NCBI GenBank assembly: GCA_947625455.1 | Contig: CANQOJ010000002.1 | Span: 1-38,987 of the forward strand | DNA length: 38,987 nucleotides | Source of the DNA: an uncultured Clostridia bacterium | Lineage (GTDB): Bacteria; Bacillota; Clostridia; Oscillospirales; Ruminococcaceae | Direction of reading: 5' to 3' | Shown: positions 1 to 38,987 of the stretch, in pieces | Position numbering within the stretch: position 1 is the first letter of the stretch | Layout of the letters: each line of letters begins with the position of its first letter | The notes under the pieces: generated by a model | What the model saw: the letters and a program-made list of their open reading frames with translations, nothing else | Database searches by the model: none | What the model was told of the DNA's origin: nothing | Program-made: the position numbers and the translations under genes

Positions 1-333
1 GCAGTATCCCGAATAACTCATGCTGTCCTTTGCGGCAAGTTCAAGCAAATCGCGGACTGTTATTCCCTTGAACCTCACGGGCTGTTGAAAAGCGTAAGCA
101 ATGCCGTTGTTTGCACGCTCTGTAACGGAAAGAGGCGTGATATCCTCTCCGTCAAGCAGTATCTGCCCCTCTGTCGGCTGTTCAACTCCCGCGATAAGCT
201 TTGCAAGCGAAGTTTTTCCTCCGCCGTTAGGTCCTGTTATAACGGTAAGCGCGCCGCTTGTCTTAAACGAAACGCCCTTTAATATCTCGTTTCCGTCAGA
301 TGTTTTCCAGTGCAGGTTTTTTATTTCAAGCAA
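1..333 (-). CDS. ABC transporter ATP-binding protein, SufC-like, truncated by window edge
   Basis: Reverse-strand reading from TTG at 333: LLEIKNLHWKTSDGNEILKGVSFKTSGALTVITGPNGGGKTSLAKLIAGVEQPTEGQILLDGEDITPLSVTERANNGIAYAFQQPVRFKGITVRDLLELAA; Walker A GPNGGGKT and Q-loop AFQQP. Not in the supplied ORF track; TTG start is an inference. Confidence 0.85.
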   Translation of the reverse strand, partial: MLEIKNLHWKTSDGNEILKGVSFKTSGALTVITGPNGGGKTSLAKLIAGVEQPTEGQILLDGEDITPLSVTERANNGIAYAFQQPVRFKGITVRDLLELAAKDSMSYSGYC

Positions 334-345
334 AAAATCAGCCCC

Positions 346-481
346 TTTTAGAAGTAAGAGATTAGAGGTAAGAGGTAAGAGTTTGGGGGAAAGGTGGATT
401 GATGAACTTAGCCTTTTAGAAGTAAGAGATTAGAGGTTAGAGATAAGAGTTTGATAGAAAAGTTGTTTGATGAACTTAACC
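346..481. repeat. Heptamer-arm repeat element E1 (two tandem ~68-bp units)
   Basis: tttta-gaagtaagagattagaggtaagaggtaagagtttg...gatgaactta at 346-413, repeated imperfectly at 414-481; internal ~7-bp periodicity (agaggta/agaggtt). Confidence 0.8.
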
Positions 482-550
482 TGTTACCAACTTATATATT
501 TTACCACAAATCCCGTTGTTTGTCAAGAGTTATGGCTTTCATTTATGCAC

Positions 551-1468
551 TTAAATGCGCTTTGTGATAAATTCAAGAATGTCGTTCATGACTTCGTCTT
601 TATTGAGTTCAAACAGCAGTTCATGCCTTGCTTCTCTGTAAATGCGCAGGTTTACGTCACAGCCCCGTTCAAGGTACTTAATAACTGCATGCCTCACTCC
701 GCTCCCATACTCGCCAATGGGATCCATTCCCCCGCTTAAAAACAGCATCGGAATGTCGGTAGGCGTGTTTTCTATGACCGCCTGAGAATTACAGCATAAA
801 AGCGCGTTCAGCATATCGCGATATCCCGCGACGGTAAATGTGAAATTGCATTTCGGGTTTTTGATAAAGCCGTCAACGTCAGCATCGTCGCGCGATAGCC
901 AGTCGTATGCTGTACGCCTGTTTTCGGTGCGCAGGTTCAAAACGCTGTATACCATTTTCGTTATGTTTTTATGGCGATACAGGTCGCCGTTTCTTTTTAC
1001 CGCCGTATCGAGAATTTTCCTTAACGGCGCTTTGCCCGTTATTCCTCCCGCAGTACCCATAATGACAGCGCCGTTAAAAGTGTCGTAATATTTTGAAAGG
1101 TAAATCCTCGCCATAAAACTGCCCATGCTGTGCCCCATAAGAAATAAGGGCGTATCGCCGAATTTATCGCGTATAATGCTGTTCATTCTGTGCAGGTCGC
1201 GCACCATATTCTTATAGCCGTCATGACTTCCGAAATATCCGAGCAAATCCTCGTGAGCGACAGAATTTCCGTGTCCTATGTGGTCATGTCCGCAAAAGGC
1301 AATACCGTTTTTGCACAGGAACTTTGCAAATTCTTCATAGCGTTCAATAAACTCGCACATTCCGTGTGAAAACTGAACGACAGCCCTAGGTTTTTCAGGA
1401 ACGTACATATAAAATCTTATGTCGCAAAGTTCGGTTGCGCTTGGAAATCTTCCCGTTATCTTCTTCAT
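551..1468 (-). CDS. Alpha/beta hydrolase (monoacylglycerol lipase-like serine aminopeptidase)
   Basis: FSHGMCE, nucleophile elbow GHSMGS, C-terminal ARHELLFE. Confidence 0.9.
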   Translation of the reverse strand: MKKITGRFPSATELCDIRFYMYVPEKPRAVVQFSHGMCEFIERYEEFAKFLCKNGIAFCGHDHIGHGNSVAHEDLLGYFGSHDGYKNMVRDLHRMNSIIRDKFGDTPLFLMGHSMGSFMARIYLSKYYDTFNGAVIMGTAGGITGKAPLRKILDTAVKRNGDLYRHKNITKMVYSVLNLRTENRRTAYDWLSRDDADVDGFIKNPKCNFTFTVAGYRDMLNALLCCNSQAVIENTPTDIPMLFLSGGMDPIGEYGSGVRHAVIKYLERGCDVNLRIYREARHELLFELNKDEVMNDILEFITKRI

Positions 1469-1477
1469 ACTTACTCC

Positions 1478-2161
1478 CTATCTCAAAAACGCTTCAAGCC
1501 TGTAAATAGGCTGTCCGAGCTCGGTAAAGCGTTTTTCGTATTCGGTCATAATATTCCCCTCAAAGGCGCTGTTATGTAAATCAAGGGAAACGTTTTTCAG
1601 ACCGAAACCGTTTTGCGAGAGTTTTTCAAGCGAAAATTCAAAGAAGTGCATATTGTCGGTTTTCTGGTGAATTTCAGCGTCAGGTTTCATTATCCTGCGG
1701 TATATCTCTAAAAACCGCTCGTGAGTAAGGCGGTGAGAAGCGTATTGATTTTTGGGAAACGGGCAGCTGAAGTTCAGAAAAATGCGGTCAATTGTGCTGT
1801 CATGAAACAGGTGGCAGAGATACTCGGCTTGTCCCATGCAGAATTTGAGGTTAGGCAATTTAAGCTTCATTTGCTCTTCCATTCCCGTCACAAGAACATT
1901 CGGCGTTTTCTCAACGGCAATTAAATTTATATTCGGGTTTTTCCTTGCAAACTCAATCGCAAACCCGCCTTTCCCGCAGCCTATTTCAAGATACAGCGGG
2001 TTGTTGTTGCCGAAAGTTTTATTGCTGTCGGCGAAAAATTCTTCCGACAGCGGTTCGTTTGCGTGTTCATTTTGGCACTGCATATACAGCATAACTTCAC
2101 GGCAGTTATTGAGCCTTTCATCAAGATTTTTCTTGCGACGCATGCGCACGATGTATCCCAC
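1478..2161 (-). CDS. trmB: tRNA (guanosine(46)-N7)-methyltransferase
   Basis: LEIGCGKGGFAIEFARKNPNINLIAVEK, NFSCPFPKNQYASHRLTHERFL typical of TrmB. Confidence 0.93.
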   Translation of the reverse strand: MGYIVRMRRKKNLDERLNNCREVMLYMQCQNEHANEPLSEEFFADSNKTFGNNNPLYLEIGCGKGGFAIEFARKNPNINLIAVEKTPNVLVTGMEEQMKLKLPNLKFCMGQAEYLCHLFHDSTIDRIFLNFSCPFPKNQYASHRLTHERFLEIYRRIMKPDAEIHQKTDNMHFFEFSLEKLSQNGFGLKNVSLDLHNSAFEGNIMTEYEKRFTELGQPIYRLEAFLR

Positions 2162-2219
2162 CTTTTTTAGTAATCAATAGTGATCTTACACTTTAACTTG
2201 TTTGTTTCCTTTGCCGCGC

Positions 2220-2404
2220 AGTATACAGTGTACAGTGGAAAGTATACAGCAAAGGTATCTGCTTCGCAGATATAATTAGATTGTTTTGGAATTATAAGTG
2301 CGTATGTAATCGGTAGGTTTACGCTCTTGTAACTTCAAAACAATCAATATTGTCCGCGCCAGCGGACACCTTTGCTGTTTACTTTCCACTGTCCACTGTA
2401 TACT
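2220..2404. repeat. Heptamer-arm inverted-repeat element E2 (ACAGTGG-type arms)
   Basis: Left arm agtatacagtgtacagtggaaagtatacagcaaaggt is the near-exact reverse complement of right arm acctttgctgtttactttccactgtccactgtatact; core agattgtttt ... aaaacaatc; inner hairpins tatctgcttcgcagata and gtccgcgccagcggac. Confidence 0.9.
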
Positions 2405-2427
2405 CTCTCCCCCGCCGATACTCTTTT

Positions 2428-3822
2428 TTAAACCGACAGTTCTCTTCCCATCAGAACTCCCATGATCGAAGACATCATCAGCCCTCTTGTCCAGCCGCTC
2501 GAATCGCCTAAACAATGCAGTCCGCTTATGTTGGTGTTGAAGTGTTCGTCCATTTTAACGCGGTTTGAGTAAAATTTAAGTTCGGGTGAATACAAAAGCG
2601 TTTCCCTGCTTGCAAATCCCGGTACTACATCATCTACCGACTTGATGAAGTTTATAATGTTGGTCATTGTCCTATACGGCACTGCCGCAGTTATATCCCC
2701 CGCAACAGCATCGGGGAGCGTTGGTTTTACGTTTGAAAACGAAAGTTCTTTATCCCATGTCCGCTTTCCGTCAAGAATATCGCCGTAGCGCTGAACAAGG
2801 ATATGCCCCGCGCCAAGCATATTTGTGAGTTCTCCTACTTTTTTGGCGTATTCAATGGGCTGATTGAACGGCGTGCTGAAATTGTGCGAACAGAGGATAG
2901 CAAGGTTTGTGTTGTCGCTTTTCAGACCTTTAAACGAGTGACCGTTTACAACTGCAAGTCCGTTGTCGTAATTCTCCTGCGCGACAAAGCCTCCGGGATT
3001 TTGGCAGAATGTACGGACTTTGTTGCGAAAAGGCGCGGGATAACCTATAAGCTTGCTTTCATAGAGTACGTCGTTCACTTCCTCCATGATTTCACTGCGC
3101 ACCTCAACCCTTACGCCTATATCCACAGTGCCGGGGCTATGTTCTATATTATGTTCAACGCAAATCCTTTCAAGCCAGTCAGCGCCCTTGCGACCTGTTG
3201 CAATAACGGTGTGTTCTGCGTAAACAGTCTGTTCGGCGCCGTTTCTTTCGCATATAACCGCGCCTTTGCAGACTTTGTCCTCAATGATTATGTCCTTACA
3301 TTCGGTTTTGAACATTATGTCAACCCCGCTGTCGAGCAGGTGTTTTTCAATGCGCCGATAAAGTTCATGCGCCATTTCTGTGCCGAGATGACGAATAGGG
3401 CAGTCGACAAGTTTCAGATTTGCATTTATGGCTTTTTTGCGTATCGCGCGGATTTTTTCGGGATCTGAAATTCCCTCAACATGCGTATCCGCGCCAAATT
3501 CAAGGTAGATTTTATCGGTATACGCAATGGTTTCCTGCGCTTTTTGTTCGCCTATAAGTTCGGGCAACGTTCCCCCTACCTCGCAGGACAGCGACAATTT
3601 CCCGTCAGAAAACGCGCCCGCGCCCGAAAATCCCGTGGTTATATGGCAATACGGCTTGCAGTTCATGCATTTTCGCGTTTGCGATTTAGGACAGCTTCTG
3701 TTTTCAACAGCTTCGCCCTTTTCAACTATAAGTATCTTCTTCTTTGAATTGTTTCTGAGCATTTCAATTGCGGTGAAAATACCTGACGGACCTGCTCCGA
3801 TTATTAGAACATCATATTTCAT
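2428..3822 (-). CDS. NAD(P)/FAD-dependent oxidoreductase
   Basis: N-terminal MKYDVLIIGAGPSGIFTAIEM dinucleotide-binding motif; CHITTGFSGAGAFSDGKLSLS; C-terminal GLHCLGDSSGWTRGLMMSS. Confidence 0.88.
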   Translation of the reverse strand: MKYDVLIIGAGPSGIFTAIEMLRNNSKKKILIVEKGEAVENRSCPKSQTRKCMNCKPYCHITTGFSGAGAFSDGKLSLSCEVGGTLPELIGEQKAQETIAYTDKIYLEFGADTHVEGISDPEKIRAIRKKAINANLKLVDCPIRHLGTEMAHELYRRIEKHLLDSGVDIMFKTECKDIIIEDKVCKGAVICERNGAEQTVYAEHTVIATGRKGADWLERICVEHNIEHSPGTVDIGVRVEVRSEIMEEVNDVLYESKLIGYPAPFRNKVRTFCQNPGGFVAQENYDNGLAVVNGHSFKGLKSDNTNLAILCSHNFSTPFNQPIEYAKKVGELTNMLGAGHILVQRYGDILDGKRTWDKELSFSNVKPTLPDAVAGDITAAVPYRTMTNIINFIKSVDDVVPGFASRETLLYSPELKFYSNRVKMDEHFNTNISGLHCLGDSSGWTRGLMMSSIMGVLMGRELSV

Positions 3823-3834
3823 AACTTGCTCCTT

Positions 3835-3898
3835 TTAGATGTAAGAGGTTAGCGCATTATCCTCCTTCGTCGGATAACGCTGTAAGAGGTTAGAGTTG
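3835..3898. repeat. Heptamer repeat element E3 with 31-bp hairpin cassette
   Basis: gtaagaggttag occurs directly repeated at 3841-3852 and 3882-3893 around agcgcattatcctccttcgtcggataacgct (3851-3881). Confidence 0.8.
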
Positions 3899-3973
3899 TT
3901 GCCTCAAACAACAGTTTTATTATAACATATTCTTCTCGGCTTGTCATTATTTTTTGAAAAAAATATAAGCGGG

Positions 3974-4002
3974 TTGAAATTCGGAGTTAATTGTGCTACA
4001 AT
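3974..4002 (+). promoter_or_regulatory. Putative sigma-A promoter for 4045..4749
   Basis: TTGAAA (3974-3979), 17-nt spacer, TACAAT (3997-4002), 43 nt upstream of the ATG. Confidence 0.65.
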
Positions 4003-4044
4003 AGTAATTGATGAATAATTTGACAACTTTGAAAGGTATTTTAT

Positions 4045-4749
4045 ATGGAAAAAATAAGCATACTTACAACCCCTGTTGAATTTGACAAGAGCGATTTTTT
4101 AAGCCTGCTGTCGCTGTCTGCGGGAAATGCAATCTATAGGCAAAACCGAATGGGAGAACTTGTCATAGGCGACAACGGGTGGAATGTTGACGTTAAGAAC
4201 AGGCTTATTACATTCGGGAAAAACACATTTGACTGCGGGATAATAGGCTCTGAAGATTTTACAAGAGTTACCTGGCTGTGGGGCTGGGCGATAACCGAAA
4301 GCGGACTTCCCGAAAACGCTTTTGCCCCCGCAAGGCGCGCAAAGCGAAATCTCGGCGGCTGTACCGAAATAACAACTCCGAAATTCTCGCTTGATGAACT
4401 CCACAGCGGGCATAATCTGTCCATAACTACAGTCGGCGCGGCGGAAAAGAACGTTTGCTACTACCGCTGTCCGTATAACGGCGGAGCGCTTTTTGTGCAG
4501 ATAAACGGCTTGCCCGAAAGCATTTTCGAGCCTGCAGATTTAAGCGAGATTGCAAAGCAAATAGTTGAAATAATCGGTTCGTTATACTGCGACCATTTGC
4601 TTCTCTGCGCGGGATTTTTGCATCAGAACGGCTATAAGTTCGAGTTAGACGGCAATATCCTCACTTCAGCCGACAATTCCAAAACGCTTCGCATTGAGTT
4701 TGAAAGCATAGGCGATTTGAACAGAATAACGGGAATAAGTTTGTCTTAA
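4045..4749 (+). CDS. Hypothetical protein
   Basis: Intact 234-aa ORF with an upstream promoter and GAAAGG Shine-Dalgarno-like sequence; family not recognised. Confidence 0.8.
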   Translation: MEKISILTTPVEFDKSDFLSLLSLSAGNAIYRQNRMGELVIGDNGWNVDVKNRLITFGKNTFDCGIIGSEDFTRVTWLWGWAITESGLPENAFAPARRAKRNLGGCTEITTPKFSLDELHSGHNLSITTVGAAEKNVCYYRCPYNGGALFVQINGLPESIFEPADLSEIAKQIVEIIGSLYCDHLLLCAGFLHQNGYKFELDGNILTSADNSKTLRIEFESIGDLNRITGISLS

Positions 4750-5759
4750 TAAAGGTTTTTAACGCTGTCGCGGACTATAAGCTTTCCCGTAACAAGAGTT
4801 CTTCCGCGGGAATAACTCTTGTCGTGAATTTTGTTCATAATTATGTCGATTGCTTCCTGCGCCATTTTAAGGCAGTTTATGTCTACGGTAGTAAGGTGGG
4901 GAATTGTCATTGAGGAGTAGATGTTGTTGTCATAGCCCGCTATGGAAATATCTTTCGGGACAGAACAACCCTCCGCGCGGAGTTGATTTATAAGATTAAA
5001 CGCGCTTTCATCACATGCGCAGACAAACGCCGACGGCAGTTCATCAGGCAGTTCAAATGTTTTAAACAGCTCGTTTGAACCTTTTCTGTCGCGGATTATC
5101 CATTCATTTTTAAGCGGTATGTTCTTTTCAAGAAGCGCCTTGTAAAATCCCAAAAACCTGTCCTGAATACAAGGAGAACCCTCTGTTGAGCCAAGAAAAC
5201 CGATTTTCCTGTGACCGTTGGAAATTATGTAGGACGTAAGCTGATACGCGCCGTAAAAGCAGTCCGAAAGCACTATGTCAACATTTTCGCGGTTGCCGTA
5301 ATAGTCAAGGTACACCATAGGCACATAAAAATGCGATAGCCTGTCTATATAGCTTTCCGAAAACTGTCCGAGCAGGATAAGTCCGTCAACTTTGTTGTCA
5401 ATAAGCGCGTTTGGAACTTCTCTGGGCGCGTCCGCGCTGTCGTCCACAACTTCCAGCATTCCGTAGTAGTTTTGCTCCTGCAGAAGTTCGAGGATGTGCT
5501 TGTAAATCGTCCAGTAAAACGCCGAGGGCAGGTTTATCAGGCGTTTGGGGGCGATTATGCCTATGTTGCAGGTTGAGCCGTCCTTTGCGGGATGTGAACC
5601 TGTGTGGACGGTATACCCCATTTCCGACGCTTTGCGCTTTATCTTTTCGCGGAGTTCTTCGCTGACGCCCTCGCGCCCGCCGAGCGCTTTTGATACGGAT
5701 ACCGTGCTTATGTTCATTGCCTTGGCAATGTCGCTCATGGTTACGTTCTTTTTTATCAT
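4746..5759 (-). CDS. LacI family transcriptional regulator
   Basis: VTMSDIAKAMNISTVSVSKALGGREGVSEELREKI helix-turn-helix; periplasmic-binding-like C-terminal domain (HRKIGFLGS, SIAGYDNN). Confidence 0.95.
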   Translation of the reverse strand: MIKKNVTMSDIAKAMNISTVSVSKALGGREGVSEELREKIKRKASEMGYTVHTGSHPAKDGSTCNIGIIAPKRLINLPSAFYWTIYKHILELLQEQNYYGMLEVVDDSADAPREVPNALIDNKVDGLILLGQFSESYIDRLSHFYVPMVYLDYYGNRENVDIVLSDCFYGAYQLTSYIISNGHRKIGFLGSTEGSPCIQDRFLGFYKALLEKNIPLKNEWIIRDRKGSNELFKTFELPDELPSAFVCACDESAFNLINQLRAEGCSVPKDISIAGYDNNIYSSMTIPHLTTVDINCLKMAQEAIDIIMNKIHDKSYSRGRTLVTGKLIVRDSVKNLY

Positions 5760-5930
5760 TTCGGTTTTCCTTTCGGGAATAACTTTTTTAAAGTACAGTC
5801 TAATTATATTTTAAGTTAAATTTGGCAGTTTGTAAATTAACGTTTTTAACAAACTTCAATAATATTTTTTGTGCAATTCGTCACCAACAGCGTTATATCG
5901 CCAAATTGACTTATATTTTTAACTTTGCAC

Positions 5931-5959
5931 TTGAAAAAACAGTTTATTTATGGTATACT
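5931..5959 (+). promoter_or_regulatory. Putative sigma-A promoter for 6125..7435
   Basis: TTGAAA (5931-5936), 17-nt spacer, TATACT (5954-5959); the -10 overlaps the left terminus of repeat E4. Confidence 0.65.
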
Positions 5960-6107
5960 AGAAGTTAGCAGTTATTTTGTTAGATTTTAGAGATTAGAAT
6001 TTAAGTGAAATCTTACTTTGTTCAGCAAATCTTGTTTCGACTTAACTCTAGCCTCTAGCCTCTCACAGCGTTATCCGACGAAGGAGGATAATGCGCTAGC
6101 CTCTAGA
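5958..6107. repeat. Heptamer-arm element E4 with 31-bp hairpin cassette (inverted relative to E3)
   Basis: Starts ctagaagttagcag...ttagagattagaat, ends ctctagcctctagcctctcac; agcgttatccgacgaaggaggataatgcgct at 6067-6097 is the exact reverse complement of 3851-3881; ends ctagcctctag. Confidence 0.85.
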
Positions 6108-6124
6108 AAGGACCACTTTGCGGA

Positions 6125-7435
6125 ATGAAGATACCTAAAAGAATAGCAAGCACGCTGATTAACGCTCTAAAAGGCGGTGTTGTACCGCGTGTAGGGCTTG
6201 GATATATAGCTGTCGGACGAACAAACGAGATAAACGCGCTTTTGCATGACGTGTCGATTGCAGAGGAGGGCGGGGCGTTTTTTCGGTTTGTGGTAGGAAA
6301 ATACGGTTCGGGAAAAAGCTTTCTTATGCAGATTATGCGCGCAAACGCTATGGACAGAGGATTTGCAACTGCTGACGCGGATTTATCGCCTGAGCGCAGG
6401 CTTATGGGCTCAAAAGGGCAAGGGCTTGCGACATACCGTGAACTTATGCGCTCACTTTCAGTAAAGGCAAAACCCGACGGAGGCGCGCTTCAGCTTATTC
6501 TCGAAAAGTGGATTGACGGCATAAGAAGCGAGGTTGTCGCTGACGGCACGCCAAGAGAAAACACGTTTTTTGATGCGGCGGTTGAAAAGAGGATTTACGC
6601 CAAAATCAATTTGCTTAAGGATATGGTACACGGGTTTGATTTTTCGGCGGTCGTTGCGGCGTATTACAAAGGCTTTGCAAACGGAAACGAAGAGTTGACG
6701 TCAAATGCCGTGAAATGGCTGCGCGGGGAGTTTACAACCAAAACAGAAGCGAAAGAAGCGCTGGGCGTAAACGTCATAATCACGGACGACAACTGGTATG
6801 ACTATATAAAACTGATGACGGCATTTCTTGTAAGCGCGGGATATAAAGGGCTTGTAATTATGATAGACGAGCTTGTGAACATAATGAAAATCCCGCACGC
6901 TGTCACACGTCAGTACAACTACGAGAAAATCCTTATGATGTACAATGACGTTATGCAGGGCAAAGCCTCGCATATAGGCATAATCATGGGCGGCACTCCG
7001 CAGTGCGTTGAGGATACGCGCAGAGGAATATTCAGCTATGAAGCGTTAAGGTCCAGGCTTGAACGCGGGAGATTTGCGACAGATGATGTTTACGATATGT
7101 TAGCGCCGATTATAAGGCTTGAACCGCTTTCTTATGAAGAACTTACGGTGCTTACGGAAAAGCTGTCGGAAATTCACGCAGTGCTGTACGAATACGAGCC
7201 GAAAATTACGCTTGAGGACAGGATATATTTCGTAAAGGCAGAATTTGAGCGCGTAGGCGCGCAGACGAATATCACCCCGCGCGAGATGATAAGGGATTAT
7301 ATTGAACTACTGAATATTGCATACCAAAATCCCGAAAAGTCATTTCCCGAACTTATGGGAGAAGAAAGTTTCAAATTTTCGGACGGCGACGGAGATAACT
7401 CAAACAATGACGGATTGGAGGATTTTGAACTATGA
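6125..7435 (+). CDS. BREX-type P-loop ATPase (BrxD/DUF2791-like)
   Basis: MKIPKRIASTLINALKGGVVPRVGLGYIAVGRTNEINALL; Walker A GKYGSGKS; Walker B-like GLVIMIDELVNI; overall resemblance to DUF2791/BrxD ATP-binding proteins. Confidence 0.8.
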   Translation: MKIPKRIASTLINALKGGVVPRVGLGYIAVGRTNEINALLHDVSIAEEGGAFFRFVVGKYGSGKSFLMQIMRANAMDRGFATADADLSPERRLMGSKGQGLATYRELMRSLSVKAKPDGGALQLILEKWIDGIRSEVVADGTPRENTFFDAAVEKRIYAKINLLKDMVHGFDFSAVVAAYYKGFANGNEELTSNAVKWLRGEFTTKTEAKEALGVNVIITDDNWYDYIKLMTAFLVSAGYKGLVIMIDELVNIMKIPHAVTRQYNYEKILMMYNDVMQGKASHIGIIMGGTPQCVEDTRRGIFSYEALRSRLERGRFATDDVYDMLAPIIRLEPLSYEELTVLTEKLSEIHAVLYEYEPKITLEDRIYFVKAEFERVGAQTNITPREMIRDYIELLNIAYQNPEKSFPELMGEESFKFSDGDGDNSNNDGLEDFEL

Positions 7436-8160
7436 AAAGACTTGCGGCAATTTGCATTATTTCGGCGCTTATGCTGTGCGGGTGTGAAGAATACGAAGAA
7501 AATCCACGAGGGGAAATTTCGGACAGTGAACAGCTTTATGAAAATTCCGCAGACGAATTTCAATTCAGTGACGCTGAGGGCGGGATTGTTATCGAAAAAT
7601 ACACGGGGAGAAGTGAAAATGTTGTAATCCCCGAAAAAATCGACGGGAAAGACGTTGTTGAAATAGGGAGCAGGACATTTCAAAACTGTGATGATATAAA
7701 GCGCATAGTGATACCAAAAACTATTGTGAGGACAGGAAAAAGCGACTGCCTTAAATTTTACGAGGGAAATGAACAAAACGCCGAAAAGCTGATATTTGAC
7801 GGCAGGAATGTCGGGGAAGCCGGCGCGTTTTATGACGGCAATAACGGGGAGTACGGGGTTCAGATTGAACTTGACGAAGAGGGAACAAAAATCTTTGCGG
7901 AAGCGACAGAGAGGCTTTCAAATCAAGTGATTTCAATATGGGCGGACGATGAACTTTTAATCGCGCCGACAGTCGCAAATCCTATAACTGACGGCAGGGC
8001 GGTGATTTCGGGAGGACTGACAGCTGAAAGCGCTATGGAGTTAAGGGCAAAAATCCTGGGAAATCCCTTTATTTACTGCAAAAACGCAAAGTTCACATTT
8101 AAGGGCAAGACGTATGATTATGACGATATTGACGAACTTTATTCCGTGATAAACGGTTAA
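7432..8160 (+). CDS. Putative lipoprotein with BspA-like LRR segment and SecDF P1 head-like domain
   Basis: Lipobox ISALMLCGC; NVVIPEKIDGKDVVEIGSRTFQNCDDIKRIVIPKT is LRR_5-like; VQIELDEEGTKIFAEATERLSNQVISIWADDELLIAPTVANPITDGRAVISGGLTAESAMELRAKI resembles the SecD P1 head. ATGA overlap with the preceding gene. Confidence 0.75.
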   Translation: MKRLAAICIISALMLCGCEEYEENPRGEISDSEQLYENSADEFQFSDAEGGIVIEKYTGRSENVVIPEKIDGKDVVEIGSRTFQNCDDIKRIVIPKTIVRTGKSDCLKFYEGNEQNAEKLIFDGRNVGEAGAFYDGNNGEYGVQIELDEEGTKIFAEATERLSNQVISIWADDELLIAPTVANPITDGRAVISGGLTAESAMELRAKILGNPFIYCKNAKFTFKGKTYDYDDIDELYSVING

Positions 8161-8178
8161 ATTGAAAGGAGAATACAA

Positions 8179-9021
8179 ATGGCACAAATCATTGACGGAA
8201 AAGCCGTTTCGGCGAAAATCAAAGAACAGGTGCGCGATGAAATTGCGCACGGCAACATCAAGGCGGGACTTGCGGTCGTAATAGTAGGCAGCGATCCCGC
8301 AAGCAGAGTTTATGTCAACAACAAGAAGAAAGCCTGCGAATTTTGCGGGATAAAGAGTTTTGAATACGCTTTGCCCGAAGAAACAACTATGGAACAGCTT
8401 CTTGAACTTATTGACACGCTTAATAATGACAAGAATGTAAACGGCATACTTGTTCAATTGCCGCTCCCGAAACAGCTTGACGAAAAGGCGGTAATCGAGC
8501 GCATTTCGCCGAAAAAGGACGTTGACGCATTTCACGAAACGAATGTCGGAAAGATAATGATAGGCAACTACTCGTTTTTGCCGTGCACGCCTGCGGGGTG
8601 CATGGAACTTATTCACAGCACGGGAGTTGACGTTGCGGGGAAAGAGTGTGTTGTGATAGGGCGCTCGAACATTGTCGGAAAGCCTATGGCAATGCTTCTG
8701 CTTCATGAAAACGGAACTGTTACGGTATGCCACAGCAAAACGAAAAACTTAGCCGAAGTCTGCAGGAGAGCAGATATTCTCGTGGCGGCGGTAGGAAAGC
8801 CGAATTTTGTCACCGCCGATATGGTAAAAGAGGGCGCGGTCGTGATTGACGTCGGCATAAACCGCCTTGAAAACGGGAAACTTTGCGGAGACGTGAAGTT
8901 TGACGAGGTAAGCGAAAAGGCGTCGTTTATAACTCCCGTGCCGGGCGGAGTTGGTCCTATGACAATAGCAACGCTGATGAAGAATACTCTCACCGCGGCT
9001 AAGATACAGAACCATGAATAA
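8179..9021 (+). CDS. folD: Bifunctional methylenetetrahydrofolate dehydrogenase/methenyltetrahydrofolate cyclohydrolase
   Basis: GILVQLPLPKQLDEKAVIERISPKKDVDAFH, PCTPAGCMELI, VVIGRSNIVGKPMAMLL, TPVPGGVGPMTIATLM. Confidence 0.97.
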   Translation: MAQIIDGKAVSAKIKEQVRDEIAHGNIKAGLAVVIVGSDPASRVYVNNKKKACEFCGIKSFEYALPEETTMEQLLELIDTLNNDKNVNGILVQLPLPKQLDEKAVIERISPKKDVDAFHETNVGKIMIGNYSFLPCTPAGCMELIHSTGVDVAGKECVVIGRSNIVGKPMAMLLLHENGTVTVCHSKTKNLAEVCRRADILVAAVGKPNFVTADMVKEGAVVIDVGINRLENGKLCGDVKFDEVSEKASFITPVPGGVGPMTIATLMKNTLTAAKIQNHE

Positions 9022-9184
9022 TAACCGCAAGGCGTTTTTACGCAGCGCAATTGTGCTTACTGTTGCGCTTTTGGTGATAGTTGTTTTTATGAACGAATGG
9101 GGTATCGTTCAGATAATAATCGTTGTTCTTGTCGCACTGTTAGCGGCAGGACAGTGGTTTTTATTCTTCTATCTGAAAAAATAA
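9014..9184 (+). CDS. Small hydrophobic membrane protein (56 aa)
   Basis: ATG at 9014 overlaps the folD stop by 8 nt; MNNNRKAFLRSAIVLTVALLVIVVFMNEWGIVQIIIVVLVALLAAGQWFLFFYLKK, two predicted TM segments. Below the ORF-track length cutoff. Confidence 0.6.
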   Translation: MNNNRKAFLRSAIVLTVALLVIVVFMNEWGIVQIIIVVLVALLAAGQWFLFFYLKK

Positions 9185-9193
9185 GGAGGCAAT

Positions 9194-10606
9194 ATGAGAA
9201 AGACAAAGATTATATGTACTATCGGTCCTGCAAGCGAAAGCGAGGAAATGATAAGGGAATTGTGCAATGCGGGAATGAACGTCGCAAGACTTAACTTTTC
9301 TCACGGCACACATGAACAGCACAAAATGAAAATAGACACGATAAAAAAGGTCAGAGAAGATTTAGGACTGCCGATAGCTGTAATGCTTGACACAAAAGGT
9401 CCCGAATACCGCATAGGAACGTTTGAAAATCACAAGATAACATTGAAAGACGGCGATACGTTTACCTTTACTTCGGACGAGTGCGTCGGCGACAATTCAA
9501 GAGTTTCGGTGAGTTACAAACAGCTTGCGCAGGAAGTGAATATCGGCGACACGATACTTGTAAACAACGGACTGCTTGTGTTTAATGTAAAGGAGATTTC
9601 GGGAAACAGCGTTGTGTGTGATGTTATAGCAGGCGGGGAGATGTCTGACAAAAAGAGCATGAACTTTCCGAATGTCGTATTAAAGGGCGATTTTTTAAGC
9701 GAACAGGACAAGAACGATATTCTTTTCGGAATTGAAAACGGCGTTGACTTTATAGCCGCGTCATTTGTTTCAACAAAAGATGATGTTCAGCAGCTGAGGA
9801 CATTCCTCAATGAAAACGGCGGTGAAGATATCGACATAATAGCAAAAATCGAAAACCGCTCTGGTGTTGACAACATTGAGGAGATTTGCGAGATTGCGGA
9901 CGGGATAATGGTAGCGCGAGGAGATTTGGGAGTTGAAATTCCGTTTGTTGAAGTGCCGTCAATACAGAAGTACCTCATCAAAAAGTGCAGGCTTCTCGGA
10001 AAGCGCGTCATAACCGCAACAGAAATGCTCGAAAGCATGATAGAAAAACCGCGCCCCACAAGAGCGGAGATTTCCGATGTGGCAAACGCAGTTTATGACG
10101 GCTCGTCAGCTATAATGCTGTCGGGAGAAACAGCGGCGGGAAAGTATCCTGTTTTGGCAGTGAAGAATATGGCAGAGATAGCGGAGTGTACGGAAAACAC
10201 CATTGACTACAAAAAGCGTTTCGCAACAACCGAATACGACATAAAGAACAACATTGACGCAGTTTCCCATGCTACCTGCGCTATGGCTATCGACACCAAG
10301 GCAAAGGGCATTGTCATCAGTTCGCTTTCGGGGAGGACGGTCAGAATGGTAAGCCGTTTCAGACCGCCTGTTGACATAATCGGAATGACAACTTCGGAAA
10401 AAGCGTGGAGAAAGCTGAATTTAAGCTGGGGAGTTACGCCTGTTTTAAGCGAGGAGTTCAACTCCGTTGACGTCATGTTCTATCACGCTTTACAGCACGC
10501 TAAGAAGTATTTCGGACTGACAGCGGGAGATAACGTAGTATTAACGGGCGGTCAGACAAGCGGGAAGTCGGGAAATACCAACACTATAAGACTGGAATCC
10601 GTCTAG
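9194..10606 (+). CDS. pyk: Pyruvate kinase
   Basis: MRKTKIICTIGPAS, ARLNFSHGTHEQH, MVARGDLGVEIP, ITATEMLESMIEKPRPTRAEISDVANAVYDG. Confidence 0.97.
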   Translation: MRKTKIICTIGPASESEEMIRELCNAGMNVARLNFSHGTHEQHKMKIDTIKKVREDLGLPIAVMLDTKGPEYRIGTFENHKITLKDGDTFTFTSDECVGDNSRVSVSYKQLAQEVNIGDTILVNNGLLVFNVKEISGNSVVCDVIAGGEMSDKKSMNFPNVVLKGDFLSEQDKNDILFGIENGVDFIAASFVSTKDDVQQLRTFLNENGGEDIDIIAKIENRSGVDNIEEICEIADGIMVARGDLGVEIPFVEVPSIQKYLIKKCRLLGKRVITATEMLESMIEKPRPTRAEISDVANAVYDGSSAIMLSGETAAGKYPVLAVKNMAEIAECTENTIDYKKRFATTEYDIKNNIDAVSHATCAMAIDTKAKGIVISSLSGRTVRMVSRFRPPVDIIGMTTSEKAWRKLNLSWGVTPVLSEEFNSVDVMFYHALQHAKKYFGLTAGDNVVLTGGQTSGKSGNTNTIRLESV

Positions 10607-10771
10607 AAGCTAGAGATTAAGAGGCTAGAGGCTAGATTTAAGGTTTGGATTTAGATTGTTTTTAAATTAAAGAGCGTAAACCTATCAAGGGGTTTACGCT
10701 CTGATAATATCGATACAATCTTAATCCAAACCTTATATCTAACATCTAGCTTCTTAATTTCTAGCTTCTAG
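10603..10771. repeat. Heptamer-arm inverted-repeat element E5 (CTAGAGG-type arms)
   Basis: Left ctagaagctagagattaagaggctagaggctagatttaaggtttggatttagattg, right caatcttaatccaaaccttatatctaacatctagcttcttaatttctagcttctag; core hairpin agagcgtaaacc (10671-10682)/ggtttacgctct (10691-10702). Confidence 0.92.
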
Positions 10772-11305
10772 CAGTGCGCCCAGCACTGCCGATACGCATA
10801 TAAGCAAAATCGGTGAAACGGGCTTTTTTCTGACTGCGAGAAATATGAAGTAAAATGCCGTCAGGATTGCCGTTATAATCAGGGAATTTATGTCGGTGAA
10901 GAATGATGTTGCGGATATAAGCATGTAAATTCCCGTTGCGGTGATTATTCCCGCGATACATGGCTTTATTCCCGACAAAACCGACACTGCAACAGGCTTT
11001 TCCAAAACCTTTTTAAGCAGTACGGAAAACAGTATCATAACGGCAAATGCGGGAAGTATCACGCCGAATGTTGCGCAGACAGCGCCCAAAATGCCGCCCT
11101 GCATACTGCCTATATAAGTCGCGGTGTTTACCATTATAGGTCCGGGAGTGCTTTCGCTTATTGCAAGCATATTCGACAGCATTTCTTCGTCCATCCAGCC
11201 GTTGCGCTCAACACATTCCCTTATCAGCGGTATTGCCCCGTATCCCCCGCCGAATGTGAACAGCCCGATTTTAAAAAACTCCCACAACAACTTTAAATAT
11301 ATCAC
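10754..11305 (-). CDS. Chromate transporter, short CHR domain
   Basis: LWEFFKIGLFTFGGGYGAIPLI, ISESTPGPIMVNTATYIG. Confidence 0.92.
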   Translation of the reverse strand: MIYLKLLWEFFKIGLFTFGGGYGAIPLIRECVERNGWMDEEMLSNMLAISESTPGPIMVNTATYIGSMQGGILGAVCATFGVILPAFAVMILFSVLLKKVLEKPVAVSVLSGIKPCIAGIITATGIYMLISATSFFTDINSLIITAILTAFYFIFLAVRKKPVSPILLICVSAVLGALLEARN

Positions 11306-11880
11306 TTGTTCTCTCTCCTTTTGCGGAAGATGAACAAACCTAAAAATCCCGCGATAAATATCATATAGATTGTCGAAAAGTCAATTCCCAGAAAGTTCAG
11401 CGTAAGCATAACACTGAAAAACACTGCCGAGAAAACAATGTTTCCCGCGCGCTTTTCCTTTTCCTTAAACAGCTTTATAAGCATTTTTACGCCTGCTTGT
11501 ATAATCAGTATTGAAACGGCTATTCTTATTCCCTTGAAGGCATTTGCGATAATTTCAAACTTAAGAAAGTCCTCAAAGAACATTGAGATAAGCAGAAGTA
11601 TCACGAATGACGGCAATACTACCCCTAGCGTTGCAAGGACAGCGCCGATAATGCCCGACATTTTGTAACCGACAAACGTTGCGCAGTTAATGGCGACAGG
11701 ACCGGGCGTTGCTTCTGCAACTGCCGTCATATCGGTAAATTCGTCATGCGTCAGCCACTTTTTCTTTTCAACACACTCGCTGTCAATAAGCGAAATCATA
11801 GCATAACCCCCGCCGAATGTAAACGCGCCTATTTTAGCAAATGTCAGAAATAAATCTGGTTTAATATTCATACGCAACAC
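11302..11880 (-). CDS. Chromate transporter, short CHR domain
   Basis: LTFAKIGAFTFGGGYAMISLI, VAEATPGPVAINCATFVGYK; overlaps the downstream paralog by 4 nt. Confidence 0.92.
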   Translation of the reverse strand: MLRMNIKPDLFLTFAKIGAFTFGGGYAMISLIDSECVEKKKWLTHDEFTDMTAVAEATPGPVAINCATFVGYKMSGIIGAVLATLGVVLPSFVILLLISMFFEDFLKFEIIANAFKGIRIAVSILIIQAGVKMLIKLFKEKEKRAGNIVFSAVFFSVMLTLNFLGIDFSTIYMIFIAGFLGLFIFRKRRENK

Positions 11881-11887
11881 CTTTTTG

Positions 11888-12067
11888 CAGTATACAATGG
11901 ACAGTGTACAGTAGACAGTAGAATGTGTCCGCTAACGCGGACATTATTTAGATTGTTTTTGGAGGAAAGAGCGTAAACCAACCGAGGGGTTTACGCTCAA
12001 ATAAACTCAAAACAATCTGAATAACACCTTAGGATCTAGCCTCTAGCTTCTTAAACTCTAGCTTCTT
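11888..12067. repeat. Chimeric heptamer-arm element E6 (ACAGTGG-type left arm, CTAGAGG-type right arm)
   Basis: Left cagtatacaatggacagtgtacagtagacagtag; inner hairpin gtccgctaacgcggac; core gattgttttt...gagcgtaaacc...ggtttacgctc...aaaacaatc; right atctagcctctagcttcttaaactctagcttctt. Confidence 0.88.
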
Positions 12068-12097
12068 GTAGAAAACCTTTTTCAAAAGGTTTTCTAC
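12068..12097. repeat. Perfect 14-bp hairpin, possible terminator between lysA and the chromate transporter region
   Basis: gtagaaaacctttt-tc-aaaaggttttctac, perfect inverted repeat. Confidence 0.75.
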
Positions 12098-12114
12098 TTG
12101 CAATCTCCGTAAAA

Positions 12115-13380
12115 TTAAAGTTCGTAATTTCCGTTAAAAACGTCAAATGTTCTGAAGTAGTCGTCGGGCGTTTCCGCTCTGCGGATAAGTTTTACACTGC
12201 CGTCCGCGCGCAGGAGAAGCTCGGCGCTTCTGAGTTTTCCGTTGTAGTTATATCCCATTGAAAATCCGTGAGCGCCTGCGTCATGAATTGCCACATAATC
12301 GCCTATATCAATTTTCGGCAGCATTCTGTCAACCGCAAACTTGTCGTTGTTTTCGCAAAGTCCGCCCGTAACGTCATATTTATGGTCGCATGCGGCATCT
12401 TCCTTGCCTAACACCGTTATATGATGATACGCGCCGTATATGGCGGGGCGCATAAGGTTTGCCGCACAGGCGTCAAGTCCTATGTACTCCTTGTAGATGT
12501 GCTTCTCGCGGATTGCCTTGGCTATGAGCAATCCGTAAGGCGCAAGCATAAATCTGCCAAGCTCGGTGAATATCGCAACATCACCCATTCCCGCGGGAAC
12601 AAGGATTTTTTCATATTGCTCTCTTACTTTTTCGCCTATAATTTCAATGTCATTCGCGGGTTGATCGGGTTTGTAGGGTATGCCTACGCCGCCGCTTAGG
12701 TTGATAAACGACAGCTGAACGCCCGTTTTCTCCTTTATCTCAACGGCTGTTCTGAACAATATGCCCGCAAGAGTCGGATAATAGTCGTTGGTGAGTGTGT
12801 TTGACGCAAGAAACGCGTGCATTCCGAATTTCTTCGCGCCTTTTTCCTTTAATATGCGGTAACCCTCGATTATCTGGTCGTGAGTAAAGCCGTATTTCGC
12901 GTCCTTGGGCGTGTCCATAACATTCGGCGAGCCGTCTGTCTTGAACTCACCGCCGGGATTATAACGACAGCAGATTGTTTCGGGAATGCCCGTCAGCTTG
13001 TCAAGTACGTCAATATGCGTGAAATCGTCAAGGTTTATGATTGCGCCAAGTTCATACGCCTTTCTGAAATCCGCATCGGGGGTGGCGTTGGACGAGAACA
13101 TAATATCATGCTGTTTTGCTCCAACATCATCCGAAAGCATGAGTTCTGTTAAACTTGAACAGTCAAATCCGCAGCCCTCGCTCTGCAAAATCTTCATTAT
13201 AAACGGGTTTGGAGTAGCCTTGACTGCGAAATATTCTCTAAATCCCTTGTTCCACGAGAACGCATTTTTAAGCTTTCTCGCGTTTTCGCGTATGCCCTTT
13301 TCGTCGTAAACATAAAACGGCGTGGGGTAGGTCTTTGCTATCTCCTCAATTTGTTCCTTTGTTACAAACGGTTTTTTCAT
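12115..13380 (-). CDS. lysA: Diaminopimelate decarboxylase
   Basis: TPFYVYDEKGIRENARKLKNAF, YFAVKATPNPFIMKIL, GCGFDCSSLTELML, CCRYNPGG, DACAANLMRPAIYGAYH, DAGAHGFSMGYNYNG. ORF runs to 13437; MKKPFVTKEQ start at 13380 preferred. Confidence 0.88.
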   Translation of the reverse strand: MKKPFVTKEQIEEIAKTYPTPFYVYDEKGIRENARKLKNAFSWNKGFREYFAVKATPNPFIMKILQSEGCGFDCSSLTELMLSDDVGAKQHDIMFSSNATPDADFRKAYELGAIINLDDFTHIDVLDKLTGIPETICCRYNPGGEFKTDGSPNVMDTPKDAKYGFTHDQIIEGYRILKEKGAKKFGMHAFLASNTLTNDYYPTLAGILFRTAVEIKEKTGVQLSFINLSGGVGIPYKPDQPANDIEIIGEKVREQYEKILVPAGMGDVAIFTELGRFMLAPYGLLIAKAIREKHIYKEYIGLDACAANLMRPAIYGAYHHITVLGKEDAACDHKYDVTGGLCENNDKFAVDRMLPKIDIGDYVAIHDAGAHGFSMGYNYNGKLRSAELLLRADGSVKLIRRAETPDDYFRTFDVFNGNYEL

Positions 13381-13396
13381 TTCTGTTTTCCTTTCG

Positions 13397-14833
13397 TTAT
13401 GTGTTATCATCGCTGTCGGGCAAGGTTTCCTGCTCAATTTCAGCGAACATTTTCTTCATTGTGGGGTTTTTATATGTAAGCTTTTTTATCGTCAAATCAT
13501 CAGCTTTGTCATTGGCAAGGCGAAGATTATTTGCCGACGACAACAAGTTCTTTTTCACCTTGTTTAAATGGTCGATAGATTTGTCAATCTCCTCGATAGC
13601 AAGCTCAAACTGGTTACTTGCAAGCTGATAATTCTTTGAAAATCCGTCTTTAAATTCAAGAAGCTTTTTCTCGAAATTAGTAACGTCAATTTCCCTCTCG
13701 CTCATCTCCTTAAGCTTCTTGCGGTATTTGAGGCTTTCCCTCGCGGCGTTTCTGAGAAGCGTTATTATGGGAATGAAAAACTGCGGACGGATAACGTACA
13801 TCTTCGGATATCTGTACGACACGTCAACTATACCGTTGTTATAAAAGTCGTTGTCCGCTTCAAGCATTGAGACAAGCACGGCATATTCACAGTTTTTCTC
13901 GTTTCTGTCCTTGTCAAGTTCTTTGAAGAAATCCTCGTTTTTCTTCTTGGTTGCCGTATTGTCAGCTTCGTTTTTCATCTCAAACATTATTGAAATAAAT
14001 TCAACGTCATCTTCATAATCTCTGAAGATAAAATCGCCCTTGCTTCCCGATTTAGCGTCGTTGTCCTTTTCAAAATACGCATTCGGAAATCCCGTCATTC
14101 TGAAAGCATTGAACTGGTTCATGCAGTGCTGTTCAAGGCTTTCGCCTATCATTTTCGTTGACAGTTTCAGCTTAAAATCTTTATACTGTGCTATGCGCTC
14201 GTCCTTTTCTTTAAGCTGAAGTTCATAACTCTCTTTCATGTTCTTTTCGCTGATGATATATTCGTTTCTTATGCGTTCAATCTCGCCGTTTTTCTCGGAA
14301 ATCTCCTTTTCCTTTTCGGAAACGGCAGTTTCAATTTCAAGCTGTTTTTGCCTTGCCTCACCCTCAAGCTGTTGTTTTAATAGCGCAATTTCGCTGTCCT
14401 TTGACGCTATTTTCTTTTCGCTTTCGGTAACAGCGTCTTTTAATGCGCCTTGTTTTTCGTTTTCGGAAATTTGCAGTTTGTTTTCAAGGTCGGCTATTGT
14501 GCGCTGAAGCTCAAACAGCTTTTTTTCGCTTTCCCTTTCGCTTTCGGCAACAGCGTTTTTTAATGCGTCCTGTTTTCCGTTTTCGGAAATTTCAAGCTTG
14601 TTTTCAAGGTCGGCTATCGTGCTTTTGAGTTCAAACAACTGCTTGTCGCTTTCCATTTTGCTGTCAGCCAGCGCAAGTTTCACCGCTTGCTCTTTCTCGC
14701 TTTCAAGGCGCTGTTCACGGTCACGTATCTCCTTTTCAAACTCCTTGTCGCGGACTTGCTTTACAATTGCCGCATAACCCGATTCGTCAACTTGAAATAC
14801 CTCTCCGCACTTTGGGCATTTAATTTCCTGCAT
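13397..14833 (-). CDS. DUF2130 domain-containing coiled-coil protein
   Basis: CPKCGEVFQVDESGYAAIVKQVRDKEFEKEI N-terminus, long coiled coil, C-terminal GSKGDFIFRDYEDDVEFISIMFEMKNE. Confidence 0.88.
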   Translation of the reverse strand: MQEIKCPKCGEVFQVDESGYAAIVKQVRDKEFEKEIRDREQRLESEKEQAVKLALADSKMESDKQLFELKSTIADLENKLEISENGKQDALKNAVAESERESEKKLFELQRTIADLENKLQISENEKQGALKDAVTESEKKIASKDSEIALLKQQLEGEARQKQLEIETAVSEKEKEISEKNGEIERIRNEYIISEKNMKESYELQLKEKDERIAQYKDFKLKLSTKMIGESLEQHCMNQFNAFRMTGFPNAYFEKDNDAKSGSKGDFIFRDYEDDVEFISIMFEMKNEADNTATKKKNEDFFKELDKDRNEKNCEYAVLVSMLEADNDFYNNGIVDVSYRYPKMYVIRPQFFIPIITLLRNAARESLKYRKKLKEMSEREIDVTNFEKKLLEFKDGFSKNYQLASNQFELAIEEIDKSIDHLNKVKKNLLSSANNLRLANDKADDLTIKKLTYKNPTMKKMFAEIEQETLPDSDDNT

Positions 14834-14934
14834 TATATATGTTCTCCTTTACCGACGTTTTAAATTTTGCCATAAACAACCAACGGCAAACAATAACACA
14901 AAGCTATAATATCCACAAAATAAGACCGATTATC

Positions 14935-15384
14935 TTAAAACTGTTCAGTTGTGATTTCAAAATCTACGGACTTGAAATTGCTGTAATACCTTCCCTTTAT
15001 TGCAGTGAATTTAAGGACGCAGTAATCTGTGTCTGTTACGCCGTTTTTGTAATACATCTTATCGCCCGTTCGCCAAATTCTTTCTTTCGCTTCGGGAGTT
15101 TCCAATACCTCAACTGTTCCTATAAGGCTTACGCCCCTGAAAAATCTTTTATCTACAAAATAAACGCTTGCCTTGCTGTTTTCTCTGAAACACCTGACTT
15201 TATTTGATGATGTATTTGTAGAAAACCAAATTTCTTTAATGCCGTTTCTTTCTCTCGGCTTCAACATTGCTTTTGTAACGGGATAGCCCTCGCTGTCTAT
15301 GTAAGATATGAAACTTACTCCCGCTTTATCTATCATCTTTCCGACAGTTTCTTCCGGATTTTTCAGCATTATTTCTTCCTCCAA
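14935..15384 (-). CDS. Pyridoxamine 5'-phosphate oxidase family protein
   Basis: FISYIDSEGYPVTKAMLKPRERNGIKEIWFSTNTSSNKVRCFRENSKASVYFVD typical of the PNPOx-like FMN-binding fold. Confidence 0.87.
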   Translation of the reverse strand: MEEEIMLKNPEETVGKMIDKAGVSFISYIDSEGYPVTKAMLKPRERNGIKEIWFSTNTSSNKVRCFRENSKASVYFVDKRFFRGVSLIGTVEVLETPEAKERIWRTGDKMYYKNGVTDTDYCVLKFTAIKGRYYSNFKSVDFEITTEQF

Positions 15385-15400
15385 AATTCGTATTTACGGC

Positions 15401-15958
15401 TTAGTCAATCCCTTGTTTGCTTCTTCTGACTAATTCCTTGTATATCTCCTTGCCCATTTTATTGTATTCTTTGGCAAGTTTCGGCTGACCTAAGATTTTA
15501 TAGACCTTTGCAAGTTCCTCGCACCAGGTGACAGCACCGTGTTTGCGCTTTTTCTCCCAAGTGTCGCAATAGTCAATGCAAAACGTAAGGCAGTCTACAG
15601 CGTCCTGCAATATTTCGGGAGTGCGGTAGTTTTCTTTCGGGATAATCTCTTGAAGCGTTGTAATATAATCAAAGCGAATGTTATACGACTCCGGGCAGGT
15701 GTCAATAGCCTTGTGGTAATACGGAATACCGCGCTCTAAATCGTTTCCGAAAACAACAACCCAACAGCCGATATGGCAGTAAAACTTCGCTATCGTCTCG
15801 CGCGATTTGCCTTCGGGGTTGGGGTACTTAGCCACTAATGCTTCGCCGTCAGCTATAAACTCCGTCACCTCGTCAGCGGTTTCAAGGTCGCTGTTCCCAT
15901 ATTTTTTTCTAAACGCAACGATTTCCGCGTTCAATGCTTCAACATCATATTCCGCCAT
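15401..15958 (-). CDS. TPR-like hypothetical protein, paralog 3 of 3
   Basis: GCWVVVFGNDLERGIPYYHKAIDTCPESYNIRFDYITTLQEIIPKENYRTPEILQDAVDCLTFCI; similar to the next two ORFs. Confidence 0.82.
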   Translation of the reverse strand: MAEYDVEALNAEIVAFRKKYGNSDLETADEVTEFIADGEALVAKYPNPEGKSRETIAKFYCHIGCWVVVFGNDLERGIPYYHKAIDTCPESYNIRFDYITTLQEIIPKENYRTPEILQDAVDCLTFCIDYCDTWEKKRKHGAVTWCEELAKVYKILGQPKLAKEYNKMGKEIYKELVRRSKQGID

Positions 15959-15970
15959 TTTATGTTCCTT

Positions 15971-16591
15971 TCATCTGCCGCCAAATATTCTCTTAATAAA
16001 TGCTGATATACGCATGATAAATCTGATGAAGAAGTTGGGTTCATTTTCTTGTTCAGCAAGTTCTATCGCCATTTTCGCAGACATCTTTTCACATTCGCGG
16101 GCTTTTTCTTCCTGACCTGCAATATGGTAGACGTTTGCAAGGTCCATGTATCTAAGGTCAATGCTTCGTTTTCTCTTTAGCTCCAAAGTATCGCTTGCGT
16201 CTATGCAGAATGTAAGGCAGTCAATCGCGTCCTGCACAAGTTCGGGAGTTGAATATTTTTCATTCGGGATTATCTCCTCAAGAGTTGTGAAGTACTCAAA
16301 ATGAACATCATACGAATCGGGGCAAAGTTCAAGCGCTTTGTGATAATACGGTATGCCTTGTTCAAGGTCTTGCCCGAAAACCACCGTCCAGCATCCTATA
16401 TGCTGACAGAATTTCCCAAGCCGCTCGCGGGCTTCGCCCTCAGGATTTGGGTATTTTGAAAGAATTGCGTCAGCGTCCTCAAGATACCAACCGAGGAATT
16501 TTTCGTCTTCAAGCTCTCTGCCAACGGTTTTATACTTCTTACTAAAGCGGGCAAGCTCTGCGCTCAGGGCTTCAATATTGTTTTCGGTCAT
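15971..16591 (-). CDS. TPR-like hypothetical protein, paralog 2 of 3
   Basis: GCWTVVFGQDLEQGIPYYHKALELCPDSYDVHFEYFTTLEEIIPNEKYSTPELVQDAIDCLTFCI. Confidence 0.82.
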   Translation of the reverse strand: MTENNIEALSAELARFSKKYKTVGRELEDEKFLGWYLEDADAILSKYPNPEGEARERLGKFCQHIGCWTVVFGQDLEQGIPYYHKALELCPDSYDVHFEYFTTLEEIIPNEKYSTPELVQDAIDCLTFCIDASDTLELKRKRSIDLRYMDLANVYHIAGQEEKARECEKMSAKMAIELAEQENEPNFFIRFIMRISAFIKRIFGGR

Positions 16592-16603
16592 TTTATGTTC
16601 CTT

Positions 16604-17224
16604 TCATCTGTTATCGGTTTTCTTGAACAACGGCGAGAATATGCGCTTGAAAACATTTGGCTTCTTTGTAACGCCAAGTTCAAACGCGTATATTTCAAGT
16701 TCAGCTTTCTGCGCCTCTCTTCCGCAGCGACAGCCGTCTTCATGCTGCCCCGCTATGTCGTACACCCACGCCAGCTCCCACCAACGGCGGTCAATTTTAT
16801 ATTCCGCCTTAAGCGCGGGGGTATTGCAGTAGTTTATGCAGAATGTAAGGCAGTCAATTGCGTCCTGTATAAGTTCGGGCGTTGAATATTTCTTGTCGGG
16901 AATGATTTCCTTAAGCGTTGTGAAGTACTCAAAGTGAATATCCCACGAATCGGGACAGAGTTCAAGCGCCTTGTGATAATACGGTATGCCATGTTCAAGG
17001 TCGTTGCCGAAAACCACCGTCCAACAGCCTAAAAAATTGCAGAATTTCCCTAACTCCCCGCGGATTTCTCCCTCTGGATTTGGGTATTCGGCAACTATCG
17101 CGTCCGCGTCTGCAAGGTATTTACTGCGAATGTTATCATCTTTAAGCTTTTCGTCAATGTCTTTGTACTTCTCGTGAAACTCGGCAATTTCGGAGTTCAG
17201 AGTTTCAATGTTAATTTCGGGCAT
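16604..17224 (-). CDS. TPR-like hypothetical protein, paralog 1 of 3
   Basis: GCWTVVFGNDLEHGIPYYHKALELCPDSWDIHFEYFTTLKEIIPDKKYSTPELIQDAIDCLTFCI. Confidence 0.82.
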   Translation of the reverse strand: MPEINIETLNSEIAEFHEKYKDIDEKLKDDNIRSKYLADADAIVAEYPNPEGEIRGELGKFCNFLGCWTVVFGNDLEHGIPYYHKALELCPDSWDIHFEYFTTLKEIIPDKKYSTPELIQDAIDCLTFCINYCNTPALKAEYKIDRRWWELAWVYDIAGQHEDGCRCGREAQKAELEIYAFELGVTKKPNVFKRIFSPLFKKTDNR

Positions 17225-17241
17225 CTTTCTTACCTTTCGTG

Positions 17242-17667
17242 TTAAAATTCCTCGGCGTCAATTTTTGAGATTTCCTGCTCCGCTTTCTTAACAAAGCTGT
17301 CAACGAGATTGATATACTCATTCTTGATAGCGTCGAAATATAGTTCAATGTTTTCATTCCGATAATCGTGAGTTGTATTGTTTCGGTCAATCATCATTTT
17401 CTTCCAACGTGTACTGTCGATAAGTCCGACTTCAAAACTCACCGCAAGCGTTCTCGCAGGACCTTTAACCGTCTGATCGTCATTTGAATAACCGTAAACT
17501 GCCGTCAGCAACTCGTTCATCAGTTTCCAACATTCTTCAAACAGATTGTTGAACACAAACGCCGCCGCTAATGCCGCAACTCTGCTGTATTTGTCATCTG
17601 TTATCTGCTTGAGTTCCGCAATTGTTTCCTTAATTGCTTTCAAGCGTTCAACGTAATTGTATGACAT
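17242..17667 (-). CDS. HEPN / nucleotidyltransferase substrate-binding (HI0074-like) protein
   Basis: MSYNYVERLKAIKETIAELKQ start at 17667; RNNTTHDY is an RX4H HEPN motif; overlaps the MNT ORF by 20 nt. Confidence 0.85.
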   Translation of the reverse strand: MSYNYVERLKAIKETIAELKQITDDKYSRVAALAAAFVFNNLFEECWKLMNELLTAVYGYSNDDQTVKGPARTLAVSFEVGLIDSTRWKKMMIDRNNTTHDYRNENIELYFDAIKNEYINLVDSFVKKAEQEISKIDAEEF

Positions 17668-17947
17668 CTCCCAACTTCTCCTTATCAAATTTAAACCCCG
17701 AATAATTTACATTATGCACATCAAACCTGCGTATAGTATCAATGCTTTCAAGCCTTTCGACAATCTCGAAATACTCGTCTATCCCGCAGTCTATCATAAT
17801 GTCTATATCGCTGAAACGGTTGTAATTCCCTTTAGCATATGAGCCGAAAATAAACGCGCTTTTTATTGTCGGGAAAGAGGACATCACCGCTTTGATGTTT
17901 TCAATCACGGCTTTTCGGTCGTCTGTTATGTTGTTAATTTCTGACAT
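17648..17947 (-). CDS. Minimal nucleotidyltransferase (MNT) domain protein
   Basis: AFIFGSYAKGNYNRFSDIDIMID, the GSxAxGxxxxxSDxDxxx motif. Confidence 0.9.
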   Translation of the reverse strand: MSEINNITDDRKAVIENIKAVMSSFPTIKSAFIFGSYAKGNYNRFSDIDIMIDCGIDEYFEIVERLESIDTIRRFDVHNVNYSGFKFDKEKLGDVIQLR

Positions 17948-17976
17948 TTTGTGTTCCTTTCTCTTATTTTAAAATG

Positions 17977-18309
17977 CTAATCGCTGAACCACGAGCCGTT
18001 GTATTTCTTCTGCGCCCTGTTTCCTATCAAAAAACAAACAGCAAAACCAACGCCGAACAATATCCACCCAAACTCGGCGCGTAAAATAAGGTCAACAATT
18101 CCGACAAGGCAGATGCAAATGCCCAAAATCACCATTCCCACGCCCCAAAGCGTTGTGTACGGCTTTATGTCCTCGGTTTTTACGTTTTTACAGTGATAAT
18201 CATGTATCAGCCGTATTTTCTGCTTTTTCCACAGAAATACCCCGACCGCGATACACAAAACGCCAATCGGCAAAGTAATTATCATTTCAACTATTCCTGC
18301 GGCATACAT
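17977..18309 (-). CDS. DUF3784-like membrane protein
   Basis: LIHDYHCKNVKTEDIKPYTTLWGVGMVILGICICLVGIVDL; ORF extends to 18381 but MYAAGIVEM at 18309 is a more plausible start. Confidence 0.7.
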   Translation of the reverse strand: MYAAGIVEMIITLPIGVLCIAVGVFLWKKQKIRLIHDYHCKNVKTEDIKPYTTLWGVGMVILGICICLVGIVDLILRAEFGWILFGVGFAVCFLIGNRAQKKYNGSWFSD

Positions 18310-18433
18310 TTTATTCACCCTCCCAACAGCACAGCGAGGTTTTAGATTTAAGGCGGGCGCAATGATGAACATTCCCGCCAAGACGTTCAGCTTTTTCGGT
18401 TAAGCTGTACCGTCGCATTAACCGTTCATATTT

Positions 18434-18763
18434 TTAATTAAGTCCGCTCACGGCAATCAAAAACATTGTTAAAACAAGCGCGATTTTCCCTATAATAAAC
18501 CACCTGCGGGCATGGCGAAACTGTTTCTCCGTGCAGTTTTCGGGACACGAAAAAACGTTGGTATGCTGTGGCGATACAGAGCAAAGCGTACATATGCCGT
18601 AGATAATGACCGTCAAAATCAACATTATTATTGCCTCGCCCGATATTTTCCCAAGCGCAAACATCAAAATATATCCCGCGACAGCGCACGCCGTGACAAT
18701 AATCGCCGCTATCTCAGCGAACTTTTCACCTTTAGTGTAAATCAGCTTTTCATTAGCGTTCAT
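18434..18763 (-). CDS. Small membrane protein
   Basis: MNANEKLIYTKGEKFAEIAAIIVTACAVAGYILMFALGK with aaagga RBS; several TM segments. ORF extends to 18799. Confidence 0.65.
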   Translation of the reverse strand: MNANEKLIYTKGEKFAEIAAIIVTACAVAGYILMFALGKISGEAIIMLILTVIIYGICTLCSVSPQHTNVFSCPENCTEKQFRHARRWFIIGKIALVLTMFLIAVSGLN

Positions 18764-18897
18764 AACGGTTATCCTTTCATCTTTGCAGTTAAGCCGCACC
18801 GCTTGTTATTATAACGTTCAACTTTGCGAAGTCAGCTCACTTTTTATTATTGCAGCAAAGCCTTTCGTTCAAGCTGCACGTCAAACTGACCGCCGTT

Positions 18898-19704
18898 TCA
18901 GACGTTCATGTACTTATTCAAAAACTCAATTGAAAGCGGAATCCAGCGCCTTACGGTAGGGCGCTGATAGTTTTCGTTGCCCGCTACTTTATCGCAGGTA
19001 GCTATTCCGTGAGGTCCCTCGTCGAACATGTGAAACTCCACGGGAACTTTGTTTGAAATGCACGCTTTCGCCATAACAAGCGAGTTGTGCGCCGAAACGC
19101 TCTCGTCTGTTGCCGTACACCATATAAAAACGGGCGGTGTTTTTGGAGTAACGCGGTTTTCAAGCGACAATCTCGATAAATCCGAACGGTTCATTTCTTC
19201 TCCGAGCAGGGTTTTAAAACTGCCCTCATGCGGCGCGGTAACGCCGCTTATGACGGGATAGCATAAAACAGCCGCATTCGGGCGCAGTTCTTCCGAAGTA
19301 CATTCAAGCGTTTTTACAACAAAGCTGTCGTTCCACATTGTCGCAAGACAGCCCGCAAGATGACCGCCTGCCGAAAATCCCAGCACGGCAATTTTATTCG
19401 GATCAATCTTGAACTCCTCCGCCCTCATGCGTATTTTCAAGAACGTATACGCCGCGTCCAGAAGCGGCGCAGGAAACCGCGCGTTTACCGAATACGTCAC
19501 AACAAACGCCGTATAACCCGCCGCGAGATACTGAAACGCCACAGGCTCGCTTTCCCTCTCCGATATGTGATTATACCCGCCGCCGGGGAAAATAACCACT
19601 GACGGACGCTTTTCGGTGTACGCGTTGCCCGAAATCCCGTCGGGGAGATAAGCCTTTACAAACGCGGTCTTTTCCGCGTTTATTGAAAACGTCTTTACTG
19701 TCAT
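18898..19704 (-). CDS. Alpha/beta hydrolase (acetyl esterase-like)
   Basis: VVIFPGGGYNHISERE, AVLGFSAGGHLAGCLA, catalytic-like FDEGPHGIA. Confidence 0.9.
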   Translation of the reverse strand: MTVKTFSINAEKTAFVKAYLPDGISGNAYTEKRPSVVIFPGGGYNHISERESEPVAFQYLAAGYTAFVVTYSVNARFPAPLLDAAYTFLKIRMRAEEFKIDPNKIAVLGFSAGGHLAGCLATMWNDSFVVKTLECTSEELRPNAAVLCYPVISGVTAPHEGSFKTLLGEEMNRSDLSRLSLENRVTPKTPPVFIWCTATDESVSAHNSLVMAKACISNKVPVEFHMFDEGPHGIATCDKVAGNENYQRPTVRRWIPLSIEFLNKYMNV

Positions 19705-19790
19705 AATATAACCCGCCTTTCAAAATTTCGCTGTTTTTCGACATTAAACAGCAAAAAAAATTTCCTATGTCTGCCAATATCAAAAAAACG

Positions 19791-21128
19791 TTACTTGTTT
19801 TTCTTTACCTTTTCTCTGAATTTATGCCATTTTTCGCGGTTCTTCTCGTTGGTTTTGCGTATGCCCGCGGGAATACTGCGGAAACGCTGGATACTGTCGG
19901 TTATGTTGTCTATAGCCGAGAAAAATTCCTCCTGTATAACGCCCTCTCTGCGCTGAGTTTGTCCGCTCATACAGCGTTCAATCACGGCGGGATAACGGTC
20001 AAACGCGCGTTTTACTGCGGTTTCCCAGGAAATGTAAACCTCGTTCATTGCGTTTTCGCCTATCTCGCGCAGTTTCTCGCGGTTTGCCGCAGCAAATTCG
20101 AGTTTTTTCGCCATATCAACAGCGTCAGCCTTGCAGATAATGCCTGTTCTCCCGTCGGTTATGCCCTCCGCCGCGCAGCTGCCCTCAAGCAAAACCGAGC
20201 CGACTCCGCACGCCGCCGCTTCCCTTACGACAATGCCGTTTGTGTCATATTCCGACGGGAACAAAAACAACTCCCCCGCAGTATAGAATACCCTCAACTC
20301 CTCGCGGTCGTATACTGCTCCCGTAAAAATGCACTTATCGGAAAGTCCTAATTCCTCGGCATATTTTTCCATTTCATCGCGCTCTTGCCCGTCGCCTACA
20401 AACATCATTCTGAAATCAATATGCTTTTCGTCAAGGATTTTCAGCGAGTCAAGTATAAGCTTTATCCCCTTATACCACATGAGCCTGCCCACAAACAAGA
20501 ACAACACCGTATCATCGGGAATGTCAAATGCGCTCCTCAACGCATACGCCTCGTCGCTGTCCGCTCTGCCTCTCGGGAAATCAACGCCGTTTTCCATGAC
20601 GTAAATCTCGCCCTCGTAGCCTATTGAGCGCAGATTTTCACCCGCTCCCTTGCTTACCGTCCATACCTCATCGCAGGCGGAGATATTGTTCACAACGAAC
20701 TTTATAACCCTGTCCGCCATAAGTTTATTCGGTATGGCGTGATAGATGTCTATATCAAACTTTGTATGATATGTAAACACTATCGGAATGTTGTTCTTTT
20801 CGCGGAGTACTCTCGCCATGACGGTAGACGCAAACGGGCAGTGGCTGTGTATAATGCTCGGCTCGCCCATTGTAAGAGCGTTTAGTTTACTGCTCGAAAA
20901 CGGGTAGCCCATTCTGTAGCCCCATATCTTCTGGGTATTTATGCTCCTGTAACGAATAACGTCAAACGGATAATCGTCAACAACCCCCGGATATTCGGGA
21001 GTTACCACTGTTGCACGTCCGAGTCCGTTTGAGATGATGTTCGCGTAATTTACGACAGCGTTAGCAACCCCGTCAATAATAGGCGGGAAAGAGTCGTTCA
21101 TAAGGCAGACGCCGAGTTTGTCATCCAT
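19791..21128 (-). CDS. Glycosyltransferase family 4 protein
   Basis: GVCLMNDSFPPIIDGVANAV, FLFVGRLMWYKGIKLIL, LFLFPSEYDTNGIVVREAAACG. Confidence 0.93.
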   Translation of the reverse strand: MDDKLGVCLMNDSFPPIIDGVANAVVNYANIISNGLGRATVVTPEYPGVVDDYPFDVIRYRSINTQKIWGYRMGYPFSSSKLNALTMGEPSIIHSHCPFASTVMARVLREKNNIPIVFTYHTKFDIDIYHAIPNKLMADRVIKFVVNNISACDEVWTVSKGAGENLRSIGYEGEIYVMENGVDFPRGRADSDEAYALRSAFDIPDDTVLFLFVGRLMWYKGIKLILDSLKILDEKHIDFRMMFVGDGQERDEMEKYAEELGLSDKCIFTGAVYDREELRVFYTAGELFLFPSEYDTNGIVVREAAACGVGSVLLEGSCAAEGITDGRTGIICKADAVDMAKKLEFAAANREKLREIGENAMNEVYISWETAVKRAFDRYPAVIERCMSGQTQRREGVIQEEFFSAIDNITDSIQRFRSIPAGIRKTNEKNREKWHKFREKVKKNK

Positions 21129-21223
21129 TTTATATCGACCTCTTGTATTTTAATATATATATTATTATTCTACCATATTTTTGCTGAAATTTCAAGAGGT
21201 TTAATGCAAATTGTACAAAGGAT

Positions 21224-21865
21224 TCAAGCAAGCTGTTTTCGCATTTTTTCGAGTATCTTCCGTTCTTTTCTTGAAACGCTTACCTGTGAAATGCCGAGAA
21301 TTTTTGCGGTTTCGGTCTGGGATTTATTGCAGAAATATCTTAAGGTTATAAGCGCACGCTCGCTTTTTTCCAGAGAACTCAGGCACTGTTCAAGCGCAAG
21401 CCTGTCAATCAGCCTGTTTTCACAGCTCTCCTCGGCAACGTCAATTTCACTTCCGTCCTCCTCGCAAGTGAGCGATACGGCGGGGAGCATTGCCGATACC
21501 GCTTCCGCAACGTCGCTTTCGTCAACTCCGAGTTTCTCTGCAATTTCGCTTACGGTCGGCTCTTTACCGTCTTTAGACAATTCCTCGCGCACCTTTGCGA
21601 CTTTCAGCGAAAGTTCTTTAATTGAACGGCTGATTTTAACCGCTCCGCTGTCGCGGAAAAGGCGCTTTATCTCGCCCAATATAACGGGTACGGCATATGT
21701 TGAAAAACACAAGCCTCTTTGTTCGTCAAAATTTGCGCACGCTTTTACAAGTCCCACACACCCCGCCGAATACAGCTCTTCGTATTCTATCCCGCGCCCG
21801 CGAAATCGGTTTGCAAGAGAATGAACGAGCGGGAGATTTGCTTTTACAAACTCGTCATTGTTCAT
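21224..21865 (-). CDS. sigF: RNA polymerase sporulation sigma factor F
   Basis: LPLVHSLANRFRGRGIEYEELYSAGCVGLVKA, TYAVPVILGEIKRLFRDSG, C-terminal sigma-70 region 4; start MNNDEFVKANLP at 21865, overlapping the spoIIAB end. Confidence 0.93.
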   Translation of the reverse strand: MNNDEFVKANLPLVHSLANRFRGRGIEYEELYSAGCVGLVKACANFDEQRGLCFSTYAVPVILGEIKRLFRDSGAVKISRSIKELSLKVAKVREELSKDGKEPTVSEIAEKLGVDESDVAEAVSAMLPAVSLTCEEDGSEIDVAEESCENRLIDRLALEQCLSSLEKSERALITLRYFCNKSQTETAKILGISQVSVSRKERKILEKMRKQLA

Positions 21866-22319
21866 TTTCGTATGTAGTAAGCTGTTTTTCAAGAGTGACT
21901 GACGTGCCTTTGCCTTTTGCGGAACGAACTTTTACATTGTCCATAAAGCTTGACATAACCGTAAAGCCTAAACCCGAACGTTCTTCGCTTTCGGGCGCGG
22001 TGGTAAATTCGGGTTTCATGGCTTGCTGTATATCTTCAATACCTTTGCCCCTGTCCTTTATTATTATCCGCAGAAATCCTCCGCTGTAAAGCCTTAGCGT
22101 CATCTCAACAATTCGCCTGCCTGCGTCCTCCTCGTCTCTGTAGGCATGAACAACCGCATTTGTCACCGCTTCCGACACCGCTATCTTTACCGCCGCTATA
22201 TCCGACGCAGCGGGATCGCACTGCGCCGCAAATGCCGCGGCAACAGAGCGCGAAAAACTCTCGTTTCTTGAAAGCGCGGGAAAACGCAAAGTACATTCGT
22301 TTATAAGTTTTCGTTTCAT
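21855..22319 (-). CDS. spoIIAB: Anti-sigma F factor
   Basis: SEAVTNAVVHAYRDE, IIIKDRGKGIEDIQQAMKPEFTTAPESEERSGLGFTVMSSFMD; located between SpoIIAA and SigF. Confidence 0.94.
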   Translation of the reverse strand: MKRKLINECTLRFPALSRNESFSRSVAAAFAAQCDPAASDIAAVKIAVSEAVTNAVVHAYRDEEDAGRRIVEMTLRLYSGGFLRIIIKDRGKGIEDIQQAMKPEFTTAPESEERSGLGFTVMSSFMDNVKVRSAKGKGTSVTLEKQLTTYENEQ

Positions 22320-22335
22320 TTCTTTAGTTTGCTCC

Positions 22336-22668
22336 TTAAAGAGTTGAATAGTCGCGCTTTTCGCTGTTGACTATCACATATGACAGTCCCGAAAAGCGTA
22401 TCATGTCGGCAATTTCCTTTTTGGCGTTTTTTACCAGTAATTCACCGCCTACTGCCTTTACCGCTTTTAATCTTCCGAGAATAAGTCCCACGCCCGAACT
22501 GTCCATAAACCCGACTTCAGCCATGTCGATTATCAGAAGTTCAGGTCTTGAACTCGCTATAACCTCGTCTATGCTTACTCTCAATTCCCTCGCGGCATGG
22601 TGGTCAATGTCGCCCGAAATTGACGCTGTTATCCTCCGCCCGTCATTGTAAATCTTAAGCAATTTCAT
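22336..22668 (-). CDS. spoIIAA: Anti-sigma F factor antagonist (STAS domain)
   Basis: GDIDHHAARELRVSIDEVI, IIDMAEVGFMDSSGVGLILGRLK with the phosphorylatable Ser context DSSG. Confidence 0.93.
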   Translation of the reverse strand: MKLLKIYNDGRRITASISGDIDHHAARELRVSIDEVIASSRPELLIIDMAEVGFMDSSGVGLILGRLKAVKAVGGELLVKNAKKEIADMIRFSGLSYVIVNSEKRDYSTL

Positions 22669-23053
22669 TCCCCCTTGAAACACTTTTCAAAGCGTTTTCC
22701 ACATTCTTTACTCCATATATACGATATACGGCGCGCGGTCAGCGGAAAAGAAACCTTATCTTTCTGAAGCTTGTCCATTTATGTACTTACCGCAGGCGTA
22801 ATACGGAAAAGTTATGTTTCCCCGTTACCGAAAACAATAGAACATCAACCGAAAGAACAGGTTACATTCTTATTATATCAAGGCTTGGGTGAAAATTTTG
22901 ACGATATGCGCAAGCGAAAAAGCATTTTGTTACGAAGTTTTGGCATTTTCAGGCAAGATTTTAAGATTTGCCGTCATATTTTTAAAACTTGCAAATTTTT
23001 CATAAAATTTTCACAATAACAGCTTATAATTTTCACAATGTGAGGTTATACTT

Positions 23054-23080
23054 AAATTACATTCAAGGAAAGAATGTAAT
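23054..23080. repeat. AT-rich hairpin upstream of spoIIA
   Basis: aattacattc-aaggaaa-gaatgtaatt, perfect 10-bp stem. Confidence 0.7.
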
Positions 23081-23119
23081 TAAATTTGCTAACCACCCTT
23101 TTCATAAATTACCAACCAG

Positions 23120-23160
23120 CATCAGCGCCCTAGGGGTTTAAAACCCCTAGGGCGCTGATG
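23120..23160. repeat. Perfect 41-nt palindrome
   Basis: catcagcgccctaggggttt-a-aaacccctagggcgctgatg; 20-bp arms, one central base. Confidence 0.95.
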
Positions 23161-23166
23161 TACTTA

Positions 23167-23327
23167 CTAGAAGTTAGAGATTAAGAGGCTAGAGGCTAGA
23201 TAAAGGTAGAATTTATCAGATTGTTTTTAAATTAAAACAGCGTAGACCACCAATTGGTCTACGCTGTTTGGGTTTAAAACAATCTGAATAATTCCTTATA
23301 ATCTAGCCTCTTAATCTCTAGTCTCTA
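23167..23327. repeat. Heptamer-arm inverted-repeat element E7 (CTAGAGG-type arms)
   Basis: Left ctagaagttagagattaagaggctagaggctaga; core cagattgttttt...aaacagcgtagacc (23235-23248)...ggtctacgctgttt (23256-23269)...aaaacaatctg; right atctagcctcttaatctctagtctctag. Confidence 0.92.
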
Positions 23328-23900
23328 GTTTTTAGCCATTAGCTCTTTTCCTGCATTCCATGCTTTTCCGACTTGTTCGCCCGAAATATAATAGCCGTTT
23401 TGGAACTGGTCGAAAATAAGCGCGTTAAGTTTGCCAGCGTCAATCTTACCGTTTTCGGAAAGCACGGTTTCTTCCGCCGCGGTATTTACTATCTTGCCGA
23501 CAATGCAGTACATGCTCTCCGTTTTAACAACTTCCGCAAGTTCGCACTCCATAACCACAGGAAATTCCTCGATAACAGGCGCGTCAACAAATCCGCTCTT
23601 AACCGCCTTACAGCCCGACTTTTCAAACTTGTCGGGCATTGTGTTTCCGCTCGCTATGCCAAAAAAGTCAGCGGGTTTTATATGCTCTTTGTCGGCAAGG
23701 CTTACGGTAAACGCTTTGCGTTTAAGCAAATTCTGCGTTGTCTTATGGTCCTCGTCAATGAACAGCGCGATTTTATCCATGGCGCATATCATGCCCCATG
23801 CGGCGTTCATAACGTTTACCTTGTCGTTTTCTCCGTATGCCGCAACCATAAGCACGGGCATAGGATAAACTGCGGGTATTGCTCCTAAATTCTTCTTCAT
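23325..23900 (-). CDS. Flavin reductase family protein
   Basis: YPMPVLMVAAYGENDKVNVMNAAWGMICAMDKIALFIDEDHKTTQNLLKRKAFTVSLAD. Confidence 0.88.
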   Translation of the reverse strand: MKKNLGAIPAVYPMPVLMVAAYGENDKVNVMNAAWGMICAMDKIALFIDEDHKTTQNLLKRKAFTVSLADKEHIKPADFFGIASGNTMPDKFEKSGCKAVKSGFVDAPVIEEFPVVMECELAEVVKTESMYCIVGKIVNTAAEETVLSENGKIDAGKLNALIFDQFQNGYYISGEQVGKAWNAGKELMAKN

Positions 23901-23920
23901 AATAAATCCTCCCTTTATTT

Positions 23921-24709
23921 TTACAGTTTTACAAACTCCGCTTTCCTTTGTCTGAAAACCGTATAATAGCTAAATCCTGCGTATTTCAAAGCTTCCTCCG
24001 CTTTGTCAAAGTCAGCTGCAACGCGCGTTCTGTCATGCGCGTCAGAACCTACGGTTACTATCTCACCGCCAAGTTCTCTGTAACGCGACAATATAAACCC
24101 GTTCGGGTGGACATAACCTAGGGTTTTAAGCCCTGCGGTGTTTACTTCAATGCCTTTTCCCATGCCCACAAGCTTTTTCAGTATTTCATCAATTATCTCG
24201 CGGTAATCTAACGGTTCATAGGCTTTTTCGGGTGAATACCTTACAACATAATCCAGATGCCCGTAAACATCAAAATCCGTAAATTTGTTTATATTTTCTA
24301 GTATGCTTTCAAAGTATCTCAAAATGCCGTTTTTAGTGCCGAACTGCTCGAAATATTCTGGGTAATACGGATCTAAGCCGTTTACAAGGTGAGATGAAGC
24401 AATTATGAAATCAAATCCCTTGTCCTTTATAAACCCGTTCAGCCTGTCCGCAAGATACCCCATTACCCCTAATTCAACCCCGAAAAGCAGTTCTATTTTA
24501 TCCGAAAATTCGGCTTTCAGACGCATCAGTTCGGCTTTATATTTTTCAGCATCAAGGTCAAACTCGTTGTTTGGATAGTCAATGTCGTTGTGTTCGGTTA
24601 TGCAGAGGGTTTTTAATCCCTTTTGTACTGCCGACTTAACCATTTCTAGCGTAGGCTCGTCACTGTCGCCCGAAAAATATGAATGTGTGTGAAAATCAGC
24701 GGTAATCAT
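23921..24709 (-). CDS. PHP-domain phosphatase (histidinol-phosphatase HisK-like)
   Basis: MITADFHTHSYFSGDSDEP, CITEHNDIDYP, VTVGSDAHDRTRV; start at 24709 preferred over 24787. Confidence 0.88.
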   Translation of the reverse strand: MITADFHTHSYFSGDSDEPTLEMVKSAVQKGLKTLCITEHNDIDYPNNEFDLDAEKYKAELMRLKAEFSDKIELLFGVELGVMGYLADRLNGFIKDKGFDFIIASSHLVNGLDPYYPEYFEQFGTKNGILRYFESILENINKFTDFDVYGHLDYVVRYSPEKAYEPLDYREIIDEILKKLVGMGKGIEVNTAGLKTLGYVHPNGFILSRYRELGGEIVTVGSDAHDRTRVAADFDKAEEALKYAGFSYYTVFRQRKAEFVKL

Positions 24710-24722
24710 CTTTCCCTCACTA

Positions 24723-25937
24723 TTATTGTTCAATAGCCGCAAAATAATCACGGTACTCGGCATATTTTGCCTTGTGATTTTGCGCAAGCGCTTTAGGGCT
24801 TATATCGAAATATTTAACGCCCGCTTTGCCGCTTTCATATTTGCCGTTGCTGTAGCGGTAACAATAGCTGTTCCAACCCGAATCCACCCATATAACGCGC
24901 CCGTCTATAACCGCGTAATTCCACTCGTGATATTCAGCTTGCCTTTCGTCGAATGTCATGCTGTTGTTTACGGCGCTTCCGTGAACATTGCAGACCTTTA
25001 TTCCCTGCACCGCCGCCAAAGCAGAGGTCATATTTGAATATCCTCCGCATACGCTTGACGAATTATTAAGCATGTATTCAAGCGTCAGCGTCTCGGCGGG
25101 TACGCCGTCGTCAAATGCTTTAAAGTCATAATAAATGTTTTCCGACACCCACCGAGAAATTGCCCTAAGTTTATCGTAGTCGCTTGAAATGCCGTCGCAT
25201 ATTTTGTTGCTTATCTCGGTTATCTTCGCCATAACCTCTTTCAGCTTTTCCTTGTCGGCATTTACCGCTATATATTCCGCAACTTGATTAAGCGGTTGGT
25301 CTAACGTTTTTTCAACCGCTTTTGTATTTTCCTGTTCAACATCAGTACATTCAACAAACCTTATCTGCCCTTTTTCCGCGTATACTCTTACGCTTCCGCT
25401 CCAGCAGATTTGAACGCTTCCGTATCCCGTGAACAACTGATTTACCTTTGCGGTATAGGTAAATCTTCCGTTTTTGCGCGTGATTGTATGGCTTACGGAA
25501 AATGAACAGGACGGCTGAAAACCGCCCTCTGTTGTTCCCGTTACGGTTATTTCATTTCCGTTTATCGTCACCGTTTTTTCGTTCAGCGGATCAAGTATTA
25601 TCTTATATACGCTGTTTTCATTTTGAGTTGATGAACTTCCCTGTTGTGAACTTTGAGTTGATGAACTCGCGGTTGAGGAACTTTTAACTGATGAACTCGC
25701 GGTTGAGGAACTTTGAGCTGATGAACTCGCGGTTGACGAACTTTGAACTGATGAACTCTCGGTTGATGTACTTTCAATTGACGAACTCTCAACTGATGAA
25801 CTCTCGGTTGATGAACTTTGACTCAATTCATCATAATTACTGAAGCTGAATTTCGGCGGTTCAATTTCGGAAGAATTGTCACAGCCCGAAATCACAAATA
25901 TTGCCATTACAACAGCCAACAGCCGTTTCTTATGCAT
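24723..25937 (-). CDS. Transglutaminase-like lipoprotein with serine-rich repeat linker
   Basis: Lipobox FVISGC; (SSSTE/SSVES)n linker; SDYDKLRAISRWVSENIYYD, SVCGGYSNMTSALAAVQGIKVCNVHG, HEWNYAVIDGRVIWVDSGW Cys-His-Asp triad. Confidence 0.88.
   Translation of the reverse strand: MHKKRLLAVVMAIFVISGCDNSSEIEPPKFSFSNYDELSQSSSTESSSVESSSIESTSTESSSVQSSSTASSSAQSSSTASSSVKSSSTASSSTQSSQQGSSSTQNENSVYKIILDPLNEKTVTINGNEITVTGTTEGGFQPSCSFSVSHTITRKNGRFTYTAKVNQLFTGYGSVQICWSGSVRVYAEKGQIRFVECTDVEQENTKAVEKTLDQPLNQVAEYIAVNADKEKLKEVMAKITEISNKICDGISSDYDKLRAISRWVSENIYYDFKAFDDGVPAETLTLEYMLNNSSSVCGGYSNMTSALAAVQGIKVCNVHGSAVNNSMTFDERQAEYHEWNYAVIDGRVIWVDSGWNSYCYRYSNGKYESGKAGVKYFDISPKALAQNHKAKYAEYRDYFAAIEQ
25628..25822. 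repeat. In-frame serine-rich coding tandem repeat (15/30-bp units)
   Basis: Repeated ctttgagttgatgaactcgcggttgaggaa units encoding SSSTASSSxQ. Confidence 0.85.
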
Positions 25938-26010
25938 ATAAAACACCTCAAATATTACACTGCGCAAAAATTGCGCACAATCAGTTTCTCTTGCACGCAA
26001 TTTTCACTGT

Positions 26011-28392
26011 TTAAAATCTTACAGGCACCTCGTAAGTCCATGTGCCGTTTACCACTCTTGTAGCCGCTTCATGGTCAAGGTCGCTCCAACGCGTCCTAAT
26101 GCTGTCGGCTATTTCATCACAGTTGCCCGTGCAGAAATCAGGAATGTTTGACTTTCGGTAATATCCCACAGCGGTGCTTTCGCAGTCCTCGCTTGCAAGC
26201 AAGCCCGTTTTCGTGCAGTATTTGCGCTCTACGGAGTTAGTATCGGGAGTGAACTTGACTTCAACCGTCGTATCCTCAACGCCCTCCATTGCTTTGTTCC
26301 ATATCTGAGCGCAGTACCTGCGGTGATTGTTGTAGGCGGTTATTTTGCGTCCGTCGTCATATCCCAGCCAGACAGCCGTAACGTGCGAGGGAGTGCAGCC
26401 CATAAACACAAGGTTCTTGTCATCATTTGATGTTCCCGTTTTGCCGACAACTTCAACCTTGCCGTAATTTACATAATGTCCCGAACCTGTGGGATCCGTA
26501 ATAACTGTCCTCATCATTCTGTTTGTTACCCATGCGGTGTCGCTGTCGATAGCCTGAGTGCCGTAAAAATCCTGCGACAAAACGACATTTCCCTTACTGT
26601 CAACAACTCTGCTGTAAAGCATAGGTCTGTAATAAATGCCGCCGTTTCCGAATATCTGATACGACGCCGTAAGTTCCATAAGCGTAACGCCTCTTGTCAA
26701 TGCGCCGAATGACATGGGCGACATGTCAATATCGCTCTTTTCAAGCGTCGTAAATCCCAGATTCTGCGTAAGCTGATTATAGCATACAAGCGGCGTCAGC
26801 ATCTGCATAACCCTTGCCGCGACTGTATTTCTCGAATAGCAGACCGCTCTCCATACAGGCATAAGCGAACCGTCGTTTCCTGCGTTGTTGAAGTTGTGAG
26901 GCCAGTAGTAGATTTTCTTCGGGTTATCTTCATCGGGCGTCGGTACGCTTAAATCGGGAATAAGCGTTGAATATGTTATAAGGTTTTGCTGTACTGCCGT
27001 TGAATATACCGAGATAGGCTTTATTGTAGAACCCGGTGCGCGTTCAGCCATGGTCGCTCTGTTGAAACATTCGTTTCCGGGTTTGTCGCCAAGTCCTCCC
27101 GCAAGCGCCTGCACCGTGCCCGTATAGTCCATAATAACGCAAGCCGACTGTATAAGGTCCGCCGCCTTTGCATTTACGTCATACTTTGTAACGGCAGTCA
27201 GGGGATCTCTGAACACTTCCTCAAGATGCGCCTGCATCTCCATGTCCTCGTTTATATAAATCTTATACCCGCCGCCTCTTATTTCCTTTTTGGCGGAGGT
27301 AACGGAGATGCCTTTCAAATCAGCATAGTCCTTGTATACCTGATTTAAAGCCGCGTCAACATACCAGTTTTGAGTTACTTCGTACTCGTTCCACCTGTAT
27401 GCCTCGTAACCCTCTTCAGTATCTTCTTCCTCGTCTTCATCTTCATCGGGCGATATTTCAAGCGACCGCGGATCAATATATCCAAACGCGTCGCCGAACA
27501 CCACTTTAGCAAACTTCACCTGCTCGACTCTTGCTTCCTCGTATTCTCTGAGCGTGATATATCCCTGTTCATAGAGGTTGTAGAGCGCGGTGTTCTGACG
27601 TTCCTTGCACATTTCAAGGTCATAGTACGGCGAACGCCTGCTGGGATTTTTGATTATTCCCGCAAGTATAGCTGCCTCTGCTGTATCAATATCCTTTACG
27701 TCCTTGCCGAAATAGTACTGCGCGGCTGAACCTACGCCGTAGATGTTGTTGCTGTAAGGCACGCGGTTTAAATAGCTTTCAATAATGTCAATTTTCGTGT
27801 ATTTTTCTTCAAGCGACAATGCTCTGAATATCTCGCGGAGTTTGCGCTCCCATGTCTGTTCGTCATCAGCGGTTATGTTCTTGATAAGCTGTTGGGTGAT
27901 AGTTGAACCGCCCTGTCTTTCGCCGGATGAACCGAAAACATCTGCCGCAAGAGCGTAAATTGTTCTCGTCCAGTCAACTCCCTCGTGTTCCCAGAAACGC
28001 TTGTCCTCTGTTGCGACAATGGCGTTTACAAGAACTGTCGGAATGTCCTCGTAGTCAACCCAGATACGGTTATCGCCCGCCGTTATGCGCCTTACTTCCT
28101 GTTCAATCCCGTCGGCGTCATATGCATAGACATAGCTTACGAAGTCCATTTCGGCTTCTTTTAAGTCAGCGTCAAACCCGTTGTCGGCAAAGTCAAGAAT
28201 GTACACCGTCACCACCGTAACGACAATACACAAGGTAATCACCAGGATAAGAAGCATTGAAGATATTGTTGTTCCAACGATGGTGAGAACATTGCCTATG
28301 CTTTTTGATACTTTATGCTTCTTCTTACTCGAATTATGTCTGGGCGGTTCATCATCTTTTATTTTTATATACGGAAATTTGTTTTTGCTCAT
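26011..28392 (-). CDS. Class A penicillin-binding protein (transglycosylase/transpeptidase, PBP1a-like)
   Basis: ATEDKRFWEHEGVDWTRT, QGGSTITQQLIKN (GT51), APGSTIKPIS (SxxK), SRN, GKTGTSND (KTG). Confidence 0.96.
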   Translation of the reverse strand: MSKNKFPYIKIKDDEPPRHNSSKKKHKVSKSIGNVLTIVGTTISSMLLILVITLCIVVTVVTVYILDFADNGFDADLKEAEMDFVSYVYAYDADGIEQEVRRITAGDNRIWVDYEDIPTVLVNAIVATEDKRFWEHEGVDWTRTIYALAADVFGSSGERQGGSTITQQLIKNITADDEQTWERKLREIFRALSLEEKYTKIDIIESYLNRVPYSNNIYGVGSAAQYYFGKDVKDIDTAEAAILAGIIKNPSRRSPYYDLEMCKERQNTALYNLYEQGYITLREYEEARVEQVKFAKVVFGDAFGYIDPRSLEISPDEDEDEEEDTEEGYEAYRWNEYEVTQNWYVDAALNQVYKDYADLKGISVTSAKKEIRGGGYKIYINEDMEMQAHLEEVFRDPLTAVTKYDVNAKAADLIQSACVIMDYTGTVQALAGGLGDKPGNECFNRATMAERAPGSTIKPISVYSTAVQQNLITYSTLIPDLSVPTPDEDNPKKIYYWPHNFNNAGNDGSLMPVWRAVCYSRNTVAARVMQMLTPLVCYNQLTQNLGFTTLEKSDIDMSPMSFGALTRGVTLMELTASYQIFGNGGIYYRPMLYSRVVDSKGNVVLSQDFYGTQAIDSDTAWVTNRMMRTVITDPTGSGHYVNYGKVEVVGKTGTSNDDKNLVFMGCTPSHVTAVWLGYDDGRKITAYNNHRRYCAQIWNKAMEGVEDTTVEVKFTPDTNSVERKYCTKTGLLASEDCESTAVGYYRKSNIPDFCTGNCDEIADSIRTRWSDLDHEAATRVVNGTWTYEVPVRF

Positions 28393-28560
28393 GATTATAC
28401 CTCTTAATTACAAAGCTGTGTTATGTGACCATGTAATGTTTATATTATCAGCCATAATATAGTATAACATATTTTTTTAAGAAAGTGAATACTTTTATCT
28501 GATTTTTTTGTGAAATTTTAAATCGGCAATATTTGGTATGTACAAAATTTACAAACTCAC

Positions 28561-28589
28561 TTGAAATTAGCAGACAAATATGATAAAAT
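28561..28589 (+). promoter_or_regulatory. Putative sigma-A promoter for 28610..29749
   Basis: TTGAAA, 17-nt spacer, TAAAAT, with ggggtgg SD before the ATG. Confidence 0.55.
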
Positions 28590-28609
28590 AAACAAAAAGG
28601 GGTGGAGCT

Positions 28610-29749
28610 ATGAAAAAAGTTTTAGGTGTGATAAAGAAGTTTTGGTTTTTAATTCCGTTAGTAGCGGCGCTGTTGATGTTTTTGCTGTTACCGCTTATGC
28701 CCGAAGTTACGGAATATGTGTTTTCGAGAGGGCTGTTTAAAGTTGTGACGGTGCCTGTGGGCGCAATAACAAGCTTCTTTCCCTTTTCGTTTACTGAACT
28801 TGCGGTTATACTGGCAATTCCCGTTATCGCGCTGATTGTGGTTTTATTAGTGAGAAAACTGCGAAACCGTGAGGAAAATCTCGATAAAAGGAAAATTCTG
28901 GTTAAGGCAGGAAGAACGCTCTGCGGGTTTATTTCATTTGCCTGCCTTATGTACATGATTTGTCACGGCGCGAATTACTACAGACTTCCGCTTGAAAAGA
29001 CAATGAACCTTGATACCTCGCAAAAGGACGCGGAATTTCTGTTGGAGGTTTGCAGGACGCTTGCGGACGGCGCTAAATCTGCTTCGGCTATGCTTGAACA
29101 GAATGACGACAAAACCACAAAACTTCCCGAAAGCGTTGCAAATGAATTTAAACGGACAGCTAACGGCTATGATAAGCTGGTTTCGGATTATCCGTTTTTA
29201 TGGACTTCGGTCAATAAGCAAAAACCCGTACTTTTATCCGAGCCATGGTCGTACACCCACATTACGGGAATGTACTTTCCATTCTTCGCCGAGTGCAACG
29301 TAAATATTGCTCAGCCTGCGTATCTTATCCCCTCAACCGCCGCGCATGAAAGCGCGCACTCACGGGGAATTGCGTTTGAAAACGAATGCAACTTCCTGGC
29401 ATTCCTCTCCTGCATCAACAGCGACTATGCGGAGTTTCGATATTCTGGGTATATGCTGGCGTTTACATACTGCTCAAACGCGCTGTTCGGGTATGATATT
29501 GAGATGTGGGCGGAGGCTGACAAACTGCTTGACGAGAGAATGAGGGCGGATTTCGCTTCCAACAACGAGTACATCTACAACCACTCCTCGCACAACACGG
29601 GAACGATAGTTGACGAGGTTGTCAATACCGTGAACGAGGTTTCCGAATCCGTCAACGACACCTTTATCAAGGTTCAAGGTGTTAAAGACGGCGTGCTTAG
29701 CTACGACAGAGTAACTCAGCTTATTCTCGCTTACTATGCTTCGGTTTGA
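28610..29749 (+). CDS. DUF3810-like membrane protein with HExxH motif
   Basis: N-terminal TM helices; AAHESAHSRGIAFENECNFLAFLSC. Confidence 0.82.
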   Translation: MKKVLGVIKKFWFLIPLVAALLMFLLLPLMPEVTEYVFSRGLFKVVTVPVGAITSFFPFSFTELAVILAIPVIALIVVLLVRKLRNREENLDKRKILVKAGRTLCGFISFACLMYMICHGANYYRLPLEKTMNLDTSQKDAEFLLEVCRTLADGAKSASAMLEQNDDKTTKLPESVANEFKRTANGYDKLVSDYPFLWTSVNKQKPVLLSEPWSYTHITGMYFPFFAECNVNIAQPAYLIPSTAAHESAHSRGIAFENECNFLAFLSCINSDYAEFRYSGYMLAFTYCSNALFGYDIEMWAEADKLLDERMRADFASNNEYIYNHSSHNTGTIVDEVVNTVNEVSESVNDTFIKVQGVKDGVLSYDRVTQLILAYYASV

Positions 29750-29755
29750 ATAATT

Positions 29756-29784
29756 ATGACCGCGCTTTTTGGTGCGGTCATTTT
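29756..29784 (+). terminator. Rho-independent terminator after DUF3810 gene
   Basis: atgaccgc-gctttttggt-gcggtcat followed by tttt. Confidence 0.8.
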
Positions 29785-29811
29785 GCGTTCAATTAGTGTT
29801 AGATACAAAGA

Positions 29812-29837
29812 AACCGCACCCCTTTCGAGGTGCGGTT
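29812..29837 (-). terminator. Hairpin terminator downstream of the PL9 gene
   Basis: aaccgcacc...ggtgcggtt 9-bp stem; on the minus strand followed by tctttg; on plus followed by aaattttgggttttt. Confidence 0.65.
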
Positions 29838-29856
29838 AAATTTTGGGTTTTTGCTA

Positions 29857-32800
29857 TTATCTGTTGCGCTTACGCTTCTTGATGAGTATAATTGCAACTG
29901 CCGCGGAAATCGCAAGTACAGCAACTACGATTGTTACTTCAAATCCTGTTGGAGGAGGAAGTTCAGTGTCGGGTGTTACTGTGATGTCTTGAGATGTTCC
30001 TGCCGTGTTGGTTTCTGTCTTGTAATCGCCGTCAAGTGATACAAAGCGATTTGTCATTTCCTCTGCAAATACATCACCGAATGCTTCTTTAACCTTATCT
30101 TCTTTCAGTGCGAGGAAGCCGCCGAGGTCAACCATGCCGTTGTCTGCACGCTTAACTTCACCGCTGAATTCGAGAGACTCGAACATATCAGCCTTGATTG
30201 TCCTTGTTTTGCCGTCTTCAGCTACGCTTGTTGTAGCGCCATCTTTGAAGAAGAAGTTGTTAGCACCCTGAAGGTCATTTACCGTTTGACCTTGCGGTTC
30301 AATTTTGTCGTTCTCGCCTGCCGCACCTGCAGTTACAACATCTGCGCTTGCAGCTGCGGGAGTATCTTTACCGGAAGATCTGAACGAAATCAAACCGTTA
30401 ACTTCAAACTCTGTAGTAAGATTCTTGTTGCCTGTGTAGAGTGCAACGTTTGCTGAACCGTTATCAAACGAAATGCAGTTCTGAATCTTGATGTCAGGGC
30501 AAGAGTTGCAGGTGATACCGTTAGCGTCGTTGTTGAACGCAATTGAGTTGATAATGGTATGAGCTGCGGGCATATTTTCGCCGCCGAGTTTAAAGCCGTT
30601 ACCGTTGCCCTTAATGCTCTTGTCGGTATTGTGACCGTTTTCATATGCTACGCAGTTGCGGAGTGTAACTGCTTCGATGCTTACGCCTCTTGCATAGAGA
30701 TCCCAACCGTCGTCACAGTTATTGTAAGATACGCAGCCGTCAAATACGTTGCCGGTGCCTATTGAGAACTTAGCCGCGAAACCGTCCGCATTCTCGCCTG
30801 ATGCATCTGCATTGTCGAAAGATGTGCAGTTGAGAATAAGGTTGTTTGTAGGCCAGAGGGACTTAGGATCAGCCGAGTTGCCCTTAGAGCGAATGTAGAG
30901 ACCGCAATCGCCGTTTGTATAAGTTCGGATATCGTCAAATGTGCAGTTGTTGCCGGAAACCATAATGCCGGGTGTTCCGTCGGGAGCCTTTGTTACATCA
31001 AAGCCCTGGAAGTACCAGTAATCGCCTACTGCAAGGATACCTGCCGTCTTAACGGTTGCTTTCTTGCCGAAGTCGAATACAGGACGTGTTTTAGCCTCAG
31101 GATCAGCGATCATCTTGATCATCTTGTCCTTGGTACCGTTCATGCCGCGCTCGATTGTAACACTGCTTTCAAGGTTGTAAGTACCTTCCATAAGAACGAT
31201 TGTCTGTCCTGCCCTTACAACGCTTACTGCGGTGTAGATATCGAGAGGATATTCCTTACCGCCATTGCCGCCTTTTGTACCCTTAGGAGATACATAGAGG
31301 TTGTTCTGCTTTTCAAAGTAAGTCTCATACTTTACATTGACAGTCTTTGTAACGGGATCTGTCGAAGAAAGCTGAGTGTAAGGAGGTAATTCCTGATCCT
31401 TGTCGGGAGTGAATTTAACCTCAATCTTGTTTGTACCTGCTGCGATAGTAACAACAGCAGATGCATACTCGTCAGTACCCTTAACGTCAACAGTCTTTAC
31501 TGTCTTGCCGCCGATAATGATGTCAGCCTTGCCGACAACGTTGGACTTAACGAGGAGTGTGTACTCAGGAGAGTTTGCGATTGATGAAGAACCGATAGTA
31601 ACGGTAGGTTCAACCTTTGTGATAGGTCTTTCTTCTGCGGGCTTATCATCCTTAGGATCAATTGTCGTAATGGTGATGTCCGAGAAAGTAGCCGTCATAT
31701 TTCTTGCAGCACAGAAGCCGACATAAACATTGTCGGGATCGAGCTGGTCAAGAGCCTTGGGTTCATAGTACTTCTGCTGACCGAGAATTGTCTTGCCGTC
31801 AGCTGAATAGTAAGTAAGGAAGTAACCTGTGTTGTTTCTCTGAAGTTCGATTACGAACTCTTTCAGCTCTGCAACAGCAGGGTTCTTAAATGTTTCGGGG
31901 TTAGTGCAATTACCGATTGTTGCATAAGTACCTGCATCTTTTTTCTTGTCTACGGGCAGTGTTTCAAGAGGAGCCTCAACGAACTCAACAATACCCGCTG
32001 CGCTCTTGTAAACGTCTTTGATGTTATCCGTTGTCATACCGAGCTTAGCCTGAACGCCAAGACCGATATTCATCTGATATTTACCACCGTTGCCGCTGGA
32101 GTTTACGCCTTTTTCTTCATCATACCAGTAAGCAAAACGCTGTGCGCCTACTCTGTAGCAGTTCGACCAGAACAGGTCGGAAGAATTTGCCTTGCCGCCG
32201 AATGTTCCGGGCAAGCAGTCGAGAGCCATTATACCTGCGCCCTCTTGTCCGCTTGAAAGCGTCCAGGAATCAACAGTCATCTTTGCTCTGATAGTGAAGT
32301 TCAAATTCGAGGGAATGGTAGCATAGTGGAAAATCAAACCGTCGTTGCTGCCTTCCTGGAATTTACCCTTGCCGCCTGTGGAAGCAACGGTTACTTTTCC
32401 TTCATCACCGTTTACGTCGCCCGTAACGGTGTTGTGATCGCTGTCAGTTGAAGTTCCGTAGAAAACTGTACCCCAAGTCATCTGAGCCGCTTCGGTGGTC
32501 TTTGTTTCCATAGCCTTGGAAGCTTCGCCGACTTCTTCACCGCGGACAGCCTTAACCGTAAAGCTGAATTTTTTGCCGATTTCAAGACCGGTAACCATAT
32601 AAGTTGTTTCGTCAGCCTTTGCTGTGTAAACCTTTTCTGTACCGCAGTAAACTTCGTATCCCGTAGCTTCGTCAACAGGGCTCCAAACAACTTCTACAGT
32701 ACCCTTGCCGTCAGTGCCCTTGCCCTTGCTTGTTGCGCTGGTAATGGTAGGTGCGCCGAGGAGAAGCGTAAACTTTGTTTCGCTGCTGGCTTCGGAAGTC

Positions 32801-34158
32801 TTTTTGGTTGCCTCTTCATCACGGGAAAGAACAGCCTTAAAGGTGTAATTACCGGAAGCTGTCGGAGCGAAAGTCAGCTCGTGAGTATCCTTTTCAGCAA
32901 GAGAGTTCTTGGTTGCTACTTCCTTGCCGTCCTTGTCGTACATTGTAACAGCAAGTTTATCACCGCCGTTTACGCCGACGAGAGCTTTTACTGTTACCTT
33001 GATTTCGTTCTTATCCTTGCCGTCATCATCTTTAGTCTGTGCAGCTTCCGCAATTACAGGATCTGCAACGCCTTTCCAGTCAGCGCGTACAACTTCAGTT
33101 ATTTCGCCTTCCTGAACGAGTATCTGATAGATAAAGTTCTTTTCCTTTGTGCTGCCGATACGATATGTTCCGGCTTTATCAAACTTAAATACGGACTTTA
33201 TAAGATCGCCCTTTGCAGCGTCCTCGCCGTCCTTGGTTTCAGTTCCCGCTGCGACATCATAGAAAGAAATGTATCTTCCTCCGTCACCGCTTACCTGCCA
33301 CCAGATTGTTACCTGACCTTTATCGGTGGTCTTAAATTCGATATATCTCTTGTCAGCAGTAAAGTTATTAGTTTTGCCGTCCTGGCTTACATAGTAAGTA
33401 AAGTCATAACCTCCAAAAGACTGCTTATCTGCTGTAACAGAGCCTTTGCCGCTGTCGAATTTAAATGTAAAGAACTTGTCAGCGCTTGTTATATCCTTGC
33501 CCTGAACATCAGTGTCTTTAAATTCACTAGCGTTGAAAAGGTGGTCTACTGTTGCAGGAGTTTCAGTAACTTCTACCTTGAAGATGTAGTTGTTATTGGG
33601 CATTGCGCCAATGTAATATTTACCTGCTTTATCAAGCTTTACTTCAGAAACAACCGCTTTATTGTCAGCTGCTCCTTCAACTTCTACCTTAGTAACTTCT
33701 TTTCCCGCATTATCAAATACTGTCAGTACACGGTCGCCTTTATTGAATATGTACCATACCTTGACAGTCGCAGGACCAGCTGTTTCAAAGCCGAGAACGT
33801 TCTTAGGACCATTATCAAAGTTGGGCTTGTCACCAAAATTAACTCTTGGACCATTTAATGAAACGCCCTGTTCTTCCCATTTGTAACTCTTGTCGCCTTT
33901 ATCAAGCTTTGTCTTTGCGCTCACATAAAGCGTAAAATATTTATCGCCTTCATATGAAATGGCATCATTGTCGGCAAAATCGCCAGCATTTTCATGAGCT
34001 TCCAAAGTACTTGAATCAAACACATGAGTATTTGGATCTGTCGTGCTCGCCTCTTCCGCTCTAGCCGTTGTCGCAAGCATACTGAACGGGATACTCATCA
34101 GCAGCATGAACAGCGCCAAAGCTAAAGAAACAAGCTTGTTTGTGCTTTTTGCTTTCAT
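29857..34158 (-). CDS. Cell-surface pectate lyase, PL9-like right-handed beta-helix, with FnIII-type and repeated N-terminal modules
   Basis: NLYVSPKGTKGGNGGKEYPLDIYTAVSVVRAGQTIVLMEGTY; NADGFAAKFSIGTGNVFDGCVSYNNCDDGWDLYARG; signal peptide; C-terminal TELPPPTGFEVTIVVAVLAISAAVAIILIKKRKRNR. Confidence 0.9.
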   Translation of the reverse strand: MKAKSTNKLVSLALALFMLLMSIPFSMLATTARAEEASTTDPNTHVFDSSTLEAHENAGDFADNDAISYEGDKYFTLYVSAKTKLDKGDKSYKWEEQGVSLNGPRVNFGDKPNFDNGPKNVLGFETAGPATVKVWYIFNKGDRVLTVFDNAGKEVTKVEVEGAADNKAVVSEVKLDKAGKYYIGAMPNNNYIFKVEVTETPATVDHLFNASEFKDTDVQGKDITSADKFFTFKFDSGKGSVTADKQSFGGYDFTYYVSQDGKTNNFTADKRYIEFKTTDKGQVTIWWQVSGDGGRYISFYDVAAGTETKDGEDAAKGDLIKSVFKFDKAGTYRIGSTKEKNFIYQILVQEGEITEVVRADWKGVADPVIAEAAQTKDDDGKDKNEIKVTVKALVGVNGGDKLAVTMYDKDGKEVATKNSLAEKDTHELTFAPTASGNYTFKAVLSRDEEATKKTSEASSETKFTLLLGAPTITSATSKGKGTDGKGTVEVVWSPVDEATGYEVYCGTEKVYTAKADETTYMVTGLEIGKKFSFTVKAVRGEEVGEASKAMETKTTEAAQMTWGTVFYGTSTDSDHNTVTGDVNGDEGKVTVASTGGKGKFQEGSNDGLIFHYATIPSNLNFTIRAKMTVDSWTLSSGQEGAGIMALDCLPGTFGGKANSSDLFWSNCYRVGAQRFAYWYDEEKGVNSSGNGGKYQMNIGLGVQAKLGMTTDNIKDVYKSAAGIVEFVEAPLETLPVDKKKDAGTYATIGNCTNPETFKNPAVAELKEFVIELQRNNTGYFLTYYSADGKTILGQQKYYEPKALDQLDPDNVYVGFCAARNMTATFSDITITTIDPKDDKPAEERPITKVEPTVTIGSSSIANSPEYTLLVKSNVVGKADIIIGGKTVKTVDVKGTDEYASAVVTIAAGTNKIEVKFTPDKDQELPPYTQLSSTDPVTKTVNVKYETYFEKQNNLYVSPKGTKGGNGGKEYPLDIYTAVSVVRAGQTIVLMEGTYNLESSVTIERGMNGTKDKMIKMIADPEAKTRPVFDFGKKATVKTAGILAVGDYWYFQGFDVTKAPDGTPGIMVSGNNCTFDDIRTYTNGDCGLYIRSKGNSADPKSLWPTNNLILNCTSFDNADASGENADGFAAKFSIGTGNVFDGCVSYNNCDDGWDLYARGVSIEAVTLRNCVAYENGHNTDKSIKGNGNGFKLGGENMPAAHTIINSIAFNNDANGITCNSCPDIKIQNCISFDNGSANVALYTGNKNLTTEFEVNGLISFRSSGKDTPAAASADVVTAGAAGENDKIEPQGQTVNDLQGANNFFFKDGATTSVAEDGKTRTIKADMFESLEFSGEVKRADNGMVDLGGFLALKEDKVKEAFGDVFAEEMTNRFVSLDGDYKTETNTAGTSQDITVTPDTELPPPTGFEVTIVVAVLAISAAVAIILIKKRKRNR

Positions 34159-34365
34159 AAAATCCTCCTTGTAAAAATTTTGCTCTCGGCAAGGCGCAAC
34201 TACCCCGCCGAAAACTTCTTCATTCTCTATGATAAACTAAATCAGCAAATTTGTCAAGGGATTTGCCAAAAAATATACGACGATTTTTCAAGCTGATTTT
34301 TGTGCAAAAATACGAACATTCTTATCATTACAAACTGTTGTTTTCGGCTTTATTCGGCAATTTAG

Positions 34366-34399
34366 CCAAAAAAATGACCCGCGACAACTGCCGCGAGTC
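34366..34399 (-). terminator. Rho-independent terminator after pectinesterase gene
   Basis: Minus strand gactcgcg-gcagttgt-cgcgggtc followed by attttttt. Confidence 0.82.
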
Positions 34400-34423
34400 A
34401 AGTTTTATTTAGGATTCAGCCGA

Positions 34424-37400
34424 TTATCTTTTCTTCTTCATAAGGATAACCGCGCCTGCCGCCGCTGCTATTACTGCCATTGCCGCAGGAATAGCGGGCA
34501 TTGCGCCTGTGTCGGGCGTTTTCTCCTCATGCTTTTCGGTTGTTACAACGTACTCGCTGAAGTGAGTTGTTGTAAACGTGATTACGCCGTCCTTGGTCGT
34601 TGCCTTCATGTCCTCGTACTTGCCGTTATCGTCTACATAGTAAACGTAAATCGTCTTGCCTTCGAGAGCCTTGGGTACGGGAATGCTTACGGTAACAGCC
34701 TTTGTGGGCTGAACCTTATTGCCGTCCTTGTCCTTAAGCGAAATCTCGAATGTAAAGGTGTCCTTGTCGTTAGTCTTGTTTGCAACAGGCTCTGCATCGA
34801 GCGTTGTGCCAGCAGGAATGACATCCTTTTCAGCCTCTACCTTAATTCCCGTCGTGGTTTCTGTACTATCAGTGAGTACATCATTCTTGGGTTCTTCGGG
34901 TTCGCTAGGCGTGTCAGGCTCATCCGGCGTATCGGGTGTAACAGGCTCGTCAGGTTTAGCGGGTTCTTCGGTAAGAATACCTCTGTCCTGAAGCGTCTTT
35001 GTCCAGTCGTCGCCGAGGAACAGTTCAATTGTAATGTCCTTGCCGTCAATCTTCGCTTCTTTGAGAACAGTTGCCCAAGCGGCTCTCTTATCGGAGTTGT
35101 CAACTTCGCTCTTTTCGATTGTGCCGAACTCCATCATGCCCTTGGATTTGCCGCTGAGAGAGTCAAGCCAGCCTGCGGGGTTGATAAGCGATTCCGTTTT
35201 GCCGTTGAAGTCAGTAGTTTCAATAGTGGTATTGTAGAATACAACTTCTGATGTATTCGCCGTCCACGGACGTCCGAAATAGCCAGGCTTTGAGGTCTTT
35301 TCAGAAGCGGTGTCAACGCCGGGAGTTGTAGATTTTACGGTGCATTCGTACATCAGATAGCCTCTGCCGCCGTCCTGCTGTGCAGCAGTGAGGTAAGAAT
35401 AGTCGTTCTTATCCTCGCTTGTGTTCATAACGAGGTTGCACTTGTAGAACACTGCCGTCATTCCGCCGAAGATAAAGTCTGTACCGCCGAGGATATCGCA
35501 CTTATGGAATGCGGCCTTGACTTTCTTTGTTCCGTAAAGGGTATCCTGTCTGCCGATAAACTTGCAGTTTACGAATACGGAGTTATCGCTGTTTATCGCA
35601 AGCGCAGCCGCTCTTTCAACATATTTCTTGTCCTGAACGGAAGTATCGCCCGCCTTTGTAGGACGATCGCCGCCCTTGGGAGCGCCTGTATCCCACTTAA
35701 CAACTATATCGTTTGCTTCCTTTTCGGAAATGTACTGGTTGAACGAGTTCTCGAATACAATGCCGTCAGCTTCAAAGCCGTCTGCATTTACAACAACCGT
35801 TGCATTCCAGTAAGAACCGTTTGTTGTTCCCGAGCCGGGATTTTTGGTCGAAAGATAGCCGTTCGACTTGTTAGCAGCGAGAACATCTGCGTTCCACTTG
35901 CAGTCAGCGCCCATGCTGTAATAGTTGTAGCCATGACCGTAATATGACGTAATTCTTACGACATTTTCGCCGATATTAACGCCCTTGTCCTTAAGTTCAA
36001 GGCTTGCCTTATCGCCCGCAGCGTTCACGAGTGAAACGTTCGGAACGTTTATAACGAGCATTTCTTCATAGTTGCCTGGATCGATAACTATTTCAACTCT
36101 CTCATTGTTAGGTCTGCTCATCTTTGCAACAGCCGCAAGAGCTTCGTTGATAGTTTTGTAGTTCTTATCCTTGCCGACAGTTACTGTCTTGCTGTAAGGA
36201 ACAGCTGCACTGCTCTTGGAAATAACATTAAAGTAAGTCTTTTCCTGTACCGTAATGGTAAGATAGCCGTCCGCTGTCGCTTCAACTGTTATAGTGTCAG
36301 TCTTGCTTGTGCTGCCCTTAACAGTGTCGGAAACTGTATATTCCTTGCCGTTAATAGTAAATGCGCCCGAATAGCAATAAGAAATAGTTACAGCCTCGCC
36401 TTTCTTAACGGGGACTTTAACTTCGCCGTCCGCATTTACAACCAAGTAAGTCTTATCTTCGCCTGCACCTTTAAGTACAAGACCGAGATAATGCGCCTTG
36501 TCAGCGTCAATTCCGGGAGCGCCGCCGTTGGCAACGTTGTACTTTGAGAAATTCCATTCGTCAATTGCCTCGAATACGGCTTCTGCCGATACTGCCTTGC
36601 CCTCTACCTTTACATCGGCAATAGGCTTAGCAACTGCCGCGTCAATTCCCGTATCCTCAACGAAAACGGAATACTGACCGTCTCTAAGCTGAATGTTGTC
36701 AGTTGCTTTGAATGTGTAGTTATAGCCTGCTTCATTGATGTTGGTGAAGATTATCTTCGCATTCTTTTCAGCTTCTGCCGAAAGACCCGAGAATTTGATC
36801 GTTACATCATAAACGGGCTTTTTAGCAAATTCAATGTCAAGACTGCCATCTGCGTCCTTCTTGACAGAAGTTGTCTTAAGCGAATAGTCGTTTACGCCTT
36901 CAGCGGTTACGGCGTAGGTTGCGCCACTTTCGAGTTTGAGCGTGAACGAGCCGTCATTTTCAACTGTGATTTCGGGAACATAAATAGTGTCCTTGTTTGT
37001 GAAGCTGAGTTCAAGCTTTGCAATTTCAGCCTCGCTAAGCCCCGTTATCTTGCCTGTTACGTTAACAAGATCAACAGATTTTACTTCAATGTCTTTTGTA
37101 ACAGCCTTGCCGTCATCTTTAACTTCAAGAGTTTTGTTGCTTGTGATTACATAGCCGTTAGCGTCTAAAAGCGCTATGTCATATGTATAGCCGCCGAAAA
37201 GGGAAACGCTGTACTCGCCGTTCTTTACGGGAGCTACTGTAACAGCGCCGCTCTTCTGGTTAGTAAACGAAATGCCGTACTCTTTTTCGGAAAGTCCCGC
37301 AGCCTTGGTCGTGTCAACTTTTCCGCTTACCGCAGCAGGCTTCGGGTGCTCTCTCGTCAATCTGAAAACAACGAGTTTTTCGTTGAGTGTATAGAGTTTG

Positions 37401-38425
37401 TACATACCCGTTTCTGTGGCATAGAACTTGAGTTCAGCACCTTTATCAGTAGTTTCTCTCGTCTGGATAACTTCTCCGTTGGGATCTTCAAAGCTGATTG
37501 TGGACGCGCCGCCGTTAGAGCCTGCAACAACGGTAAGAATATCGCCCGCATAAAGCTTTATGCCGAGATAAATATCTTTTGTTGAGCTGGTGTTTGAATA
37601 AACCTCACCATTGTAGGTAACTCCATTTAAATCGAGCTTTTTCTTATCTTTTCTTGTGATTTGTTCGTTGTAGGTTCTTATTCTGTTGTTAGTTTTTCCG
37701 TTGCCGTTGAAAACCAACTGTCCGTCAGGAGTTGCAAAACTGCCTATATCTACGCCTTCTGTGCCTGCTTTTACATCAGCGGGATAGAAGCCGTTGATAA
37801 TGTCAACAGTCAGCATATTGTGCGCATCGGGAACCTCAGCTGCGCCGAAATCCCATACATCGGGCTTATAATCGCCCTTGTACTCATCGGATACAATAGG
37901 CTCAGCGATGATGATAGGAATGTAAGCTACGCCGCTGCCTTCAAATGCAAGAGTAAGCGTTGTAGCCTCACCCTTGTAAGTATAAACAGCTACATTTTCC
38001 GAGAACCCGTTTTTGGGTTGGTCGCAACTAGCCGTTTTGATTGTCTGCGTTTCGCTGTAAGAACCGTCAGCACTTTTAACTGTCAGTTTTTCAATGTTGT
38101 TGTAATTACAACCACCAACAGTGAGTTTTGTCGGACCTGAGACTTTGATTTCGATAATGTCTCCATTTTGAAATGTTGTGCCGTGTGTGCCGTCATGGAA
38201 CTTGTAATTGCCTGCTTTAAGTGTGAGATTTCCGGATGTAATGTTGGTTCCGTCAGCGCCTTCGGGAATGACAGAGTGATCCGTAAAAACCCACGTCTGC
38301 GTTCCGCTTGCCTCTTCTGCCGCGAAAGTCGGCATTGTGAAGCCTGCGGGAACAACCGCCGTCACCGCCAGCGCAGCAGTCGCAAACGCGGCAATGACCT
38401 TTTTTGCTTTTTCTTTCAAAAGCAT
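34424..38425 (-). CDS. Very large cell-surface pectinesterase (CE8-like) with accessory modules and C-terminal membrane/wall anchor
   Basis: KTVTVGKDKNYKTINEALAAV, ALAINSDNSVFVNCKFIGRQDTLYG, CDILGGTDFIFGGMTAVFYKC, GYFGRPW; signal peptide; C-terminal KTPDTGAMPAIPAAMAVIAAAAGAVILMKKKR. Confidence 0.94.
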   Translation of the reverse strand: MLLKEKAKKVIAAFATAALAVTAVVPAGFTMPTFAAEEASGTQTWVFTDHSVIPEGADGTNITSGNLTLKAGNYKFHDGTHGTTFQNGDIIEIKVSGPTKLTVGGCNYNNIEKLTVKSADGSYSETQTIKTASCDQPKNGFSENVAVYTYKGEATTLTLAFEGSGVAYIPIIIAEPIVSDEYKGDYKPDVWDFGAAEVPDAHNMLTVDIINGFYPADVKAGTEGVDIGSFATPDGQLVFNGNGKTNNRIRTYNEQITRKDKKKLDLNGVTYNGEVYSNTSSTKDIYLGIKLYAGDILTVVAGSNGGASTISFEDPNGEVIQTRETTDKGAELKFYATETGMYKLYTLNEKLVVFRLTREHPKPAAVSGKVDTTKAAGLSEKEYGISFTNQKSGAVTVAPVKNGEYSVSLFGGYTYDIALLDANGYVITSNKTLEVKDDGKAVTKDIEVKSVDLVNVTGKITGLSEAEIAKLELSFTNKDTIYVPEITVENDGSFTLKLESGATYAVTAEGVNDYSLKTTSVKKDADGSLDIEFAKKPVYDVTIKFSGLSAEAEKNAKIIFTNINEAGYNYTFKATDNIQLRDGQYSVFVEDTGIDAAVAKPIADVKVEGKAVSAEAVFEAIDEWNFSKYNVANGGAPGIDADKAHYLGLVLKGAGEDKTYLVVNADGEVKVPVKKGEAVTISYCYSGAFTINGKEYTVSDTVKGSTSKTDTITVEATADGYLTITVQEKTYFNVISKSSAAVPYSKTVTVGKDKNYKTINEALAAVAKMSRPNNERVEIVIDPGNYEEMLVINVPNVSLVNAAGDKASLELKDKGVNIGENVVRITSYYGHGYNYYSMGADCKWNADVLAANKSNGYLSTKNPGSGTTNGSYWNATVVVNADGFEADGIVFENSFNQYISEKEANDIVVKWDTGAPKGGDRPTKAGDTSVQDKKYVERAAALAINSDNSVFVNCKFIGRQDTLYGTKKVKAAFHKCDILGGTDFIFGGMTAVFYKCNLVMNTSEDKNDYSYLTAAQQDGGRGYLMYECTVKSTTPGVDTASEKTSKPGYFGRPWTANTSEVVFYNTTIETTDFNGKTESLINPAGWLDSLSGKSKGMMEFGTIEKSEVDNSDKRAAWATVLKEAKIDGKDITIELFLGDDWTKTLQDRGILTEEPAKPDEPVTPDTPDEPDTPSEPEEPKNDVLTDSTETTTGIKVEAEKDVIPAGTTLDAEPVANKTNDKDTFTFEISLKDKDGNKVQPTKAVTVSIPVPKALEGKTIYVYYVDDNGKYEDMKATTKDGVITFTTTHFSEYVVTTEKHEEKTPDTGAMPAIPAAMAVIAAAAGAVILMKKKR

Positions 38426-38751
38426 GTGAATTGACCTCCCTTTTCAAAAAAATATTTCCGCAAAAAATTTGCGTTATATTCATTGTAATATGTTTGTAAA
38501 GAAATGTCAAGCCGTTTCTCAATCTTTTGTATAAAGTTATTATTTTTTCAAAGAACTTTTGGTGATTATAAACAGTAACGATTAGCAGTTAAAACTTTCA
38601 TGCGGTTTTATTGCGCAAATATCGGGTAAAACGGAGTGTAACAAGCGAAAACGCGCTTTGTGGATTATATTCAAAACCAACCCCGAATTTTCGGCAAAAA
38701 GCGCATGACATTCAACCGTGCTGACAAGCGGGTTTTAGACAACTTCCTAAA

Positions 38752-38870
38752 AGAGAAAAGAGGCTAGAACCAAAATTCTAACCTCTTACCTCTAACATCT
38801 TACTTCTAAAAGAAGAAAGAGGCTGGAATCAAAATTCTAGCCTCTAACCTCTTAATTTCTAGCATCTAGC
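38752..38870. repeat. Heptamer-arm element E8 (two ~59-bp tandem hairpin units)
   Basis: gaggctagaa-ccaaaa-ttctaacctc and gaggctggaa-tcaaaa-ttctagcctc, each followed by ctctaac/cttaatt/tctaaca heptamers. Confidence 0.82.
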
Positions 38871-38930
38871 TGGCGGAGAACGAGGGAGTTGAACCCTCGC
38901 GCCGGTCACCCGACCTACTCCCTTAGCAGG
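38871..38930 (-). tRNA. 3' half of a tRNA-Ser(GCU); 5' half not found in the window
   Basis: Minus strand CTGCTAAGGGAGTAGGTCGGGTGACCGGCGCGAGGGTTCAACTCCCTCGTTCTCCGCCA: anticodon loop with GCT, variable arm, T-arm, acceptor 3' strand and encoded CCA. The 57 nt upstream do not pair as a 5' half. Confidence 0.7.
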
Positions 38931-38987
38931 CCATGTGGACCAGAATTCGCTATACAAATCCGGCAACCACTGGATGAAGCGTACGAA

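Follow-up and report, generated by a model that had tools for sequence, protein, structure and literature searches.

A family of short hairpin cassettes, probably mobile, in the repeat DNA of a genus of gut Clostridia

Introduction

Among the small dispersed repeats of bacteria, the closest described counterparts of the element analysed here are the SDRs of Nostoc and its relatives, which are reportedly hairpins of 20–30 nt with compensatory changes. These repeats are said to be embedded in heptamer arrays and minitransposons and nested in themselves, with their mobility reportedly deduced, and an RNA intermediate is said to have been proposed for them. Passages in papers citing Elhai et al. 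2008 (PMC2527708) confirm the existence and size class of SDRs (PMC4390886, PMC2884548, PMC3733652, PMC3116915), and one of these passages places the insertion of SDR5 between nucleotides 3 and 4 of HIP1 (PMC4390886). How elements of ~25 nt spread with neither coding capacity nor a recognised transposase has been a question since the cyanobacterial SDRs. The hairpin cassette described here belongs to a large family that has spread within a genus of gut Clostridia. This family provides a second case, this time in gut bacteria and apparently not related to the first. The cassette was found in a stretch of 38,987 nt (the window), contig 2 of a MAG of 2.3 Mb in 269 contigs that is 93% complete (G000, the source genome).

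Copies of the cassette in the window

An earlier note on this DNA had described a 31-bp hairpin cassette, AGCGCATTATCCTCCTTCGTCGGATAACGCT on the + strand at 3851–3881, with an exact inverted counterpart at 6067–6097. The inverted pair is exact. Even when up to 3 mismatches are allowed, the window holds no third copy of the 31-mer, and 100 dinucleotide shuffles gave none. The recurring unit is likewise real; its extent needed correction. Since the bases ahead of other copies are variously GGA, TGCA, TTGAC and the like, not AG, the conserved unit is the 29 nt listed in Table 1, with no constant AG before it. Inverted similarity between the two window copies reaches 52 nt at 94%, because both occupy related heptamer arrays.

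The note had also pointed to a 12-bp direct repeat, GTAAGAGGTTAG, which does bracket copy 1 (3841–3852 and 3882–3893) and shares 2 nt with the 31-mer. This repeat equals a 14-nt heptamer dimer (GTAAGAG GTTAGAG) less AG, the 2 nt that were swapped for the cassette. It is therefore array background, and its reading as a target duplication was rejected; that direct repeats beside the cassette might come from the background heptamer periodicity, as the note had allowed, was borne out.

Copy 1 lies ~30 bp upstream of the start of an FAD-dependent oxidoreductase gene, and copy 2 ~30 bp upstream of the start of the BrxC/D gene directly downstream of it. In the window at 6067–6110 (+), the cassette reads AAGGAGGATAATGCGCTAG, with a Shine-Dalgarno-like motif and ATG CGC TAG just before the real start; copy 1 is arranged likewise ahead of its gene, with ATG CGC TAA.

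Table 1. Coordinates of the cassettes, their flanking arrays, neighbouring genes and related features (window positions unless a genome or locus is named)
Feature	Position	Strand	Remarks
Hairpin cassette copy 1, CGCATTATCCTCCTTCGTCGGATAACGCT, 29 nt	3853..3881	+	Ends from comparison of ~95 contexts
Hairpin cassette copy 2, 29-nt sequence identical to copy 1	6067..6095	-	
Heptamer array, left part, TTAGATGTAAGAGGTTAG, split by copy 1	3835..3852	+	Empty TTAG-AG-GTAAGAG arrays in source genome
Heptamer array of copy 1, right part, GTAAGAGGTTAGAG	3882..3895	+	
Heptamer array, CTAGAGG type, one flank of copy 2	6046..6066	-	
Heptamer array, other flank of copy 2, CTAGAGGCTAG on - strand	6096..6106	-	
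FAD-dependent oxidoreductase gene	2428..3822	-	Context only, outside element
BREX-type ATPase BrxC/D gene	6125..7435	+	PF10923, E = 8e-163; context only, outside element
Y1 gene copies with cassette	G037 C10:1215-1598, C15, C16; G042 C7:530-913 (L171, L172)		
Host B examples	L193, L175, L210 and others, e.g. L013 ~404-510		

Structure of the repeat unit

Across the source genome and its relatives, the recurring unit is C-GCATTAT-[stem-loop]-stem'-(A/T)AAACGC-T. The base 5' of GCATT is nearly always C and the base 3' of AACGC nearly always T, and the flanks beyond differ. Family members range in size from 22 to 31 nt. Their ends are constant, CGCATTAT...AAAACGCT, and the stem between them, which spans at least 2 to 5 bp, is variable yet self-complementary.

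Pairing was examined in 26 distinct members of 27 nt, in which 97.9% of cells were paired as compared with 88.1% after shuffling. Five of the nine pairs carried changes on both sides, and sliding the partner abolished the signal. None of 500 shuffles reached the observed value for any of three measures (paired percentage, covariation score, count of pair types), and two of 500 did so for the number of pairs changed on both sides. Such two-sided changes show that the hairpin forms or matters; they do not imply an RNA intermediate, because palindrome correction during replication could also yield them. The ends retain an A-C mismatch, which is G-U on the opposite strand, and the strand reading AGCG..TGCG folds best as RNA.

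Copy number and range

The pattern GCATTATN{7,18}AACGCT has 109 matches in the source genome, against 0 for a reversed-pattern control. The window copies carry the CCTCC variant, whose 27-nt core is found without mismatch at 11 places with several unrelated kinds of flank. Most of the 43 species of the genus (42 besides the source genome) have copies above the control, the genomes G016, G018, G031, G029 and G033 holding 75, 73, 56, 48 and 47, respectively; one of the 43, G009, has no copies. A 22-nt form, with stem changes of its own (e.g. GC/GC to AC/GT), occurs in a single genome from a different genus of the family. Apart from this form, the genomes outside the genus, in a sample of 394 from the order, show no more than two matches apiece, and none of those listed is a hairpin. 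A scan of contigs yielded at least 80 stretches, and it is the order and family samples that speak, in part, for absence elsewhere; among the matches listed, the records that bear names are MAGs of gut-type Clostridia under the labels Oscillospiraceae, uncultured Clostridia or Ruminococcus sp. Viral contigs contain no exact match to the cassette pattern.

Location of copies

The location of copies was surveyed in a 711-kb sample of the source genome. Although ORFs of at least 80 aa span 90% of the bases in this sample, 43 of the 48 copies lie outside them. Of the copies with full flanks, 45 in all, 44 lie in older repeats. Heptamer arrays account for 18 of them, 8 assigned by a strict lag-7 test and 10 by eye; host B, a 105-bp palindromic mini-element, accounts for 23 and the loops of small hairpins for 3. 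The remaining copy lies elsewhere. By strict definitions, arrays make up ~0.4% and host B ~0.7% of the sample. There is no excess of copies near gene starts or ends in the sample, and no gene-orientation or strand bias: the orientation counts (8 for -+, 7 for +-, 12 for ++ and 9 for --) are roughly as the available bases, and the strands are represented 10 to 11.

Cassettes are also nested in other cassettes. At ~1430–1600 of locus L030 (- strand), several of them form a deep stack, one within another; this stack is a palindrome that has grown as copies inserted repeatedly into its tip. The window itself contains composite palindromic elements (2220–2404, 11886–12071, 10603–10771 and 23165–23331) whose arms are heptamer arrays of the ACAGTGG or CTAGAGG type and whose centre is a TAGATTGTTTT..AAAACAATCTA hairpin with an inner AGAGCGTAAACC..GGTTTACGCTCT stem. 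These form a second multi-copy mini-element family and are a main cassette target. Other repeats in the window are three copies spaced ~630 bp apart at 15479–17038, which are probable tandem paralogues, a 120-bp tandem duplication at 14410–14662 and a 15/30-bp tandem repeat at 25597–25821.

Host B, CAGACTGTAGAGAAAG..CTTTATCTACAGTCTG, has 39 anchored matches in the 711-kb sample (both strands counted), and it occurs empty, at 105 bp, or filled, carrying between one and three cassettes at several positions. In G040 (L261), host B is present with a cassette on board; the sister species G031 (L255) has a clean empty site with flanks 95–98% identical. From this comparison, host B appears to be mobile too, between the two species, and some cassettes ride as passengers when it moves. 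Some shared cassette positions may accordingly reflect transposition of a host element already bearing its cassette. At host B site 2, two genomes that are 90% identical differ, and at site 3 they have different stems.

Empty and filled sites

Paralogous sites in filled and empty form were counted for several targets: 7 filled and 54 empty for the TTAG-AG-GTAAGAG type, 11 and 52 for the ACAGT array (NA before GT), 3 and 20 for GGTATCCG-CT-..CGCGGAT, and 12 and 24 for host B site 1, the empty-site patterns fixing the gap at 2 (or 3) nt. At most site types, exactly two bases (AG, CA, AA, GA or CT) are replaced, without target duplication. The middle dinucleotide is swapped for the cassette at GATGC(A/T)-AG-GAAGC, TTAG-AG-GTAAGAG, (A/G)(A/G)TG(G/T)A-(C/A)A-GT.., CTAGA-GA-TTAAGAG and GGTATCCG-CT-..CGCGGAT. 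Exceptions to this rule are host B site 2, which loses three bases (GCA), and nested sites, which seem to lose 4–5 nt.

Orthologous comparisons were between species that are ~75–98% identical locally. The pair GTA-CA-GTG is filled in G037 and empty in the source genome, where the array retains CA. The interval of copy 1 has no cassette in G041, G034 and G013, and in G031 it holds other repeats with other cassettes. At the locus of copy 2, G037 has an array without a cassette and G040 an array with a cassette of a different stem. An IS200-type Y1_Tnp gene in G037 and G042 is interrupted by a cassette: compared with five homologues the gene is 27 nt longer (29 minus 2), and the insert carries an in-frame stop, TAA. 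G037 has the cassette-bearing gene at three places, as though it had been copied in trans once the cassette was in place.

Mechanism of spread

On the strength of these sequence comparisons, the cassette is probably a non-autonomous mobile mini-hairpin of 22–31 nt that is copied and inserted via a trans-acting activity. Mobility of the unit is the only reading found that accounts for the nesting, the insertion in a gene and the empty sites as well as for constant ends between unrelated flanks. The suggestion in the earlier note of a very small element inserted in heptamer repeats thus gained a genome-wide family, empty sites both paralogous and orthologous, nesting and insertion in an IS gene; the check proposed there, for other copies and for empty sites, turned up many of both. 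Its other suggestion, a cassette moved by slippage or recombination, is not supported, since the contexts are unrelated and without flank homology, the ends are constant and 2 nt are replaced. Spread could proceed by copy-and-insert via a single-stranded hairpin form (RNA or ssDNA), the constant ends being recognised by an activity supplied in trans, and insertion would occur where the target tends to be single-stranded. That the targets are rich in palindromes and repeats and lose a few bases points to insertion into DNA that is single-stranded or looped, which an unrecognised enzyme or template switching might bring about.

Several alternatives were considered. Movement of a REP/REPIN-type hairpin by RAYT or another Y1 (HUH) transposase would agree with a short imperfect hairpin with conserved mismatches, since Y1 enzymes work on single-stranded hairpins, and Y1_Tnp matches occur in nine genomes of the genus. 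However, no GTAG or CGTC tag, the marks of REPs (PMC3733652), lies beside the cassette, whose ends are CGCATTAT/AAAACGCT, and cassettes are not arranged as inverted doublets. The transposase (PF01797) has no match in the source genome or in most copy-rich relatives (G016, G018, G031, G033, G034, G040 and G041), all of them MAGs, which can miss genes; G010 and G006 have Y1 but few copies, and the cassette of G037 and G042 lies within a Y1 gene, with its in-frame stop. This origin was rejected for want of a Y1 enzyme in the source genome, and we regard it as very unlikely. Retro-insertion, in which an RNA hairpin is copied into DNA by a reverse transcriptase, is unlikely too. The covariation and the G-U at the A-C position on one strand fit RNA, target duplication is lacking, and an RNA intermediate is said to have once been proposed for the cyanobacterial SDRs. 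Against this, nine copy-rich genomes (G000, G016, G018, G031, G033, G034, G039, G040 and G041; MAGs, which can miss genes) have no match to RVT_1, and several low-copy genomes have one. Judged by eye, the stem wobbles are roughly even between strands. A variant of this route may use a borrowed or unrecognised reverse transcriptase. Template switching at the DNA level, by the replication machinery acting on hairpin-prone repeats, would dispense with a dedicated enzyme; it could explain targets prone to hairpins or slippage, the 2–5 nt lost at the insertion point and the nesting, and quasipalindrome correction alone could give the two-sided stem changes. We consider it improbable, given that the ends are constant across many sites though the targets do not share them and that the usual loss is exactly 2 nt; constant ends and an exact 2-nt loss suggest a recognised unit.

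That the cassette is a regulatory or terminator hairpin held in place by selection was suggested by the position of both window copies, ~30 bp upstream of a start codon, where the - strand of the cassette reads GGAGGATAATG. The survey of the 711-kb sample, which gave neither an excess near gene ends nor an orientation bias, makes this highly improbable, as do the high turnover between species, the presence of copies within other repeats, one another and an IS gene, and the Rfam 15 covariance models, none of which matches a cassette even when E is allowed to reach 1. It is extremely unlikely that the cassette is an internal segment of a larger heptamer-ended mini-transposon and not its own unit. 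Many copies do sit at recurrent positions of such mini-transposons, but identical ends recur where the cassette lies within host B, hairpin loops, the Y1 gene or another copy of itself, most of these sites with an empty counterpart, and for the family as a whole this reading is already refuted.

Significance

Whether these cassettes make up a class of mobile hairpin independent of REP/RAYT and MITEs, with constant ends, a free stem, exchange of a dinucleotide for a hairpin and a preference for repeat DNA, is evenly balanced. If they do, elements of this kind had at least two origins, one in cyanobacteria and one in Clostridia, and lie near the lower size limit of mobile DNA. The end sequence, the host group and the two-base replacement are apparently new; a limited literature search found nothing relevant on such repeats in Oscillospira-type bacteria. 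The ~43 species, the precisely placed insertions, the abundance of empty sites and the two-base rule make mechanisms comparable, and the family illustrates how palindromes nested in one another and intergenic regions rich in repeats can expand.

Comparison with known systems

REP/REPIN elements with RAYT (PMC3116915, PMC3733652) are, like the cassette, short, dispersed and mostly intergenic palindromes, whereas the cassette has no GTAG/CGTC tag, occurs as single units and has no Y1 transposase found in the source genome. The bacterial MITEs RUP, NEMIS and ERIC (PMC3733652) are also non-coding, dispersed and foldable. They measure 70–300 nt, in contrast to 22–31 nt for the cassette, and where MITEs are defined by a TIR of at least 15 bp (15–30 bp) and a target-site duplication, the cassette has imperfect 7-bp ends and replaces 2–3 nt. 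The RVT_1 that would mark a group II intron or other RVT_1-borne element gave no match in the source genome or in most copy-rich relatives. The mobile GC clusters of yeast mitochondria (PMC4478555) share the tiny hairpin and an AG dinucleotide at the target; they are organellar and flanked by duplicated AG, whereas in the cassette AG is replaced. Tiny hairpin elements also occur in the mtDNA of Allomyces and sponges (PMC2800124), those of Allomyces again without flanking duplication, but these too are organellar.

The likeness to SDRs extends further. Both are dispersed repeats of similar size (~21–27 nt in SDRs), the cassette hairpin is likewise backed by compensatory changes, and it likewise lies in heptamer arrays and minitransposons and is nested in itself. 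SDRs belong to a subgroup of cyanobacteria and the cassette family to a genus of Oscillospiraceae-type Clostridia; compared with SDR1–8 by description, the cassette differs in its CGCATTAT/AAAACGCT ends and its replacement of two target bases. By analogy, the cassette appears to work like an SDR, and it is not filed here among the SDR families.

Follow-up and report, generated by a model that had tools for sequence, protein, structure and literature searches.

A palindromic element with two arm types is a mosaic copy of a modular repeat family in an uncultured Clostridia bacterium

In E6, a single palindromic element of about 180 bp (11888-12067), an A half on the left and a B half on the right meet in one intact core. 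The element lies in the window, by which we mean the whole 38,987-bp contig analysed here, taken from a 2.3-Mb draft genome of a gut Clostridia bacterium in 269 contigs (G000). E6 is a mosaic copy in a family of dispersed, non-coding, intergenic palindromic repeats. The reading that we favor, with a probability of about 0.6, is that E6 started as an A/A element and then had its core and right half exchanged in a non-reciprocal replacement, and that the family consists of selfish or neutral DNA that is moved mainly by the host or by an unseen enzyme. The two unrelated arms of E6 would then be explained because arms, hairpins and cores are swapped between family copies.

Architecture and folding of E6

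From left to right, a complete element of the family is made up of a heptamer arm, a side hairpin or an inner module, the AGATTGTTTT box, a loop, the central hairpin, a second loop, the second box, a side hairpin and the other arm. In E6 the left arm is of A type, also described as AGTGGAC type (11888..11921, plus strand), with the heptamers AGTATAC, AATGGAC, AGTGTAC and AGTAGAC, and is followed by the side hairpin TGTCCGC(TAAC)GCGGACA (11926..11943, plus strand) and the left conserved box AGATTGTTTT (11950..11959, plus strand). The central hairpin GAGCGTAAACC/GGTTTACGCTC (11969..11998, no strand assigned) is flanked by loops, and the right conserved box AAAACAATCT (12009..12018, minus strand) completes a palindromic type I core of 69 bp that contains both boxes (11950-12018). 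On the right, the inner module GAATAACACCTTAGG of the B half (12019..12033, minus strand) occupies the place where a side hairpin would be, and similar modules are found in other B halves. The right arm is of B type and consists of CTAGAGG-like heptamers in reverse complement (12034..12067, minus strand). A palindrome, GTAGAAAACCTTTTTCAAAAGGTTTTCTAC (12068..12097, no strand assigned), adjoins the B arm and is absent from the corresponding place in the related genomes G007 and G010. E6 is located between a chromate transporter gene (chrA; 11302-11880, minus strand) on its left and a lysA-like decarboxylase gene of the ornithine/DAP/arginine family (12115-13437, minus strand) on its right.

The earlier note had described an ACAGTGG-type arm on the left and a CTAGAGG-type arm on the right of E6, and the sequence of 11888-12067 reads as it was quoted. 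The elements used for comparison carry matched arms: E2 (2219..2404, type I core) is A/A, and E5 (10603..10771) and E7 (23166..23330) are B/B, all three with no strand assigned. The same note had contrasted the GTCCGC hairpin on the left in E6 with that on the right in E2. The positions are correct, but the contrast was overstated, as E2 has side hairpins on both sides (ATCTGC-TTC-GCAGAT on the left and GTCCGC-GCCA-GCGGAC on the right); because side-hairpin sequence varies freely, the difference in side is not meaningful alone.

The folding of the elements is not due to chance. E2 as RNA has a folding energy of -103 kcal/mol (z = -16.9), and E5 folded as DNA has a z of -13.7. For E6 the value is -5.4, and folding is limited to the core and the side hairpin because its two arms cannot pair. 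Covariation was pronounced in both hairpin types. The central hairpin, compared over 43 cores, shows 11 cells that are altered on both of its sides, as compared with 3.8 after shuffling, and in the side hairpin of 22 A halves the corresponding values were 19 and 4.9; in neither case did any of 500 shuffles reach the observed count. Since covariation lies above the shuffled controls, the hairpins are kept as hairpins while their sequence changes.

Heptamer arrays also occur alone in the window. A solo C-type array with a nested 27-nt hairpin, GCATTATCCTCCTTCGTCGGATAACGC, is present at 3828..3895 (plus strand), and a solo B-type array at 6041..6104 (minus strand) contains the same nested hairpin. 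Solo C-type arrays are found at 341..479 (plus strand), where the first units are kept at the G010 orthologue, and B/C arrays without a core at 38751..38870 (no strand assigned). The pyruvate kinase gene has its TAG stop within the left arm of E5, which begins at 10603. This stop is inside a heptamer array in G000, G002, G005 and G010, and the heptamer sequences differ (orthologues L102-L104). Near the window center, tandem paralogous genes form repeats of about 630 bp (D1; 15401-17224). No match above the Rfam gathering score was found in the window.

Distribution of the family and assortment of its modules

A core pattern gave 120 matches in G000 and none in the reversed control. The same pattern matched two to five times in four of 36 genomes of the same genus, and 0 times among 24 genomes of other families. 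An A-half model, comprising arm, side hairpin and box, reached much further when searched across 37 genomes: at least 132 copies were found in G000, and from 122 to at least 132 in each of G002, G005, G007 and G010. Six further species have 19 to 76, nine more have a few at most, and 17 of the 37 genomes have none. In relatives, these A arms and boxes enclose other cores, namely core II (80 nt, GTGTGC) in G002, G005, G007 and G010, and a core of about 50 nt in G025 and in a rabbit MAG. Two cores (L054:133-201 and L055:3593-3661) resemble hybrids of core I and core II, with GCACAC/GTGTGC on one side and GCGTA/TACG on the other. None of 50 cores overlaps a long ORF in sequence that is 82% coding, and 40% of the cores lie between convergent genes as compared with 12% of other gaps (p = 0.0016).

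For the assortment of modules, 75 elements were fetched from G000 and the 50 with both boxes were analysed; the counts are biased towards core I because the loci were collected via the core I pattern. Two arms could be classified in 44 of the 50, after seven automatic arm-class assignments had been changed on reading the sequences: 30 copies are A/A, six B/B, six A/B (E6 included) and two A/C. The mosaicism of E6 is thus not unique, since segmentation into modules gives eight mixed copies among 44. Free assortment predicts 16.0 +/- 2.2, however, so that mixed copies, though common, are rarer than expected (p = 6e-4). Arm type is partly linked and not freely exchangeable, and the fact that mixed arms are half as common as under free assortment indicates that elements often move as a whole, or with both arms at once. 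Linkage between the two sides was also found for the outer end class (alike in 24 of 30, 17.4 expected, p = 0.002).

The side-hairpin class on the left is independent of that on the right, with 13 of 30 copies alike against 13.6 expected, and among B arms seven have an A-like side hairpin and 12 have none. In A/A elements, similarity of the cores is uncorrelated with similarity of the flanks (Mantel r = 0.08, p = 0.17), and no correlation was found between left and right flanks (r = 0.07, p = 0.14) or between a flank and its adjacent loop (r = 0.015, p = 0.33). Pairs of young copies show this most clearly. The cores of e2 (L009) and e21 (L038) are identical at 68 of 69 positions, and their left halves are C-type and A-type, respectively; those of e15 (L025) and e70 (L076) are 96% identical, with right halves of A and C type, respectively. 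In the pairs e34/e35 and e65/e67 one flank is common (91-94%) and the other divergent (65-73%). Between cores, side hairpins and arms, linkage is near equilibrium. Fast evolution of the heptamer arms could also erode the correlation between core and arm, although it could not change arm type. The proposal that arms, inner hairpins and cores are exchangeable cassettes is supported, with the limit that arm type is partly linked. Co-evolution of an element's two arms driven by pairing was considered and rejected, as similarity within elements (0.546) shows little excess over that between elements (0.483; variable columns, p = 0.036).

Orthologous loci and the origin of E6

The genes that flank E6 are in the same order in G007 and G010. 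In G007 the spacer between chrA and lysA holds an A/A element with core II, whose left arm starts where that of E6 does, at the same base after a conserved CCTTTT. In G010 the spacer holds a truncated right half of A type. The comparison of orthologous loci that the earlier note had called for thus places an A/A-type element and an A-type remnant at the E6 site. At this site the right half is of A type in both relatives, and core I together with the B half is the form seen only in G000. The left half of E6 is 90% identical to halves of G007 and G005, against 88% for the best match in its own genome, a weak hint that it may be an old resident.

B arms are mostly free of cores in relatives. In 625 kb of G010, 74 of 77 B arms are solo arrays and three are joined to a box, and the core flanks there comprise 13 A/A, one A/B and no B/B. 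In the window, five of ten B arms are joined to a box, as against the three of 77 in G010 (Fisher p = 3e-4), and in all fetched G000 loci the fraction is 35 of 71. At the E5 site, G002, G005 and G010 have only a solo heptamer array, located at the stop codon of the gene. It seems that B arrays came to be used as arms in the G000 lineage.

Given the A-type element at this site in relatives and the mosaic copies elsewhere, E6 is best read as a resident A/A element altered non-reciprocally. In the G000 lineage, the resident would have lost its core and right half to a replacement whose exchange point may lie inside or beside the AGATTGTTTT box or the core, common to all types. The replacement was probably driven by template switching during replication, or by gene conversion, perhaps single-stranded, between hairpin-folded copies. 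The new right half would derive from B arms, most of which are solo heptamer arrays in relatives. The family itself appears to be selfish or neutral DNA, with movement and remodelling presumably mainly through host replication and repair or through an unseen enzyme, and with elements tolerated mostly at gene 3' ends. The earlier suggestion of recombination or template switching between copies is supported by the mosaics and the orthologous loci as far as exchange, by either route, is concerned.

E6 might instead have arrived as a ready-made A/B chimera, by MITE-like transposition with an unseen enzyme, and have replaced or missed the old element. We regard this as possible but rather doubtful. 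Such an arrival would suit the strong dispersal, the intergenic placement and the species bias of the family, as well as two other chimeras, e30 and e69, whose loci contain no such element in three or more of the four relatives compared. On the other hand, the E6 site is already taken in G007, by an A-type element, and in G010, by a remnant, the left junction with G007 is at the same base, and the way in which the chimera itself was formed would be left unexplained. Nor were common mobilising enzymes found where the elements are richest. The search covered four families. A six-frame search of G000, G002, G005, G007, G009, G010 and G025 gave no match to the Y1 transposase (PF01797, RAYT), and neither a reverse transcriptase (RVT_1, PF00078) nor an IS256-type transposase (PF00872) was found in these draft genomes; DDE_Tnp_1 (PF01609) was found among them only in G000, once, and thus in none of the richest relatives. 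Retro-copying by a resident reverse transcriptase was rejected on the lack of RVT_1 in G000 and the six relatives searched. Orthologous sites without an element exist; the relatives are only about 80-85% identical to G000 in genes, for which reason intergenic sites have diverged, and at these sites neither an exact breakpoint nor a target duplication was readable. A second insertion at E6's place in G000 is still conceivable.

The joining of an A half to a pre-existing solo B array, in two adjacent independent events, is improbable. Solo B arrays are indeed common near gene ends, as the 74 in 625 kb of G010 attest, yet no B array is present at the E6 site in G007 or G010. E6 has one intact 69-bp core with both boxes, and its B half extends without loss to the box and includes the inner module. 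Polarity towards the core is canonical in all arms read, and polarity and spacing are canonical in E6 and in all mixed copies; eight correct polarities of eight by chance has p = 0.004. Core integrity, polarity and the complete B half led us to reject two adjacent insertions, which the earlier note had named, together with matched arms in all other copies, as what would speak against its view; other copies are mixed as well. About as improbable is reciprocal recombination between dispersed copies, in which chimeras would mark breakpoints of chromosome rearrangement. The core sequence is common to many copies, and the flanks of L056 and L068 are adjacent in G010 and G005 but apart in G000, but E6, e30 and e69 are in conserved gene order in relatives. 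The unbroken synteny at these three chimeras speaks against reciprocal exchange there, and with e30 and e69 in such context an exchange between loci is not needed. A short-read misjoin of two repeats in a MAG of 269 contigs is hardly credible. Contigs often end in repeats, but the 180-bp E6 lies between unique syntenic genes, mosaic copies are frequent, and an A/B mosaic is also present in the independent assembly of a relative (G010 L142).

Related repeat systems and nested palindromes

The nearest known kinds of repeat are the Nostoc SDRs in heptamer arrays, pneumococcal BOX, REPINs and MITEs. The Nostoc SDRs, which Elhai and colleagues reportedly described in 2008 in Genome Res., are said to be small repeats inserted into heptameric tandem repeats. 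They are reported as hairpins of 21-27 nt with compensatory changes, nested in one another and limited to one clade. The present family is alike in its small hairpins with compensatory changes, placed in heptamer arrays, nested and clade-limited, a likeness of architecture. It differs in that it is clostridial and its sequences are unrelated, and in that its heptamer arrays also form the two inverted, paired arms of a larger unit, which has boxes and whose cores are exchangeable. SDR5 insertion from the Nostoc work is cited in PMC4390886, and the Nostoc study is cited there and in PMC3116915.

Pneumococcal BOX, built of boxA, boxB and boxC, is likewise modular, intergenic, folded, below about 640 bp, species-biased and thought to be parasitic, and terminal inverted repeats and target duplications are known for it (PMC3049150). 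BOX varies mainly in the presence and number of modules, whereas the present family exchanges arm type, side hairpin and core. REPINs and GTAG REPs with RAYT share two inverted hairpin-bearing units around a spacer, an arrangement that the A/A elements have, as well as single units and intergenic placement (PMC3116915, PMC3733652). Unlike REPINs, the present family has no Y1/RAYT gene in G000 or in the element-rich relatives, its units measure 70-80 nt, and its arms are heptameric. A RAYT-mobilised REPIN was rejected, as no Y1 was found in G000 and six relatives. Bacterial MITEs (Correia/NEMIS, ERIC, RUP) are also non-coding, dispersed, inverted-repeat elements, likely non-autonomous, but the arms of the present family need not match: the arm type is the same on both sides in 36 of 44 copies and different in eight. 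No parent transposon was identified at the two loci with widely spaced halves that were read. An autonomous element between such halves (L126, L127; G010 C40, G005 C8) was discarded, since the ORFs there are host-like only. E6 works like a MITE or a REPIN with exchangeable ends, but by the Y1 test it is not a REPIN.

A question of long standing is how very small bacterial repeats such as SDR, BOX and REP are able to move and to diversify while encoding nothing. Within a single genus, some species here have over 130 half elements and others have none; the same arms surround different cores, arrays stand alone or are captured, and cores that are nearly identical bear different arms. With this range in one genus and common mobilising enzymes not found, host-driven cassette exchange becomes testable. 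We suggest, tentatively, that template switching during replication, at the 10-bp boxes that copies have in common, might allow modular palindromic repeats to spread and reshuffle with no transposase or reverse transcriptase dedicated to them. Arms, hairpins and cores would then each evolve as a cassette that replicates separately, and solo heptamer arrays would be captured as new arms.

A further level of nesting is seen in a 25-29-nt hairpin, GCATTATCCGCC..GGCGGATAACGC and variants, with 29 copies in 268 kb. It occurs in A arms, B/C arms and side-hairpin loops, 24 of the 29 being clearly in heptamer arms; within arms its orientation and heptamer phase are constant, with one and the same sequence present in both A and B/C arms. 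This SDR-like hairpin is present in the window at 3851-3879 and 6059-6087, and also in L016, L017, L052, L055, L061, L069, L072 and others. In L009, L024, L027, L038:6622, L040 and L076, C-type arrays (GTAAGAG) begin immediately behind the 5' half of a central hairpin that belongs to another element, as though they had been inserted into the loop of that hairpin. Other palindromes are nested inside cores. A high-copy palindrome of about 190 bp (..CGCTCCGAGGCGGCGAAAC..GTTTCGCCGCC..) is inside the cores e13, e19 and e68 (L023, L037, L074), and it also occurs in the G007 locus L160, at the site of the G000 element e69. A high-copy repeat of about 130 bp (L075:1-76 and L021:1-55) is present in dozens of copies in G002, G005, G007 and G010, and G000 contigs end there. 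The flanks of L056 and L068 each end in a half element in G000 (compare G010 L145:7316-7385), which may point to a rearrangement at this repeat or to a large insertion there. The right half of e29 is split by a palindrome of about 140 bp (L042 near 2059-2250), and the repeated ACATTCACGAAGTGAATACCA that flanks this palindrome is possibly the target duplication of another element.
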